Source: Rhodobacterales bacterium HKCCE2091 (GTDB taxonomy: Bacteria; Pseudomonadota; Alphaproteobacteria; Rhodobacterales; Rhodobacteraceae). Taken from it: 64,000 nucleotides of DNA. Below, piece after piece: positions 1 through 64,000 of the stretch. Under the pieces are notes generated by a model, which had not been told where the DNA came from, did not search any database, and worked only from the letters and a program-made list of their open reading frames with translations. The position numbers and the translations under genes were made by a program. Within the stretch, counting starts at the first letter, position 1, and each line of letters opens with the position of its first letter. Location of the stretch: contig WVSL01000001.1 in assembly GCA_015689685.1 (NCBI GenBank), positions 297,001-361,000 of the forward strand. Direction: 5' to 3'.

Positions 1-608
1 CCCTGGCCGCAAGGGCGCTGGGCGATGTCGCCGGGCTGCGGGTGCTGGACATGTGCGCGGCCCCGGGCGGCAAGACGATGCAGCTTGCCGCCGCCGGGGC
101 GGAGGTCACGGCGCTCGACATCTCCGAGGACCGCATGGCGCGGGTCGCGGAAAACCTCGCGCGGACGGGGCTTCAGGCCGATTGCGTGACCGCCGATGCG
201 CTGGTCTACGACGCCGCGCCGTTCGACGCGATCCTGCTCGACGCGCCGTGTTCGGCCACCGGCACGATCCGGCGTCACCCGGAACTGCCGCTGATCCGTG
301 GCCCGAAGGACGTCACCTCTCTCACGCGGTTGCAGGCGCGGCTGATTGACCGGGCGCTTGGCCTGCTGAAGCCGGGCGGGCGGCTCGTCTACTGCACCTG
401 TTCGCTTCTGCCCGCGGAGGGCGAGGACCAGGTCGCCGCCGCCTTCTCGCGGCATCCGCGGCTTGCGCCCGTGGCGCTCGATCCTGTGGCGCTCGGCGCC
501 GCGCCGGAATGGTCCGGCCCGCACGGGTCCCTGCGCCTGCGCCCCGATTTCTGGCGCGATATCGGCGGGATCGACGGGTTTTGCATCGCGCTTCTCGAAG
601 CCCGGTGA
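1..608 (+). CDS. rsmB: 16S rRNA cytosine-C5 methyltransferase, C-terminal part (cut by window edge)
   Basis: This is the catalytic half of a RsmB/Sun (Fmu) family SAM-dependent RNA methyltransferase, which makes m5C in 16S rRNA. The reading frame is open from the first bases of the window, so the N-terminal NusB-like RNA-binding part lies to the left. Visible motifs are the SAM-binding run CAAPGGKT, the loop DAPCSATGTIRRHPE and the catalytic YCTCS near the end. The two cysteines in DAPCS and CTCS are those used by this family. Next comes a heparinase-like gene and purH on the same strand, a usual order in Rhodobacteraceae. RsmB is the best fit, though other members of the same superfamily share these motifs. 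Confidence 0.9.
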   Translation, partial: LAARALGDVAGLRVLDMCAAPGGKTMQLAAAGAEVTALDISEDRMARVAENLARTGLQADCVTADALVYDAAPFDAILLDAPCSATGTIRRHPELPLIRGPKDVTSLTRLQARLIDRALGLLKPGGRLVYCTCSLLPAEGEDQVAAAFSRHPRLAPVALDPVALGAAPEWSGPHGSLRLRPDFWRDIGGIDGFCIALLEAR

Positions 609-672
609 CAGGGCTCCGCCCCGGCCCTATCTTCGCCCGCGAACGAGAGGCCCCGAGCAGAGTCCGGTCCCG

Positions 673-2400
673 ATGACGAGCGATGCCAGCACCCCACGGC
701 CGCGGCCCGGCACGGGCGCGCGCCTGATGAATCGGTACGCGGCATGGCGCGGCGCGCGGGACGTGCGCGGCTTCACCTCGCAACCGGCACCGAAAACCCA
801 GGGCCGGCCGAGCCGCGGGCGGCAGTTCCTCGCCGGGAACTTCCTGCTGGCCGGGTCGCTGGTGGAGGCGCCGGGCGCGATGCCGTGGGACATCGCCGCA
901 CCCTCCCCCGCCTTCGAGGCCGCGCTGCACGGGTTCGGCTGGCTCGACGACCTCGCCGCGGTCGGGGACGGGCGGGCACGGCGCGCCGCGCAGGCCTGGA
1001 CGCTGGACTGGAGCCGGCGCTTCGGCCAGGGCGGCGGCCCGGGCTGGTCGCCGGACCTTGCCGGGCGGCGGCAGATCCGCTGGATCGCCCACGCCCTGTT
1101 CCTTCTGAACGGGATCGAGACCGCCGACAGCCGTGCCATCTTCGCCACGATGGGGCGGCAGGCCGGGTTCCTCGCCCGCCGCCACGATGCCGCGCCGCGC
1201 GGCCTGCCCCGGTTCGAGGCGCTGACCGGTTTCGTCCAGTCGGCCTCGGCGCTGGAAGGGTTCGGCGACCGCCTGCGCCCGGCGCTGGCCGCGCTGGCCT
1301 CCGAATGCGAGCGCGAGATCGACCCGACCGGCGGCATCGCCAGCCGCAATCCCGAGGAACTGCTGGAGATCTTCGCGCTGCTGACCTGGACGGCGGCGGT
1401 GCTGAAGGAAACCGGCCGCGACCCCGACCCGACGCTCGATGCCGCCATCGCGCGGGTCGCGCCATGCCTGCGTAGTCTGCGCCATTCCGACGGCGGGCTG
1501 GCGCGGTTCCACGGCGGCGGGCGCGGCCGGGCCGGGCTTCTCGACCTCGCCCTGCGCCAGTCCGGCCTGCGCCCCGCGATGACCCGCGGCCCGGCGATGG
1601 GGTTCGCCCGGCTGGACGCCCCCGGCGTCACCGTCATCGCCGACGCCGCCGCCCCGCTGACCGGGGACGCGGCGCGGCTGTCCCATGCCTCCTCGCTCGC
1701 GTTCGAGATGTCGAGCGGCGGCTGCCCGCTGATCGTGTCCTGCGGGCCCGGCAGCCATCTCGGCCCGGAGTGGGAGCAGGCCGCGCGCGCCACCGCCTCC
1801 CACTCGACGCTCGCCATCGTCGGCTATTCCTCCGCCCGGCTGGGCCCGGGTCACGGCGCGACGCTGGCCGAGGGCCCGCGCCGGGTCGACCAGCAGATCC
1901 GCGTGTCCGGCGCGGCGACAGAGATCGCGCTGTCCCACGACGGCTGGCTGCGCAGCCACGGACTGACCCATCTGCGCCAGTTGTCGCTGGAAGCCGACGG
2001 GCGGCTCCTGAACGGCGAGGACGGGCTGGCCGCGCTCGACCCCGCCGACCGTTCGATCCTCGACCGCATCCTCGGACACCTGCCCGGTCACGCGCTGGAG
2101 TACGAGATCCGGTTCCACCTCCACCCCGAGGTCGAGGCCCATGTCGACATGGGCGGCAACGCGGTGTCTCTCGGGCTGAACACCGGCGAGGTCTGGGTTT
2201 TCCGCACCGCGGGCGACCCCGTCGGGATGAGCCTCCAACCGAGCGTGTACCTCGATTCCCGCCACCTGAAACCGCGCGCGACAAAACAAATCGTTCTATC
2301 CGCCCGCCTCTCGGGCTATGGCGGCGCGGTCCGGTGGTCGCTGGCACGGCCCACGGACCCGCCGAGGCGCCGCCGATCCCGCGCGCCGCAACTGCTTTGA
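673..2400 (+). CDS. Heparinase II/III family protein
   Basis: The 575-residue protein has a helical N-terminal part and a C-terminal beta-rich heparinase II/III-like part. The latter includes ATASHSTL near residues 375-382, resembling the conserved AxSTAAHSTL-type motif of the family. These proteins are related to polysaccharide lyases, but the member found beside purH in Rhodobacteraceae has no established substrate to my knowledge. No signal peptide is seen, so a cytoplasmic location is likely. The start at 673 is chosen because everything upstream in frame overlaps rsmB; a second possible start is the ATG at 727 (MNRYAAWR). It ends 14 bp before purH, so co-transcription is likely. Confidence 0.85.
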
Positions 2401-2414
2401 CGAAGGAAGACCAC

Positions 2415-3998
2415 ATGCCCGATCTCGCCCCCCTGTCCCGCGCGCTGCTGTCGGTCTCCGACAAGACCGGACTGGTGGACCTCGGCCGCGCGCTGGCCGG
2501 TCGCGGCGTCGCGCTCCTGTCCACGGGCGGCACGGCCAGGGCGCTGCGCGAGGCGGGGCTGGAGGTGACGGACGTGTCCGAGGTCACCGGCTTCCCCGAG
2601 ATGATGGACGGTCGCGTCAAGACGCTGCACCCGATGGTGCATGGCGGCCTCCTTGGCAGGCGCGGGACGGACGACGCGGTGATGGCGGAACACGGGATCC
2701 CGGCGATCGACCTGCTGGTGGTGAACCTCTACCCGTTCGAGGAAACCGTCGCGAAGGGCGCGGACTACGACACCTGCGTCGAGAACATCGACATCGGCGG
2801 CCCCGCGATGATCCGCGCGGCATCGAAGAACCACGCCGACGTGGCGGTGGTGACCGACGTCGCCGATTACGACGCGCTGCTGGCGGAACTGGACGCCAAT
2901 GACGGCCGCACCACGCTCGACTTCCGCAAGCGGCTGGCCGGGATCGCCTATGCCCGGACGGCGGCCTACGACGCGGCGGTATCGGCGTGGATGGCGAGCG
3001 CCACGGGCGACCGAACCCCGCGCCGCCGCGCCTTTGCCGGTACGCTGGCGCAGCCCTTGCGCTACGGCGAGAACCCGCACCAGTCCGCGGCCTTCTACCG
3101 CGACGGATCGGCGCGCCCCGGCGTCGCGACCGCCGTGCAGCACCAGGGCAAGGAACTGTCCTACAACAACATCAACGACACCGACGCCGCGTTCGAGCTG
3201 GTGGCGGAATTCGACCCCGCGAACGGCCCCGCCTGCGCGATCATCAAGCACGCGAACCCCTGCGGCGTGGCGCGGGGCGACAGCCTGCGGGCGGCCTACG
3301 ACTCCGCCTACGACTGCGACCGGGTCAGCGCCTTCGGCGGCATCGTCGCGCTGAACGGCACGCTCGACGGCGCGACCGCAGAAGCCATCGCGGAGATCTT
3401 CACCGAGGTCGTCATCGCGCCCGACGCAGACGACGACGCGAAGGCGGTATTCGCGAAGAAGAAGAACCTCCGGCTCCTGACCACGGGCGCGCTGCCCGAC
3501 CCCGCCGCCGCCGGCCTGATGGTCAAGCAGGTCGCCGGCGGGATGCTGGTACAGGACCGTGACAACGGCCGGATCACCGGGGACGACCTGAAGGTCGTGA
3601 CGAAGCGCCACCCCGACCCGCGCGAACTGGCCGACCTCCTGTTCGCGTGGAAGGTCGCCAAGCACGTGAAATCCAACGCCATCGTCTACGCGAAGGATCT
3701 CGCCACCGTCGGGATCGGCGCGGGGCAGATGAGCCGGGTCGATTCGGCCCGCATCGCCGCCCGCAAGGCCGAGGACATGGCGGCGCTCCTGCCGCTGGAC
3801 GACACGCCCGCGAAGGGCGCGGTCGTCGCCTCAGACGCGTTCTTCCCCTTCGCCGACGGGCTGATGGCCGCCGCCGCCGCGGGGGCCACGGCGGTGATCC
3901 AGCCCGGCGGGTCGATGCGCGACGCCGAGGTGATCGAGGCCGCCGACGAGGCCGGGCTCGCGATGGTCTTCACCGGCATGCGCCACTTCCGGCACTGA
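2415..3998 (+). CDS. purH: Bifunctional AICAR formyltransferase / IMP cyclohydrolase
   Basis: PurH carries out the last two steps of IMP synthesis: formylation of AICAR with 10-formyl-tetrahydrofolate, then ring closure. The 527-residue length is typical. The N-terminal MGS-like cyclohydrolase domain begins [15 protein letters not shown]. The formyltransferase half has RYGENPHQ and the catalytic KH pair (K278, H279) in [12 protein letters not shown] purine-rich stretch GAAGGAAGA lies just before the ATG at 2415. lspA begins 3 bp after the stop, so the two are probably translated from one message. All expected active-site motifs are present. Confidence 0.97.
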
Positions 3999-4001
3999 CC
4001 C

Positions 4002-4475
4002 ATGCGCCTGATGCTTCTCACCGCCTTCGCGGCCTTCATCCTCGACCAGGCGTCGAAATACGCGGTCGTGCACGGGATGAACCTCGACCAGCGGCTCGTG
4101 ATCGAGGTCTGGCCGCCGCTCCTGACCTTCCGCATGGGCTGGAACACGGGCATCAACTTCGGGCTCTTCGACCACGACGTGGAGGTGATGCGCTGGATCC
4201 TGATCGGGGTGGCGGTGCTGATCTCGGCATGGCTTCTGCTCTGGGGGCGGCACGGGCTGACCACGCCGAAGGCGCTGATCTCGGCGGGGCTGGTGATCGG
4301 TGGCGCGCTCGGCAACGCGCTTGACCGGGTGATCTACGGCGCGGTCGCGGATTTCCTCAACATGAGCTGCTGCGGCGTGCAGAACCCCTTCGCCTTCAAC
4401 ATCGCGGATGTCGCGATCTTCTTCGGCGCGATCGGGCTGATCTTCTTCGCCGAGTCGCCCCGGGGAAAGGCCTGA
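4002..4475 (+). CDS. lspA: Lipoprotein signal peptidase II
   Basis: LspA cleaves the signal peptide of prolipoproteins in the inner membrane just before the lipidated cysteine. The 157-residue protein has about four hydrophobic segments and the two catalytic aspartates of the family, D117 in AVADFLN and D136 in FNIADV, together with the conserved GNALDRV stretch. The NTGINFG motif corresponds to the usual NxGxAFG. It follows purH after a 3-bp gap. Its substrates in this window would include the DUF3035 and DUF3576 lipoproteins, LptE and the small transglycosylase. Confidence 0.96.
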
Positions 4476-4500
4476 CGGGCCAAGGGCAAATGGCCCCGTG
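4471..4500 (+). terminator. Weak GC hairpin downstream of lspA
   Basis: A 6-bp stem, GGGCCA at 4477-4482 and TGGCCC at 4491-4496, encloses an 8-base loop just after the lspA stop. There is no following T run, so it is at best a pause or attenuating hairpin and not a convincing intrinsic terminator. The next gene, a lipoprotein, has its own strong ribosome binding site. Confidence 0.3.
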
Positions 4501-4547
4501 ACGAGGCCAGCGGGATCGGTTAAACCGTCGCGGGAAGGAGTGGTGGC

Positions 4548-5060
4548 ATGACGCGGACATCTGTGATCCTCGCCCTTGCGGCGATCGTGGCGCTCGGCGC
4601 GTGTTCGCGCGACCGCCAGCCGCAACTCCTGAATCTCGCGCGCGCCAACGGGCCGGGGCCGGACGAGTTCTCGATCCTGCCGACCGAACCCTTGGAAATG
4701 CCCGAGGATCTGACCGCGCTTCCCGAACCGAACTTGGGCGGCGTCAACCGGGTCGATCCCGACCCCGAGGCGCAGGCGATCATCGCGCTCGGCGGCAATC
4801 CCGATGCCGCGCCGAACGCGGGCGGGCTGGTCAGCTACGCCGCCCGTTTCGGCATCGAGCAGGACATCCGCCCGACGCTGGCCGCGGAGGATCTCGAGTT
4901 CCGCCGCCGCAACGACGGCCGCCTGCTGGAACGGGTGTTCAACGTGAACGTCTACCACCGCGCCTACGAGGCCGTGGCGCTCGACCAGTACGCGGAGCTT
5001 GCCCGCCTGCGCCGGCTCGGCGTCTGGACGCCGTCCGCCCCGCCCGAAGGGCTAGAGTGA
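4548..5060 (+). CDS. DUF3035 family lipoprotein
   Basis: This 170-residue protein begins with a lipoprotein signal peptide ending in the lipobox LGAC, so the cysteine near residue 20 is expected to be lipidated after LspA cleavage. The rest is soluble and matches the DUF3035 pattern known mainly from alphaproteobacteria, including the opening LLNLARANGPGPDEF. An AAGGAG ribosome binding site sits about 8 bases before the ATG. No biochemical function is known. Its position between lspA and the paired M16 peptidases is conserved in Rhodobacteraceae and suggests an envelope role, which is inference. Confidence 0.88.
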   Translation: MTRTSVILALAAIVALGACSRDRQPQLLNLARANGPGPDEFSILPTEPLEMPEDLTALPEPNLGGVNRVDPDPEAQAIIALGGNPDAAPNAGGLVSYAARFGIEQDIRPTLAAEDLEFRRRNDGRLLERVFNVNVYHRAYEAVALDQYAELARLRRLGVWTPSAPPEGLE

Positions 5061-5145
5061 CGCAGTTCACGGCTTCGTCGCTTTCGCGACCGCGATCCGT
5101 GCCCTATCTGGTAAAGCGAGGGGCATAGACGAGGACGACACCACC

Positions 5146-6489
5146 ATGAGACATCGCTTGCTCCGGGGCCTTCTCGGCCTCGCCGCCGCCGTCTGGACCG
5201 CACCCGCGCTGGCCACCGGCGATGTCGCGGAATTCACGCTGGAAAACGGCATGCAGGCGGTCGTGATCGAGGATCACCGCAGCCCGGCCGTGGTCCACAT
5301 GGTCTGGTACCGCGTCGGTGCCGCGGACGAACCGCCGGGACAGTCCGGCATCGCCCATTTCCTCGAGCACCTGATGTTCAAGGGCACCGACGACCTCGCC
5401 GCCGGCGAGTTCAGCCAGATCGTCGAGGCCAACGGCGGCACCGACAACGCCTTCACGTCCTGGGACTACACGGGTTACATCCAGCGCGTGTCCGCCGACC
5501 GGCTCGGCCTGATGATGGAGATGGAGGCCGACCGGATGCGCGACCTCGCGCTCGACCCCGAGATGGTCGATACCGAGCGGTCCGTCATCCTCGAGGAACG
5601 GGCGCAGCGCACCGACAGCTCGCCTGGCGCGCTCTACAACGAACAGCTTCGCGCGGCGCTCTACCTCAACCATCCCTACCGCATCCCGGTAATCGGCTGG
5701 CGACACGAGATGGAGGACCTGACGCGCGAGGAGGCGCTCGCCTTCTATTCCCGCTACTACGCCCCCAACAACGCCATCCTGATCGTCGCCGGCGATGTCG
5801 ACCCGGACGAGGTCAGGGCGCTGGCGGAACAGCATTACGGCCCGCTGGAACCGACGCCGGGGCTGGAACCCCGCGCCCGCCCGTCGGAACCGCCGCAGAA
5901 CGCCGACCGGCGCGTGATCTACGAGGATCCGACCGTCGCGAGCCCCTACGTCTCGCGCAGCTACCTCGCGCCCGAACGCGATCCCGGCGACCAGGAAACC
6001 GCCGCCGCGCTGTCGCTCCTGGCCGAGATCCTGGGCGGCGGTCAGACCTCGCTCCTCAGCCGGGTGCTGCAGACCGAGGAACAGGTCTCGCTCTACTCCG
6101 CCGCGTTCTACGACGGGCTCAACCTCGACGACGGCAGCTTCACACTCCTGAACGTGCCGGTGCCGGGCCGCAGCCTCGAGGAGGCGGAGGCCGATCTCGA
6201 CCGCATGATCGCGCGGTTCCTCGAGGAAGGCATCGACCCGGCGCAATTCGAACGGGTGAAGTTCCTTTACGAAGCCAGCGAGATCTACGCCGAGGACGAC
6301 ACCTCCGGCCTCGCCCGCCGCTACGGCACCGCGCTGACCTCCGGCCTGACCGTGGAGGACGTGGCGGCCTGGCCCGAGGTGATCGCCGCCACCACCATCG
6401 ACGACGTGATGGAGGCCGCGCGCATGGTCTTCGGCCAGCATTCCGTCACCGGCTACCTCACCGTTCCCGACGCGGAGGACGCAGAATGA
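5146..6489 (+). CDS. M16 family zinc peptidase, catalytic member of a pair
   Basis: This 447-residue protein has a signal peptide (cleavage near ALA, residues 21-23) and an inverted zinc-binding motif HxxEH at H71-E74-H75. A third ligand glutamate lies in ILEERAQR, E151, 76 residues later. It is therefore the active subunit of a periplasmic M16B (pitrilysin/insulinase-like) peptidase. The next gene is a second M16 protein without the zinc motif, overlapping it by 4 bp (ATGA). In known bacterial M16B pairs the two proteins form a heterodimer that degrades peptides in a closed chamber. The substrate cannot be told from the sequence. Confidence 0.93.
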   Translation: MRHRLLRGLLGLAAAVWTAPALATGDVAEFTLENGMQAVVIEDHRSPAVVHMVWYRVGAADEPPGQSGIAHFLEHLMFKGTDDLAAGEFSQIVEANGGTDNAFTSWDYTGYIQRVSADRLGLMMEMEADRMRDLALDPEMVDTERSVILEERAQRTDSSPGALYNEQLRAALYLNHPYRIPVIGWRHEMEDLTREEALAFYSRYYAPNNAILIVAGDVDPDEVRALAEQHYGPLEPTPGLEPRARPSEPPQNADRRVIYEDPTVASPYVSRSYLAPERDPGDQETAAALSLLAEILGGGQTSLLSRVLQTEEQVSLYSAAFYDGLNLDDGSFTLLNVPVPGRSLEEAEADLDRMIARFLEEGIDPAQFERVKFLYEASEIYAEDDTSGLARRYGTALTSGLTVEDVAAWPEVIAATTIDDVMEAARMVFGQHSVTGYLTVPDAEDAE

Positions 6490-7796
6490 TCCGCGCCATC
6501 CTGACCGCCGCCTTCGCCGTCCTGGCCCTGCCCGCCGCGGCCCAGGTCGACATCCAGGAAGTGACCTCGCCCGGCGGGATCGACGCCTGGCTGGTGGAGG
6601 ATCACTCGATCCCCTTCGTCGCGCTCGACATCCGGTTCCAGGGCGGCACCTCGCTCGACCTGCCGGGCAAGCGCGGCGCGACCTACCTGATGACCGGCCT
6701 GCTCGAGGAAGGCGCGGGTGGCATGACCGACCAGGAATTCGCCGCCGCCGAGGAATCGCTCGCCGCGCGGTTCTCGTGGAACGCCTACGGCGATTCCGTG
6801 GTCATCAGCGCCGAGATGCTGACCGAGACGCGCGAGGCTTCCGCCGACCTTCTCAGGGCCGCGATCATGGAACCCGCCTTCGACGAAACGGCTTTCGAGC
6901 GGGTGCGCGGGCAGGTCCTGTCGATCATCGCGGGCAACCAGAACGACCCAGACGACATCGCGCCGGACACCTTCGCCGCGCTCGCCTACGGCGACCATCC
7001 CTATGCCAGCCAGCAGGAGGGCACGCCGGAAAGCCTTGCCGGCCTGACGCCGGACGACCTGCACGAGGCGCACCGGCGGCTCTTCACCCGCGACCGGCTC
7101 TATGTCGGCGCGGCCGGGGACATCACGCCCGAGGAATTGGGCGCGCTGCTCGACCACCTGTTCGGCGACCTGCCCGAAACCGGCGCCGAGGACGTGGGGG
7201 AAGCGCCGTGGAACCTGACCGGCGGCGTCACGGTGGTCGAGTTCCCGACCCCGCAATCGGTCGCCTTCTTCGGCCATCCCGGCATCGCCCGCGACGATCC
7301 GGACTTCTTCCCCGCCTTCGTGCTTAACCAGATCCTCGGCGGCGGCAACTTCCGCTCCCGCCTGCAGGACCAGGTCCGGGTGCAACGCGGCCTGACCTAC
7401 GGGATCGGCACCTACCTCGCGCTCAGCGATCATCGCCCGATGCTGCTCGGGCAGTTCTCGTCGTCCAACAACCTCGTCGCGCAGGCGATCGAGGTCGTGC
7501 AGGCCGAATGGGCGGACATCGCCGAGAACGGGGTGACGGAAACGGAGCTGGAAGCCGCGAAGCTCTACCTGACCGGCGCCTACCCGCTGCGGTTCGACGG
7601 CAACGCCAACATCGCGGGCATCCTCGCCGGGATGCAGCAGGATCACATGCCGGTCGACTACATCAACACCCGCAACGCCAACGTCGAGGCCGTGACGCTT
7701 GAAGACGTGCGCCGGGTGGCCGCGCGGCTCCTGCAACCGGACGAGCTTCACTTCGTCGTCGTGGGCCGGCCCGAGGGGCTTGAAAGCTCCGACTAG
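6486..7796 (+). CDS. M16 family peptidase-like protein, non-zinc partner
   Basis: The 436-residue protein has a signal peptide (ends near AAAQ) and the M16 fold. Where its partner has HFLEH it reads YLMTGLLEEG, so it cannot bind zinc there. It keeps the RGLTYG segment with the arginine/tyrosine pair that in M16B heterodimers is supplied by the non-zinc subunit to bind substrate in the partner's site. The start codon overlaps the stop of the first M16 gene by 4 bp, implying translational coupling and equal expression. It is thus the partner subunit, not a degraded copy. Confidence 0.92.
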   Translation: MIRAILTAAFAVLALPAAAQVDIQEVTSPGGIDAWLVEDHSIPFVALDIRFQGGTSLDLPGKRGATYLMTGLLEEGAGGMTDQEFAAAEESLAARFSWNAYGDSVVISAEMLTETREASADLLRAAIMEPAFDETAFERVRGQVLSIIAGNQNDPDDIAPDTFAALAYGDHPYASQQEGTPESLAGLTPDDLHEAHRRLFTRDRLYVGAAGDITPEELGALLDHLFGDLPETGAEDVGEAPWNLTGGVTVVEFPTPQSVAFFGHPGIARDDPDFFPAFVLNQILGGGNFRSRLQDQVRVQRGLTYGIGTYLALSDHRPMLLGQFSSSNNLVAQAIEVVQAEWADIAENGVTETELEAAKLYLTGAYPLRFDGNANIAGILAGMQQDHMPVDYINTRNANVEAVTLEDVRRVAARLLQPDELHFVVVGRPEGLESSD

Positions 7797-7847
7797 AGCG
7801 CCGCACGACGTTTGCGACTCGGGGGCGGCCATGCTAGTTCTGGTGGC

Positions 7848-9686
7848 ATGTCCGCCCCCAACCCCAACATAGGCGAAGACCGCCCGATCATCCGGCAACT
7901 CGACGAGGCCGCGATCAACCGCATCGCGGCGGGCGAGGTGGTCGAACGGCCGGCCTCGGCGGTCAAGGAACTGGTGGAAAACGCGCTCGACGCGGGCGCG
8001 CGCCGGATCACGGTCGAGGTCGCGCAGGGCGGCAAGGCGCTGATCCGCGTGATCGACGACGGCTGCGGGATGGGGCCGGACGACCTGCCGCTTGCGCTCG
8101 CCCGCCACGCTACGTCCAAGACCGACGGATCGGACCTCCTGAACATCCGGAGCTTCGGTTTCCGCGGCGAGGCGCTGCCCTCGCTCGGCGCGGTCGGGCG
8201 GCTGACGCTGACCAGCCGCGCGAGCGGCGGCGCGCACCGGCTGGCGGTCGAGGGCGGGCGCATGGGCCAGGTCGAACCCGCCGCGCTCAACCGCGGCACC
8301 ATCGTCGAACTGCGCGACCTGTTCTACGCCACGCCCGCCAGGCTGAAGTTCCTGCGCAGCGACCGGGCCGAGATGCAGGCGCTGACCGAGGTGGTGAAAC
8401 GGCTGGCGATGGCCGAACCCGCCGTGGGCTTCACGCTCCGCGACGCCGACGCCGACCGCGTGATCTTCCGCGCCGACCCCGAAAGCGGCGACCTGTTCGA
8501 TGCGCTTGGCGGGCGGCTCACGCGGATCATCGGCGCGGACTTCGTGGACAACGCGATCCGGGTCGAGGCCGAACGCGAGGGCATCCGGCTCACCGGCCTC
8601 GCCGCCCTGCCGACGTATTCCCGCGGCTCCGCCGTGCAGCAGCACTTGTTCGTCAACGGCCGCCCGGTGCGGGACAAGCTGCTCGTCGGGGCGGTGCGCG
8701 GGGCCTATGCCGATTTCCTCAGCCGCGACCGCCACGCCGCGCTGGCGCTGTTCGTCGACTGCCCACCGGAACGCGTGGACGTGAACGTGCACCCCGCCAA
8801 GGCCGAGGTGCGGTTCCGCGAACCGGGCCTCGTGCGAGGGCTGATCGTGACCGGCCTGCGCCACGCGCTCGCCGAATCCGGCCACCGCGCGTCGTCGACC
8901 GTGGCCGCCGCGACGCTCGGCGCGATTCGACCCGAGACCGGGGCACCGAGGATCTACCAGATGGACCGGCCCCATGCCGCGCCGTTCCGCCCCGCCCCCG
9001 CGCCTGCGCCGCACCCGATGCCCGCCTTCTCCGAGGCCGGGACCGGGTTCGCCGCCTCCGCCCGCGTCGAACCCGCGCCGGAGCCGGAGGCGGCCGTGGC
9101 GGCGGAACACGCCCCGCTCGGCGCCGCGCGGGCGCAGGTCCACGAGAACTACATCATCGCGCAGACCGGCGACGGCGTGGTGATCGTCGACCAGCATGCC
9201 GCCCATGAACGGCTGGTCTACGAGCGGCTCAAGCGGCAGATGGCGGAAAACGGTGTCGCAGCGCAGGCACTTCTGATCCCCGAGATCGTATCCCTCGGCG
9301 GCGACGCCGAAGGGCTTCTCGACCACGCGGAGGAACTGTCGCGCTACGGCCTGACGCTGGAGCCCTTCGGCCCCGGCACGGTCGCCGTGCGCGAAACCCC
9401 CGCGATCCTTGGCCCCGTGAACGCCGAGGCGCTTCTGCGGGACCTGGTGGACGAACTCGACGATCTCGGCGAGGCGATGAGCCTGTCGTCCCGCATCGAC
9501 GCGATCCTCAGCCGGATGGCCTGCCACGGCTCGGTCCGGTCCGGGCGCCGCATGGGGGCCGAGGAGATGAACGCGCTCCTGCGCGAGATGGAGGCGACAC
9601 CGCATTCCGGCCAGTGCAACCACGGCCGCCCGACCTACGTGGAGCTGAAACTGGCCGACATCGAACGGCTGTTCGGACGCACATGA
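7848..9686 (+). CDS. mutL: DNA mismatch repair protein MutL with endonuclease motif
   Basis: MutL couples mismatch recognition by MutS to strand incision. The N-terminal GHKL ATPase is clear ([28 protein letters not shown]). After a proline- and alanine-rich linker (about residues 365-420) the C-terminal domain carries the DQHAxxExxxxE metal motif starting at D448, with later ACHGSVR and CNHGRPT. This is the endonuclease-active type of MutL, unlike E. coli MutL, and suits a bacterium without MutH. The start at 7848 gives [11 protein letters not shown]; an earlier in-frame start at 7812 would read through an unlikely leader. It overlaps rmuC by 4 bp. Length is 612 residues. Confidence 0.96.
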
Positions 9687-11182
9687 TCCAGATCGGCGAA
9701 CTTCGGATCGACCTCACCGAACCCGGCGTGCTGATCGCGGTGGCCGTGGCGGCGGTGCTGTTCCTGATCCTCTGGCTGTCGGCCCATTCGGCGCTGAACC
9801 GGGCGCGGGCCCTGCTCAGGCACGATGCCGGGCTGCGGGAAGACCACGACCGGCTCAGGGCGGAGCACGCGCAGGCACGCGAGGATCTCGCCGGGCTTCG
9901 CATTCAGGCCGCGCGGATGCCCGAACTGGAAACGCTCGTGTCCGACCTTCGCGCCGACACGCTCGCGCTGAACCGCCAGATCGAGGCCCGGAACGCAGAG
10001 ATCGCGGCCATGAAGCAATCCCACGAGGCGCGGCTCGAAGAACTGCGCGGGCTGAAGGCGGAACTGGAGACGAAATTCCATTCCCTCGCGTCGGGCGTGC
10101 TGGAGACCAACTCCAAGGCCTTCCTCGACCGCGTGTCGGAACGGTTCCGCGTCCATGCCGAAAGCGCCGAGGCCGATCTCGCCAAGCGCCAGCAGGCCAT
10201 CGATTCGCTGGTCAAGCCGCTGGCGGAACGGCTGAACCTGTTCGAGGGCCACGTGAAGGAGATCGAGAAGGCCCGGAACGACGCCTACGGCGCGATCCGG
10301 ACGCAGGTCGAACAACTCGCCATCGGCCAGCAGGCGCTCGGCACCGAAACGCGGAAACTGGTGCAGGCCCTGCGCGCGCCCAAGACTCGCGGCCGTTGGG
10401 GCGAGATGCAGCTGCGCCAGGTTTTCGAGATGAGCGGCATGACCGAGCATGTCGATTTCGTCACCGAGGCGACCCACGATACCGATGCCGGCCGCCAGCG
10501 CCCCGACGCCATCGTGCGCATCCCCGGCGGCAAGAGCATCGTGGTCGATGCCAAGACCCCGCTGGAGGCGTATCTCGACGCGATGGAAGCCGACGGACCG
10601 GAGGCGCAGGGCGTACAGCTTCGCCGCCACGCGAGCCAGGTGCGGACCCACGTCAAGCAGCTTGCGTCGAAGGCCTACCACGAGGCGCTGAACGAGGCGC
10701 CGGATTTCGTGGTGATGTTCATCCCCGGCGAAACCTTCGTCTCCGCCGCCGCAGAGGCCGACCCCGGCCTGATCGAATACGCCTTCGAGAACAAGGTGCT
10801 GATCGCGACGCCGACGACCCTGATGGCGCTCATCAAGGCCATCGCCTACGGCTGGCAGCAGGAGAAGATGGCCGAGAACGCGGTCGAGGTGCAGAAGGAG
10901 GCGAAGGAGCTTTATTCCCGTCTGTCCACCTTCGGCGATCACCTCGGCCGGGTGGGCAAGAACCTCGGCACCGCCGTCGACAGCTACAACCGCGCCGTGG
11001 GCTCGCTGGAAGGCCGCGTGCTGCCGACCGCAAGGCGGTTCGAGGCGATGGGCGTGGTCAGCCCGCCGGAACCGATCTCCGGCCCGGCGACCGTGGAACA
11101 GGAACCGCGCAAGCTGTCGGCCTCCGAGTTCGTGGAACCGGCACTGGCGGACGAAGCCGGCTCAGCCGCCGAAGACCGCTGA
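9683..11182 (+). CDS. rmuC: DNA recombination protein RmuC family
   Basis: RmuC proteins limit recombination at inverted repeats and resemble nucleases of the PD-(D/E)XK fold. This 499-residue protein starts with a membrane-spanning helix (about residues 15-35), then a coiled-coil region rich in E, R, L and A (about 40-170), then the conserved core with [14 protein letters not shown] and [12 protein letters not shown]. The ATG overlaps the mutL stop (ATGA), so both are translated from one message, placing two genome-stability genes together. Its last 21 bases overlap the end of the convergent GAF gene. Confidence 0.93.
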
Positions 11183-11647
11183 CAGGATTGCCGAGAGGCC
11201 CTTCGCGTCTTCTTCGGTGAAGGCATCCGGGCGGTCGCTGTCGATGTCGAGAACCGCGATCAGCTCCCCCGCGCCGTTCCGCACCGGCAGAACGATTTCC
11301 GACCGGGTGGAGGAGGCACAGGCGATGTGGCCCGGAAAGGCGTCCACGTCCGGCACCAGTTGAACCTCCCCCGTCCGCGCACAGGCGCCGCAGACGCCCC
11401 GGTCGAACGGGATCACGAGGCAGCCGTGGCCGCCCTGGTAAGGCCCGATCTTCAGAAGCCCCGGTTCGGTGACGCGGTAGAACCCGGTCCAGTCGAAACG
11501 GTCGTCGGCGTGGTGGATCTCGCAGGCGAGCGTGGCCATCAGCGCGACCTGGTCGGTCTCGCCGCGGGTCAGCGCCTCGATGCTGCGGGCGCGGTCGGGG
11601 TAGGACACCGTCGCCCCGCCGGACTGCATGGCCGGAACCGAGGTCAT
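11162..11647 (-). CDS. msrC: Free methionine-(R)-sulfoxide reductase (GAF domain)
   Basis: The 161-residue single GAF-domain protein matches the fRMsr family, which reduces free methionine-R-sulfoxide in the cytoplasm with thioredoxin-type electrons. Key cysteines are present: C86 in GVCGAC and C110 in GHIACAS, corresponding to the resolving and catalytic cysteines, with C76 and C89 nearby. The conserved SEIVLPV follows. The ATG overlaps the thiolase stop codon by 4 bp. An internal ATG seven codons in is another possible start. The HIACD motif of many homologues reads HIACA here. Confidence 0.88.
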   Translation of the reverse strand: MTSVPAMQSGGATVSYPDRARSIEALTRGETDQVALMATLACEIHHADDRFDWTGFYRVTEPGLLKIGPYQGGHGCLVIPFDRGVCGACARTGEVQLVPDVDAFPGHIACASSTRSEIVLPVRNGAGELIAVLDIDSDRPDAFTEEDAKGLSAILSAVFGG

Positions 11648-12822
11648 GGCCGTTCGATCGCGATGGCGGTGCCCTCGCCGCCGCCGATGCAGATCGCCGC
11701 GACGCCACGCTTCAGACCCCGTTTTTCAAGCGCGTTCAACAGCGTGACCATGATCCGCGCGCCAGAGGCGCCGATCGGATGGCCGAGCGCACAGGCGCCA
11801 CCGTTCACGTTGACGCGGTCGTGGGGCAGGCCAAGCTCGTGCATGAAGGCCATCGGGACCACGGCGAAGGCCTCGTTGACCTCCCACAGGTCGACGTCCT
11901 CGACGGTCCAGCCGACCCGGTCGAGCAGCTTGCGGGCCGCAGGCACCGGGGCAGTGGTGAACCACCCGGGTTCCTGCGCGTGGCTCGCATGACCGAGGAT
12001 CCGGGCGCGGACTGGCAGCCCTTTGTCCCGCGCGGTGCCGGCGCGGGCGAGGACAAGCGCCGCCGCCCCGTCCGAGATCGAGCTGGAATTGGCCGCCGTC
12101 ACCGTGCCGTCCTTGCGGAAGGCCGGCTTCAGGGTCGGGATCTTCTCGGGCCGCGCCGATTTCGGCTGCTCGTCCTCGGCTACCACCGTCTCGCCCCTGC
12201 GGCCGGTGACAGTGAACGCCGCGATCTCGTCCGCGAAGGCACCGGAGGACTGGGCCTCGAGCGCGCGGGTCAGAGAGGCGATGGCATAGCCGTCCTGGGC
12301 GTCGCGGGTGAACTGGAACGCCTCGGCGCAGTCCTCCGCGAAGGTGCCCATGAGCCGCCCCTTGTCATAGGCGTCCTCCAGTCCGTCGAGGAACATGTGG
12401 TCGATTGCCTGGCCGTGGCCGATCCGCGCCCCGCCCCGCATCGCGGGCAGCAGGTAGGGGGCGTTGGTCATGCTCTCCATTCCGCCCGCCACGATCACGT
12501 CGGCGGACCCGAGCGCGAGCGCGTCATGCGCCATCATCGCCGCCTTCATGCCGGAGCCGCACATCTTGTTCAGCGTCGTGGCCGGAACGTCCTGGCCGAG
12601 ACCCGCCTTGAACCCCGCCTGCCGCGCCGGGGCCTGGCCCTGGCCCGCGGGCAGGACGCAGCCCATCAGCAACTCGTCGACCGCCTCGACACCCGCGGTG
12701 GACTGCGCCAGCGCCGCCGAGATCGCCGCCCCGCCGAGATCGGCCGCCGGCACCCCGGAAAATGCCCCCTGGAACCCCCCCATCGGCGTCCGCGCCGCGC
12801 CGGTAATGACCACATCTTCCAT
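11644..12822 (-). CDS. Acetyl-CoA C-acetyltransferase (thiolase)
   Basis: This 392-residue thiolase II family enzyme condenses or cleaves acetoacetyl-CoA. The nucleophile C88 lies in NKMCGSGMK, and the second active-site pair is H348 in GHPIGASGAR and C378 in CIGGGEG. The length and motifs fit biosynthetic acetyl-CoA acetyltransferases (AtoB/PhaA type), but no other polyhydroxybutyrate or beta-oxidation gene lies beside it, so the pathway is not decided. It is the first gene of a two-gene unit with the GAF reductase. It is divergent from the STAS gene across about 95 bp. Confidence 0.92.
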   Translation of the reverse strand: MEDVVITGAARTPMGGFQGAFSGVPAADLGGAAISAALAQSTAGVEAVDELLMGCVLPAGQGQAPARQAGFKAGLGQDVPATTLNKMCGSGMKAAMMAHDALALGSADVIVAGGMESMTNAPYLLPAMRGGARIGHGQAIDHMFLDGLEDAYDKGRLMGTFAEDCAEAFQFTRDAQDGYAIASLTRALEAQSSGAFADEIAAFTVTGRRGETVVAEDEQPKSARPEKIPTLKPAFRKDGTVTAANSSSISDGAAALVLARAGTARDKGLPVRARILGHASHAQEPGWFTTAPVPAARKLLDRVGWTVEDVDLWEVNEAFAVVPMAFMHELGLPHDRVNVNGGACALGHPIGASGARIMVTLLNALEKRGLKRGVAAICIGGGEGTAIAIERP

Positions 12823-12917
12823 GACGATTCGCGCCTCCCTGTCCCGGTTTCCCCCCGGATACAGAATGCTAACCCTTGCCGTCTAGCATCCCGCCACTGA
12901 CCAGCGGATGGATGCGA

Positions 12918-13265
12918 ATGAAGCTCGATGTGAACCGCGAAGGGCCCGTCACCGTCGTCACGGTCGCGGAAAGCCGGATCGACGCCGCCGCGGCGGTGGA
13001 TTTCAAGGATGCCTTTCGCGCCGTCGCAACGGACTCCGAGGGCGACCTGGTGCTCGATCTCACGGCCGTCGACTTCCTTGATTCCAGCGGGCTCGGCGCC
13101 GTCGTCGCCGCGCGCAAGCTGCTTGGCGGGACACGCGCGCTGGACCTCGCCGGGCTGACCGACCCCGTCGCCCGCGTGATGCAACTGACCCGGATGGATA
13201 CCGTGTTCCGCATCCACGCGACCGCCGATGCCGCCCGCGAGGCCTATCGCAGTTCCGCCGCCTGA
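12918..13265 (+). CDS. STAS-domain anti-anti-sigma factor (RsbV/SpoIIAA-like)
   Basis: The 115-residue protein is a single STAS domain. The phospho-acceptor region reads VDFLDSSGLGAV, with a serine at about residue 56, as in proteins that bind and neutralise anti-sigma kinases when dephosphorylated. The next gene, 3 bp downstream, is a matching GHKL serine kinase, so the two form a partner-switch pair. The start at 12918 has a purine-rich stretch about 9 bases upstream; an in-frame ATG at 12912 is also possible. No sigma factor or PP2C phosphatase is in the window, so the output is unknown. Confidence 0.88.
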   Translation: MKLDVNREGPVTVVTVAESRIDAAAAVDFKDAFRAVATDSEGDLVLDLTAVDFLDSSGLGAVVAARKLLGGTRALDLAGLTDPVARVMQLTRMDTVFRIHATADAAREAYRSSAA

Positions 13266-13268
13266 CCG

Positions 13269-13739
13269 ATGCCGGCCGCGCGCGGGACCACCCCCCCGGA
13301 CGACGATGGCGACCCGCCGATCCTGCGGCTCGACCCGAAGCCAGATCCGGTCGCCATCCGCGTGGCGATGGCGGAACTGCGCCGCAAGCTCGCCCGCCAC
13401 GCGCCGGGCGCGACCGTGGAACGGGCCGAACTGGTGATCGCGGAGGTTCTGAACAACATCGCCGAACACGGGTTCGACGATGGCGCGGCGGGGGACGAGA
13501 CCATCTCCGTCAGCATCCGTGCGGGAACGAAGGCGCTGTCCGTGACCGTGACCGACACGGGCCGCGGGATGCCCGGCGGGATGCTGCCCCTGGGCCACCT
13601 GCCCCCGGTCGCGGGTGTGCCGGCCGACGCGCTGCCCGAGGGCGGATTCGGCTGGAACCTGATCCGCCGACTGACCACCGACCTCCGCTACGTCCGAAGC
13701 GGCGGAACGAACCGCCTGACCTTCCGGATCGGTTTCTGA
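13269..13739 (+). CDS. Anti-sigma factor serine kinase, GHKL ATPase (RsbW/SpoIIAB-like)
   Basis: This 156-residue protein has the ATP-binding boxes of the RsbW family: the N box EVLNNIAEHG, the G1 box DTGRGMP and the G2-like segment GGFGWNLI. Such kinases phosphorylate the partner STAS protein and, when free, hold a sigma factor or other target inactive. The N-terminal 20 residues are proline- and aspartate-rich and probably unstructured. It follows the STAS gene by 3 bp, in the arrangement expected of a partner-switch module. The ligand it controls cannot be read from the window. Confidence 0.86.
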   Translation: MPAARGTTPPDDDGDPPILRLDPKPDPVAIRVAMAELRRKLARHAPGATVERAELVIAEVLNNIAEHGFDDGAAGDETISVSIRAGTKALSVTVTDTGRGMPGGMLPLGHLPPVAGVPADALPEGGFGWNLIRRLTTDLRYVRSGGTNRLTFRIGF

Positions 13740-13988
13740 TCGGCATGCAATCCGCGCAAGTTGCGGCCATTGTTTCCCGCCTTTTTTCTTTGCCACAGGA
13801 AGGCCCCATTGGCTCCGTAACTTGGCCCCCAAGGCAGGGCATCACTGATCCTGTAGCTGCATAGGCTTCCCTCGGCGCCGCGTCGTTAAGCCCCCACCCA
13901 TTGGCGCGGCGTCGAGGTACTTCCTCCCCTCCCCCTTGCGCCCCGGACGGGTGCCGATAGGCTCGCGCGAAACGCGGAGGAGGCAGGC
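13740..13988. other. Intergenic region between kinase and gamma-glutamyltransferase genes
   Basis: This 249-bp stretch has no convincing gene. It has a pyrimidine tract with TTTTTT near 13784-13789 after the kinase gene, without a strong stem in front of it. An imperfect palindrome has a 7-bp stem, CGCCGCG at 13876-13882 and CGCGGCG at 13905-13911. A purine-rich ribosome binding site (GGAGGAGGC) lies just before 13989. Confidence 0.4.
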
Positions 13989-15566
13989 ATGCGCGATTTC
14001 CAGAAACCCGGTCGGTCCACCGTCTTCGCAATGAACGGGATGTGCGCGACGTCCCACCCGCTCGCCGCGCAAACCGCGGTGCGGGTACTGGACGGCGGCG
14101 GCAACGCGGTCGATGCCGCCATCGCCGCCGCGATGGTGCTGAACACCTGCGAACCGCAGATGACGGGCCTGGGCGGCGACATGTTCGCACTGGTCCGCAA
14201 ACCCGGCGAGCCGGTGCGCGGGCTGAACGGGTCGGGCCGTGCGCCCGCGGGTCTTTCGGCCGAGGCACTTCGGGCCGAGGGGCTGGCCGCGATCCCCGCC
14301 GATCACCCCGCGGCCATAACAGTGCCCGGTGCGGTGGACGGGTTCTGCGCGCTGCACGAGGCTTTCGGCAGCCGGGGGCTCGACGAGCTTCTCGCCCCCG
14401 CGATCCGCCACGCGGAGGAAGGCGTGCCGGTCGCGCCGCGTACCGCGTTCGACTGGTCGATCGGGGTCGACCTGCTGGCCCCGTCCGCAGGGGCCGCCTA
14501 CAGCATCGATGGCCGCGCACCCGCCCCCGGCGAGGTGTTCCGCGCGCCGGGACAGGCCGAGGTCCTTCGACGCATCGCCGTCCGGGGCCGGGCCGGGTTC
14601 TACGAGGGCGAGGTCGCCGCCGACATGCTCGCCGCGCTCCGCGCCATCGGCGGGACGCACACGGAGGCCGACCTCGATGCCGCCCGCGCCGACTGGGTCG
14701 AGCCGCTGTCGCTCGACTACAAGGGCCGCCGGCTGATCGAGCTTCCGCCGAACGGCCAGGGCGCGGCGGCGATGCTTCTGTGCAATATCCTGAAGGAGTT
14801 CGACCTCGCCGCGCTCGACCCGTTCGGGGCCGAGCGCGCGCACCTGGAGGCGGAGGCGACCAAGCTCGCCTACGACGCGCGGAACCGCTTCGTCGCCGAT
14901 CCGCGCCATGCCACCCGTGTCGGACACCTGCTGTCGGCCGACACGTCGCGCGGGCTGGCGAAACTCGTCCAGCCCCGCAGCGTCATCGCCGACCCCGCGC
15001 CGCTGAGCGAGGCGGTGCACCGCGACACCGTCTACCTCACCGTCGTCGACCGCGACCGCATGGCGGTGTCGCTGATCTACTCGATCTTCCGCAAGTTCGG
15101 CTCCGGCCATGCCAGCGACCGTTTCGGGATCCTGTTCCACAACCGCGGATCGGGGTTCAACCTGATCGAGGGCCACCCGAACGAAGCCGGGCCGGGGAAG
15201 CGCCCGATGCACACGATCATCCCCGCGATGCTGGAAGAGCCGGACGGCTCGCTGGTGCCGTTCGGGGTGATGGGCGGCGCCTACCAGGCCGCCGGCCACT
15301 CGCGCTTCGCCACCAACGTCGTCGATTACGGGATGGACCTGCAGGATGCCATCGACGGCCCGCGCTGTTTCGCCGTCGACGGAGAATTGCGGGTCGAACG
15401 CGGTTATGCCCCCGCCGTGCACGATGCGCTTGCCGCACTCGGCCACCGGGTCGTGGTTCCCGAGGAACCGATCGGCGGCGCGCAGGCGATCCGCATCGAC
15501 GAAGCCCGCGGCGTGCTCGAAGGCGCGTCGGACCCGCGCAAGGACGGTATCGCGCTGGGCCTCTAG
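13989..15566 (+). CDS. Gamma-glutamyltransferase family protein
   Basis: The 525-residue protein is an N-terminal-nucleophile hydrolase of the gamma-glutamyltranspeptidase family. Family members cut themselves before a threonine that becomes the nucleophile of the small subunit. The aligned position is T347 in RDTVYLTVVD, followed by FGSG and the GKRPMHTIIPAML stretch. True transpeptidases usually read TTHxSV here, whereas this one has TVYLTV, so the second threonine and the histidine are absent. No signal peptide is visible, which also points away from a periplasmic glutathione enzyme. Cytoplasmic relatives act on other amides, for example oxamate. Substrate is unassigned. Confidence 0.85.
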   Translation: MRDFQKPGRSTVFAMNGMCATSHPLAAQTAVRVLDGGGNAVDAAIAAAMVLNTCEPQMTGLGGDMFALVRKPGEPVRGLNGSGRAPAGLSAEALRAEGLAAIPADHPAAITVPGAVDGFCALHEAFGSRGLDELLAPAIRHAEEGVPVAPRTAFDWSIGVDLLAPSAGAAYSIDGRAPAPGEVFRAPGQAEVLRRIAVRGRAGFYEGEVAADMLAALRAIGGTHTEADLDAARADWVEPLSLDYKGRRLIELPPNGQGAAAMLLCNILKEFDLAALDPFGAERAHLEAEATKLAYDARNRFVADPRHATRVGHLLSADTSRGLAKLVQPRSVIADPAPLSEAVHRDTVYLTVVDRDRMAVSLIYSIFRKFGSGHASDRFGILFHNRGSGFNLIEGHPNEAGPGKRPMHTIIPAMLEEPDGSLVPFGVMGGAYQAAGHSRFATNVVDYGMDLQDAIDGPRCFAVDGELRVERGYAPAVHDALAALGHRVVVPEEPIGGAQAIRIDEARGVLEGASDPRKDGIALGL

Positions 15567-15581
15567 GGGCCGCGCGGGCGG

Positions 15582-15908
15582 TCAGTTCAGGTGGAATTCC
15601 AGCGGGTAGCGGCCATCCTCGAAGTCGCCGAACAGGTCCGGCAGGTCGGGATGATCGATCGGCTCGCCGGTCTCGTCGGGAACGAGGTTCTGCTCCGAGA
15701 CATAGGCGACGTAGTAGCTGTCGTCGTTCTCCGCCAGCAGGTGGTAGAACGGCTGCTCCTTCGACGGGCGGCTGTGCTCGGGAATGGCCTCGTACCAGGC
15801 CTCGGTGTTCGCGAACTCGGCATCGATGTCGAACACCACTCCGCGGAAGGGGTGCTTCCGGTGGCGGACGACCTGTCCGAGGTTGTACTTCGCTTGGCTT
15901 TTTAACAT
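15582..15908 (-). CDS. hspQ: Heat shock protein HspQ / YccV-like hemimethylated-DNA-binding protein
   Basis: The 108-residue protein matches HspQ (YccV), a small protein that in enterobacteria helps Lon degrade certain proteins and binds hemimethylated DNA. Characteristic stretches are VRHRKHPFRGVVFDIDAEF, EQPFYHLL and YVSEQNL. The start at 15908 gives MLKSQAKYNLGQ, the usual beginning of alphaproteobacterial homologues; an in-frame ATG 27 bases further up is less likely. It converges on the gamma-glutamyltransferase gene with a 15-bp gap. Function is inferred from the family. Confidence 0.9.
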   Translation of the reverse strand: MLKSQAKYNLGQVVRHRKHPFRGVVFDIDAEFANTEAWYEAIPEHSRPSKEQPFYHLLAENDDSYYVAYVSEQNLVPDETGEPIDHPDLPDLFGDFEDGRYPLEFHLN

Positions 15909-16027
15909 CACAAATCGGCCCCCATGTCGCCTCAATTACAGGTTTGCCCCCGCCGCTGTCCATGACCCCGGCCTCAAAACATGGGAAACAGATTGTGAAT
16001 CCGGGCCTGACAGTCGTTCTGAAAGCT

Positions 16028-16055
16028 TTGCGCCCCGGGCGAAATCGCCTATGAT
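16028..16055 (+). promoter_or_regulatory. Possible sigma-70-type promoter for the transglycosylase gene
   Basis: TTGCGC at 16028-16033 and TATGAT at 16050-16055 are separated by 16 bases, resembling -35 and -10 elements. They lie about 45 bp before the ATG at 16098. This is pattern reading only. Confidence 0.4.
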
Positions 16056-16097
16056 GTGCGCCAAACAAACGATCGAAAAATCGAGCAGGCAGAGAAG

Positions 16098-16673
16098 ATG
16101 AAACAGGCGCTCCTGGTGCTGACCCTGATGCTATTGGCCGGTTGCGGACAGCAGTACTCGGCCCCCCGGAATCTCGACGATGCATGTCTCCTGGCGGCCG
16201 AACGGCCGCAATACCTGCGCGCGATGCTGCGCGCGGAGCAGAACTGGGGCGTTCCGGTCGCCGTCCAGATGGCGACGATCTACCAGGAAAGCCGCTTCGT
16301 CGGAAACGCCCGCACCCCCCACGAATTTGCGCTCGGCATCATCCCGATGGGGCGCGTCAGTTCGGCCTACGGCTACTCCCAGGCGCTGGACGGGACGTGG
16401 GAGGAGTATCAATCCGAGACCGGCAACCGCCGCGCCAACCGCACCGACATCGACGACGCGACCGATTTCATCGGCTGGTACATGACCCTGACGAGGGAAC
16501 GGAATGGAATCGCCCTGACCGATGCCCGGAACCAGTATCTCGCCTACCACGAGGGCCATGCCGGATTCGCGCGCGGCAGCCACAATTCCAAGAGCTGGCT
16601 GTTGCGGGTGGCCGACAACGTCGCGGACCGTGCGGCGCTCTACAACGCGCAGCTTCTGACCTGCACGCACTAG
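16098..16673 (+). CDS. Small lytic transglycosylase-like lipoprotein (SLT fold)
   Basis: The 191-residue protein has a lipoprotein signal peptide with lipobox LLAGC, so C16 would be lipidated. The mature part resembles the SLT/lysozyme-like fold, with a probable catalytic glutamate E64 in IYQESRF. Later stretches GYSQALDGTWEEYQ and YLAYHEGHAGFARGS fit the family. These enzymes cut the glycan chains of peptidoglycan to give 1,6-anhydro ends. The start at 16098 follows AGAGAAG and places the signal peptide correctly. It is divergent from hspQ and convergent with lolA. Confidence 0.88.
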   Translation: MKQALLVLTLMLLAGCGQQYSAPRNLDDACLLAAERPQYLRAMLRAEQNWGVPVAVQMATIYQESRFVGNARTPHEFALGIIPMGRVSSAYGYSQALDGTWEEYQSETGNRRANRTDIDDATDFIGWYMTLTRERNGIALTDARNQYLAYHEGHAGFARGSHNSKSWLLRVADNVADRAALYNAQLLTCTH

Positions 16674-16687
16674 GACCGGGAAAGATG

Positions 16688-16710
16688 ACCGGGCGCGCGC
16701 CGCGCCCGGT
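16688..16710 (-). terminator. Perfect hairpin between convergent transglycosylase and lolA genes
   Basis: A 10-bp perfect stem, ACCGGGCGCG at 16688-16697 and its complement at 16701-16710, has a 3-base loop. It lies 14 bp after the transglycosylase stop and 11 bp after the lolA stop. On the minus strand it is followed by ATCTTT, a weak T-rich tail, so it could end lolA transcription, or act in both directions. Confidence 0.5.
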
Positions 16711-16721
16711 GCCGTTCGCGC

Positions 16722-17315
16722 CTAGCGGTTCGCGATCTCGTTGTTGATCGAGAAAAGGCTCGCCGGCAGGCGCATCCCCGTTTCCAGCCCGCCGAGGATC
16801 ACCGTGGTTTCCTGCCCCGACCCGTCGGTGATGACCCACTGGCGCAGCTCCACCGGGTCGTCGGTGAACAGGAGCGCGATCTGGCCGATCTCCGGGCGGT
16901 CGGGGTCCTGCGCCACGACGCGGGTGGTGGTGCCGTCGCCGTCATGGGCGATCACCATGCCGGACCGGGCGAGGTTCACGTTGCGGTCCAGGATCAGGCT
17001 GAGCGGGGTTTCGGACAACGGATACTGTTCCGGCCCGCCGGAGCCGCGGCCGTCGAAGATCGCGACCGTCCCGGCCCCGGCCAGCACCAACAGGTCGGAA
17101 TCGGCGCCGTCGTACTCGAACCGGACACGGCCCGGACGGTGCATGTAGATGCGCCCGGTCGAGACCGTGCCGTCGGAATTGACCTGGGTGAACGATCCCT
17201 CGGCTGTCGAGATGCCGTTGATGTAGTTCGACAGCGCGTTCAGCGGGATGGCGTTCTGGGCGGCGGCGGGAAGGGCCGCGAGCACGACTGCCGCGGCCAG
17301 CATGAGCGATTTCAT
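16722..17315 (-). CDS. lolA: Outer-membrane lipoprotein carrier protein LolA
   Basis: LolA shuttles mature lipoproteins across the periplasm from LolCDE to the outer membrane. The 197-residue protein begins with a cleavable signal peptide ending at AAAQ and continues with the LolA-type sheet pattern, including SNYINGISTAEGSFTQVN, GRIYMHRPGRVRFEYD and DPVELRQWVITD. The start at 17315 is preceded by GGAGAGA. It is the last gene of a minus-strand run after the aminotransferase, ftsK and an unknown gene. LolA beside ftsK is a conserved order in this family of bacteria. Confidence 0.92.
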   Translation of the reverse strand: MKSLMLAAAVVLAALPAAAQNAIPLNALSNYINGISTAEGSFTQVNSDGTVSTGRIYMHRPGRVRFEYDGADSDLLVLAGAGTVAIFDGRGSGGPEQYPLSETPLSLILDRNVNLARSGMVIAHDGDGTTTRVVAQDPDRPEIGQIALLFTDDPVELRQWVITDGSGQETTVILGGLETGMRLPASLFSINNEIANR

Positions 17316-17398
17316 CGGGGTCTCTCCTCGACCTTTGGTCTGCGCGATATAGGGCCATGATCGCAGGGCTGCCACTGATAGGCGATAACACGCCGCGG

Positions 17399-18106
17399 TC
17401 AGAGCCGAAGTTCCGGTGTCGTCTCGAGCGACCCGGCCGGACGGCCGGGGGCGAGGATGACCAGAAGTTGCGCCGCCCGCCCGGAACCGAGGCCGAAGCC
17501 CGCCACCCGGTAGTCGCCGTTCGCGGTCTCTAGCAACAGCCGTTTCGACCCGCCGCCGGTCGCCGCGACCGCGCCCGTGGTCACGCTCAGCCACGCTTCG
17601 GGCGTCGCGTCGCGCAGGCGGCGAAACTCGGCGGCCAGGGGCTCTGGCGCCGGGCTCGACACTACCCGCACCCGGACCTTCACGTCGCCGTCGGAGCCGA
17701 GCGCGATACCGACGAAGCCGTCGGAGTTCATCGCGCCGTGCCAGGGCGACGGCGCCGCGAACAGGCCCGCGGGGTCGCGCGAGGCATCGGCCAGCACGAC
17801 CGCGCCGGCCTCGATATCGAGGGTCGCGGCCCGTTCCGCCACGACGACCGGTTCTTCGAGGCCGAGCAACTCGCGCCGCCGCTGCATCAGCCAGGCGCGG
17901 GCCATTAGCCATTTCTGCGGGTAGCTGTGCACCGCCGCGCCGAGACCGAGGGCGCGGATGGCGAGGTCGATCTCGTCCGGGTCGTCGGTGCCGGACCGTT
18001 CGACCGTCATGGCGAGGTGGCCGATGGTGCGCGCAGCCTTGCGCCGGGCCTGCGGCGGCAGGGATGCGGCCGCGTCCAGCGCCGCGCGCAGGTCGTTTGC
18101 GCTCAC
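17399..18106 (-). CDS. Unknown protein translationally coupled to ftsK
   Basis: I do not recognise this 235-residue protein. It starts with GTG at 18106, which overlaps the ftsK stop in a 4-base GTGA, so it is probably translated by ribosomes finishing ftsK. No signal peptide or membrane helix is visible. The first 80 or so residues look helical ([23 protein letters not shown], then [20 protein letters not shown]). The remainder looks beta-rich, with many glycines and valines and a tryptophan/histidine segment [12 protein letters not shown]. Composition and codon use match the neighbours, so it is likely a real gene of long standing. Position suggests, but does not prove, a link to chromosome segregation or division. 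Confidence 0.78.
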
Positions 18107-20907
18107 GCCGGTTCGGGCACCAGCACCTCGCGCTTGCCGACGTGGTTGGCGGAACTGACGACGCCCTGGTCCTCCATCTGCTCCACCAGACGCGCCGCCT
18201 TGTTGTAGCCGATGGCGAGCTTGCGCTGGATGTAGGAGGTGGAGCACTTGCGGTCCTTGATGACGATCGCGACGGCCTGGTCGTAGAGCGCGTCGTCGCC
18301 GTCCGACCCGCTGCCGAGCCCGAGAACCGCGTCGATGTCGCTCTCCTTGTCCTCGTCCGGCCCGTCGAGCACGCTGGCCATGTAGTCCGGCGGCCCGAAG
18401 CTCTTGAGGTGGCTGACGATCTCCTCGACCTCCTCGTCGGAAACGAAAGGCCCGTGGACGCGGGTGATCTTCGCCCCGCCCGCCATGTAGAGCATGTCGC
18501 CCTGGCCCAGGAGCTGTTCGGCGCCCATCTCGCCCAAGATCGTGCGGCTGTCGACCTTGGAGGTGACGTGGAAGCTGATCCGGGTCGGGAAGTTCGCCTT
18601 GATCGTGCCGGTGATGACGTCGACCGAGGGCCGCTGCGTGGCCATGATGAGGTGGATGCCCGACGCCCGCGCCATCTGCGCGAGACGCTGGATGCAGGCC
18701 TCGATCTCCTTGCCCGCGACCATCATCAGGTCGGCCATCTCGTCGACGACGACCACGATGAACGGCATCGCCTCGGGCTGGAACTCCTCGGTCTCGAACA
18801 CGGGTTCGCCGGTCTCGTCGTCGAAGCCGGTCTGCACCGTGCGCTTGAACATCTCGCCCTTGGCGAGCGCGTCCTTCACCCGGCCGTTGTAACCCTCGAT
18901 GTTGCGGACGCCCATCTTGGACATCTTGCGGTAGCGGTCTTCCATCTCGCCCACGACCCACTTCAGCGCCACCACGGCCTTCTTCGGGTCGGTAACGACG
19001 GGGGACAGCAGGTGCGGGATGCCGTCATAGACGCTGAGTTCCAGCATCTTCGGGTCGATCATGATGAGCCGGCATTCCTCGGGCGTCAGCTTGTAGAGAA
19101 GCGACAGGATCATCGTGTTGATGGCCACCGACTTGCCCGATCCGGTGGTGCCCGCGATCAGCAGGTGAGGCATCTTCGCGAGGTTCGCGATCACGGATTC
19201 CCCGCCGATGTCCTTGCCGAGCGCCAGCGGCAGCCGGTGATTGCCGTCGCCGTAGTCGCGGGACGACAGGATCTCGCGCAGCACGACCTTTTCGCGGTGA
19301 TGGTTCGGAAGCTCGATCCCGATCACGGAACGGCCCGGAACGGTGGAGACGCGCGCGGACAGCGCCGACATGGAGCGCGCGATGTCGTCGGCCAGCCCGA
19401 TCACGCGGGAAGCCTTGAGGCCCGGCGCGGGCTCAAGCTCGTACATGGTGACCACGGGGCCGGGGCGGACCGACACGATCTCTCCCTTCACGCCGTAGTC
19501 GTCCAGAACGCTTTCGAGCATCCGCGCGTTCTCCTCCAGCGCCTCGTCGGACAGCGTCTTGCGCTCGACCGTCGCGGGGCTGGCAAGCAGGGTCAGCGGC
19601 GGGAACTCGTAGGCGGCACCGGCGTCGTCGAGCGGCAGGGACGGCTGCTGGTCGGCGAGCGCCCGGCGCGACGGGGCGGGCCGGCGGGGCGCGGGCTGCA
19701 CCACCTTCGGCCGTGTCTCCGCCGCCTGCGGCAACGGCTCGGCGAGCGTCGCGGTGCGCTCCGAATGGGGCAGGTCGATCACCGCGCCGTCGTCGTCCTC
19801 GTCCCACTGGCCCCAGGCATCCTCGACCGGCATCGCCTCGGGCGCGGGAGGGATCTGCGCGGGCGCGGCCTCGGGCATTGCCCCCGCGGCGGTCAAGGGC
19901 GGTTCGACCCGCGCCGAGGGCGCGACCAGCGGGCGGCGCACCCGGCTGGAGATCGCATCCGCGATCTTGCCGCGGATGCGGTCGTCGGTCGGCGCCTCGA
20001 CATGGCCGAGATCGCGGCTCCGCGGGGTGACCAGTTCGGGTTCGGGGCCGTAATCCTCGTCCTCCTCCAGTGCCGGTTCGGCACGCCGCGCGCGCAACAC
20101 CGGAACCCGGGAAAAGAACCCGCCCGCCCGCGGCTCCGTCACCAGCCCGTAATCGGGCAGTTCCGACGCGACCAGGTCCTCGGACATCGATTCCGCCCGT
20201 GCCTCGGCCCGCGCGGCCCGCGCTTCGCGGTAGCCCTGCGCCGCGCGCGCGGTCCCGGCACCGAGATGGCGGGTCAGCCCGATCAGGCCGTGGAAGATCA
20301 GGATCAGGCCGACGAGGAACCAGCGCAGCGCCAGCCTGAGTTCCTGCACCGTCGCGCCGAGCACGTAGAGCGTCAGCGCGATGCAGGACAGGAACGCCGC
20401 CGCCGCCGACAGCTTCAGCCCGAAGCCCGCGCCGAACGGCAGGATGTTCAGCACCGCCGCCAGAACGGTGTCGCCAAACAGGCCGCCGAGTCCGAAGCTG
20501 TGCGTCCACTCGGGCCCCGGCGGGTAGCTCGCGGCGTAGATCGCGGCCAGCGCCACCGCGATCGGCAGAAACAGGAGCCGCGTCACGGCAAGGTCCGCGC
20601 CCCGGTGCAGCACGAACCGCGTGCCCCAGACCAGCGCGGCGGCGACCAGGACCCAGGCGCCCTTGCCGACGATCATCATCAGCACCGCCGCAACCGACGC
20701 GCCGATCCGGCCCATGTAGTTCTGCGGCGGCGTATCCGTCGCGGCGAGCCAGTTCGGATCCTCGGGCGAATAGCTCATCAGGGTCAGCGCCAGCATCAGC
20801 CCGACCACCAGCAGGACCGTGCCGAAAAGCTCCTTCCCGCGCTTTTCGAGCATCGCCTGCATGTGGCTGTCGAGGAAGGGATCTCGCTGACGGGTCTGAT
20901 AGGCCAT
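18103..20907 (-). CDS. ftsK: DNA translocase FtsK
   Basis: FtsK sits at the division septum and pumps DNA so that chromosome dimers can be resolved at dif. The 934-residue protein has about four membrane helices in the first 215 residues, a low-complexity proline/alanine/glutamate linker to about residue 430, and the RecA-like motor. The Walker A box is GTTGSGKS near residue 587 and the Walker B region is [14 protein letters not shown]. The C-terminal gamma winged helix ([23 protein letters not shown]) reads DNA polarity signals. The start at 20907 lies 13 bp after the aminotransferase gene. Confidence 0.97.
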
Positions 20908-20920
20908 TGTTCTTATTACC

Positions 20921-22099
20921 TCACCGATAAAGACAGTCGCGAATGCGCTTCAGCCCGCGCTCGGTTTCGTCGAGCGGGGCGACCATCGCGACACGAATGT
21001 AGCCAGCGCCGGGGTTGCCGCCCCCGGCATCGCGGCCGAGATAGGCGCCGGGCAGAACCCGCGTCCCGGTCTCGGTCCAGAGTTTCACGGCCGCCGCCTC
21101 GCCATCCTCGACCGGCAGCCACAGGAAGAACCCGCCCTCTGGCGGAACGAAGCCGTCGATGCCGCAGAAGATCGTGTCGGCCAGCGCGTATTTCTCGTGG
21201 TAGAGCGCGCGGTTGGCCTCGACATGGGTCTCGTCGGCCCAGATCCGTTCCGCGACATGCTGCAGGGGCAGCGGCAGCGGCGCGCCGGCATAGGCGCGTA
21301 GCTGGTTCAGCCGCGCCATCACCTCCGGCCCGCCGGCGCAGAACCCCGACCGGAGACCCGGCAGGTTCGACCGCTTGGACAAGGAGTGGAACACCAGCAC
21401 GCGCTCGGGGTCGGCCCCGGCCTCGGCGGCCATCTGAAGGCCGCCCACCGGCGGGGACTTGCGCCAGATCTCCGCGTAGCACTCGTCGGCGAAGATCAGG
21501 AAATCGTGCTTCTCGGCCAGCGAAATCAGGGTGCGCCAGTAGTCCGCGGACGCGACCGCGCCCTGCGGGTTCGACGGCGTGCAGATGAACGCGATGGCGG
21601 TCCGGTCCAGGATCTCCTTCGGCAGCGATGCGAAGTCGGGCAGGAACCCGGTCTCGGCGGTCGCGGGCACGAAGACCGGCTCGGCCCCGGCGGCCAGCGC
21701 GCCGATCATGTAGACTTGGTAGAACGGGTTCGGGATCAGCACAGCCGGCGTCTGTCCGCGCTTTTTCTCCGGGCAGAGCGCGACGACCGCGTTGAACAGC
21801 CCTTCCCGCGTGCCGTTCAGCGCCATGATCCCCTCGGGCGGCAGGGTGACGCCATAGCGGCGCATCAGCCAGCCCGAGATCGTCTCCAGGAGCGCCGGGG
21901 CGCCCTGGTTCGGCGGGTACTTGGCGAACTCCCCGACATGCCGCGCGAGCACGTCCGCGACCCATCCCGGGAAAGGGTGGCGCGGCTCTCCGATGGTCAT
22001 GTTGATCGGGTCGCCGCCCGGCTGATGGGCGTCGAGAAGGCTCCGCAGGCGCGGAAACGCGTAGGCTGGCAGGTTCGAAAACCGCTCAGGAAACACCAT
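20921..22099 (-). CDS. PLP-dependent aminotransferase, class I/II
   Basis: The 392-residue fold-type I aminotransferase shows the PLP lysine in [15 protein letters not shown], the cofactor-contacting TPSNPQG and ADECYAEIW, and the substrate-arginine region YIRVAMVAP near the end. It is closest in pattern to succinyldiaminopimelate or aspartate-type aminotransferases, and the orthologue beside ftsK is often annotated as such. Specificity cannot be fixed by reading. It precedes ftsK by 13 bp on the same strand and probably shares its transcript. The N-terminal [18 protein letters not shown] is a usual start for this group. Confidence 0.88.
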
Positions 22100-22182
22100 G
22101 TCTGCCTCAGTTCGGGGTCATTTCGCCCCGTTTGGAGGCCAAGGTAACGCGCGCCGCGCGGCCGGTCCAGCAAAAGTGGAAA

Positions 22183-22195
22183 CCCCGCGCCGGGG
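22183..22195 (-). terminator. Small GC hairpin after the amidase gene
   Basis: A 5-bp stem CCCCG/CGGGG with a 3-base loop lies 8 bp past the amidase stop. On the minus strand it is followed by TTTCCACTTTT, so it could be a weak intrinsic terminator. Confidence 0.4.
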
Positions 22196-22203
22196 CGTTG
22201 CGC

Positions 22204-23520
22204 TCAGGCCAGAGCGGCCTCCGCCGCGGCCCCGAGACGCAGCAGCCGCTCCTCTCCCATCGGGGTTCCGATCAGCATGATGCCGCAGGACGGGACGCCC
22301 GTCGGCAGGGTCAGCGCGGCGCCCCCCATCAGGTTCCCGACCCGCGTGTTGCGCAGGGTCAGCAGGTTCTCGGTGACGTAGTAGGCATCGTCGGTCAAAA
22401 GGCGCTCGCGATCGGGCGGCAGGTTCGGCGCGGTCGGCAGGAGCACGGCGTCAAAGCCCGCGGTCCTGGCGGCGTAGATGTCCCGGCAGCGGCGCAGGGT
22501 CAGCCAGGCGGCGACGAAATCCGGCGCACTGACATCTGCGCCGCCCCGGAACCGGTCGAGGATGCGGGCGAACATCTTGTGCGGCGCGGCCTCGATCACT
22601 TCCATCCAGGTGCCGTAGGCCTCGGTCGGGTACAAGTCGCCCGACAGCGACATCGCCTCGTCGACAGCGGGAATGGAGCCGGTCTCGATCTTCGCGCCGG
22701 CACCGGACAGCTTGGCCAGCGCGGCCTGGAACGCGGCGCCGGGCGCGTCGCGCACGTCGCTGGCATAGGGGTCGAGGACGAGGAACCGCGCGCCGGACAG
22801 GCTCGCGCCCGACAGGTCCGCGGGACGGCCATTCTCCAGCGCGGCCAAGAGCAGCGCGGCGTCCTCGACGTTCTGCGCGAGCGGCCCGACCGTGTCGAAC
22901 GACGCGCAGAGCGGCACCGCGCCGACGATGCTGAGCCGCCCCGACGTGGTCTTCAGTCCGACCAGATCGTTCCACGCCGCGGGCACCCGCACCGATCCGC
23001 CGGTGTCCGAACCGATGGCCGCCGGGGCGAGGCCGAAGGCGATCGAGGCGGCCGCGCCCGAGGACGAGCCGCCCGGCAGCAGCGCCGGGTCATGCCGGTT
23101 GGGCGGCGTCGCCGTCACCGGGTTCAGCCCGAGCCCCGAGAACGCGAGTTCCGACATGTGGGTCTTGCCCAGGCAGACGAGGCCCGCGCGCGTCGCCTCC
23201 GCCAGCACCACCGCGTCGTCTTCGGGCACACGGCCCTCCAGCAGCGCCGATCCGGCCTCCGTCGCCACGCCGGCGCTGTCGAAGAGGTCCTTCCACGACA
23301 GCGGCACGCCGTCGAGCGGGCCGTGCCGGGTACCGTTCGCGGCGCGGGTGCGCGCCGCCGTTGCCTCCGCCCGCGCCCGGACCGGGGTCAGGCGGGCATA
23401 GATGTCCCGGTCCTCGCCCACGGCATCGAGGAAGCATTCCGCCAGCTCCACGGGGTCTATGGCGCCCGCCGCGATCCCGCGGCCCAGTTCCGCCGCACCC
23501 ATCTTGCGCCAGTCGCCCAT
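22204..23520 (-). CDS. Amidase signature family protein
   Basis: The 438-residue protein has the Ser-cisSer-Lys triad region of amidase-signature enzymes: a lysine in LSWKDLFDSAG, the glycine/serine loop GGSSSGAAAS, and the nucleophile serine in GSDTGGSVRVPA. Members hydrolyse a wide range of amides, and GatA belongs here, but no gatB or gatC is adjacent and the C-terminal half is not GatA-like. The start at 23520 gives MGDWRKMGAAELGRGI, a good match to the family start. It is divergent from the UbiH-type gene with an 84-bp gap. The substrate is unknown. Confidence 0.88.
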   Translation of the reverse strand: MGDWRKMGAAELGRGIAAGAIDPVELAECFLDAVGEDRDIYARLTPVRARAEATAARTRAANGTRHGPLDGVPLSWKDLFDSAGVATEAGSALLEGRVPEDDAVVLAEATRAGLVCLGKTHMSELAFSGLGLNPVTATPPNRHDPALLPGGSSSGAAASIAFGLAPAAIGSDTGGSVRVPAAWNDLVGLKTTSGRLSIVGAVPLCASFDTVGPLAQNVEDAALLLAALENGRPADLSGASLSGARFLVLDPYASDVRDAPGAAFQAALAKLSGAGAKIETGSIPAVDEAMSLSGDLYPTEAYGTWMEVIEAAPHKMFARILDRFRGGADVSAPDFVAAWLTLRRCRDIYAARTAGFDAVLLPTAPNLPPDRERLLTDDAYYVTENLLTLRNTRVGNLMGGAALTLPTGVPSCGIMLIGTPMGEERLLRLGAAAEAALA

Positions 23521-23604
23521 GTGGTCTCCGCCAAAGTGTCGCGGGGCAACGCTAACCGCCCGTCCCGGCTTGGACAATCCCGCCCGGCGGGCCATATTCG
23601 GGCG

Positions 23605-24831
23605 ATGGTGCCGGAACACGATATCCTCGTCGTCGGCGGCGGGCTCAGCGGCCCGCTGACCGCGCTGGCGCTCGCCGCGGGCGGGTTCCGGTCGGTTGTG
23701 ATCGACGCCGCCCCCGCGGCGCCGCGCACCGCGCCCGACTTCGACGGCCGCGCCTATGCCTTGTCGCTCAGTTCCGTCCGGATGCTGGAGGCGCTCGGGC
23801 TGTGGGACGCCATCGCGGACGACGCGCAGCCGATCCTCGGCATCACCGCCTCGGACGGCCGCCCCGGCGAAGGCGCCTCGCCCCTGTTCCTGCACTTCGA
23901 CGCCGCCGAGATCGAGGATGGTCCGATGGGGCATATCGTCGAGGACAGGGTGCTGCGGGGCGCGCTCGACGCGGCGCTGGCCGCCGAGCCGCGCATCGCG
24001 CACCGGCCCGGCATCGCGGTGACGGCGCAGGACACCGGCGGGCCGGTCGCCCGCGTCACGCTCGCCGACGGGTCCGAGATGACCGGTCGGGTGCTGATCG
24101 GGGCCGACGGCCGCCGCTCGGGGACCGCCGCGCGCGCCGGGATCCGGCGGACCGAGTGGGGCTACGGCCAGACCGCGCTGGTCGCCGCGATCTCCCACGA
24201 ACGGCCCCACGAAGGCGTCGCGCACCAGTTCTTCATGCCGGCGGGGCCGCTCGCGATCCTGCCGCTGACCGGCAACCGGTCCTCGATCGTCTGGAGCGAA
24301 CGCAGCGCCGACGCCGAACGCATCCTCGCCCTGCCGGAGGCCGCGTTCCTCGATCACCTGCGCCCCCGCTTCGGCGACCGGCTCGGGCAGATCGCGCTGG
24401 CGGGCCGGCGCTTCGCCTATCCGCTCGGCCTGTCGCTGGCCGCCGATCTCGCCGCCCCTCGCCTCGCGCTCGTCGGCGACGCGGCCCACGGGGTCCACCC
24501 GATCGCGGGGCAGGGCCTGAACCTCGGCATCCGCGACGTCGCCGCCCTGGCGGAGGTCATCGCCGACGCCGCCCGCCGCGGCGAGGACATCGGCGCCGGC
24601 GACGTGCTGGCCCGCTACCAGTCGTGGCGGCGCTTCGACACGATGGCGCTGGCGGTGGCGACGGACGGGTTCAACCGCCTGTTCTCGAACGACAACCCGC
24701 TTCTGCGCGGGATCCGCGATCTCGGCCTCGGCGCGGTCAATGCGCTGCCACCGCTGAGACGCGCGTTCATCCGCGAAGCCGCCGGGCTGACCGGCGACCT
24801 GCCGCGTCTCCTGCGTGGCCTCCCGCTCTGA
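23605..24831 (+). CDS. UbiH/UbiF/VisC/COQ6 family FAD-dependent hydroxylase
   Basis: The 408-residue flavoprotein begins with a dinucleotide-binding motif (VVGGGLSGPLTALAL). It has the middle DGRRSGTAARAGI and the family signature GDAAHGVHPIAGQGLNLGIRDV that contacts FAD and NAD(P)H. It most likely hydroxylates a ubiquinone precursor ring at the inner membrane, as UbiH-type enzymes do. Alphaproteobacteria often use one or two such enzymes for several positions, so the exact step is not decided. The start at 23605 is the only one that places the FAD motif at the N-terminus. No other ubi gene lies beside it. Confidence 0.9.
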   Translation: MVPEHDILVVGGGLSGPLTALALAAGGFRSVVIDAAPAAPRTAPDFDGRAYALSLSSVRMLEALGLWDAIADDAQPILGITASDGRPGEGASPLFLHFDAAEIEDGPMGHIVEDRVLRGALDAALAAEPRIAHRPGIAVTAQDTGGPVARVTLADGSEMTGRVLIGADGRRSGTAARAGIRRTEWGYGQTALVAAISHERPHEGVAHQFFMPAGPLAILPLTGNRSSIVWSERSADAERILALPEAAFLDHLRPRFGDRLGQIALAGRRFAYPLGLSLAADLAAPRLALVGDAAHGVHPIAGQGLNLGIRDVAALAEVIADAARRGEDIGAGDVLARYQSWRRFDTMALAVATDGFNRLFSNDNPLLRGIRDLGLGAVNALPPLRRAFIREAAGLTGDLPRLLRGLPL

Positions 24832-24862
24832 CCGGGTCGGAACCCCGCCCGTCTTTGCCTTG

Positions 24863-24905
24863 GGAAATACCTTCGGGGGAGTGTGAGGGGGCAGACAGCC
24901 CCCTC
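24863..24905. repeat. Intergenic palindrome resembling a dispersed Rhodobacteraceae element
   Basis: An 8-bp perfect stem, GAGGGGGC at 24885-24892 and its complement at 24898-24905, has a 5-base loop. It is preceded by GGGAAATACC and a G-rich run. I recall similar segments (a short A-rich block followed by a GGGGGC/GCCCCC palindrome) recurring between genes in this bacterial family, but could not check copy number. It lies between convergent genes, so it may act as a terminator. Confidence 0.5.
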
Positions 24906-24973
24906 GCGCCCGTCCGGCGAGGACATTCGCCCCGACGACGGCGCCATCGGCGCCCGAGGAGGGGCGACCGCCC

Positions 24974-25153
24974 TCAGTCGAGCTCGCGCGCCTCGTGTTC
25001 CAGCATGATCGGGATCCCGTTCCGGATCGGGTAGGCAAGGCCCGCGGCCTTCGAGATCAGTTCCTGCGCCTCCGCGTCGTAGCGCAGGGTCTGGTGCGTC
25101 ATCGGGCACACCAGCGCCTCCAGCATCCTGCGGTCGGCCCCGCCCTCGGTCAT
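24974..25153 (-). CDS. Trm112-like small protein
   Basis: This 59-residue protein has the Trm112/UPF0434 pattern: [13 protein letters not shown], then [21 protein letters not shown] and a closing acidic EHEARELD. Trm112 proteins bind and stabilise SAM-dependent methyltransferases, and bacterial versions are mostly uncharacterised. Only one cysteine is present, so it would not hold the zinc of eukaryotic Trm112. It overlaps the LON-domain gene by 4 bp (ATGA) and ends a three-gene minus-strand run that begins with the thioredoxin-like gene. Confidence 0.88.
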
Positions 25154-25812
25154 TGCACCACCTCCTCGCCCGGCCCGCCATGCAGCGCGAACTCGATCAG
25201 CGTCAGCAGGGTCTGGCGCCGGGCGGCCAGCGTCGGCGCCTCCAGCAGCGCCTGTTTCTCCTCTGGCTCGAACGGGCACAGCATCGACAGCGAGTTGATC
25301 AGCAGTTCGTCCTCCGCCTCCTTCAGCGTGTCCCAGTCCGTCGACAGGCCCATCGTGTCGAAGTAGCGCGACAGCAGCGCGAGGAACCGCGGGCGGTCGA
25401 ACTCGGTATCGGCCTCGACCGCACCGGTATCGGCGTCGTAGCCGTCCCAGGACACGTCCGCCTTGAGGTAGGGCGTGAACCCCGTGATGGCGTTCCGGAC
25501 CCGGAACCTGGAGATCCCCGAAAGCGTGATCATGTAGCGCCCGTCCTCCGTCTCGGAAAACTGCGTGACCCGGCCCGCGCAGCCGACCTCGTGCAGGCGC
25601 GGGGTCTCGCCGACGCCGTTGCCGTGGCCCTCGCAGGGCTGCACCATGCCGATCAGCCGGTGCGGGCTTTTCAGCGTGTCGTCCAGCATCTGCAGGTAGC
25701 GCGGCTCGAAGATGTGCAACGGCAGCCGCGCGCGCGGCAGGAGCAGCGCACCCGGCAGCGGAAACACGGGGATCGTGGGGGGCAGATCGACGCCTGTCAT
25801 CAAAGGGGCCAT
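25150..25812 (-). CDS. LON N-terminal (substrate-binding) domain protein
   Basis: The 220-residue protein is the N-terminal domain of the Lon protease without ATPase or protease parts, as in the YdeA/PUA-like LON-domain family. Typical pieces are [38 protein letters not shown] and [15 protein letters not shown]. Its function is not established; substrate or RNA binding has been suggested for the fold. It starts 17 bp after the CnoX-like gene and overlaps the Trm112-like gene by 4 bp, so the three are probably co-expressed. The start at 25812 matches the family start. Confidence 0.9.
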
Positions 25813-25829
25813 GTAGACCGCCCCCCGCT

Positions 25830-26732
25830 TCAGGCAAATATCATCGAGCTGAGCTTGCGGCGGCCCTTCAGCACCACCGGATCCTGCGGTTTCAGCGAGT
25901 CGAAGATGGTGAAGAGCTGCGTCTTGGCCGCGCCCTCGTTCCATTCCCGGTCGCGGCGGAAGATCTCCAGCAACTCGTCCACGGCGGCCTCGACCTTGCC
26001 GGCGGCGTGAAGCGCCTGGGCGTAGTCGAACCGCGCCTTCAGGTCGTCCGGCGCGGCCTCCACCGCGGCCTGCAGATCGGCCAGCGGGCCGGCGTCGGCG
26101 GCCTGCCGGGCCAGCGCGATCTGCGCCCGCGCGGCCTCGATCTCGGGCGCCCCGGCGATCTTCTCCGGCGCGTTGTTCAGCAGTGCCTCGGCCTGGTCGA
26201 GCTCGCCCATCGCGACATGTGCGCGGGCCAGTCCGCCATAGGCGGCGGCGCTGTCCGGCTCCTCTCCGAGGATCCCGGCAAAGACCTGCGCGGCATCGAC
26301 GGCGGCGCCTTCGGCAAGCAGTTCCTCGGCCGCGGCGATGGCCTCGCCGAGACCGCCGTCACCGGCGAGCCCCGCCAGCTTCTCGACGAAACGCGTGACC
26401 TCGGCCGGGCTCACCGCCCCCTGGAACCCGTCGACGGGCTGACCCTGCCAGAAGGCATAGACCGTCGGGATCGACTGGATCCTGAGCTGCGCGGCGATCT
26501 GCTGGTTCTTGTCGACGTCGACCTTCACCATGCGGACCTTTCCGCGCTGCGCGTTCACGGCCGCCTCGAGCTGCGGCCCGAGCGTCTTGCACGGCCCGCA
26601 CCACTCGGCCCAGAAATCGACGATGACCGGAACCTCGCGGCTCAGGTCCACGACATCGGCCATGAATTCGGCCTCGGAGCTGTCCTTGACGAAGGTTCCC
26701 TCGGCTCCGCCGTTCGCGTTCAGCTCAAGCAT
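25830..26732 (-). CDS. cnoX: Thioredoxin-fold chaperedoxin with TPR tail (CnoX/YbbN-like)
   Basis: The 300-residue protein has an N-terminal thioredoxin domain and a C-terminal helical region with TPR-like repeats (about residues 125-300), the layout of CnoX/YbbN. The active-site motif WCGPC keeps both cysteines (C45, C48), as in CnoX of alphaproteobacteria, whereas E. coli CnoX has lost redox activity. CnoX binds oxidised or chlorinated proteins and passes them to chaperonin. It is first in a unit with a LON-domain and a Trm112-like gene. The start at 26732 gives [12 protein letters not shown]. Confidence 0.9.
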
Positions 26733-26801
26733 GGCGTCCCCCTTTGCAATCCGGTTGCCGCCTATATGATCCCCGGACGGGCAAAGGCCAAGGGGGCGGA
26801 C

Positions 26802-27467
26802 ATGACGGGATGTTATCTGGCCTTCGGCGACAGCAACACCCACGGATCGATGCCGAACCCCGATGGCCGGACCTTCGGGCGGCATCCGGTCGGCACGCGC
26901 TGGCCCACGGTCGCCGCGGCGGCCCTGCCGTCCGACCGGCCGCTGGCCGAGGCCGGGCTGCCGGGGCGGACGACGCGGTTTCCCGACCCGGTGATGGGCG
27001 AGCACATGGACGGGCGGCCGGGCCTGAAGGTCGCACTGGCGAGCCACGGGCCGGTGGCGATCCTGTCGATAATGCTCGGCACCAACGACCTGAAGGCACG
27101 TTTCGGGGCGAGCCCGGAGACCATCGCGGCGGGGCTTGCCTGCCTGCTCGACATCGTGCGCGATCCGGTGGTGGAAGCGCGCGCCGGCCGGCCCGCGATC
27201 CTCGTGATCGCGCCGCCGCCGGTTCGCCCCGTGGGTCTCCGGCAAGCGGAATGGCAGGGCGCGGAGGAGAAGTCCCGCGCGCTCGCGCCGCGCTTCCGGA
27301 TCGTGGCGGAGGCCTACGGCGCGGCGTTTCTCGACGCGGGTCTGCACGCGGAGGTCGCGCCGGAGGAGGGCATCCACTGGCACGCCGAGGCGCACCGGTC
27401 CTTCGGACGCGCGGCGGGCGAGGTGCTTGCCGGTCTCCAGGATCGGCGGATGCATGGGCCTCGGTAG
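26802..27467 (+). CDS. SGNH/GDSL family hydrolase
   Basis: The 221-residue protein begins with the GDS block FGDSNTHG (nucleophile S11), has a LGTNDLK block with the conserved GxND, and a C-terminal GIHWHAEAH block carrying the D/H-type catalytic histidine. This is the arylesterase/acyl-hydrolase type of SGNH enzyme. No signal peptide is seen, so it is likely cytoplasmic. The start at 26802 follows an AGGGGGCGGA ribosome binding site. It converges on xthA with a 2-bp gap. The substrate is unknown. Confidence 0.88.
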   Translation: MTGCYLAFGDSNTHGSMPNPDGRTFGRHPVGTRWPTVAAAALPSDRPLAEAGLPGRTTRFPDPVMGEHMDGRPGLKVALASHGPVAILSIMLGTNDLKARFGASPETIAAGLACLLDIVRDPVVEARAGRPAILVIAPPPVRPVGLRQAEWQGAEEKSRALAPRFRIVAEAYGAAFLDAGLHAEVAPEEGIHWHAEAHRSFGRAAGEVLAGLQDRRMHGPR

Positions 27468-27469
27468 CC

Positions 27470-28258
27470 CTACAGGTCGAAACTCGCGAACACCGGTGCG
27501 TGGTCAGAGGGCTGTTCCCACCCGCGCGCATCGCGCAGGATGCGGCTGCCGTGACCGGCCGCGGCGATGTCCGTCGAGGCCCAGACGTGATCGAGCCGGC
27601 GGCCCTTGTCAGCGGCATTCCAGTCCGGCGCGCGGTAGGACCACCAGGAATAGAGGTTTCCTTCGGGCAGATCCTGCCGGGTGATGTCGACCCATCCGCC
27701 GGCCTCCTGAACGGTGCCGAGCGCCTCCACCTCGACCGGCGTGTGGCTGACGACCTTCAGAAGCTGCTTGTGCGACCAGACGTCGTCTTCCCGCGGGGCG
27801 ATGTTCAGGTCGCCGACCAGCACCGACTTCTCCGGCCGCTCGCCGTGGAACCAGTCCCGCATCTCGGTCAGGAAATCGAGCTTGTGGCCGAACTTGTCGT
27901 TCACCTCCCGGTCCGGCACGTCGCCGCCGGCGGGAACGTAGAAGTTGTGGACCGTCACCCCGTTTTCCAGCCGCGCCGCCACGTGGCGGGCATCGCCCCG
28001 GCCGACGAAATCGCGGTGGCCCACGTCCTCGATCGGCAGTTTCGACAGGATCGCCACGCCGTTGTAACCCTTCTGGCCGCGCGCCACCATGTAGCGGTAG
28101 CCCAGGTCCGAGAACACCTCGGCCGGGATCTTCTCCACCGGGCTCTTGCATTCCTGCAGGCACAGGACGTCCGGCATTTCCTCGGTCAGCAGGCGCGACA
28201 CGAGCCCCGCGCGGAGGCGGACGGAGTTGATGTTCCAGGTGGCGATTGTGAAGGCCAT
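27470..28258 (-). CDS. xthA: Exodeoxyribonuclease III
   Basis: XthA is the main AP endonuclease and 3'-phosphatase of base-excision repair. The 262-residue protein has the metal-binding E36 in LCLQECK, the DLNIAPREDD loop with catalytic D and N, and the closing SDHAPV with the catalytic histidine. QKGYNGVAILSK and the GRRLDHVWAS stretch also fit. The start at 28258 gives MAFTIATWNINSVRLR, the classic beginning. A DUF924 gene lies 51 bp upstream on the same strand. Confidence 0.95.
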   Translation of the reverse strand: MAFTIATWNINSVRLRAGLVSRLLTEEMPDVLCLQECKSPVEKIPAEVFSDLGYRYMVARGQKGYNGVAILSKLPIEDVGHRDFVGRGDARHVAARLENGVTVHNFYVPAGGDVPDREVNDKFGHKLDFLTEMRDWFHGERPEKSVLVGDLNIAPREDDVWSHKQLLKVVSHTPVEVEALGTVQEAGGWVDITRQDLPEGNLYSWWSYRAPDWNAADKGRRLDHVWASTDIAAAGHGSRILRDARGWEQPSDHAPVFASFDL

Positions 28259-28309
28259 GCGATCCCCCGTTCTCAGGCCCGCGGACCCTATGCGCGGGGA
28301 ACCGGGGCC

Positions 28310-28960
28310 TCAACCGGGTTTCGTTGGCGTCTCGATCTTCGAGGTGTGGGGGAAGTCGCCCTCGGCGATGTAGGCGGCTTCCTCGGGGGTGGACACCCGC
28401 CCGTAGATCGGGCTGCGGTGCGGATGCCGGCCGAAACGGCGGATGATCCCGGTGACGCGGTCGTTTTGCGCCTTCGCGCGGTCGATGAACGCCTCCAGCC
28501 CCGGCACCGCGACCTCGGCGTGGCGCGCGGTCAGCCGGTCGCACAGCGCCATCCGCTCCAAGTGATCCGGGCCTTCGCAATGGCCGATCGCGATGACGTG
28601 GAACTGGCGTTCCCACGGCACCGTCAGGGCGTCGAAATGCCCGTTCTTCACCGCCTCCAGCGCCAGCCTGCACGCCTTGATGTCCTGCCCGTAGGCGGCC
28701 GGCGTGTCGCGCCACAGCGAGCGCGGGAACTGGTCGAGCGCGATCAGGAGCGCGAGCCGGCCGCGCGGGGTTTCCGCCCAGTGATCCAACTCCCCGCGCG
28801 CCGCGGCCTCGGTCAGCGGGCCGAAGTCGCGGATGATGACCTCGTCCATCCCGCCCCGCATCCGCGTGGCCCAGAACTCGCGGTGACGTTCGGGATCGGT
28901 CCAGTGGCCGTCGTCGGGAAACCAGAGGTCCAGAACCTGTTCCGGGCGAAAATCCGCCAT
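28310..28960 (-). CDS. DUF924 family protein
   Basis: The 216-residue protein is a clear DUF924 member: VLDLWFPDDGHW at the start, LALLIALDQFPRSLWRDTPAAYG in the middle, and a helical TPR-like build. No enzymatic residues are known for the family and the function is unknown. The start at 28960 is the first methionine and gives MADFRPEQVLDLWF. It probably shares a transcript with xthA, and is divergent from a small secreted protein gene across 90 bp. Confidence 0.88.
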   Translation of the reverse strand: MADFRPEQVLDLWFPDDGHWTDPERHREFWATRMRGGMDEVIIRDFGPLTEAAARGELDHWAETPRGRLALLIALDQFPRSLWRDTPAAYGQDIKACRLALEAVKNGHFDALTVPWERQFHVIAIGHCEGPDHLERMALCDRLTARHAEVAVPGLEAFIDRAKAQNDRVTGIIRRFGRHPHRSPIYGRVSTPEEAAYIAEGDFPHTSKIETPTKPG

Positions 28961-29050
28961 TCCCCGTGCTCCCCTTGCGATCCGGGTCCGAAGCTAGCAC
29001 CGTGCGACCGCGCCGTCATCGCCGATGGCCGAAAGCGAAAGGTTTCCCCG

Positions 29051-29599
29051 ATGCCCCGACTGCTCCTGTCCTGCGCCGTTGCAGGCGCGCTCCTGTTCGC
29101 GCCGGCCGCCTGGGCGCGCGACCCCTCGCCCGAGGAACGCGCGGATCTCGAGGCCGCGCTGGAGGTGTTCTACACCGCGCTCGCCGAGGCCGACGCGGCG
29201 ACCGTGGTCGGCGTGATCCCGCCCCGGCTGCTGCAACGGCTCGCCGATCTCTACGAAACCCCGCTGCCCGAAGTCCTGAGCGCGATGACCGAACAGACCC
29301 GGCACGCGTTGCAGACAGTGGAACTGTCGAGCTTCGAAAGCGATCTCGACACGCTGGACCTGGCCGAGGACAGCCTCGAGGACGGAACCGAGGTGCTGTG
29401 GGGCTTCGTGCCCTACGTCGCCACCGGCACGCTCGACGGGGTGGAACAGGACTTCGAACAGCCCATGCTGGTCCTCCGCGAGGACGGCACCTGGTACTTC
29501 GTCCGGGTCGAAAGCCCCGCCGCGCTGAGCTTCATCGCCGCCGGATACCCCTTCCTCGAAGGCGCGGACGTACCCTACCCCGACGCCGTTCAGCAGTGA
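29051..29599 (+). CDS. Secreted protein of unknown function
   Basis: The 182-residue protein has a signal peptide (cleavage near AWA, residues 20-22) and a mature part rich in E, D, L and T without cysteine after cleavage. It has no motif I recognise. The pattern of an amphipathic N-terminal helix with EALEVFYTALAEADAATVVGVIPPRLLQRL and a beta-rich end GTWYFVRVE resembles small NTF2-like or DUF4864-type periplasmic proteins, but that is only a guess. A terminator-type hairpin follows at once, which faces the opposite gene. Confidence 0.75.
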   Translation: MPRLLLSCAVAGALLFAPAAWARDPSPEERADLEAALEVFYTALAEADAATVVGVIPPRLLQRLADLYETPLPEVLSAMTEQTRHALQTVELSSFESDLDTLDLAEDSLEDGTEVLWGFVPYVATGTLDGVEQDFEQPMLVLREDGTWYFVRVESPAALSFIAAGYPFLEGADVPYPDAVQQ

Positions 29600-29625
29600 A
29601 AAAAGGCCCGGGCAGAGCCCGGGCC
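29599..29625 (-). terminator. Intrinsic terminator of the response-regulator gene
   Basis: A 9-bp perfect stem GGCCCGGGC / GCCCGGGCC (29605-29613 and 29617-29625) with a 3-base loop is followed on the minus strand by six T (29604-29599). It lies 60 bp past the regulator stop codon and immediately abuts the stop of the convergent secreted-protein gene. Confidence 0.85.
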
Positions 29626-29684
29626 AGTCCAACAGGGAGGTTGCCAAGCCATGACCCGGGCTTGGCGGCGGGGTTCTTCGGGGC

Positions 29685-30371
29685 TCAGGCGACGAGCCGG
29701 TAGCCGCCCGATTCCGTAACCAGTAGACGCGCGTTGGACGGATCCGGTTCAATCTTCTGCCGCAGCCGGTAGATGTGCGTCTCCAGCGTGTGGGTCGTGA
29801 CGCCGGCATTGTAGCCCCAGACCTCATGCAGCAGAACGTCGCGGGCGACGACCCCGTCCTTGGCGCGCAGAAGGAACTTCAGGATGTTGGTTTCCTTCTC
29901 GGTCAGGCGGATCTTGCGGGATTCCTCGGTCTCCAGCATCTTCATCGCCGGCTTGAAGGTATACGGCCCGAGCTGGAACACCGCGTCCTCCGACTGTTCG
30001 TGCTGGCGAAGCTGCGCTCGGATCCGGGCCAGCAGGACCGGGAACTTGAACGGCTTGGTCACGTAGTCGTTGGCACCCGCATCGAGGCCGAGGATCGTGT
30101 CGGCGTCGCTGTCATGGCCGGTCAGCATCAGCACCGGGCATTTCACGCCCTGCTTGCGCATCAGCCGGCACAGTTCGCGACCGTCGGTGTCGGGCAGGCC
30201 CACGTCGAGGATCACAAGATCGTAGATCGCCTCCTTCGCCTTCTTCATCGCCTCGGACCCGGTGCCGGCTTCGAAGACATCGAAGTCCTCGGTCATCACC
30301 AGTTGCTCCGACAGCGCCTCGCGCAGATCGTCATCGTCGTCGACAAGAAGGATTTTCTTCAGCGTGGCCAT
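29685..30371 (-). CDS. OmpR/PhoB-type response regulator (CenR-like)
   Basis: The 228-residue protein has a receiver domain with the acidic cluster D11-D13, phospho-acceptor D56 (VILDVGLPD), T84 and K106. It is followed by an OmpR-type winged helix with VWGYNAGVTTHTLETHIYRLRQKI. The sequence resembles CenR, an essential envelope regulator in alphaproteobacteria, but that identity is not certain. No histidine kinase gene is adjacent, so the partner lies elsewhere. A strong terminator follows. The start at 30371 gives MATLKKILLVDDD and has GGGAGAACATC just upstream. It is divergent from ribA. Confidence 0.93.
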   Translation of the reverse strand: MATLKKILLVDDDDDLREALSEQLVMTEDFDVFEAGTGSEAMKKAKEAIYDLVILDVGLPDTDGRELCRLMRKQGVKCPVLMLTGHDSDADTILGLDAGANDYVTKPFKFPVLLARIRAQLRQHEQSEDAVFQLGPYTFKPAMKMLETEESRKIRLTEKETNILKFLLRAKDGVVARDVLLHEVWGYNAGVTTHTLETHIYRLRQKIEPDPSNARLLVTESGGYRLVA

Positions 30372-30481
30372 GATGTTCTCCCGTGAGGTGCGTCTCGTTG
30401 AAAGGCAGATGAGGCGCGGTGTCACAACTGACAAGAATCGCGACAGAAAGCTCACGCACCCGTGTCGCAGGACGCGGTTTT

Positions 30482-30503
30482 GTTTCAAAAGCCGTAATGA
30501 AAC
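30482..30503. promoter_or_regulatory. Inverted repeat in the ribA / response regulator intergenic region
   Basis: GTTTCA at 30482-30487 and TGAAAC at 30498-30503 form a 6-bp inverted repeat with a 10-base spacer in the 163-bp region between the two divergent genes. It lies about 32 bp before ribA, where a promoter or operator could sit. The region is relatively AT-rich for this genome. No FMN riboswitch pattern is visible before ribA. Confidence 0.35.
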
Positions 30504-30534
30504 GCCTAGATAGGGGCTCTCTTCGCCCCCGGAT

Positions 30535-31632
30535 ATGTCAATGACCCTGTCGCCCGCCCCTGCCGATCTCGTCGCCCGCGCCCGCGGCGACCTGCGCATC
30601 GGCCTGCCCGTGGTGCTTTCCGGCGGCGCGGGCGGGCTCCTGGCGATGGCGGCAGAGACGCTGACGCCGGATCGACTCGCCGCGTTCCGCGCGCTTCCGG
30701 GCGATCCGGTGCTGGCGCTCACGGCATGGCGGGCGGAGACGTTGAAGGCGCGGGCCTATGACGGCGATCTCGCGCGCGTCGCCCTGCCGCGCGATGCCGA
30801 CTGCGCGTGGATCCGCGATGCCGCCGATCCCGCCCGCGACCTGATGGCCCCGATGAAGGGGCCGTTCCGCACCGAACGCGACGGCGACGCGACGCTGCAC
30901 CGGCTGACGCTGGCGCTGGTGAAGTCGGCGGAGTTGCTGCCCGCCGCGCTCTGTGTCGCGCTGCCCGATCCCGCCGGGTTCGCCGCCGCGAACGGGCTGA
31001 CGCTCCTGTCTGCCGCCGAGGCCGCGCCCGCGCTTGCCGCCGCGCATCGGCTGTCGCCCGTCTCCGCCGCGCGCCTGCCGATGGCCGAGGCCCAGAACGG
31101 CCGCCTGCACGTCTTTCGCCCCGACGACGGCGGGATCGAGCATTACGCCATCGAGATCGGCCGCCCCGACCGCGATGCACCGGTCCTGACGCGGCTGCAT
31201 TCGGCCTGCTTCACCGGCGACGTGCTCGGCAGCCTGAAATGCGATTGCGGCCCGCAGCTTCACACCGCGCTGCGCGCGATGAACGCCGAGGGCGCGGGGA
31301 TGCTGCTCTATCTCAACCAGGAGGGCCGCGGCATCGGGCTGGCGAACAAGATGCGCGCCTACAACCTGCAGGACCAGGGCTTCGACACGGTGGAGGCCAA
31401 CCACCGGCTCGGCTTCGAGGACGACGAGCGGGATTTCCGCCTGGGCGCGGGGCTCCTGAAGCGCATGGGCATCGGCGCAGTGCGGCTGATGACCAACAAC
31501 CCGCGCAAGGTTGAGATCATGGAGCAGCAGGGCATCCGCGTCGCCGAGCGCGTGCCGCTCATCACCCCCGAGACGCGCGAGAACGCCCATTACCTCGCCA
31601 CCAAGCGCGAGAAGTCCGGGCACCTGCTGTGA
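30535..31632 (+). CDS. ribA: GTP cyclohydrolase II with an N-terminal extension
   Basis: The C-terminal half (about residues 190-365) is a standard RibA, which opens GTP to start riboflavin synthesis. Zinc cysteines are C225, C236 and C238 in HSACFTGDVLGSLKCDCG, followed by LNQEGRGIGLANKMRAYNLQD. The first 185 residues are extra compared with E. coli RibA (196 residues). Around residues 20-51 they align by eye with the start of RibB (RxGLPVVL... MAAETLTPDRLAAF), but the acidic DDEDRENE loop of RibB is replaced by SGGAGG, so no RibB activity is expected. The start is ATG at 30535, or the next ATG two codons on. It overlaps the L,D-transpeptidase gene by 4 bp. Confidence 0.93.
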   Translation: MSMTLSPAPADLVARARGDLRIGLPVVLSGGAGGLLAMAAETLTPDRLAAFRALPGDPVLALTAWRAETLKARAYDGDLARVALPRDADCAWIRDAADPARDLMAPMKGPFRTERDGDATLHRLTLALVKSAELLPAALCVALPDPAGFAAANGLTLLSAAEAAPALAAAHRLSPVSAARLPMAEAQNGRLHVFRPDDGGIEHYAIEIGRPDRDAPVLTRLHSACFTGDVLGSLKCDCGPQLHTALRAMNAEGAGMLLYLNQEGRGIGLANKMRAYNLQDQGFDTVEANHRLGFEDDERDFRLGAGLLKRMGIGAVRLMTNNPRKVEIMEQQGIRVAERVPLITPETRENAHYLATKREKSGHLL

Positions 31633-32147
31633 GGATCGTGCTGACCCCGACCGGCCTGCGCTGCGGCGGCCGGGTTCTGCCCTGTTCCATCGGGCGGGGC
31701 GGCGTGACGGTGGACAAGCGCGAAGGCGACGGCGCGACGTCCGCGGGCGTTCTGCGGATCGTCGATGCCTTCTACCGGCCCGACCGCATGGCGCGGCCCT
31801 CGGGTTGGGCAAAGGCGATCGGCCCGCGCGATCTCTGGTCCGACGACCCCGCTGATCCGGCCTACAACACCCTTGTCCGCGCGCCCTACGGCTTCGGCCA
31901 CGAACGACTCGCCCGGTCCGACCCGCAATACGACCTGTTCTTCACCACAGACTGGAACACCGCGCCGCCCGTCCCTGGAAAGGGGTCCGCGATCTTCATC
32001 CACATCCGGAAGGGGCCGGGCCTGCCCACGGCCGGTTGCATCGCGCTGGCGCGGCCGGACCTGATGTGGCTCGCCCCGCATCTCGCGCCGGGGACCGCGA
32101 TCACCGTCCCCGCCGCCCTCGCCGCGCGCCCGGCACCTTCGACCTGA
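31629..32147 (+). CDS. L,D-transpeptidase (YkuD) family protein
   Basis: The 172-residue protein has the YkuD core ending in FIHIRKGPGLPTAGCIAL, with the conserved histidine and the catalytic cysteine near residue 137. L,D-transpeptidases make 3-3 cross-links in peptidoglycan or attach proteins to it. No signal peptide is seen, as in the short YkuD proteins of this group, so its site of action is unclear. The GTG start overlaps the ribA stop (GTGA). The final 47 bases overlap the end of the convergent HNH gene. Confidence 0.85.
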   Translation: MRIVLTPTGLRCGGRVLPCSIGRGGVTVDKREGDGATSAGVLRIVDAFYRPDRMARPSGWAKAIGPRDLWSDDPADPAYNTLVRAPYGFGHERLARSDPQYDLFFTTDWNTAPPVPGKGSAIFIHIRKGPGLPTAGCIALARPDLMWLAPHLAPGTAITVPAALAARPAPST

Positions 32148-32406
32148 ACCCCGGCGGCCGCTTCGCCACCCAGGCGATGAACTTCGCGAGCCGCGGGTGC
32201 GACCTGAGCGCCTCCACCGTCGCGTAGTCCCGCGCCAGCTCCGTCTCGGTGAGCGTCGCGTGGATCTCCGAGTGGCAGACCTGGTGCAACAGGACGGTCG
32301 GCCCGCCCTTGCCGCCGCGCAGCTTCGGGACGAGGTGATGGAGCGATTGCGGGACCCCCGGCGGGATCGGGCGGCCGCAAAGCGGGCAGGTCGGGCTGTC
32401 TTCCAT
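32101..32406 (-). CDS. HNH endonuclease family protein
   Basis: The 101-residue protein starts MEDSPTCPLCGRPIP, with a CxxC zinc pair (C7, C10), then the HNH core SLHHLVPKLRGGKGG and LLHQVCHSEIHATLT. Stand-alone HNH proteins of this size are common in proteobacteria, and their DNA targets are mostly unknown. The C-terminal tail is very basic (PGARRGRRGR). It overlaps the end of the L,D-transpeptidase gene by 47 bp and is divergent from a flavoprotein gene by 40 bp. No mobile-element or restriction gene is next to it. Confidence 0.85.
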   Translation of the reverse strand: MEDSPTCPLCGRPIPPGVPQSLHHLVPKLRGGKGGPTVLLHQVCHSEIHATLTETELARDYATVEALRSHPRLAKFIAWVAKRPPGFRSKVPGARRGRRGR

Positions 32407-32446
32407 GTTGTTCCCGGTGACGCTTCCCCGCATAGCATGGCCCGCG

Positions 32447-33628
32447 ATGGAGAATGGGCAAGACATCGACGCGCTGGTGATCGGCGCCGGGCCGGCGGGG
32501 CTGATTGCCGCCGAGGTGCTGGCGCGTGCCGGCCGCCGCGTGACGGTGACCGAGGCGATGCCGACCGCGGGGCGGAAACTGCTCATGGCGGGCAAGTCGG
32601 GGCTGAACATCACCAAGGCGGAACCGTTCGAGACCTTCGTGTCGGCCTACGGCGCGGCGGCGGACTGGCTCGCGCCGATGCTGCGCGCCTTCGGCCCCGA
32701 CGAGGCCGTGGCCTGGGCGGAAGGGCTCGGCCAGCCGGTCTTCACCGGCTCCACCGGCCGGGTGTTCCCCGAGGCGATGAAGGCCTCGCCGCTCCTGCGG
32801 GCGTGGCTGGCGCGGATCGGGGCGGAGTTGCGCCTGCGCTGGCGCTGGACGGGGTTCGACGGCGACGGTTTCGCCTTCACGACACCAGACGGCCCGCGCG
32901 TGCTTCGCGCCCGGGTCACGGTTCTGGCGCTCGGTGGCGCGAGTTGGCCGAGGCTCGGGTCGGATGGCGCATGGGCGGGATGGATCGGCGTGCCGGTGAC
33001 CGCGTTCGCCCCCGCCAACGCGGGACTTGCGCGGGACTGGTCCGCGCACATGGCCCGCCATCTTGGCGCACCGCTCAAGAACATCCGCATGACCGCGGGC
33101 GGAATCGAAAGCCGCGGTGAAATCGTCCTGTCCGCGAAGGGGATCGAGGGCGGCGGGCTCTATCCCCTGACGCCGGCGCTGCGCGACGGGGCGGACCTGA
33201 CCGTCGATCTCCTGCCCGATCTGCCGGAAGCGGAGGTTGCCGTCCGGCTGTCACGGCCGCGTGGCAAGACGACGCTGACCAACCACCTGCGCAAGACGCT
33301 CGGTCTCGACGGCGCGCGGGCGGCTCTGTTGCAGGAATGCGCGCGGCCTCTCCCAGATGCGCCGGACGCGCTGGCCCGCACGATCAAGTCGCTGACGGTC
33401 CGCCACGAAGGTCCCCGACCGATAGCTGAGGCGATCTCCACCGCCGGGGGCATCGCCCGCGCGGCGCTGACGGACGGGCTCATGCTGAAGGACAGGCCCG
33501 GCGTGTTCGCGGCGGGCGAGATGCTGGACTGGGAGGCACCGACCGGCGGCTACCTCCTGACCGCCTGTCTCGCCACCGCGTCCTGGGCCGGAACACATGC
33601 CGCGCGATGGCCGGAAGTCCCCGGATGA
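32447..33628 (+). CDS. NAD(P)/FAD-dependent oxidoreductase (HI0933/TIGR03862-like flavoprotein)
   Basis: The 393-residue flavoprotein begins LVIGAGPAGLIAAEVLARAG and has AGRKLLMAGKSGLNITKAEP, the early signature of the HI0933/BaiN-like family. It closes with GVFAAGEMLDWEAPTGGYLLTACLATASWAG, the FAD-binding C-terminal motif. The reaction of these proteins in proteobacteria is not settled. The start at 32447 places the dinucleotide motif at residue 10. It converges on the GST gene with a 45-bp gap. Confidence 0.88.
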   Translation: MENGQDIDALVIGAGPAGLIAAEVLARAGRRVTVTEAMPTAGRKLLMAGKSGLNITKAEPFETFVSAYGAAADWLAPMLRAFGPDEAVAWAEGLGQPVFTGSTGRVFPEAMKASPLLRAWLARIGAELRLRWRWTGFDGDGFAFTTPDGPRVLRARVTVLALGGASWPRLGSDGAWAGWIGVPVTAFAPANAGLARDWSAHMARHLGAPLKNIRMTAGGIESRGEIVLSAKGIEGGGLYPLTPALRDGADLTVDLLPDLPEAEVAVRLSRPRGKTTLTNHLRKTLGLDGARAALLQECARPLPDAPDALARTIKSLTVRHEGPRPIAEAISTAGGIARAALTDGLMLKDRPGVFAAGEMLDWEAPTGGYLLTACLATASWAGTHAARWPEVPG

Positions 33629-33673
33629 GCCCATGACATCGGGCGCGCCGCCACGCCGGGCCGGGATGCCGGG

Positions 33674-34261
33674 TCAGCCGCCGGTCAGAGCGCGGAACGA
33701 CGGCCGGTCCTGCATCCGCGCGGCGTGGTCGGCCAGGAGCGGCTCCGTCACCTCGAACTTCGCGGCATGGGCCCAACCGATGCAATGGGCGAGAACGATG
33801 TCGGGGATGGTCACGCTGTCCCCGGCCAGAAACGGATCGCTCCCCATGCGCGCGACGAACCGCTTCTGGTTCCGGGTGAACTCCCACCGCAGGCTGTCCT
33901 TGATGCCGGCGACGCGATGCTCCTTCGGCAACACGAAGGAATGGCGCGCGGCGGTCCAGAGCACCTGGTCGAACTCGTCCACGATCATCTGGGTCAGGGC
34001 ATCCTGCCGCGCGCGGGCGAACGTGCCGGCCGGGTGGGTCAGCGCGCCGTGGCGGTCGCCGAGGAACGCCATGATCGCCACCGAGTCCCACAGCGTGCCC
34101 TCGTCGGTCACCAGCACCGGCAGCTTGCCGCCGGGATCCGCCGCGTAGACCGACTCCGCGTGCGGGTCCGCCGGGTCGTGTTCGTAGTCGAGCCCGAGTT
34201 CCTCCAGCATCCACAGCACGCGGAACGCGCGCGAGGCATTGCGGCCGATCACCTTGTACAT
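33674..34261 (-). CDS. Glutathione S-transferase family protein
   Basis: The 195-residue protein has an N-terminal thioredoxin-like GST domain (MYKVIGRNASRAFRVLWMLEELGLDYEH, then GKLPVLVTDEGTLWDSVAIMAFL) and a helical C-terminal domain with the N-capping stretch GDSVTIPDIVLAHCIGWA. The S/R residues near the N-terminus replace a catalytic tyrosine. The substrate is unknown. It starts 2 bp after holA and may be co-transcribed with it. Confidence 0.87.
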   Translation of the reverse strand: MYKVIGRNASRAFRVLWMLEELGLDYEHDPADPHAESVYAADPGGKLPVLVTDEGTLWDSVAIMAFLGDRHGALTHPAGTFARARQDALTQMIVDEFDQVLWTAARHSFVLPKEHRVAGIKDSLRWEFTRNQKRFVARMGSDPFLAGDSVTIPDIVLAHCIGWAHAAKFEVTEPLLADHAARMQDRPSFRALTGG

Positions 34262-34263
34262 TC

Positions 34264-35295
34264 CTAGGACCTCCCCTGCCGCGGCACCGATGCAAGCCGG
34301 ATCAGCGCACGCTCCATGACCGCCATCTGCGGTGCGCGGGCGGAGGAACGCAAGCTCATGTCCGTCTCCAGCAGGAGCGAGATCGCGTATTCCAGCTTGT
34401 CGCGCCCCCAGGCCCGCGCCTGCGCCCCCATCCGGTCGCGGCGGGTCCACGGCACCGGCGGGCGCAGCGAGGCGAGGCCCTGCGCCGGCCCCTCCGGATG
34501 GATCGCGGCGGCATGGAGCGCGCGGAAATGGCGTTCGGCGGCGAGGCAGAGCGACACCGCGCCCACGCCCTGCTGGCCGATCCGGTGGACGAGCGGCGCA
34601 ACCGCCGAGGGCTCCGCCCCCGCCACCGCGTCGAGGATGTCGTCGATCGCGGCCTCCCGCGTGACCGGTGCCACGGCCGCGACGTCCGCGGGCGCCACCG
34701 GCTCCGGGTCGCCGAGCTTGTAGAGCGCGAGCTTTTCGACCACCTGCCGGAAGTCGCCGAGATCGAGCGTCCGCGCCAGCGTCTCGATATCGCCCATCGC
34801 CTCGCGCGTGACCTCGCCCACACCGGCATCCTTCAGCGCGGCCTCGATCTCGGCCCGGCCCGGCGGGTCGTCGTAGATGCCGAGCGCGTGGGCAGTCCGG
34901 GCGCCCTCGAATAGCTTGCGCAGCTTCGACCGCGCCGCGAGCGCCTTCGCGGTCGCCACGATCTGCGCGTCGCCGTCCTGCCATTCCGCGAGCGCACCCT
35001 CGAACACGGCGGCGAGCCCGTCGGTCGCGTCCTCGACCAGCACCGCGCGCGGGCCGGGAAAGAAGCCGACCGCCTTGACCGCGTCCAGAAGTTTCGCGGG
35101 ATCGCTGCGCAGTTCCGCCCCGGTCAGCCGGGCGAGCCGCATCTCGGCCTCGGCCTCGGGACCGAGCAGCGCCTTCAGGACGTCCTGCCGACGCAGGGCG
35201 ACCCGCATCGCGTCGGCCCCGTAGAGAAGCAGGCCCGCGGCCTTCGGATCCGGCGCGGACAGGTACCGCGCCGCGGCCTGCCCGCTCAGCTTCAC
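34264..35295 (-). CDS. holA: DNA polymerase III delta subunit
   Basis: HolA opens the sliding clamp within the clamp-loader complex. The 343-residue protein matches alphaproteobacterial delta: KAAGLLLYGADAMRVALRRQDVLKALLG at the start, EDATDGLAAVFEGAL in the middle and helical QQGVGAVSLCLAAERHFRALHAAAIHPEGPA toward the end. It starts with GTG at 35295, overlapping the lptE stop by 4 bp (GTGA). The lptE-holA pairing is conserved in alphaproteobacteria and supports both calls. Confidence 0.92.
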   Translation of the reverse strand: MKLSGQAAARYLSAPDPKAAGLLLYGADAMRVALRRQDVLKALLGPEAEAEMRLARLTGAELRSDPAKLLDAVKAVGFFPGPRAVLVEDATDGLAAVFEGALAEWQDGDAQIVATAKALAARSKLRKLFEGARTAHALGIYDDPPGRAEIEAALKDAGVGEVTREAMGDIETLARTLDLGDFRQVVEKLALYKLGDPEPVAPADVAAVAPVTREAAIDDILDAVAGAEPSAVAPLVHRIGQQGVGAVSLCLAAERHFRALHAAAIHPEGPAQGLASLRPPVPWTRRDRMGAQARAWGRDKLEYAISLLLETDMSLRSSARAPQMAVMERALIRLASVPRQGRS

Positions 35296-35789
35296 GACGC
35301 GAACCGCGCCGCGCCGGAAATCAGCTCGTCCGCGATCCGGTCGGCGAGAAGGACCATCAGCCGGTCCTCCGCGTCCCGCGCCGCCGCGTCGGTGGCGAGC
35401 GTCGAGCCGGTGGTGGAATAGGCGGTGAAGGTCGTGACCCGCCCGGCCAGCCGCTGCACCCCGGAGGAAAGTTCGGTCAGGGCGTAGTCGGCCTCGCCGG
35501 TGACGCGGATGCGGGTGATGTCGTTGCTGCCGGTGATCGCGATGCCCTCGCGTGTCACGCGGATCACGTAGCCGAGCCGGTAGGAGGCGGCCTCGCCCCG
35601 GCCGAGCCGTTCCTCCAGCCGCGACACGAGTTCGAACCCGTAGCGGGTGACCGGATCGTCGATCCGCACCCGGCCGCGCAGTGCGGCGCCCGGACCACCG
35701 GTGCCGTAGACCGGGCGGAACCCGCAGGCCGCGACCAGCGGCAGCGCGGCGAGCGACAGGATCAGGCGGCGGCGGTCAGATGACGACAT
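35292..35789 (-). CDS. lptE: LPS-assembly lipoprotein LptE
   Basis: LptE plugs the LptD barrel that inserts lipopolysaccharide into the outer membrane. The 165-residue protein has a lipoprotein signal with lipobox LVAAC, then GFRPVYG, the typical opening of alphaproteobacterial LptE. Its later [25 protein letters not shown] and [17 protein letters not shown] also fit. Its start lies inside the last 14 bases of leuS and its stop overlaps holA, so leuS, lptE and holA are closely coupled. The leuS-lptE-holA order is usual in Rhodobacteraceae. Confidence 0.92.
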
Positions 35790-38331
35790 TCACGATCCGC
35801 CCCGGCACGACGATGAGTTTCTTCGGTGCGGCCCCGGCAAGCGCGCGCTTCACCGCCTCATCCTCCAGCGCCAGCTTCTCGACCTCCGCCTTGTCCATGT
35901 CCTTCGGCACCACGAGTTCCGACCGGCGCTTTCCGTTCACCTGGATCGGCAGGGTCACGGTGTCGTCGACCAGCATCGCCTCGTCCGCCACCGGCCAGGC
36001 CGCGCCGGTCACGAAGCCCTCGCCGCCGGTCATCTGCCAGATCTCCTCGGCCAGGTGCGGGGTCATCGGCGACATGAGCTGCGCGAGCGTGCGCATCGCG
36101 GTCCGCTTCGCCTCCGCGCCCGCGTCGGACCGCTGGATCGTGTTGGTAAAGGCGTAGAGCCGCGCGATGGCGGCGTTGAAGCCGAAGCTCTCGATGCCGT
36201 TCGTGACGTCGAAGATCGTCTTGTGCATCTCGCGCAGGAGCGCGGTATCGGCGGCCTCGCCGCCCTTGCCGTCGACGATTTCGGCGGCCAGCCGGTAGAC
36301 CCGGCCAAGGTGCTTCGACGCAGCCTCGGCCCCGGCGGCGGTCCATTCCACGTCGCGCTCCGGCGGGGAGTCGGACAGAACGAACCAGCGCGCGGTGTCG
36401 GCGCCGAACTGCTCGATGATCGCGACCGGGTTCACCACGTTCCGCTTGGACTTCGACATCTTGGCCGAGGGCACGATCTCGATCTCCGCGCCATCCGCGG
36501 AGCGGAACGCCTTGCCGTCGCGAAGCTCCACCTCCTCGGGGAAGTAGTATTCCCGCCGACCGTCCGCGCCGGTTCCCTGGTAGATCGCGTGGGTCACCAT
36601 GCCCTGCGTGAACAGCGCGTCGAAGGGCTCCTTCGCGGTCTCGGGCAGGTGGCCGCATTCGACCATCGCGCGGGCGTAGAAGCGGGAATAGAGCAGGTGC
36701 AGGATCGCGTGCTCGATGCCACCGATATACTGGTCGACGTTCATCCAGTAGTCGACCTCGGCCCGGTCGGTCGGCGTGGACGCGTGCGGCGAACAGAACC
36801 GCGCGAAGTACCACGACGAATCCACGAAGGTATCCATCGTGTCGGTTTCGCGCTTCGCCGGCGCGCCGCATTGCGGGCACGGCACGTCCCGCCATGTCGG
36901 GTGCCAGTCGAGCGCGTTGCCGGGACGGTCGAAGGTCACGTCCTCGGGCAGTTCGACCGGCAGGTTCTCCTTCTTCTCCGGCACCACGCCGCAGGTCTCG
37001 CAGTGGACGACCGGGATCGGGCAGCCCCAGTAGCGCTGGCGGCTGAGACCCCAGTCGCGCAGGCGGAACTTGGTGACCCCCTTGCCCCATCCCTCGGCCT
37101 CGGCCTTGTCGATGGTGGCGTCGATGGCTTCCTGCCCGGTAGCGACATCGAGCCCGGCGAAGTGGTCGACCCACTTCACCTTCTCGGTCTTGGGCGGCGT
37201 GAACGCCTCTAATTCCACGGGCGAGGGATCGTCGAGCGCGACGAATGTGTCGATCACCGGCAGCCCGTATTTCCGGCAGAAATCGAGGTCGCGCTGGTCA
37301 TGCGCGGGGCAGCCGAAGATCGCGCCGGTGCCGTAATCCATCAGGATGAAGTTCGCGATCCAGACCGGCAGCTCCCACGACGGGTCGAGCGGGTGCGTCA
37401 CCTTCAGCCCGGTATCGAAGCCGAGCTTCTCGGCCTTCTCCAGCGCCTCCTCGGTGGTGCCGCCCTTGCGCATCTCGGCCAGCGCGGCGGCAACCTCCGG
37501 GCGCTCCGCCTCCAGCGCCTTCGCCAGAGGATGGTCGGGCGAGATGCCGAGGAACGACGCCCCCATCAGCGTGTCGGGCCGGGTGGTGTAGACGTCGACG
37601 GTCTCGATCCCGTGGGCAGGTTCAGTCAGTGCCCAGTCGAACTGCAACCCGCGGGACTTGCCGATCCAGTTGGCCTGCATCGTCTTGACCTTGCCGGGCC
37701 AGTCGTCGAGCCCCTCCAGCGCCTCCAGCAGCTCCTCGGAATAGTCCGAGATGCGGAAGAACCACTGGGTCAACTCCTTGCGTTCGACCAGCGCGCCGGA
37801 GCGCCAGCCGCGCCCTTCCTCGACCTGTTCGTTCGCCAGCACGGTCATGTCGACCGGGTCCCAGTTCACCACCGACTTCTTGCGGTAGACGAGGCCCTTT
37901 TCCAGGAAGTCGAGGAACATGGCCTGTTGCTGGCCGTAGTAGTCCGCGTCGCAGGTGGCGATTTCCCGGCTCCAGTCCAGGGTCAGGCCGAGCGGGCGGA
38001 ACTGCTCCTTCATGCTGGCGATGTTCTGGCGGGTCCAGGTGCCGGGGTGGATGCCCCGTTCCATCGCCGCGTTCTCAGCCGGCAGGCCGAAGGCATCCCA
38101 TCCCATCGGGTGAAGTACCGCGTGGCCCTTCGCCATCTTGTAGCGCGCCACCACGTCGCCCATCGTGTAGTTCCGCACGTGCCCGATATGAAGCGCGCCC
38201 GACGGGTACGGGAACATCTCCAACACGTAGTATTTCGGCTTGGCCGGATCGCGGCGGGCGACGAACAGCTCCGCCTCCCCCCAGGCGGCCTGCCATTTGG
38301 GTTCGATCTCTTGCGGCGCGTACTTCGTCAT
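35776..38331 (-). CDS. leuS: Leucyl-tRNA synthetase
   Basis: LeuS charges tRNA-Leu. The 851-residue class I synthetase has the HIGH signature at H48-I49-G50-H51 ([14 protein letters not shown]), the KMSKS loop in [14 protein letters not shown] near residue 625, and an inserted CP1 editing domain (about residues 225-420) with CPAHDQRD. A zinc-like CETC...CPQC segment lies in the middle. The start at 38331 gives [14 protein letters not shown], matching the family. The last bases overlap lptE. Confidence 0.97.
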
Positions 38332-38421
38332 CTCGGGGCGGTCTCGTTGCAACCTCGTGTCGCGCACGGGTCTAGGCGGTCTTGTGCGGAGGATCCAGCC
38401 GCGACGCGCGGGGACGGCCCT

Positions 38422-38832
38422 TCAGCGGAACAGTTGCAGGATCGCGTTGGCCCCCGGCTGACCCGTCGGCGGGGCGCCCGGGTAGTCCTCGGGGTAGAAC
38501 CAGGTGTAGTCGCGCCGGTCGCCCGACGGTTCACCGATCGCGACGATCCCGCCGTCGATGCAGCCCGGAACGCCGTAGGTCAGCGCCTCGCGGAACCGCG
38601 TTGCACCGGTCGCATCGGCCGCGAGCGGTTCGAGCCGCCCGCCGCAGTCGCTGGTCGGGTAGTCGATCTCGGCGCGGCCGTCCTTGTAGAGGACGAGCTC
38701 GATCGTCCAGAGCTCGCCGTTGTCCTGCGTGCCGATGCCGTGCCAGACGCTGTGGAATTCCTGGTCCTGCGCCGCGGCCGGGCAGGCGAACGCGATGGCG
38801 GCCCCGAACAGGAACCGCCGCGCCGGTCTCAC
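38422..38832 (-). CDS. Small secreted protein of unknown function
   Basis: The 136-residue protein begins with a GTG at 38832, which overlaps the stop of the DUF3576 gene in GTGA. It has a short signal peptide (RRFLFGAAIAFACPAAAQ). The mature part is beta-rich with two cysteines (TSDCGG and GVPGC) that may pair, and aromatic HSVWHGIG and YTWFYPEDYPGAPP. I do not recognise a family. It is encoded between a lipoprotein gene and leuS, so it may belong to the same transcript as leuS-lptE-holA. Confidence 0.78.
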   Translation of the reverse strand: MRPARRFLFGAAIAFACPAAAQDQEFHSVWHGIGTQDNGELWTIELVLYKDGRAEIDYPTSDCGGRLEPLAADATGATRFREALTYGVPGCIDGGIVAIGEPSGDRRDYTWFYPEDYPGAPPTGQPGANAILQLFR

Positions 38833-39347
38833 AGGCTGCTGTCGCGGATGCGGAGCTGGCGGGCGCGGGTGAGGATGGCGTCCTCGATCTGCCGCGCGGT
38901 TTCCCGGCTCACCGGCCCGCCGCGGCTCTGAACCGCGACCCGGAGGCTGCGGGCGTCGAGCGCCGGGTCGGTGATGTAGACGGTGGCGCGATAGGCCCCG
39001 CCGCCGCCCGGCGGCGTGCCGTAGCCGTAGACGATGACGCCCGAGAACGGGTCGGCCGCCTGGATCGGCATGAAGTCGAGGATCTCGAGCGTGGCGTTCC
39101 AGAGGTAGCGGTTGACCTCGACCGTCGTGTTCGGATCGTCCTCGTTCACGAGCAGGTCCCAGATCGTCTCGCGGGGTTCCTCTACCGGGGCCTGCGCCGC
39201 CGCGGCCGCCCGGATCTCTTCCTGGCTGCGGTTGCCGCCGCCGAAGAGGTTTCCGATCCCGCCGCCGCCGCAGGCCGACAGCACGGCCAGGAGCGTGAAG
39301 GTCACGCCCAGTCTCGTGATCCGCGAAAGCTGCATCGGCCCGTTCAT
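38829..39347 (-). CDS. DUF3576 family lipoprotein
   Basis: The 172-residue protein has a lipoprotein signal with lipobox LSAC, a glycine-rich spacer, then a DUF3576 domain (NRYLWNATLEILDFMPIQAADPFSGVIVYGYGT). The domain is found mostly in alphaproteobacteria, often beside leuS, and has no known function; the sequence predicts an outer-membrane-associated or periplasmic lipoprotein. The start at 39347 has AAGAAGACCGGGGG before it; an ATG four codons later is also possible. It overlaps the following secreted-protein gene by 4 bp. Confidence 0.9.
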   Translation of the reverse strand: MNGPMQLSRITRLGVTFTLLAVLSACGGGGIGNLFGGGNRSQEEIRAAAAAQAPVEEPRETIWDLLVNEDDPNTTVEVNRYLWNATLEILDFMPIQAADPFSGVIVYGYGTPPGGGGAYRATVYITDPALDARSLRVAVQSRGGPVSRETARQIEDAILTRARQLRIRDSSL

Positions 39348-39888
39348 CCCCCGGTCTTCTTCCGGCCACCCCGGCTCGGCCCTTGGTAACTGAGGCACCG
39401 GAGGGCGGCAAGTGCCTCGCGTATCCGGCGAAGCGGGCACTCAATGGCGCCCCGCCGGATCGGCCGGCGCTGCCTGTCGTGCAGACCGGGAGCCGCGGCG
39501 CCGTCCGGCTGGGCCGCTGTGAAGTCCGGTTGCGGGCGGGACGGGGGCCCGGAAACCGTGCCCCTCGCACGGCAGACGGACCGGAAACCGGCCCGGACCG
39601 CGGGGCGGAGCGGGGGATTCGGTTTGATTCCACCGCGCAATTGCCGCCCCAAACGACCTTCGGCGCCGCCGCGGGACCGGCCCGGAACCGGCCTCGGAAG
39701 CCCCGGGAAGGCCTGCAAAAACGGGGCTTGGGCGTCACTGTGACATGTCTGCACCATCGCGGGGGCAAGATCGGATCGTGGCGGCAGGCTTTCTTGCAAT
39801 CGCGCGGCCAACGAGAGAGAGAGGGGCATACTCAATTCGGGCGATCCGTCTTGAGGTGCACCTTCAAATGTTCACGAGGGAAACAAAC
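39348..39888. other. 540-bp non-coding region upstream of the porin gene
   Basis: This is the longest stretch without a recognisable gene. Open frames across it have no start context, family motif or sensible composition. It contains several GC-rich palindromic blocks built from CCGGAAACCGG-type words near 39540-39620 and 39680-39720. An 11-base palindrome GTCAC-T-GTGAC lies at 39734-39744, followed by a more AT-rich 120 bp leading to the porin ribosome binding site CGAGGG. It must hold the promoters of both the DUF3576 gene (-) and the porin (+), and probably a long porin leader. Confidence 0.55.
39734..39744. promoter_or_regulatory. Palindrome upstream of the porin gene
   Basis: GTCAC-T-GTGAC is a perfect 5-bp inverted repeat with a single central base, about 145 bp before the porin ATG. 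It has the size of a regulator half-site pair, but I cannot name the regulator. Confidence 0.3.
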
Positions 39889-40872
39889 ATGAAAAAGGTT
39901 CTCTTCGCCACGACGGCACTCGTTGCCACCGCTGGCGCGGCCGTTGCAGACACCGATCTGCGCGGCTGGTCGGGCCGTTCGGGCACCATCGAAGTCCGCG
40001 GCGACGCCGAAATGGGTATCGTTTCGGGCCTCTATGCCGACCTCCCGGTCCAGTTCTGGAACGACGTCGACCTGCGCTTCCGCCTTACCGGCATGACCGA
40101 CAACGGCCTCGAGTTCGGCGCACAAGTCGACCTCGACGAAGCCGGCAACCTCGGCCGTGACCTGGACAACCAGGGCACCCACGTCTACATCAGCGGCGCC
40201 TTCGGCACCCTGACCCTGGGCGACACCGACGGCGCGCTCGACTTCGTGATGCAGGACGCCAACACCGCGCACGATCCGGGTTCGATCGCTGACGACCACA
40301 CCTCGCACGCCGGCTACCTCGGCTCCTACGGCGACGGTGCGTTCGACAACCAGGTGCTCCGCTACGACTACTCCATGTCGGGCTTCACCTTCGCGATCTC
40401 CTACGAGCAGGCCGGCGTCGCAGCCACCGGTATCGTTCCGGTCGCAGTGGCTTCCGACGGCACCTGGGCCCTGGGTCTCGGCTACGAAGCGTCCTGGTCG
40501 AACGTCGACTTCACCTTCGGCCTCGGCTACCAGTCGATCGACGTCGTCACCTTCGACGTCAACATGATCGGCGTGAGCGTCCTGGCAGAGTTCTCGAACG
40601 GCCTCGCGGTCGTCGTCGGCTACACCGACATCGAGAACGGCGCTGGCGCTGGCGTTGACGACAGCCACACCTACGTTGGCGTCGGCTACTCCACCGGCCC
40701 GATCACCCTGCACGCCAACTACGGCGAGTTCGACTCGGGTGCTTCCGGCTACGGCGTTGCCGCTGGCTACGACCTCGGCGGCGGCCTGTCGATCCTGGCC
40801 GGCTACGGCTACAGCGACTTCGGCGCCACCGACGCGGACAGCTTCTCGTTCGGTCTGTCGATGGCCTTCTGA
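39889..40872 (+). CDS. Outer-membrane porin
   Basis: The 327-residue protein has a clean signal peptide (MKKVLFATTALVATAGAAVA) and a mature chain of alternating polar and hydrophobic residues typical of a general beta-barrel porin. It has DLRFRLTGMTDNGLEFGAQVDLDEAG near the start and ends in phenylalanine (SFGLSMAF), the usual barrel-insertion signal. It is acidic and poor in lysine. Codons are strongly biased to the preferred set (for example GGC, GAC, ACC), as expected for a highly expressed gene. A strong terminator follows. The start at 39889 is 10 bases after CGAGGG. Confidence 0.94.
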   Translation: MKKVLFATTALVATAGAAVADTDLRGWSGRSGTIEVRGDAEMGIVSGLYADLPVQFWNDVDLRFRLTGMTDNGLEFGAQVDLDEAGNLGRDLDNQGTHVYISGAFGTLTLGDTDGALDFVMQDANTAHDPGSIADDHTSHAGYLGSYGDGAFDNQVLRYDYSMSGFTFAISYEQAGVAATGIVPVAVASDGTWALGLGYEASWSNVDFTFGLGYQSIDVVTFDVNMIGVSVLAEFSNGLAVVVGYTDIENGAGAGVDDSHTYVGVGYSTGPITLHANYGEFDSGASGYGVAAGYDLGGGLSILAGYGYSDFGATDADSFSFGLSMAF

Positions 40873-40897
40873 TCGACCCGTCGATCAAGACTTCGGG

Positions 40898-40930
40898 AAG
40901 AGCGGGCCATGTGCCCGCTCTTTTCCTTTT
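40898..40930 (+). terminator. Intrinsic terminator of the porin gene
   Basis: A 10-bp perfect stem (AAGAGCGGGC at 40898-40907 and its complement at 40913-40922) with a 5-base loop is followed by TTCCTTTT. It lies 26 bp after the porin stop and separates it from yggS. Confidence 0.9.
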
Positions 40931-40945
40931 CGGGGGGTGCTTTCC

Positions 40946-41599
40946 ATGCCGTTGAAGGACGTGACCGACCGTATCGCGAAGGCCTGCGACGCCGCGGGCC
41001 GCGATCCGGGCAGCGTGAAACTCGTCGCGGTGTCGAAGGTCCAGCCGGCCGATAGGGTCGAGGCGGTGCTGGAAGAAGGCCATCGCCTGTTCGGCGAGAA
41101 CCGCGTACAGGAAGCGCAGGACCGCTGGCCGCCGTTCCGCGACAGCTACGACGGCATCGCGCTGCACCTGATCGGCCCGCTGCAATCGAACAAGGCCCGC
41201 GTGGCGATAGAGTTCTTCGACGCGATCCACTCGCTCGACAGGCCCAAGCTCGCCCGCCGCATCGCCGATCTCGCGCAGGACCTCGGGCGCTGCCCGGAAC
41301 TGCTGATCCAGGTGAACACCGGCGAGGAGCCGCAGAAGGCCGGGATCCTGCCCGCCGAGGCCGACGCCTTCATCGCCGAGGTCCGGGCGATGGACCTGCC
41401 GCTGACCGGGCTCATGTGCATCCCACCGGTGGACGAGACGCCCTCGCTCCACTTCGCGCTCCTGCGCAAGATCGCGGAGCGGAACGGGCTGCCGGAACTG
41501 TCGATGGGCATGTCCGGCGACTTCGAGCAGGCCATCGCCTTCGGCGCGACCTATGTCCGCGTCGGCTCCGCCGTGTTCGGCGAACGCGACCATTCCTGA
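40946..41599 (+). CDS. PLP homeostasis protein (YggS/PROSC family)
   Basis: The 217-residue protein is a single-domain PLP-binding TIM-barrel related to alanine racemase. The PLP lysine is K31 in KLVAVSKVQP, with LFGENRVQEA, HLIGPLQSNK, NTGEEPQKAG and LSMGMSGDFEQAIAFGATYVRVGSAVFG all as expected. It buffers free PLP and affects amino-acid and keto-acid balance. The ATG follows CGGGGGGTG. Its final 49 bases overlap the end of the convergent crotonase gene. Confidence 0.94.
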   Translation: MPLKDVTDRIAKACDAAGRDPGSVKLVAVSKVQPADRVEAVLEEGHRLFGENRVQEAQDRWPPFRDSYDGIALHLIGPLQSNKARVAIEFFDAIHSLDRPKLARRIADLAQDLGRCPELLIQVNTGEEPQKAGILPAEADAFIAEVRAMDLPLTGLMCIPPVDETPSLHFALLRKIAERNGLPELSMGMSGDFEQAIAFGATYVRVGSAVFGERDHS

Positions 41600-42216
41600 C
41601 CCGGCACCAGCGCCTTGATCGCGCCGATATGCCCCTCGGGGCCTTCGAGCGCATCGGCACAGAGCGCCCGCGCACCGGCCATCAGCATCTCGGGCGGCAG
41701 AATGCGGTCGATCAGGCCCCAGGCCAGCGCCTCCTCCGCCGCGATCTTCTGACCGGCCAGCAGGATCATCTTGGCCCGCGCGGGTCCGACGAGGGCCGTC
41801 AGCCGCACGGGATCCGACGGCTGCGGCAGGAAGCCGAGCTTCGCCACCGGGTAGAAGAACCGCGCCCCCGGCACCGCGACGCGCAGGTCGCAGGCCAGCG
41901 CCATGCCGAAGGCCCCGCCCGCGAGCGTGCCGTTCAGCGCCGCGATGGTCAGGCAGGGCAGCGCCGCGATCGCGCCCGAGAGCCGTTCCCAGACCGGGTC
42001 GGTGGCAAGCCCCGCCCGCGCCGCGTCCAGGTCCGCCCCGGCGCTGAACACCCGGTCCCCCGCGCCGGTCAGGATCAGCGCCCGTGCGCCCTCCTCAGCC
42101 GCGGCCCCGGCGATGTCGGCGAGTTCTGCCAGCATCGCGCCGGTCAGGGAATTCGCCTTGTCCGGCCGGTCGAGCGTGACCGTCCAGATCCCGCCGTCGC
42201 GGTCCTGCCGGATCAT
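41551..42216 (-). CDS. Enoyl-CoA hydratase/isomerase (crotonase) family protein lacking usual glutamates
   Basis: The 221-residue protein has the crotonase fold, including the CoA/oxyanion stretch RALILTGAGDRVFSAGADL and GTLAGGAFGMALACDL. In enoyl-CoA hydratases the two catalytic glutamates lie in GGGCELAM and QPEILLG; the matching stretches here read GGAFGMAL and YPVAKLG, so both appear absent. It may therefore catalyse a different crotonase reaction. The ATG overlaps the stop of the SDR gene by 4 bp, and the two likely act together on one CoA ester or ketone. The pathway is unknown. Confidence 0.85.
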   Translation of the reverse strand: MIRQDRDGGIWTVTLDRPDKANSLTGAMLAELADIAGAAAEEGARALILTGAGDRVFSAGADLDAARAGLATDPVWERLSGAIAALPCLTIAALNGTLAGGAFGMALACDLRVAVPGARFFYPVAKLGFLPQPSDPVRLTALVGPARAKMILLAGQKIAAEEALAWGLIDRILPPEMLMAGARALCADALEGPEGHIGAIKALVPGQEWSRSPNTAEPTRT

Positions 42217-42959
42217 GCCGCCAGCCCGACCCGCGCGCGGATGCCCTCGTCCCGCAGGCTGATTTCCTGCCCCGCGAATTCCGCCGCGTCGTCCGAGCAC
42301 ATCCAGAGCAGCGCCTTCGCTGGCCAGTCCGCGGGGATGTGATCGGTCCATTCCAGTTCCGACACCGGGTTGATTCCCGACGCCTTGATCTCGCGCTGCA
42401 TCTCCGTCGCCACGGTGCCGGGCGACAGGCCCATCGCGCGGATGCCGTGTTCCGCGTTCTCCTTGTGCAGGCACATCGTCAGCATCGCCGCGCCCGCCTT
42501 GGAGGTGCAGTAGTGGCTCCAGCCCTCCAGCGCGTTGTGCGCGGCACCCGACGAGATCGTCAGGACCGTTCCGCCGCCCCGCGCGATCATCCCCGGCAGC
42601 ACCGCGCGCATCCCGTTGAAGACGCCCTTGAGGTTGATGTCGATGACATGGCCCCATTCGTCCGGGTCCGACGCCGCCAGCAGCGAGATCGGCTCGATCA
42701 CCCCGGCGTTGTTGATCAGCACGTCGACCCCGCCAAAGGCCTCGCCCGCCGCCTCGACCGCGGCCTGCACCTCCCAGAACCGGCTGACGTCGCAGGGCAC
42801 AGCCAGCGCCTTCGGCCCGATCTCGCCGGCGAGGTCCGCGATGGCGTCGCGGGTGCGCGCCATCAAGACCACGTTCGCGCCGGCCCCGGCGAAGGTCCGT
42901 GCCGCCGCCTCGCCGATCCCCCGGCTCGCGCCGGTGATCATCACGCACTTTCCGTCCAT
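42213..42959 (-). CDS. Short-chain dehydrogenase/reductase
   Basis: The 248-residue classical SDR has the cofactor motif TGASRGIG (residues 9-16), NNAG, and the catalytic S/Y/K in ISSGAAHNALEGWSHYCTSKAG. Residues after the second strand (MARTR) fit NADP preference. The start at 42959 gives MDGKCVMITGASRG. It heads a two-gene unit with the crotonase-like protein. It is divergent from the DUF2125 gene by 127 bp. The substrate is not identifiable. Confidence 0.92.
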   Translation of the reverse strand: MDGKCVMITGASRGIGEAAARTFAGAGANVVLMARTRDAIADLAGEIGPKALAVPCDVSRFWEVQAAVEAAGEAFGGVDVLINNAGVIEPISLLAASDPDEWGHVIDINLKGVFNGMRAVLPGMIARGGGTVLTISSGAAHNALEGWSHYCTSKAGAAMLTMCLHKENAEHGIRAMGLSPGTVATEMQREIKASGINPVSELEWTDHIPADWPAKALLWMCSDDAAEFAGQEISLRDEGIRARVGLAA

Positions 42960-43086
42960 CGTTCCCACGGCCACGTCCCCTCTGGCTGAGATGTCATTTT
43001 CCCGCCCGAAACGGCGGTTAATCCGGCCTTGACGCCCGACCGGGCGCCACCGAACATCGCCGCCAAATTCACCTCGCCCGGAGGAC

Positions 43087-44595
43087 ATGTCAAAGATGAA
43101 TGCCATCCAGAAACCGCTTTCCATCCCCCTCCTGATCGCGATGGCGGGTCCCGCGGCCGCCGACGTGTCCGCCGCCGATGTCTGGGCCTCCTGGCAGGAG
43201 AACTCCGCCGAGATGGGGCAGGAACTGTCGGGCGAGGTAACCGAAACCCGTGACGGGCTCATCATCACCGACATGCGCACCAGCGTGACGCAGGCCGGGG
43301 GCACCAGCACCGGGCACATCCCCGAGGTCCGCCTGCGCGAGACCGGCGCGGGCACAGTCGAGATCGAGGCGTCGACGCCCTACACCGCCACCACCGAGGT
43401 GATCGGCGAGGACGGCACCGTCACCACCCTGCCCTTTATAGTCGAATGGGACGGGCTCGACCTGACGGCATCCGGCGACCCCGACGCTCTGCGCTACGAC
43501 TACGCCGTGTCGAGCATCACCATGACCGAGGGCGAGATCGTCTCCGAAAGCGGCGACAAGCCGGAAATCGACCTCCTGCTCCGGATCGGCGACCTGACGG
43601 GCGAATACGTCGTGTCCGGCGCCGAGGACGACCAGCGGCTTGAATCGAACGCGCGTTTCGACAATCTCAGCCTCACGCTCAACGCCTCCGCCCCGCCGAG
43701 CGAGGACGACGCGACCTTCATCATGAACATGGTGATGAACGACGTCGTGCAGACCGGCGCCGGCTCGCTGGCCGGGATCGCCGCGCTATCGCAGCTCGAC
43801 CCCGAGGACACGACCCTGCCCGAGAACTTCGATCTCGCGGGCGACATGACCTACGGCTTCCTCAGCTACGACATCCGGGCCTACGGCGACGGCACCACGT
43901 TCCAGGTCGCGCTGACCAACGACGGCGGCGCGGTCGCGGTCGACTTCTCGCCCGCCGGTCTCAGCTACGACATCTCGGGCCGCGGCGCGGACCTGTCGGT
44001 GCAGTCGAACGACCTGCCGGTCCCGGTCGAGGCGCAGATGGCCAGCACACGCATCGCCCTGACCTTCCCGATCGCACCGGAGCCCGAGCCGTCGGATTTC
44101 GCGGTCGTGGTGAACTACGTCGACCTCGTGCTGAACGACGAGATCTGGGGCCTGTTCGACCCCGGTGCCGTTCTGCCGCGCGATCCCGCCACGCTGCGGA
44201 TCGACCTCGCCGGCACCGCGCAGATGTTCCGCTCGCTCCTGTCCGGCGACCCCGAGACCTTCGAAACCCCGCCGGGCGAACTTCGCAGCCTGAACCTCAA
44301 CGAGCTTCTCGTCTCGGCGGTCGGGGCGGAGCTGTCGGGCACCGGCGAACTGACCTTCGCCGCTGGGCAGATCATCCCGATGCCGGTCGGGCAGGTCGAC
44401 CTTGCCCTGTCGGGGCTGAACGCGCTGCTCGACAACCTGACCAGCGGCGGTCTCCTGCCGGTGGAACAGGCGCAGCTCGCGCGCGGGATGGCAGCCACCA
44501 TCGCGCGGCCCGGCCCGGGGCCGGACCAGATCGAGACCACGATCGTCTTCGGCCCCGACGGGTCGATCACGGCGAACGGCTTCCCGATCCGCTGA
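43087..44595 (+). CDS. DUF2125 domain-containing protein
   Basis: The 502-residue protein has a signal peptide (cleavage near AAA, about residue 25) and a long beta-rich mature part that matches the DUF2125 family of alphaproteobacteria. Examples are LPVPVEAQMASTRIALTFPI and the closing QIETTIVFGPDGSITANGFPI. Family members are thought to be periplasmic or outer-membrane-associated, and the function is unknown. The ATG at 43087 directly follows GGAGGAC; an ATG three codons later has better spacing to it. It is followed by pmbA after 93 bp. Confidence 0.88.
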   Translation: MSKMNAIQKPLSIPLLIAMAGPAAADVSAADVWASWQENSAEMGQELSGEVTETRDGLIITDMRTSVTQAGGTSTGHIPEVRLRETGAGTVEIEASTPYTATTEVIGEDGTVTTLPFIVEWDGLDLTASGDPDALRYDYAVSSITMTEGEIVSESGDKPEIDLLLRIGDLTGEYVVSGAEDDQRLESNARFDNLSLTLNASAPPSEDDATFIMNMVMNDVVQTGAGSLAGIAALSQLDPEDTTLPENFDLAGDMTYGFLSYDIRAYGDGTTFQVALTNDGGAVAVDFSPAGLSYDISGRGADLSVQSNDLPVPVEAQMASTRIALTFPIAPEPEPSDFAVVVNYVDLVLNDEIWGLFDPGAVLPRDPATLRIDLAGTAQMFRSLLSGDPETFETPPGELRSLNLNELLVSAVGAELSGTGELTFAAGQIIPMPVGQVDLALSGLNALLDNLTSGGLLPVEQAQLARGMAATIARPGPGPDQIETTIVFGPDGSITANGFPIR

Positions 44596-44688
44596 CCCGC
44601 GGAACCGGGCCGGAACGCGTCCGGGTTGCGGCCCGGGCGCGCGCGGATTAGGTCAGGCGGATCACCGCCGGCCGCCCGAGGGTCCCCC

Positions 44689-46035
44689 ATGTCCGACACG
44701 CCCGCCGCCCTGACCGAGGCGCTTCTCGCCGCCGCGACCCGCGCCGGTGCCGAGGCCGCGGATGCCATCGCCGTCACCGCCCGCTCAGTCTCCGTCGACG
44801 TGCTCGACGGCACGCTGGAACACGCCGAAAGCGCCGAGGGCACGGAAATCGGCCTGCGCGTCCTGATCGGGCGGCGGCAGGCCTGCGTCGCGTCCTCCGA
44901 CACGCGCGCGGCGACGATGGCCGAGATGGCCGAACGGGCCGTCGCGATGGCCCGCCTCGCGCCCGAGGATCCGGGCGCGGGTCTCGCCGATCCCGGCCAA
45001 CTCGCGCAGGATCGCGACGCCGGGCCGCTGGACCTGTTCGATACCGCCGTCGCCCCCGCCCCGGCGGAACTGGAGGACATCGCGCGCGAAGCCGAGGTCG
45101 CCGCCCGCGCCGTTCCCGGCGTGTCGATGGTGCAGTCCGCCAGCGCCGGCCACACGACCCGTGACATCTGGCTCGCCGCGACCAACGGGTTTTCCGGCGG
45201 TTACGCGCGCACCAGCCACGGCCGGTCCGTCGTCGCCATCACCGGCAGCGGCACGGGAATGGAGCGCGACCATTACGGCGAGGTCCGGACCCACCTGTCC
45301 GACCTGCCCGGCGCGGAGGAGATCGGCCGCATCGCGGGCGAGCGCACCGCCGAGCGTGCCGGGGCCCGAAAGCCGCCGACCGGCGCCTTCCCGGTGCTCT
45401 ACGACGAACGCGTCTCGGCCGGCCTGATCGGTCACCTCGTCGCCGCCATCAACGGAACGGCGCTGGCGCGCGGGGCAAGCTGGCTGCGCGACGCGCTCGG
45501 CGAAAGCGTGCTGCCCGCGGGGCTGGACCTGGTCGAGGATCCCACCCGCCTGCGCGTTTCGGGATCCCGCCCGTTCGACGGCGAGGGGCTGCCCACGGCG
45601 CGGCGCGAAATCGTGTCGGGCGGCGTCCTGAAGGGACTCGTCCTCGACCTCGCCACCGCGCGCAAGCTCGGGATGGCCTCGACCGGCAACGCGATGCGCG
45701 GCACCTCCGGCCCGCCGTCTCCCGGCACGGGGAACCTCGCGCTGACCCAGGGCGACCGCAGCCGCGCGGACCTGCTGGCCGACATGGGCACCGGACTGCT
45801 GGTGACATCGCTGATCGGGTCGTCGATCAACGCCACCACCGGCGACTATTCCCGCGGCGCGTCGGGATTCTGGGTCGAGAACGGGCAGATCGCCTACCCG
45901 GTCAACGAGTGCACCATCGCGGGCAACCTTCGCGACATGCTCGCCGGGATCGTCCCCGCGAACGACGCCAAGGCTTACAAGTCCCACGTCGTGCCGTCCC
46001 TGCTGGTCGAAGGACTGACGATTGCAGGCGCCTGA
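44689..46035 (+). CDS. pmbA: TldD/PmbA (TldE) family protein
   Basis: The 448-residue protein fits PmbA/TldE, the partner of TldD in a protease that trims unstructured peptides such as microcin B17 precursor and CcdA. It shows SVSVDVLDGTLEHAESAEGTEIGLRVLIG at the N-terminus and DYSRGASGFWVENGQIAYPVNECTIAGNLRDML near the C-terminus. The HExxxH of TldD is not present, as expected for PmbA. The start at 44689 gives MSDTPAALTEALL. Its 3' end overlaps the phosphatase gene by 14 bp. tldD is not in the window. Confidence 0.92.
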   Translation: MSDTPAALTEALLAAATRAGAEAADAIAVTARSVSVDVLDGTLEHAESAEGTEIGLRVLIGRRQACVASSDTRAATMAEMAERAVAMARLAPEDPGAGLADPGQLAQDRDAGPLDLFDTAVAPAPAELEDIAREAEVAARAVPGVSMVQSASAGHTTRDIWLAATNGFSGGYARTSHGRSVVAITGSGTGMERDHYGEVRTHLSDLPGAEEIGRIAGERTAERAGARKPPTGAFPVLYDERVSAGLIGHLVAAINGTALARGASWLRDALGESVLPAGLDLVEDPTRLRVSGSRPFDGEGLPTARREIVSGGVLKGLVLDLATARKLGMASTGNAMRGTSGPPSPGTGNLALTQGDRSRADLLADMGTGLLVTSLIGSSINATTGDYSRGASGFWVENGQIAYPVNECTIAGNLRDMLAGIVPANDAKAYKSHVVPSLLVEGLTIAGA

Positions 46036-46810
46036 GGCCGACCTGGCCCTCATCGAGGAGGCGGCGCGGGAGGCCGGGCGGATCGCGATGCGCCATTTCG
46101 GCGGCGACCGGGAGGGCTGGCAGAAGCCCGGCGGCCAGGGGCCGCTGACCAATGCCGACCTCGAGATCGACGGGATGCTGAAGGAATACCTGCGCGCGGC
46201 GCGGCCCGACTACGGCTGGCTGTCGGAGGAAACCCCGGACGGCCCCGAACGCCTGTCGAGGGAGTCGATCTTCGTCGTCGACCCGATCGACGGCACCCGC
46301 GCCTTCATCGAAGGCGAGACGACCTGGTGCATCTCGATCGGGATCGCGACAGGCGGCCGGGCCAGCGCGGGTGCGATCTACCGCCCGGCGCGCGACCTGC
46401 TCTACAGCGCCGCGGTGGGTGCGGGCGCTCGGATGAACGGCCAGCCGATCTCCGTCAGCGGAATGGAAGCGGAACGCGGCGCGACGCTCCTGACGTCCCG
46501 CGCGAACCTGAAGGCGGAGCTCTGGCCGGGCGGCGTGCCCCCGGTGAGCCACAAGTTCCGGTCGTCCTTCGCCAACCGGCTGGCGCTCGTGGCGCAGGGG
46601 CGGTTCGACGCGATGGTCAGCTTTCGCCCGGCCTGGGACTGGGACATCGCGGCCGGTGTTGTGATCCTGGACGAGGCCGGGGGCACCGTCACCGACACGA
46701 TGGGCGCGGCCCCGGTATTCAACGGCGTGGACGGGAAGCAGGCCGGTATCCTCGCCGCGACCCCCGCGGTTCACGGCGCGCTCCTGGAACGGATGCTGGG
46801 GACGACCTAG
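46022..46810 (+). CDS. Inositol monophosphatase family protein (CysQ/HisN-like)
   Basis: The 262-residue protein has the lithium-sensitive phosphatase metal sites: the glutamate in WLSEE, DPIDGTRAFIEG in the middle, and WDWDIAAGVVILDEAGG near the end. Candidate substrates are inositol phosphate, histidinol phosphate or 3'-phosphoadenosine phosphate; the order beside pmbA is common in alphaproteobacteria, where it is often annotated as a 3'(2'),5'-bisphosphate nucleotidase. The start is TTG at 46022, supported by GAAGGA 7 bases upstream, and lies inside the pmbA end. An ATG start 22 codons later would remove part of the first helix. Confidence 0.88.
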   Translation: MQAPEADLALIEEAAREAGRIAMRHFGGDREGWQKPGGQGPLTNADLEIDGMLKEYLRAARPDYGWLSEETPDGPERLSRESIFVVDPIDGTRAFIEGETTWCISIGIATGGRASAGAIYRPARDLLYSAAVGAGARMNGQPISVSGMEAERGATLLTSRANLKAELWPGGVPPVSHKFRSSFANRLALVAQGRFDAMVSFRPAWDWDIAAGVVILDEAGGTVTDTMGAAPVFNGVDGKQAGILAATPAVHGALLERMLGTT

Positions 46811-46885
46811 GCGCTCGACGCCTGTTGACGGCGGGGGCGACAAAGACGGCCAAGCACCGGTCACGCCACGTGCCGAAGTCCTGTT

Positions 46886-47425
46886 CTACCCCGGTATCAG
46901 CTTCCGCAACTCGCCCATCAGCTCCGCCAGCGCCTTCAGGTTGCGCTCGTTCCTCAGGCGCCCCGCCGCGTCGAACTGGTTCTTTGCGTCGCCCACGAAC
47001 ACCTCGGGCCCAAGCAGCAGACGGGGGCGGAACGGGCGCAGGGCGAGGAACATGGAGTTCTGCGACCGCTCGCCCCCCGCGCGCCCGTCCGCGGCCGAGA
47101 CGATGGCGACCGGCTTGTCCTTCCACGGCCCGCCCTTCGTGCGGCTGATCCAGTCGAGCCCGTTCTTCAGCACGCCCGAGAGGTTCTTGTTGTATTCCGG
47201 CCCGGCGATCACCACCGCATCCGCCGCCTTGATCGCGTCGGACAGGCGCTGGACCTCGTCGGGAATGCCACGTGCCTCGAGGTCGGCATCGAACAGCGGC
47301 AGGCGCAGGCTGCCCTCCCTGAACTCGGCCGGGTCGAACAGCCGCCGCGCCTCGTGCATCAGCTTGCGGTTGTAGCTGCCCGCCCGAAGCGATCCGCAGA
47401 TCCCAAGGAGCCGTCCTCTGGACAT
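46886..47425 (-). CDS. NADPH-dependent FMN reductase family protein
   Basis: The 179-residue flavodoxin-like protein has LGICGSLRAGSYNRKL (FMN phosphate loop) and the signature VIAGPEYNKNLSGVLKNGLDWISR. It belongs with ChrR/ArsH/azoreductase-type enzymes that reduce quinones, azo dyes or metal oxyanions using NAD(P)H. The start at 47425 gives MSRGRLLGICGSLRAG. It converges on the phosphatase gene and is divergent from the ThDP-enzyme gene by 55 bp. The physiological substrate is not known. Confidence 0.9.
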   Translation of the reverse strand: MSRGRLLGICGSLRAGSYNRKLMHEARRLFDPAEFREGSLRLPLFDADLEARGIPDEVQRLSDAIKAADAVVIAGPEYNKNLSGVLKNGLDWISRTKGGPWKDKPVAIVSAADGRAGGERSQNSMFLALRPFRPRLLLGPEVFVGDAKNQFDAAGRLRNERNLKALAELMGELRKLIPG

Positions 47426-47480
47426 GCGCCGTCCTTCCCGTTTCAGTGCGCCCGAACCGATCCTAGCGCGGAGAACTCAC

Positions 47481-49121
47481 ATGGCCATGCGGCACGGCGG
47501 GCAGATCCTCGTTGACCAGTTGAAGACGCAGGGCGTGGAACGGGTTTTCTCCGTACCGGGCGAGAGCTTTCTCGCCGCGCTCGACGGGCTCCACGGCTCC
47601 GGGATCGAGAACATCGTCTGCCGGCAGGAAGGCGGCGCGGCGATGATGGCGGAGGCCCACGCCAAGGTCACGGGTTCGCCCGGTGTCCTGTTCGTCACGC
47701 GCGGCCCCGGGGCCACCAACGCCTCGTCCGGCCTTCATGTCGCGATGCACGACTCGACGCCGATGGTCGCCTTCGTGGGCCAGGTGCCGCTTGCGCATCG
47801 CGACCGGTCGGCCTTCCAGGAGGTCGATTACCGCGCCGTGTTCGGCCCGCTGGTGAAATGGGCCGCGGAGGTCGAAAGCACCGACCGCCTGCCGGAATAC
47901 GTCGCCCGCGCCTTCCAGGTCGCACAGTCGGGCCGCCCCGGCCCCGTCGTCCTGGCCCTGCCCGAGGACATCCTGTCGGCGGAGGCCGACACCCCCGATC
48001 TGCCCGCCGCCGTCCCGGTCATCCAGCCCGTCGACCCCGCGACCGCGCGCGCGGCCCTGGAACTGCTGATGGCCCACGAACGCCCGATGATCGTTGCCGG
48101 CGGTCCCGGCTGGTCGGAAAAGGCGCAGGCCGATCTGCAGCGGCTGGCCGAGGCCACCGGCCTGCCCGTCGCCGTCACCTTCCGCCGCCAGCACTACATC
48201 GACAATGCCCACCCGAACTACGTCGGCGATCTCGGCGTCGGCTCCAGCCCCGCGCTGCTGCAACGGCTGCGCGACGCGGATGCGCTCCTGCTGCTCGGCA
48301 CCCGGATGGGCGATACCGCGACGCTCGGGTACACCACGCTCGACCCGCGAAAGCCGTCGAAGACGATCATCCACGTCCATCCCGACCCCGACGAGCTCGG
48401 CCGCGTCCACCGACCCGACATGGCCATCGCCGCGCGCGCGCCGGACATGCTGGCGGCAATGGCGTGGATCAACGACCTGAAGGTCCACGACCGGGCCGAA
48501 ACCGCGGCCGGCCACGCCGCGCTTCAGGCCTGGCGGCGGCCGCAGCAAACCCCCGGCGACGTGAAGATGGAACGGATCGTGTCCTGGCTGTCCGATCACC
48601 TCGACGGGCGCGGCATCATCACCAACGGCGCCGGGAACTACGCCGCCTTCGTCCATCGCTACCACCGCTATCGTCGCTACGGCGGCCAGGTCGGCGCGAC
48701 GAGCGGATCGATGGGCTACGGCCTGCCCGCCGCCATCGCCGCGAAGCTCGCCCGTCCCGGCGAGACGGTGGTGTGCTATGCTGGCGACGGCTGTTTCCAG
48801 ATGACGCTGCAGGAGCTTTCGACCGCCCGGCAATACGGCGCGGACGTGATCGTGATCGTCGCCAACAACGGCCGCTACGGCACCATCCGTGCGCACCAGG
48901 AACGCCAGTATCCCGGCCGCGTGTCGGGGACCGAGCTGTGGAATCCCGACTACGCCGCGCTCGCCCGCGCCTATGGCGGCACCGGCCACACCGTCACCGC
49001 GACCGACCAGTTCCCCGACGCCTTCCGCGAGGCGGAGAAGGGCGGGCTGCACATCATCGAGCTTCGGCTCGACCGCGACATGCTGACGACGACCTACGCA
49101 CTGAGCGACCTGCCGCGGTAG
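47481..49121 (+). CDS. Thiamine-diphosphate-dependent enzyme, acetolactate-synthase-like
   Basis: The 546-residue protein has all three domains of the ThDP decarboxylase/carboligase superfamily. The PYR-domain glutamate is in VCRQEGGAAMMAEAHAK, and the PP-domain ThDP motif is AGDGCFQMTLQELSTARQYGADVIVIVANN. LFVTRGPGATNASSGLHVAMHDSTPMV is acetolactate-synthase-like. It stands alone without an IlvN small subunit and differs from IlvB in the C-terminal active-site region, so it more likely has another role, for example a decarboxylase or lyase. The start at 47481 follows CGGAGA. Confidence 0.88.
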   Translation: MAMRHGGQILVDQLKTQGVERVFSVPGESFLAALDGLHGSGIENIVCRQEGGAAMMAEAHAKVTGSPGVLFVTRGPGATNASSGLHVAMHDSTPMVAFVGQVPLAHRDRSAFQEVDYRAVFGPLVKWAAEVESTDRLPEYVARAFQVAQSGRPGPVVLALPEDILSAEADTPDLPAAVPVIQPVDPATARAALELLMAHERPMIVAGGPGWSEKAQADLQRLAEATGLPVAVTFRRQHYIDNAHPNYVGDLGVGSSPALLQRLRDADALLLLGTRMGDTATLGYTTLDPRKPSKTIIHVHPDPDELGRVHRPDMAIAARAPDMLAAMAWINDLKVHDRAETAAGHAALQAWRRPQQTPGDVKMERIVSWLSDHLDGRGIITNGAGNYAAFVHRYHRYRRYGGQVGATSGSMGYGLPAAIAAKLARPGETVVCYAGDGCFQMTLQELSTARQYGADVIVIVANNGRYGTIRAHQERQYPGRVSGTELWNPDYAALARAYGGTGHTVTATDQFPDAFREAEKGGLHIIELRLDRDMLTTTYALSDLPR

Positions 49122-49235
49122 GCTTTGCATGAGAGGCTGGCGTAGCGGGGCCCCGGACTATGGTCGGCGGCGCGGCCCGTCATGGCGAAGGGCATGGTTC
49201 CGTGTCTCGTGGTCAGGCGGAAATGACCCGTGGCC

Positions 49236-50360
49236 TCAGTTCGACCAGCCGACCAGCGCGACCTCCCCGCTGCCGATGTCCAGGACGTAGGCCCGCGAGG
49301 CATCGCCCTCCAGCGGCCACGCGGTCCCGGTCGTCACAAGCAGCGCCTCGCGGTCGATCGCCAGCGGCATGACAGACGGCGGGCGGCCGTTGCCGATGTC
49401 GTAGAGATCGTTGCGGCCCGCGAAGTCCTCGCCGTCGATCGACACGCGATGGATTTCCCGCCCGGTTTCGGGGTCCAGCACCAGGACGTCGACCCGCCCC
49501 CCGCCGGAGGCGCCGGTCAGCACGATCAGCCGGTCGCCGGCCTCGTCGTAGAACATCCCCTGCGCATCGACACCGTCCATGCCGCGCAGCACCGACCATT
49601 CCCCGGAGCCGAGATCGAGCCGGTAGATGTAGCCGTCGCCGCCGAGCGTGACGCCCAGGAGAACGCCGCGGCTCGTATCCGCGACCCCCGCCACCGGCCA
49701 CGAGATGTCGGGCACGTCCAGCGTCACAGGAAAGGCCTTCCACGTCCCGTCGTCCTCGCGCACCTCGAACCCCTCGCCGGTGAAGCGGACGAGCTGTTCC
49801 CGCGGCGTCGACAGGGCCTCGGCAAGGGCCGGGGTCAGGGCATCGGCATCCACGAAAGCATCCAGGTAGTCCGGGTCGAAAACGCCGAGCGACGGATCGG
49901 CGGCGTCGATGACGAAGACCTCTGCCGCGCGGTAGCTGCCGTGGAAGCTGAACGGGCGTTCGAATCCGGTGGCGGCGGGCAGCACCTCGATCATCTCGCG
50001 GAACGGCCGTCCCTCGTCGCGATAGCTGTAGTCGATGTCCGGCCGCAGCTCGACCCCGTCGAACCGCGCGCCGTCCAGCATCACCTCGGACCGCTCGGGC
50101 CGATGCCCGGCAAGGATCACCCGGGCGATTTCCGTTCCGTCGGTCGCGGATACCAGCCAGCGCACGGGCCCGTAATCGGCCAGGACCAGCGTGACCTCCG
50201 CGCCGGGGCGGTCGACGGTGACGCGGGCCTCGGGGCCGTGGATGCGGCCGTCGGTCTCCTCCGATCCCTCGTAGATCCCGACGATGTGCAACTCGGGCTC
50301 CGCCAGCGCAGGGTCGGCGACGGCAGCGGCGAGCGCCGCGAGAACAAGCTTGAATCGCAT
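49236..50360 (-). CDS. Secreted protein of unknown function, possible beta-propeller
   Basis: The 374-residue protein has a signal peptide (cleavage near ALA, about residues 18-20) and a mature part with repeated stretches of the propeller type. Examples are GVTLGGDGYIYRLDLGSGEWSVL, YDEAGDRLIVLTGASGGGRVDVLVLDPETGREIHRVSID and SRAYVLDIGSGEVALVGWSN. No catalytic motif is recognised. The first 80 or so residues look like a separate beta domain (HIVGIYEGSEETDG). It is downstream of the mechanosensitive channel on the same strand with a 56-bp gap, and may be expressed with it. Confidence 0.75.
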   Translation of the reverse strand: MRFKLVLAALAAAVADPALAEPELHIVGIYEGSEETDGRIHGPEARVTVDRPGAEVTLVLADYGPVRWLVSATDGTEIARVILAGHRPERSEVMLDGARFDGVELRPDIDYSYRDEGRPFREMIEVLPAATGFERPFSFHGSYRAAEVFVIDAADPSLGVFDPDYLDAFVDADALTPALAEALSTPREQLVRFTGEGFEVREDDGTWKAFPVTLDVPDISWPVAGVADTSRGVLLGVTLGGDGYIYRLDLGSGEWSVLRGMDGVDAQGMFYDEAGDRLIVLTGASGGGRVDVLVLDPETGREIHRVSIDGEDFAGRNDLYDIGNGRPPSVMPLAIDREALLVTTGTAWPLEGDASRAYVLDIGSGEVALVGWSN

Positions 50361-50416
50361 GGGCCTACCTCCGGTGCGGACCCGCGTAGCAGCGGAATGC
50401 GACGGGAATTTGGCCC

Positions 50417-51769
50417 CTAGTCGATGGCCTTCGCGGCCTCAGTCCGCAGGGTGGAGCCTTCCAGTACCCGGACCTCCCGCTGCGGGAACGGGATCGAGAT
50501 GCCGTGTTCCTTGAACGCGTCCCAGAGCGCCAGGTAGACGTTGCCGCGGATGTTGGTCAGTCCGCCCGTGGGGTCACGTATCCAGAACCGCAGGATGTAG
50601 TCGACCGACGAATCTCCGAAGCCGACAATATGGCAGACCGGCGCGCGGGAACTCAGCACCCGGTCGACGCCCGAGGCGGCCTCGATCGCGATCCTGCGGA
50701 CGAGGTGGGGGTCGTCGTCGTAGGAGGTGCCGAAATAGATGTCGAGGCGGACGAAATCGTTGGTATGGGACCAGTTGACCACCTGCCCGGTGATCAGGTC
50801 CTCGTTCGGAATCAGGTATTCCTTGCCGTCCCGCGTGGTGATCGAGACGTAGCGCGCGCCGAGCGCGTTGATCCAGCCGAAGGTCTCGCCGAGCGAGATC
50901 ACGTCCCCCGGCTTGATCGAGCGGTCGAGCAGCAGGATCACGCCCGACACGAGGTTCGACACCACCTTCTGCAGGCCGAAGCCCAGGCCGACCCCGATCG
51001 CGCCCGACAGGACGGCGAGCCCGGTGAGGTCGACCCCGACGAGCCGCAGCCCCACGAACACCGCCGCGCCGTACAGGAGCACCTGCATGAACTTCACCGC
51101 CAGCACGCGCATCGACGGCGAGATGTCCTCGTTCCGCTCGATCCGGGCGGTGGTGGCGCGGGCGAGGAACCGCGCGAGGATCAGCAGGACCGCGACAATC
51201 ACCAGCCCCTGAAGAACGGTCAGCAGCGACAGGCGCACCTGCCCGATGTCGAAGCCGACGCCGTCCAGAAGTGCCGCTGCCTCGTCTGTCAGGTTGAGAA
51301 TCGCGAGCGTGACGAAGATCCATGCGCCGTAGCGCACGATGCTGCGCATCAGCGGCGACCGGATCAGCCGGGTGACGAGCACCACGAACAGCCACGCGGT
51401 CGCCAGTTCGGCGATGATCGACAGGAGATACGACCGGCTCGGCCAGGTCGTCGCCCGCATCATCCAGACCGTCGGCCAGATCAGGCCGACGAAGAAGATG
51501 CCGCGCAGGCGGCGATGGATGACCACGAGCATCCGCATCCGCCAGGTCGGCCAGCCCTCGCGCGCCGCCATCCATGCCCGGATCTTCGGCCCGAGAACGC
51601 GGGCCAGGAGCCATGCAACCGCCAGGACGGCAAGGGCGATGCCCACCTGGTAGGCGTTCCACGGCCTGAGCAGGGTGTTGAGGAACACCTCGGCCTGCCT
51701 CAGCAATTCCGGCCCGAGTTCCCTGAACCGGTCGAGGGAGTCCTGCAGGCTCTGGGCGTCTTGCTCCAT
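50417..51769 (-). CDS. Mechanosensitive ion channel (MscS family)
   Basis: The 450-residue membrane protein has several hydrophobic helices in the N-terminal half and then the MscS core. LTGLAVLSGAIGVGLGFGLQKVVSNLVSGVILLLDRSIKPGDVI is the pore-lining helix and the beta domain, with the glycine/alanine packing of TM3. Such channels open on membrane stretch and release solutes after osmotic downshock. The larger N-terminal region (five or more helices) marks it as an extended MscS relative. The start at 51769 is chosen as MEQDAQSLQDSLD; it is divergent from the CTERM protein gene by 163 bp. Confidence 0.93.
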   Translation of the reverse strand: MEQDAQSLQDSLDRFRELGPELLRQAEVFLNTLLRPWNAYQVGIALAVLAVAWLLARVLGPKIRAWMAAREGWPTWRMRMLVVIHRRLRGIFFVGLIWPTVWMMRATTWPSRSYLLSIIAELATAWLFVVLVTRLIRSPLMRSIVRYGAWIFVTLAILNLTDEAAALLDGVGFDIGQVRLSLLTVLQGLVIVAVLLILARFLARATTARIERNEDISPSMRVLAVKFMQVLLYGAAVFVGLRLVGVDLTGLAVLSGAIGVGLGFGLQKVVSNLVSGVILLLDRSIKPGDVISLGETFGWINALGARYVSITTRDGKEYLIPNEDLITGQVVNWSHTNDFVRLDIYFGTSYDDDPHLVRRIAIEAASGVDRVLSSRAPVCHIVGFGDSSVDYILRFWIRDPTGGLTNIRGNVYLALWDAFKEHGISIPFPQREVRVLEGSTLRTEAAKAID

Positions 51770-51932
51770 GTGGATATCTTTCCCGGTTCCCCGCGCGGGG
51801 GCAAGCGGCGGCATCGCCGGACGGCCCGCGATTGAACCCCGCCGCACCCTGGACCGACCTATCCCGACCGTCGCGGACCCGAATCGTGTTACGGTCATCG
51901 GACAGTGCTTTTGATTGGGAAGGATTGATTAC

Positions 51933-52475
51933 ATGAAACGCATCACCGGCCTGATTGCGGCCGCCCTGCTTGCCGCCGGTCTGGGGACCGCCGCAAGCGC
52001 CGCAACCTTCACGCTGCTCGACGAGAACCTGCCGGGCCCGACCCTGACACCCATCGGCACCTTCGACGCGCCCGCGGCGGGCGGCGCGCTGACGGCGGCG
52101 AACATCGTCTACAACGGGATCGTGTTCGACATCCTCGCGGTCGGCAACTCCGCCCCGACCTACTACGCGGCGGGCAACTACGTGGACGGCGTGGTCGGCT
52201 TCGGGCTGGTCTACAACTCCACGCCGTTCTCGTTCTCCGACGGGTTCGATACCTTCGACTGCTTCGTGGGCACCTGCAGCTTCCAGTTCGAGGACCGGGG
52301 CGGCGGCTACCCGACCAACGCGGGCGAGTGGTACATCGAGCATCCGTTCGCGAACTACGCGCTCGGTCTCTACCAGATCGAACCCGCCGCGGTTCCGGTG
52401 CCCGCGGGCGCCGTGCTCCTGCTGTCGGGTCTCGGGTTCGGGGCGATGGCCCTGCGCCGCCGCCAGGGCGCCTGA
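51933..52475 (+). CDS. Secreted protein with VPLPA-CTERM-type sorting signal
   Basis: The 180-residue protein has a signal peptide (AASA, about residue 23) and ends in VPVPAGAVLLLSGLGFGAMALRRRQ. This is a short proline motif, one hydrophobic helix and an arginine cluster, the VPLPA-CTERM signal that exosortase-type enzymes process in Rhodobacteraceae. The usual motif VPLPA reads VPVPA here. The mature part is glycine- and aromatic-rich (YYAAGNYVDGVVGFGLVYNSTPF) with a cysteine pair in DTFDCFVGTCSF. AAGGA lies 9 bases before the ATG. No exosortase gene is in the window. A surface or matrix role is inference. Confidence 0.88.
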   Translation: MKRITGLIAAALLAAGLGTAASAATFTLLDENLPGPTLTPIGTFDAPAAGGALTAANIVYNGIVFDILAVGNSAPTYYAAGNYVDGVVGFGLVYNSTPFSFSDGFDTFDCFVGTCSFQFEDRGGGYPTNAGEWYIEHPFANYALGLYQIEPAAVPVPAGAVLLLSGLGFGAMALRRRQGA

Positions 52476-52483
52476 CGCGACCG

Positions 52484-52509
52484 CCGCGCCCCCGGCGCAG
52501 GGGGCGCGG
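52484..52509 (+). terminator. Strong GC hairpin after the CTERM protein gene
   Basis: A 10-bp perfect stem, CCGCGCCCCC at 52484-52493 and its complement at 52500-52509, has a 6-base loop. It lies 8 bp past the stop codon. No T run follows, so it may stabilise the mRNA 3' end or support a Rho-type stop. Confidence 0.5.
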
Positions 52510-52699
52510 CACCCTGCCTCCCCTTGCGGCGAAGGGGGCGGGGTTGTATCTGCCGGGCATGACCGGAGTTCTCGATCTCGGCGACCGCGCGCGCCTGCGC
52601 GAACGCTTTCACGGCGCGACCCGCTCGGTGCTCGCGCGCCGGGACGGCACCTGACCGCCCGCCGAGACCGACCCCGACCAGCCCATTCGGAGAGAACCG

Positions 52700-54103
52700 A
52701 TGGCCGCCAAGACGCTCTACGACAAGATCTGGGACGCCCACCTCGTTGACGAGGCAGAGGACGGGACCAGCCTGCTCTACATCGACCGCCACCTCGTCCA
52801 CGAGGTCACCAGCCCGCAGGCCTTCGAGGGCCTGCGCATGGCCGGTCGCACCGTCCGCGCGCCGGACAAGACCATCGCGGTGCCCGACCACAACGTGCCG
52901 ACGACACCGGGCCGCGACGATCCCGCCAACATGACCGAGGACAGCCGCGTCCAGGTCGCCGCGCTGGATACCAACGCGAAGGAATTCGGCATCCACTACT
53001 ACCCGGTCAGCGACGTGCGGCAGGGCATCGTCCACATCGTCGGGCCGGAACAGGGCTGGACCCTGCCGGGCATGACCGTGGTCTGCGGCGACAGCCACAC
53101 CGCGACCCACGGCGCCTTCGGCGCGCTCGCGCACGGGATCGGCACGTCCGAGGTGGAGCATGTTCTGGCCACCCAGACCCTGATCCAGAAGAAGTCGAAG
53201 AACATGAAGGTCGAGATCACCGGCAAGCTCCGCCCCGGTGTCACGGCCAAGGACATCACGCTCAGCGTCATCGGCGCGACCGGCACCGCCGGCGGCACCG
53301 GCTACGTCATCGAGTATTGCGGCGAGGCGATCCGCGACCTGTCGATGGAAGGCCGGATGACGGTCTGCAACATGGCCATCGAGGGCGGCGCGCGTGCCGG
53401 CCTGATTGCGCCCGACGAGAAGACGTTCGAGTACGTCAAGGGCCGCCCCCACGCGCCGAAGGGCGCCCAGTGGGAAGCGGCGATGGCGTGGTGGAAGACG
53501 CTCTATTCCGACGACGACGCGCACTGGGACAAGGTCGTGACCATCGCGGGCGAGGACATCGCCCCGGTCGTGACCTGGGGCACCTCGCCCGAGGACGTGC
53601 TGCCGATCACCGATGTCGTGCCGGACCCGGCCAGCTTCAAGGGCGGCAAGGTCGACGCGGCGAAGCGGTCGCTCGACTACATGGGCCTTACGCCGGGCAC
53701 GAAACTCTCCGACATCGCCATCGACACGGTGTTCATCGGGTCCTGCACCAACGGCCGGATCGAGGACCTGCGCGCCGCGGCCGCGATCCTGAAGGGCAAG
53801 AAGATCAAGGTGAAGCGCGCGATGATCGTGCCGGGCTCCGGCCTCGTGCGCGCGCAGGCCGAGGAGGAGGGTCTCGACACGATCTTCACCGAGGCCGGGT
53901 TCGAATGGCGGCTCGCGGGCTGCTCCATGTGCCTTGCCATGAACCCCGACCAGCTCGCCCCCGGCGAACGCTGCGCGGCCACGTCCAACCGCAACTTCGA
54001 GGGTCGGCAGGGGCGTGGTGGGCGCACCCACCTGATGTCGCCGGCGATGGCGGCGGCGGCGGCGGTGACGGGGCACCTGACCGATGTTCGCGAGATGATG
54101 TGA
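52700..54103 (+). CDS. leuC: 3-isopropylmalate dehydratase large subunit
   Basis: LeuC with LeuD isomerises 2-isopropylmalate to 3-isopropylmalate in leucine synthesis. The 467-residue protein has the three Fe-S cysteines: one in [13 protein letters not shown], and those in IGSCTNGR and [32 protein letters not shown] and [17 protein letters not shown] are typical. The start at 52700 follows CGGAGAGAACC. Unlike in many relatives leuD is not next; about 5 kb of unrelated genes lie between. It ends with two hairpins. Confidence 0.97.
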
Positions 54104-54162
54104 CCGGGCGGACGCCCGGTCGATCCGGAGCGGCGTCCCGACGCGGGCGCCGTTTTTCTTTT
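54102..54162 (+). terminator. Tandem hairpins ending leuC, the second an intrinsic terminator
   Basis: The first stem, GACCGGGC at 54102-54109 with its complement at 54114-54121, starts within the stop codon. A second, imperfect stem at 54131-54152 (CGGCG and CCCG pairing with CGGG and CGCCG) is followed directly by TTTTTCTTTT. This should end leuC transcription before the following genes. Confidence 0.85.
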
Positions 54163-54235
54163 CTGGTGGGGTCTCCCGTGTCAGGTTGAAACAGCGAGCT
54201 CCTGACGAGGACGAGGTTCCCGCAAAGGCCGACCG

Positions 54236-54697
54236 ATGAACGAAGTGCAATACTGGCGGGCGCAATTCGCGGTTTCGGTCATGCTGCTCGCCATTGCGGT
54301 GTGGGCTTTCGCTCCTCCTTTGGTGAACTGGCATTTCTGTTTCGACGAGGACAGGCGGCCCGAAAGGCGACTGGTTGCCTGCGACCACTTCATTGAGCGC
54401 GAATTGCAGAGGCGGGCCTACTCCCCCAATGAAAGATATTTGTCCAGGTTCACGATGGAGCGTGCCATCGTCCGGACCGAGGTGGGGATGTGGGAACCGG
54501 CGATCGAGGACTTTCGCGCGGCGCTTCGATTTGCCGGGGTGTCGGAAGACTTCGTCTACGACATCGAGAATCTGGATTTCTCAAGCTTGAACCACACAGG
54601 GTGGTACCTGATCCGGCGCGGTGAACAGCTCCCGGTCGACTCCGCTGCCTATTTCGTCTGGACCGGTGTCCTGCTGACGGACTTCGCGCCCGATTAG
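54236..54697 (+). CDS. Hypothetical protein with one N-terminal membrane helix
   Basis: The 153-residue protein begins MNEVQYWRAQF and has one hydrophobic helix (about residues 11-30, AVSVMLLAIAVWAFAPPLV), then a soluble part with several charged helices (DFRAALRFAGVSEDFVYD). I recognise no family. The base composition is visibly lower in GC than the neighbours and includes codons rare in this window (AGA, TTG, TCA, TTT), which suggests recent transfer. No cluster partner is evident; it follows leuC behind a terminator. Confidence 0.62.
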   Translation: MNEVQYWRAQFAVSVMLLAIAVWAFAPPLVNWHFCFDEDRRPERRLVACDHFIERELQRRAYSPNERYLSRFTMERAIVRTEVGMWEPAIEDFRAALRFAGVSEDFVYDIENLDFSSLNHTGWYLIRRGEQLPVDSAAYFVWTGVLLTDFAPD

Positions 54698-54768
54698 GCA
54701 GCGGTTCGTCGGCGCCGGTGTCCCGCCTTCGGTCTCTCAGGACCGCGAACGCTCTCCGGTCCGGCGTC

Positions 54769-54985
54769 TCAGGTCGCCTTCCGCAACTCGCTTTCGGACT
54801 TCAGCACCGCGCCGCCGTCCTCCTGCTCGATCCGGTAGGCCGGTTCGTCCTCGCTGGCGTTGCGGGTCACCTCCGCCCCGTCGATCTTCAGCGTGATCTT
54901 TCGGGTGTACTTCTTCGCCACCTTTCCGGCCCCCGGTGCCGTTGCCCCAGTCCCATTCCACCTTGCTGCCTTCGCGATACGCCAT
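54769..54985 (-). pseudogene. DUF2945 (TUDOR-like) gene with a +1 frameshift
   Basis: Read from the ATG at 54985 the protein starts MAYREGSKVEWDWGNGTG, the standard DUF2945 opening, and then leaves the frame. One frame over, the rest follows exactly: GKVAKKYTRKITLKIDG, then AEVTRNASEDEPAYRIEQ and VLKSESELRKA with a TGA at 54769. Removing one base from the five-C run (54930-54934, G run on the coding strand) restores a 71-residue protein. This is either a real disruption, a slippery site, or a homopolymer sequencing error. The protein is associated with stress responses in bacteria by context only. It is divergent from the HdeD-like gene. Confidence 0.85.
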
Positions 54986-55112
54986 CGGGTGCTCCTGTTC
55001 CTCCGCTAAACCCGTCGACCTAAGTCCGAAGCGCGGATCGAACAGGCCGGTTGCCAGACGCGCGGTTCCGGGGGATAGGTACCGGCGCCCCAGTGCAGCC
55101 GCGAGACCCCCC

Positions 55113-55613
55113 ATGTCCCCCACCCGCCTGATGCTGATCGCCGGGATCATCCTGATCGTCGGCGGGGTTCTGTCGCTGCTTGCGCCCTACGCGGCCTCGA
55201 TCGCGGTGACGCTGATCGTGGGCTGGAGTTTCCTCATCGGCGGGATCGTCAACCTCGCGGCCGCGTTCGGAAACGACGGGCATCGCGGGTCGCACGTCCT
55301 GTTCGGGCTACTCGGCCTGCTGCTCGGCCTTTCCTTTCTGCTCGACCCTCTTGGCGGGGTGGTGTCGCTGACCATCCTCGTCGGGATCGTGTTCCTGGTC
55401 TCCGGCGGCTTCCGGCTCGCGCTGGCATGGGCGCGGCGGGAGATGTCGGGGTTCTGGATCCTGCTCCTGTCCGGCGCGCTGTCCGTGCTGCTCGGTGGGT
55501 TGATCCTGTCGAACCTCGGCGGCGCGGCGCAGTCGATCCTGGGCATCATCGTCGGGATCGAACTGCTGTCGGCCGGGATCGGGCTGGTGGCGCTGTCGCG
55601 GATGGGGCGGTAG
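55113..55613 (+). CDS. HdeD family membrane protein (DUF308)
   Basis: The 166-residue protein has about six hydrophobic helices in pairs, with few charged residues between, in the DUF308/HdeD pattern (LMLIAGIILIVGGVLSLLAPYAASIAVTLIVGWSFLIGGIVNLAAAF). HdeD is part of an acid-resistance region in E. coli, but the mechanism of the family is unknown. The start at 55113 gives MSPTRLMLIAG. It is divergent from the broken DUF2945 gene over 127 bp. The pair sits in the block between leuC and leuD. Confidence 0.88.
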   Translation: MSPTRLMLIAGIILIVGGVLSLLAPYAASIAVTLIVGWSFLIGGIVNLAAAFGNDGHRGSHVLFGLLGLLLGLSFLLDPLGGVVSLTILVGIVFLVSGGFRLALAWARREMSGFWILLLSGALSVLLGGLILSNLGGAAQSILGIIVGIELLSAGIGLVALSRMGR

Positions 55614-55832
55614 CGAAACCCGGGACTTTGAGCGATGAGCCGCGCATCGTCGGGCCGCGGTGCGGCGACTATATCGTTCGGCTTCGGCGGTTGATGGTTC
55701 AAGGTCAGGAATAGCGGCAAGCTATATCCCTGCGGCGCCAAATCGCCGTGCCGGGGGGCGGCCCGGCGATGCGCGGCGGCCTCCGGCCTCGTTCCGCGCT
55801 TGGTGCGTAGCGATACGCGGGGCGGCGCGACG
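55614..55832. other. Intergenic region with hairpins between HdeD-like and MFS genes
   Basis: This 219-bp gap between convergent genes has no supported gene. It holds a hairpin at 55742-55770 with a 7-bp outer stem (ATCGCCG/CGGCGAT) and 4-bp inner stem around a 5-base loop. A small 5-bp hairpin GCGTA-GCGA-TACGC lies at 55805-55818, near the MFS gene end. Neither has a T run. The first 100 bp is less GC-rich than neighbours. Confidence 0.45.
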
Positions 55833-57062
55833 CTAAATCACCACCGCCTCGGCCCGGAACGCCCGCAGCACCAGCACCATCGCCCCCGACACCGCGAAGC
55901 ACCACGCGGCCATCGCGAAGCCCTGGTCGGGGAAGTCGATGCCCGCGTCGATCAGCGCGCCGGTCAGGCCGGGGCCGATCGCCGTCGACAGGACCATCGC
56001 CGCCGTGACCAGCGCCCGGATCGACCCGAGATGCCGGGTCCCGTAGGCCTGCGGCAGGATCGTGCCCCAGAGCGCTCCGGCCATGCCCTGCGTCATGCCG
56101 AGGAAAGCGAGCGCCGCGAACCAGCCCCAGACCGAAACCGCGGGGCCGAGCAGCGCGGACCCGATCCCCATCGGGATCAGCACCACCGGCAGCAGGCGCT
56201 CCGGCCCGATGGCATCGGCCAGCCGCCCGGACAGCAGCATCACCGCGACGGTCGTGCAGGCATAGGCGGGATAGCCCGGCGCCATCTGCGCCAGCGTCCA
56301 GCCCTTGATCTCCGCGACGTGGACCTGGTGGAAGAACACCACCGTCCCGATGAACCCCGGCGTCAGGACCAGCGGCAGGAAGGCCCAGAACAGCCAGTGC
56401 CGCAGCACCTCGGACCGCTGCCAGTGCCGCCCGCCGAGTCCGGCCGTCACCTCCACGTTCGCCGCGCCGACAGGCTCGCGGTCGTCCCGCAGCAGAAGCG
56501 CGAGCGCGGGCAGGACCGCCAGCGCGATGACGGCGGCGGTCACGCCCCAGGTTCCGCGCCACCCGATCCATCCGATCAGCAGGACGAAGGGCAGCGGCAG
56601 GATCACCTCGCCCACGGAATGCCCGAGCGCCGCGATCGACACCGCGCGGCCGCGCGTCGCGACGAACCAGCGGCCCATCGCGGTGATCGCGATATGGCTG
56701 AACATGCCCTGGCCGCAGAACCTGAGCGCGAACACCGCAATGCCGAGCAGCCAGACCGCGTTCCCGAGCGCCATCCCGAGCGCGGCCAGCGCGAACAGCC
56801 CCGCGACCACGGGCGCGAGACGGCTGAGCTTCATCGTGTCGGCAAGCGCCCCGCGGCCCACGAGCAGCGCGGCCGAGGCCAGCGTGGCGACGGTGTAGAG
56901 CAGCCCCCACCCCCCGTCGCTCAGCCCGTATTCCGCCCGGATCTGGCCCGCGAACAGCGAGATGAACCAGGTCTGCCCGAAGCTCGATGCGAAGGTGAGA
57001 AGCAGCCCGGTGCCGAGCCAGCGCCGGTTCTCGATCAGGAACGACCACATGGGAGTCGCCAT
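55833..57062 (-). CDS. Major facilitator superfamily transporter
   Basis: The 409-residue membrane protein has about 12 hydrophobic helices in two bundles, the MFS layout. The loop between helices 2 and 3 reads GALADTMKLSR, and the middle loop is short with RDDREP. The N-terminal half resembles the oxalate/formate antiporter and monocarboxylate-type subgroup (MFS_1) more than drug exporters, but the substrate is not readable. It starts with ATG at 57062, 30 bp after the HupE-like gene, so these two probably share a transcript. Confidence 0.85.
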   Translation of the reverse strand: MATPMWSFLIENRRWLGTGLLLTFASSFGQTWFISLFAGQIRAEYGLSDGGWGLLYTVATLASAALLVGRGALADTMKLSRLAPVVAGLFALAALGMALGNAVWLLGIAVFALRFCGQGMFSHIAITAMGRWFVATRGRAVSIAALGHSVGEVILPLPFVLLIGWIGWRGTWGVTAAVIALAVLPALALLLRDDREPVGAANVEVTAGLGGRHWQRSEVLRHWLFWAFLPLVLTPGFIGTVVFFHQVHVAEIKGWTLAQMAPGYPAYACTTVAVMLLSGRLADAIGPERLLPVVLIPMGIGSALLGPAVSVWGWFAALAFLGMTQGMAGALWGTILPQAYGTRHLGSIRALVTAAMVLSTAIGPGLTGALIDAGIDFPDQGFAMAAWCFAVSGAMVLVLRAFRAEAVVI

Positions 57063-57092
57063 ACGCCCGCGCGGGGACGGGCGAAAGGGGTG

Positions 57093-58268
57093 TCAGAGCA
57101 GCGGCAGCGGCGGCAGCTCGATCACGCCCGTCCGCTCGATCACCCAGTAGAGACCGATGAGAGAGATGACGGCCGACACCGGGACCGCGATCGCCCTGCG
57201 GTACCAGCTTTTCCGCGCGAACCAGACCCCGACCAGCGCGAAGGCGACACCGATCACGAAAAGCTGCCCGAACTCCACCCCCACGTTGAAACCCAGGAGC
57301 GCCTGCACGAACCGGCCGGAAGCGATCCCGAAATCCCCGAGAACGGAGGCGAAGCCGAGCCCGTGGAGGAGCCCGAAACAGAACACCAGCGCCGTCCGCG
57401 ACCGGGTCGTGCCCCATCCGAGCACGTTTTCTACCCCGACGAAGACGATGGTGGCCGCGATCAGCGGTTCCACCACCGAGGCCGGGATCGTCAGGATGCC
57501 GGTCGCGCCAAGCGCCAGCGTCACCGTGTGCGCGGCGGTGAAGGCCGTGACCTGCCACAGAAGCGGCCGGAACTGCGTGGAGAAGAAGAACAGCCCCAGC
57601 ACGAACAGGATGTGATCGACGCCGAGCGGCACGATATGTTCGAACCCGACGCCGATGTAACGCAGGAACACCTTCAGCCCGCTCTCGGTCGAGACCGCGC
57701 CGCGCGGCAGCGGCTCGGACAGCTCGCCGCCCATCAGGAACGCCTCGTAGGCATCCTCGCCACCGCCCTCCTGCCGCAGGACAAGCTCGCCGTAGTTCGG
57801 GCGCCACCCGATCTGCACCGGGTCGTCCCCTTCGGGCAGGTCCGCGGTCAGGGTCAGGACGGAATCGCGCGGCAGCTCCACGTCGCCGACGGCGGGCACC
57901 GCGATCGCCGCGATCTCCGGCGCGACGCGGGTGCCGCCGCTCTCGATGATGAAACCCTGCGAGATCCGGGGCCATGCCTCGCGGAACGCGGTCTCGAACG
58001 CGCCGGAATCCATCGCGCGGAGCCGGTCGTAGAGCGCCGCGCCGGCGGCGTCGTTGGTGTCGGAAATGCCGGCCAGGTCCAGCCCCGCGGCAAGCTGTTC
58101 CAGCGGCATCCGGATGCGCAGGCGCAGGTCCGATTGCCCGACCGCGACATCGGCCACCGCCGGCCTGATCTCGTGCGCCGTGGCGGCCCCGGTCCAGAAC
58201 ACCAGGATTGACAGCAGCAGCGGCCGCACCAACCTTGCCAGCACACCGGTCATGGAACCTGTCCTCAT
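57093..58268 (-). CDS. HupE/UreJ family membrane protein
   Basis: The protein of about 391 residues has a signal peptide (cleavage near ATA), a periplasmic-looking N-terminal domain (about residues 30-205), then a membrane part with about six helices. [25 protein letters not shown] is the HupE/UreJ signature with histidines placed for metal binding. The family is linked to nickel or cobalt handling for hydrogenase and urease, although other members exist. The start at 58268 has AAGGAG 7 bases upstream; an alternative ATG at 58253 is also preceded by GAGGA. It shares its start region head-to-head with the DUF4198 gene. Confidence 0.88.
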
Positions 58269-59073
58269 GCGTCCGCTCCTTCTTGCCGCGACACTTGCGC
58301 TTCTCCTGCCCGCCGACAAGGTTTTCGGCCACGAGTTCTGGATCGATCCGCTTCGATACACGGTCGAGCCGGGCGAAGAGTTGCAGGCCGACCTGCGTGT
58401 CGGCAGCGAATTCAACGGCGTGGTCTTTTCCTACCTGCCCCGCAACTTCACCCGCTTCGAGGTCGAGACCGGCGGCGAACTGCGCGCGGTCGACGGCCGA
58501 CTCGGCGACACGCCCGCGCTGGCGATGCCGGACATGGCCGAGGGCCTCGCCGTGGTGCTGCACGAGACCAGCCAGGCCATCGTCCACTGGCGCGAATGGG
58601 ACCGGTTCGTCGGCTTCGTCGAGCACAAGGATTTCGGCGACGCCGCCGCGTTGCAGGATGGCAGGGGCCTCCCGCGCGAGGATTTCCGCGAAAGCTACAC
58701 CCGCCATGCCAAGAGCCTCGTCGCGGTCGGGGACGGCGCCGGGGCGGACCGCCATTTCGGCCTGAGGACCGAGATCGTCGCACTGGCCAATCCCTACACC
58801 GACGATCTGACAGGCGGGCTGCCGGTGCAGGTCTGGGACCGCGACACGCTGCGCGCGGACGTACAGGTGGAACTGTTCGACCTCGCCCCGGACGGCGAGA
58901 TCGCCATCACCTACCATCGCACGGATGCGGAGGGGGTCGCGGTGCTGCCGGTCGAACCCGGTCACGAATACCTCGTCGACGCCGTGATCCTCGAGCCGCG
59001 CGAGCCCGACGAGGCGAGCGACGCGGTCTGGCACACCTACTGGGCCTCGCTGACCTTCGCGGTGCCCGGGTAA
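58267..59073 (+). CDS. DUF4198 family periplasmic protein
   Basis: The 268-residue protein has a signal peptide ([14 protein letters not shown]) and a mature part beginning [18 protein letters not shown], the DUF4198 opening. Family members are annotated as periplasmic parts of cobalt or nickel uptake systems (COG5266), and the N-terminal histidine after signal cleavage is a plausible metal ligand. It reads away from the HupE-like gene, with both starts on the same CATG (58266-58269), and lies 56 bp before leuD. The combination suggests a two-component metal uptake route, which is inference. Confidence 0.85.
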
Positions 59074-59129
59074 CTTGCCCTCGGCCCCGCCGCGGTCTAT
59101 CCGGGGACGTCAATCCGGAGGACGATGAC

Positions 59130-59735
59130 ATGGACAAGTTCACCACGCTGACCGGGGTCGCGGCGCCGATGCCGCTGGTCAACATCGACACCGACATGAT
59201 CATCCCCAAGCAGTTCCTGAAGACGATCAAGCGCACCGGGCTCGGCAAGAACCTGTTCGACGAGATGCGCTATCTCGACGACGGGTCCGAGAACCCGGAT
59301 TTCGTGCTGAACAAGCCGGCCTACCGCGACGCGCAGATCATCGTCGCGGGCGACAACTTCGGCTGCGGGTCATCGCGGGAACACGCGCCCTGGGCGCTCC
59401 TGGACTTCGGCATCCGCTGCGTGATCTCCACCAGCTTCGCGGACATCTTCTTCAACAACTGCTTCAAGAACGGGATCCTGCCCATCGTCCTGCCGCAGGA
59501 AGAGGTCGACAAGCTGATGGACGACGCCGAGCGCGGGTCCAACGCGGTGCTGACCGTGGACCTCGGCGCGCAGACGATCCAGGGACCTGACGGCGGCACC
59601 ATCCACTTCGACGTCGACCCCTTCCGCAAGCACTGCCTGCTCAACGGGCTCGACGACATCGGCCTGTCGATGGAGAAGGCCCCGGCGATCGAGGCATTCG
59701 AAACGAAAGCTGCACAGGCCCGTCCGTGGGTCTGA
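59130..59735 (+). CDS. leuD: 3-isopropylmalate dehydratase small subunit
   Basis: LeuD pairs with LeuC in leucine synthesis. The 201-residue protein shows [23 protein letters not shown] at the start, the [17 protein letters not shown] loop and [11 protein letters not shown]. The start at 59130 follows CGGAGGACGATGAC. It follows the DUF4198 gene by 56 bp and is 5 kb away from leuC, so the two subunits need separate promoters or a long transcript; a terminator after leuC argues for separate ones. Confidence 0.96.
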
Positions 59736-59759
59736 ACCCGAACATTCGTTAACATTTCG

Positions 59760-59807
59760 GACGCGACGGCGCAGTTAACTCGACTTTCCGGCAGTTGCCG
59801 TCGCGTC
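59760..59807. repeat. 11-bp perfect inverted repeat downstream of leuD
   Basis: GACGCGACGGC at 59760-59770 and its exact complement at 59797-59807 enclose 26 bases that include GTTAAC. It could be a long-loop terminator for leuD or an operator for the next gene. No T run follows. Confidence 0.45.
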
Positions 59808-59817
59808 ACGCCATAAT

Positions 59818-59835
59818 TGGTGCAAATTCGCACCA
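59818..59835. promoter_or_regulatory. Operator-like palindrome upstream of the membrane protein gene
   Basis: TGGTGC and GCACCA form a 6-bp inverted repeat with a 6-base AT-rich centre, about 174 bp before the next start codon. The surrounding 100 bp is AT-rich for this genome and is a likely promoter region. The regulator is unknown. Confidence 0.35.
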
Positions 59836-60008
59836 CATTCTTGCCTTATTTGCTGACTAGCCGTGACCTCTGGCGCGGCATCGTTGCGTCAACCGTCACT
59901 CACAGGCACAGTATTCACCATTGAGGCACCCCTGAGCAGTCTGGGGCAATAGCGTGGAAAAGCTCGTCGGCACGTATCGGCGGCGTCCAGGTTAGAGGGT
60001 AGAAGACA

Positions 60009-60851
60009 GTGATCTCACAGGTGGCCGGTGCGGCTGTGAGAGCAGTGATCGTGATGGTCGTTATCGCGACCCCATCGCTGCTCATTCCAGGGACCCATGC
60101 GGAAACAACGCAGATCGTGACGCTCGTCGCGATTTTCGGCGCGTTCCTCGTTTATTCGGAATACGCCGGCACCTATCCGGGGCTGATCGAGTTCCGCGAT
60201 GCGCCGCCGTTCAACCGCGTGCGGCTGATTTCCGTCTTCGTCACCTTGTTCCTGCTCAGCCTCGTCGTGTCGGGCGGATCGACCACCTCGACCCTGTCGC
60301 TGGTGGTGAACGCTGCCGGCTTCGTCGTCGGCAAGGCGCTGGAGTTTCCCTACTCGCCGCTGACGATGGTTCTCGACAACCTCGGCGCGGACGCCACGCC
60401 CGCCCTGCGCGTGAGGCTCCAGATCATGGCCGGCATCGCGGCGCTGATCGCGCTCATCACCCTGGCCCTGTTCGCGATCCTGATCCGTATGAACCAGTGG
60501 CCCGCCCGCGACCATGCCTTCAACGTCTGGACCAACCTGCCCACGTTCGACCCGACCACCGGCGGCGACGTGGTGGCGCGGCTGACGCGCGACAGCCGGA
60601 TCAACATCGCGCTCGGTTTCGTGATGCCCTTCGTGCTTCCGCTGCTATTCTGGCTCGGCGCGCGGCATCTCGGGATCTCCCTGCTGGCGCATCCGCAATC
60701 CCTGGTCTGGGCGGTCATGCTATGGATGTTCCTTCCGGTGTCGATGTTCATGCGCGGCATGGCGATGGCTCGGATCGCGGACATGATCGAGGCGCGCCGC
60801 CGCCGGCTGACGGCAGGCCTCGGCCCCGACGACGGCTTCCAGCCAGTCTGA
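60009..60851 (+). CDS. Hypothetical membrane protein
   Basis: The 280-residue protein has about six hydrophobic helices (near residues 10-27, 35-50, 75-90, 95-110, 138-160 and 200-240) and short loops with no motif I recognise. Homologues beside leuD and an endonuclease-family gene are, as I recall, common in Rhodobacteraceae, so it is probably conserved within the family. The stop overlaps the next gene's proposed CTG start (CTGA). It follows leuD after a 273-bp gap. No function is assigned. Confidence 0.8.
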   Translation: MISQVAGAAVRAVIVMVVIATPSLLIPGTHAETTQIVTLVAIFGAFLVYSEYAGTYPGLIEFRDAPPFNRVRLISVFVTLFLLSLVVSGGSTTSTLSLVVNAAGFVVGKALEFPYSPLTMVLDNLGADATPALRVRLQIMAGIAALIALITLALFAILIRMNQWPARDHAFNVWTNLPTFDPTTGGDVVARLTRDSRINIALGFVMPFVLPLLFWLGARHLGISLLAHPQSLVWAVMLWMFLPVSMFMRGMAMARIADMIEARRRRLTAGLGPDDGFQPV

Positions 60852-61873
60852 TCGCGGGGCTTCTCGCCGCCGCGCCGGCCGCCGCGGACACCCTGCGCCT
60901 CGCGGTCTACGACACCGATCTGCAACGCGACGGCCCCGGGCTCCTGCTGCGGGACATCCTGCGCGGCGAGGACGAACAGGTCGCCGCGTTAATCTCCGTC
61001 ATCGCCGACGTTGATCCCGACGTGCTGCTGCTGATCGGGATCGACTACGATGCCGGTCTCGCCGCGCTCTCGGCCCTCGCCGACCGGCTGGCGGCAGCCG
61101 GCGCGGACTACCCGCACCGTTTCGCCCTTCGCCCGAACGCGGGGATCCCCACCGGCAACGACATCGACGGCGACGGCCGCTGGCCGGAACCGCAGGACGC
61201 GCAGGGTTACGGCCGCTTCTCGGGCGAGGGCGGAATGGCGATCCTGTCGCGCCTGCCGGTCGACGGCGACGGGGTGCGCGACTTCTCCGGCCTCCTGTGG
61301 CGCGACCTGCCGGGCAACCGGGCCGCCGATGTCCTGGCCCCCGAGGCCGCGGAGGTGCTGCGGTTGTCGACGATGGGCATCTGGGACGTGCCGCTGGTGG
61401 CGGGCGACGACCGGTTCCACGTCCTTGCCATCACCGCCGGGCCGCCTGTCTTCGACGGGCCCGAGGACCGGAACGGCATCCGCAACGAGGACGAGACCGC
61501 TTTCCTGCTGCACTACCTCGACGGCTGGTCGCCGGATGGCGCGCCCTTCGCCGCTGAGGATTTCGCGATCATGGGCATCCTCAATGTCGATCCCGACCCG
61601 GCGCGGGGCGAGGGGCGGCGCGGGGCGCTGTCCGCGCTCCTGTCCCACCCCGCGATCAGCGATCCCGAACCGCGCGGCGCGGGCGGCACCGCCACGGCGG
61701 ACTGGGACGACCCGGTGCCCGGGGACCTGCGGGTCGACTACATCCTTCCGGCCGCCGGGCTCACCGTCACCGGGTCGGGCGTCCACTGGCCGGAGGACCC
61801 GGCGGCGGCCGAAACCGCCGCGACCGCCTCGGCCCACCGGCTCGTCTGGGTCGACGTGGACCTAGGCGAGTGA
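60848..61873 (+). CDS. Secreted endonuclease/exonuclease/phosphatase family protein
   Basis: The protein of about 341 residues opens with a hydrophobic stretch (LIAGLLAAAPAAA) that looks like a signal peptide ending before DTLRLAVYDTDLQRDGPG. Its core resembles the DNase I-like endonuclease/exonuclease/phosphatase family (VIADVDPDVLLLIGIDYD, FHVLAITAGPPV, LRVDYILPA). Key DNase residues are degenerate: the usual DxN catalytic loop reads IMGILNVDPDP. The start codon is unclear: no ATG, GTG or TTG lies within about 120 bp upstream in frame, and CTG at 60848 overlapping the preceding stop is the only local candidate. It ends 12 bp into a convergent gene. Confidence 0.75.
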   Translation: MIAGLLAAAPAAADTLRLAVYDTDLQRDGPGLLLRDILRGEDEQVAALISVIADVDPDVLLLIGIDYDAGLAALSALADRLAAAGADYPHRFALRPNAGIPTGNDIDGDGRWPEPQDAQGYGRFSGEGGMAILSRLPVDGDGVRDFSGLLWRDLPGNRAADVLAPEAAEVLRLSTMGIWDVPLVAGDDRFHVLAITAGPPVFDGPEDRNGIRNEDETAFLLHYLDGWSPDGAPFAAEDFAIMGILNVDPDPARGEGRRGALSALLSHPAISDPEPRGAGGTATADWDDPVPGDLRVDYILPAAGLTVTGSGVHWPEDPAAAETAATASAHRLVWVDVDLGE

Positions 61874-62755
61874 CGCCACCCGCGCGGAAGGCGCGGGGCC
61901 GGCATGGGCCCGCGCGATCGCGTCGAGATCGGACTGCGCGAAGCCCGGCACCGTGCGCGCGAACTTCGCGCCGTCCAGGGAATGCGGCAACTCGTGCAGG
62001 TACCGCATCTCGGTCATCTCGCGCGCGAAGCCCCAGACCGGCGAGGCCAGCCGCAGCGCCCACCACGGGAACCGCCCGATCCGCATCCGCCGCCCGGTCG
62101 CGCGTTCCATCGCCTGCGCAAGGTCACGGTAGCTGAAGGACACGCCGGGAAACGCGAATTCCTCGTAGGGGGCGAAATCCTCCGCCTGCTCCGCCAGGGC
62201 GACGAAGCCCCGCGCGAGATCGGGCAGGTTCGCGTAGGCACGGGGCGCGTCGGGGTTGCCGGTCGCCGTGACCCTTCCGCGCGCGGCACCCTTCAGCACG
62301 ACGAGGTTGAACAGCGTCTGCGGGTTCTCCGCGTCGATGAAGTCGCCCGCGCGCAGAAGCACGACCCGGACGCCGTCCGACGACGCGGCGAGCAGATCGC
62401 GCTCCATGTCGATCCTAATCCGCCCCTTGCGCGAGGCCGCCCGCTGCGGCGTGGTCTCCGACCACGGGCCGGGCTGGTCGCCGTAGACGTAGACGGTGCC
62501 GGGCTGAAGGATCGTCGCGCCGGTCGCCTTCGCCGCGGCGATGACCTGCCGCGTGATGCGCGGGATCTCCGTGTCCCAGTTCCGGTACATCGGCGGGTTC
62601 ATCCCGTTGAAGATGAAATCCGCCCCGCGCGCGGCCTCGGTCAGGTCGGTACGGCGGTCGTAGACGCGCACGGTCCAGCCCGCGCGCTCGAAAGCCTGGC
62701 GGGTGCGGCGGCCGATACCGCCGGACGCGCCGGTAATGAGGATGGTGTTGGTCAT
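61862..62755 (-). CDS. NAD(P)-binding (extended SDR/epimerase-like) protein
   Basis: The 297-residue protein has an N-terminal dinucleotide-binding motif (TNTILITGASGGIGRR) and the extended-SDR type fold, but the active-site region reads TVYVYGDQPG without a clear YxxxK pair, so it may be an atypical SDR or NmrA-like sensor. The reaction is unknown. It is divergent from a LysR regulator gene across 90 bp, and the pair separates the leuD segment from leuB. The LysR protein is a natural candidate for its control. Confidence 0.85.
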   Translation of the reverse strand: MTNTILITGASGGIGRRTRQAFERAGWTVRVYDRRTDLTEAARGADFIFNGMNPPMYRNWDTEIPRITRQVIAAAKATGATILQPGTVYVYGDQPGPWSETTPQRAASRKGRIRIDMERDLLAASSDGVRVVLLRAGDFIDAENPQTLFNLVVLKGAARGRVTATGNPDAPRAYANLPDLARGFVALAEQAEDFAPYEEFAFPGVSFSYRDLAQAMERATGRRMRIGRFPWWALRLASPVWGFAREMTEMRYLHELPHSLDGAKFARTVPGFAQSDLDAIARAHAGPAPSARVASLA

Positions 62756-62791
62756 GATGCCCTCCGGATGTCGATGGACCCAAGATGGCGC

Positions 62792-62811
62792 ATTCCTGCC
62801 TGTATCGGAAT
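62792..62811. promoter_or_regulatory. Inverted repeat between the SDR-like gene and its LysR neighbour
   Basis: ATTCC and GGAAT form a 5-bp inverted repeat with a 10-base spacer in the middle of the 90-bp intergenic region, where a LysR-type binding site would be expected. It is not a perfect T-N11-A box. Confidence 0.4.
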
Positions 62812-62845
62812 TGACCCGTTTCGCACCTGTGCTATGCGCTTTTGA

Positions 62846-63730
62846 ATGGCTGATCTCGACTGGTCTCTAATCCGGACGTTCCTCGCCGTCGTCGACCACG
62901 GCTCGCTCTCCGCCGCCGCCCGCGCGCTCGGGCTGAGCCAGCCGACGCTCGGCCGCCATGTCCGCGCGCTGGAGCATACGCTCGGCGCCGATTTGTTCCG
63001 CCGGGTCCCCAACGGGCTGGAACCGACCGAAGCCGGGGCCGCACTGGTGGCATCCGCCCGCGCGATGGCCGAAGCCGCCGCGCGCCTGTCGCTCGCGGCC
63101 GAGGGCGGCGGCGCGGCGCTGAAGGGCACGGTGCGGATCACCGCGTCGAACATCGTCTCGCACCACCTGCTGCCGCCGATCCTCGCCCGGCTCCGGGCGG
63201 ATGCTCCCGAAATCCAGATCGAGCTCGTGCCCACCGACGGGTCGGAAAACCTGCTGTTCCGCGAGGCCGATATCGCGCTGCGGATGTATCGCCCCGACCA
63301 GCTCGACATCGTAGCCCGTCGCCTGCGCGACCTGCCGCTCGGCTTCTACGCCGCGAAATCCTACCTCGACCGCGCCGGCCGCCCCGCCTCCTACGCCGAG
63401 GCGCTGGAGCGGGACTTCGTCGGCTTCGACCGCGACGATTCTGCGATCCGTATCCTGCGCGCCCAGGGCGTGCAGGCCGGGCGGGAGTTCTTCCCGGTCC
63501 GCTGCGATCACCAGCCGACCTACTGGGAACTGGTCCGGGCGGGCTGCGGCATCGGGGCGATGCAGCGCGTCATTGCCGATGCCGATCCCCTGCTGGAACG
63601 GGTCGCCGCGCTCGATGCTATCCGGCTCGAACCGCTGCAACTGTGGCTCGCCGCGCCGGGGGCGCTGAGGACAAGCCCGCGCATCCGAAGGGTCTGGGAC
63701 GCGCTCGCCGAAGCCTTCGCGCCGTCTTGA
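62846..63730 (+). CDS. LysR family transcriptional regulator
   Basis: The 294-residue protein has the LysR winged helix at the N-terminus ([38 protein letters not shown]) and a substrate-binding domain from about residue 92 ([23 protein letters not shown]). The ligand is unknown. The start at 62846 is the ATG closest to the helix motif. It lies divergent from the SDR-like gene, the usual LysR layout for controlling a neighbour, and 56 bp before leuB. Confidence 0.92.
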
Positions 63731-63786
63731 CCCTCCCCCGGGGCTTGTCTACCCCCGCGATCGAACCTGGACAGCGGAGAGAGACG

Positions 63787-64000
63787 ATGCCGAACCCCAC
63801 CATCCTGATCCTGCCCGGCGACGGCATCGGCCCCGAGGTGATGGCCGAGGTCCGCAAGGTCATCGACTGGTTCGGCACCCGGGGCCACGCCTTCGACGTG
63901 ACCGAGGACCTCGTCGGCGGTTGCGCCTACGACGCCCACGGCACGCCGCTGACCGACGAGACGATGGCCAAGGCGCAGGAGGTCGATGCCGTCCTGCTCG
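63787..64000 (+). CDS. leuB: 3-isopropylmalate dehydrogenase, N-terminal part (cut by window edge)
   Basis: LeuB oxidises 3-isopropylmalate in leucine synthesis. Only the first 71 codons are present: [24 protein letters not shown] is the typical nucleotide-fold opening of the isocitrate/isopropylmalate dehydrogenase family. [16 protein letters not shown] then matches LeuB rather than isocitrate dehydrogenase. The ATG at 63787 follows GGAGAGAGACG. The gene continues past the right edge. Confidence 0.93.

Follow-up and report, generated by a model that had tools for sequence, protein, structure and literature searches.

On the minus strand of the 64-kb stretch of DNA analyzed here (the window), a gene of the DUF2945 family (PF11160, Hva1_TUDOR) runs from an ATG at 54985-54983 to a stop codon at 54771-54769 and is interrupted by one frame change near a run of five C. 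From the sequences of this gene and its relatives, we consider it quite likely that DUF2945 proteins, with a putative Tudor-like barrel fold, form a standard part of the stress output under direct EcfG control in this bacterial family, and that with the window copy one of two copies has been lost naturally, through damage to its reading frame and probably also to its promoter. A single small gene with a frameshift is of little importance by itself; the new part is the lead on the role of the family.

A DUF2945 gene divided between two reading frames

Both the DUF2945 gene and the C5 run that an initial annotation had reported are present (Table 1); the strand, which it left out, is minus. The frame that opens with the ATG is family-like for about 17 codons, i.e., MAYREGSKVEWDWGNGTG, and then passes into an unrelated tail, running on for about 64 codons past the break with no nearby stop. 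The next frame carries the remainder of the family sequence (ORF 54769-54921, PF11160 E 5e-9), and this bears out the frame break that had been described. In a PF11160 profile search of the genome, the C-terminal half matched profile positions 14-59 with an E-value of 1.5e-9 and a score of 40.3 bits, above the cut-off of 24.1. The whole domain was not found in one open frame, its start being in the other. As far as can be told from sequence, the window copy is a broken member of PF11160 and no working one. The sequence narrows the break down to a region of roughly a dozen bases and no further.

Table 1. Positions of the interrupted DUF2945 gene, its parts and its neighbors in the window.
Feature	Position	Strand	Evidence or remark
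leuC, neighbor	52700..54103	+	convergent DUF2945 gene <100 bases away in 4/60 other DUF2945 genomes
153-aa ORF separating leuC from the broken gene	54236..54697	+	no match among 100 other genomes
DUF2945 / Hva1_TUDOR gene, frame changed once (a pseudogene, or an error of assembly)	54769..54985	-	profile matches, identity of the halves
C-terminal half, 52 codons + stop, next frame	54769..54927	-	PF11160 E 5e-9; 43/51 residues as in L020
Five-base homopolymer at or beside the break	54930..54934	-	sequence read
N-terminal half, 17 codons in the ATG frame, holding predicted strand 1	54935..54985	-	14/17 residues as in L020
AGGAG, Shine-Dalgarno-like, intact, before the ATG	54992..54996	-	sequence read
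Possible remnant of an EcfG-type promoter, GGAAC-N20-TGTT, 84 bases upstream	55041..55069	-	motif search
DUF308 gene, divergent neighbor	55113..55613	+	adjoins leuC in the sister species

Conservation of the two halves and uniqueness of the break

The closest named relatives by the broken gene include Salipiger, Litoreibacter and Wenxinia, all of which belong to the Rhodobacteraceae. An ortholog from Salipiger bermudensis (L020) shares 14/17 residues with the N-terminal half and 43/51 compared residues with the C-terminal half. Together with the AGGAG before the ATG, this agreement makes a gene split between frames a better reading than a chance resemblance. Over the two halves, identity was 84% to L020 and 82% to a further S. 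bermudensis ortholog (L021); unlike the window copy, both orthologs have an intact frame and carry GGAAC-N17-CGTT 55 bases upstream. The two halves of the window copy span the length of the family. In an alignment of 48 distinct members, from which family members below 75 bits and duplicate proteins were left out, the broken copy retained all 21 columns that were at least 85% conserved, and neither half contained a stop. The family name was thereby upheld, as PF11160 matches were found and both halves align to the family. These matches and the otherwise conserved halves also support the view that the change is very recent if real.

Across 296 genomes of the bacterial family, the PF11160 profile gave 65 matches in 62 genomes, 64 of them above the cut-off; the sub-threshold match (G331, profile positions 9-52) sits in a 957-codon frame and is probably unrelated. 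The match began at profile position 1 or 2 in 63 of the 64 over-threshold cases, the window copy alone beginning at position 14. Likewise, all 19 named DUF2945 loci read through the break region in one frame.

Whereas the family name, the break and its recency thus stood, the initial annotation's suggestion of a slippery translation site did not. A programmed frameshift or transcriptional slippage could yield the full-length protein, and there is indeed a five-base run at the break. However, five bases are few for slippage, and such a run is nothing special in the window, where G/C runs of exactly this length number 92. Moreover, the break is conserved in 0/63 of the other over-threshold matches and 0/19 of the named loci, and the zero frame lacks a stop close to the site. 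We therefore regard recoding as very improbable.

Predicted fold of the intact protein

A structural model of the intact ortholog L020 (pLDDT 90.2) showed a small barrel, with strand 1 at residues 8-13 and strand 2 at residues 16-26. The break falls inside strand 2 of this model, from which we infer that neither half should fold alone. In structure comparisons, the L020 model aligned with the PHF1 Tudor domain (8h43_C; Z 8.2, rmsd 1.6, 53 residues aligned), Cryptococcus CNAG_02591 (4p5n; Z 7.8, rmsd 2.1, 62 aligned) and R67 dihydrofolate reductase (2rk1; Z 7.7, rmsd 2.1, 55 aligned), and the best Foldseek hit was a double Tudor (E 8.4e-3). Because R67 dihydrofolate reductase tied with the leading Tudor domains, the modelled fold is of the Tudor/SH3-like barrel kind and not Tudor in particular. 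Small barrels commonly reach Z-scores near 8, and these fold matches therefore do not point to any ligand. When the C-terminal half was searched by sequence against solved structures, the hits were designed proteins only (best E 0.012). Our guess is that the DUF2945 barrel may be induced by stress and bind protein tails or nucleic acid. The name Hva1, which according to a passage in the Pfam literature replaced DUF2945 after hypervirulence-associated protein 1 (PMC6324024), implies no virulence here.

The model also bears on whether the C-terminal half alone might be translated, from a GTG at 54921, and work as a shortened protein. A 50-codon open frame does start at this GTG and scores in PF11160, but its product would be without the first strand of the predicted barrel and part of the second. 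None of the 63 other over-threshold matches is shortened in the same way, and by eye no well-placed Shine-Dalgarno sequence precedes the GTG. We find this reading scarcely credible, even less so than recoding.

An EcfG-type promoter motif upstream of DUF2945 genes

Passages in published work give the EcfG promoter motif as GGAAC-N16-CGTT (PMC3892343), as GGAAC-N16-17-C/GGTT (PMC12148442) and, in Sphingomonas melonis, as GGAAC-N17-20-GTT (PMC6599016). The form GGAAC-N16/17-NGTT was present within 150 bases of the ATG in 48 of 64 DUF2945 genes, at 45 to 76 bases upstream with one exception at 98. As a background, it occurred 15 times in 506,002 strand-bases from eleven pieces of the window's own genome (the window, nine further stretches and the nepR region), which corresponds to about 0.3 expected in 64 upstream regions. 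When 55 upstream regions were compared with shuffles, the motif was found in 39 as against 0.2, with a sharp peak at spacings of 16 and 17; this set partly overlaps the 64 and includes named loci from outside the bacterial family. In the window and eight C1 stretches, N16 and N17 spacings were less common than N13, N18 and N19, indicating that base composition does not account for the motif in the relatives. Among 150-base pieces of DUF2945 loci, promoters included, 77/2208 contained the motif.

The exact motif was missing in 15 other DUF2945 genes, three of which have it with one mismatch, while several lie right behind another gene; some of these motif-less genes seem, from their arrangement, to sit in operons. 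In three loci (L061, L087 and L010), DUF2945 directly follows a gene that by eye ends like DMTKSELISALRDH, an ending that presumably resembles a Rho N-terminal-like domain; this gene is possibly another stress-linked partner.

No GGAAC-N16/17-NGTT with at most one mismatch was found within 150 bases of the ATG of the window copy. The possible remnant listed in Table 1 has a spacer of 20, as against 16 or 17 in the 48 relatives, and falls just outside the S. melonis range. The missing motif is a hint that the window copy has a second lesion. Had the promoter been lost long ago, however, the coding halves ought to show further decay, contrary to their flawless state.

Co-occurrence with NepR and a possible stress role

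NepR is the anti-sigma factor of EcfG. It was detected in 61 of 62 genomes with DUF2945, compared with 83 of 234 others (Fisher 1.3e-21, shared ancestry ignored). This table was counted by hand, treats two draws of 296 genomes as identical and includes the sub-threshold G331, without which the counts are 60/61 and 84/235. In at least 16 genomes, against an expectation of about 0.4, nepR lies less than 15 kb from DUF2945. The PhyR-NepR-EcfG system is present in the genome to which the window belongs, genes for a HisKA_2 kinase, an ECF sigma factor, NepR and PhyR adjoining one another in G000:C23 (L109). Their order is like that of the kinase, sigma factor, NepR and PhyR genes given for Rhodobacter sphaeroides in part of a published study (PMC5830050).

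DUF2945 genes here thus look like members of the EcfG general-stress regulon known from Alphaproteobacteria, in that the relatives carry the published motif and co-occur with nepR, although the window copy has no exact motif. This is a modest, testable lead. No link between stress and DUF2945, Hva1_TUDOR or PF11160 was found among the matches listed from the open-access literature; the family is mentioned, with no stress link in the portion concerned, in a protein catalogue of Asaia bogorensis (PMC12502724).

A second copy and the gene neighborhood

The window belongs to a draft genome with 45 contigs and a total of 4.44 Mb (completeness 99.96, contamination 0.14), which contains another DUF2945 gene at G000:C34:47556-47741 (L001). 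This second copy belongs to the same family as the window copy but is intact, matching the full profile (1-59), and has the promoter motif (GGAAC-N17-GGTT, 55 bases upstream of its ATG). It was absent among the 12 closest members listed for the window copy.

By profile search, there was no DUF2945 match in the only other species of the genus examined, in which a DUF308 gene directly follows leuC. With the family missing from this sister species, there is no close relative with which substitutions could be compared. Dating of the break by substitutions relative to six relatives was set aside, the relatives all being distant and the gene short.

The orientation of the window copy relative to leuC is the same as in the four genomes in which leuC adjoins a convergent DUF2945 gene (G048, G127, G167 and G211; G331 is excluded from this count, as it is from the promoter counts). 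Given this common orientation, with the two genes split here by the 153-aa ORF, the arrangement suggests that the place beside leuC is an old position of DUF2945 rather than the site of a recent arrival. The sister species, for its part, has two NepR matches within 3 kb (G001:C1:83379-85955).

Real mutation or assembly error

On balance, we think it fairly probable that a stress-linked DUF2945 barrel gene was broken by a one-base mutation and that its loss is tolerated by virtue of the second copy. The gene would have encoded a Tudor/SH3-like barrel protein of roughly 71 residues, a member of a family whose genes EcfG, the general stress sigma factor, apparently activates in relatives. A one-base change of length in or beside the short homopolymer would have placed the start and the rest in different frames. 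Translation from the ATG would then give about 17 correct residues followed by roughly 64 unrelated ones. Because the break interrupts predicted strand 2, no barrel would form. An intact copy with a promoter motif elsewhere in the genome probably makes the loss tolerable. What speaks against this explanation is that both halves are otherwise flawless, whereas a gene silent for long should show more decay.

The main competing view is that the frame change is an assembly or sequencing error and that the gene of the living strain is intact. We give this a smaller but substantial chance. Changes in the length of a homopolymer are among the common sequencing errors, and one such change is what is seen here. 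The retention of 21/21 conserved columns and the lack of stops are also as expected, since an error would look identical. Such errors may occur in the collection of genomes: in a 3-contig genome, leuC (L078, G010:C3:2131923-2133316) is split between two frames, perhaps by a sequencing error there. On the other hand, the run is only five bases long, and no second frameshift was seen in 239 kb even though the window contains 16 longer G/C runs of six or seven bases. Real decay is also the better fit to the lack of a promoter motif and to a sister species without the gene.

The scan for further frameshifts used a home-made codon-frame model on the window and nine further stretches of the same genome (175 kb). 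The model caught 43/60 simulated frameshifts and, combined with reading of the translations, revealed no other frameshift in these 239 kb. Zero events still allow up to roughly 17 per Mb, with which one isolated error is compatible. The DUF2945 break itself is not flagged, because its N-terminal half is too short, and similar breaks could be missed. Seven calls were made in the window at a lax penalty and three at a strict one, each time with one at the window end. The six window calls away from that end proved from their translations to be gene boundaries or overlaps. One of the six, at 60844, where the downstream gene has no usual start codon, was rejected as a frameshift on the grounds that the same overlap recurs in relatives. 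The six calls in the nine further stretches were likewise dismissed as continuous frames or gene boundaries.

With 239 kb clean, the paralog intact, the family missing from the sister species and the motif missing from the window copy, we lean towards a real mutation, i.e., a recent pseudogene is favored over an assembly error. A single pseudogene is an ordinary kind of gene loss.

A likely CTG start codon elsewhere in the window

The start of an Exo_endo_phos gene on the plus strand (60848-61873) overlaps the stop of the gene upstream of it (60009-60851). Near this start there is no ATG, GTG or TTG; an in-frame CTG overlaps the upstream TGA, as CTGA. Thirty-six genomes of the bacterial family were examined (6 + 30 with loci, drawn from 56 of the 61 genomes with a match). 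The CTGA overlap, with CTG in the downstream frame, was found in 23, compared with ATGA in 6, TTGA in 1 and another arrangement or none in 6. Among the 23 CTGA genomes, 9 had no ATG, GTG or TTG in the stretch examined. The matches listed from the literature included nothing on a CTG start of this gene. Judged from sequence comparison, the Exo_endo_phos gene likely starts at CTG, a start that would be conserved between genera and coupled to the stop codon of the gene upstream. By eye, a signal-peptide-like sequence follows directly after the CTG.
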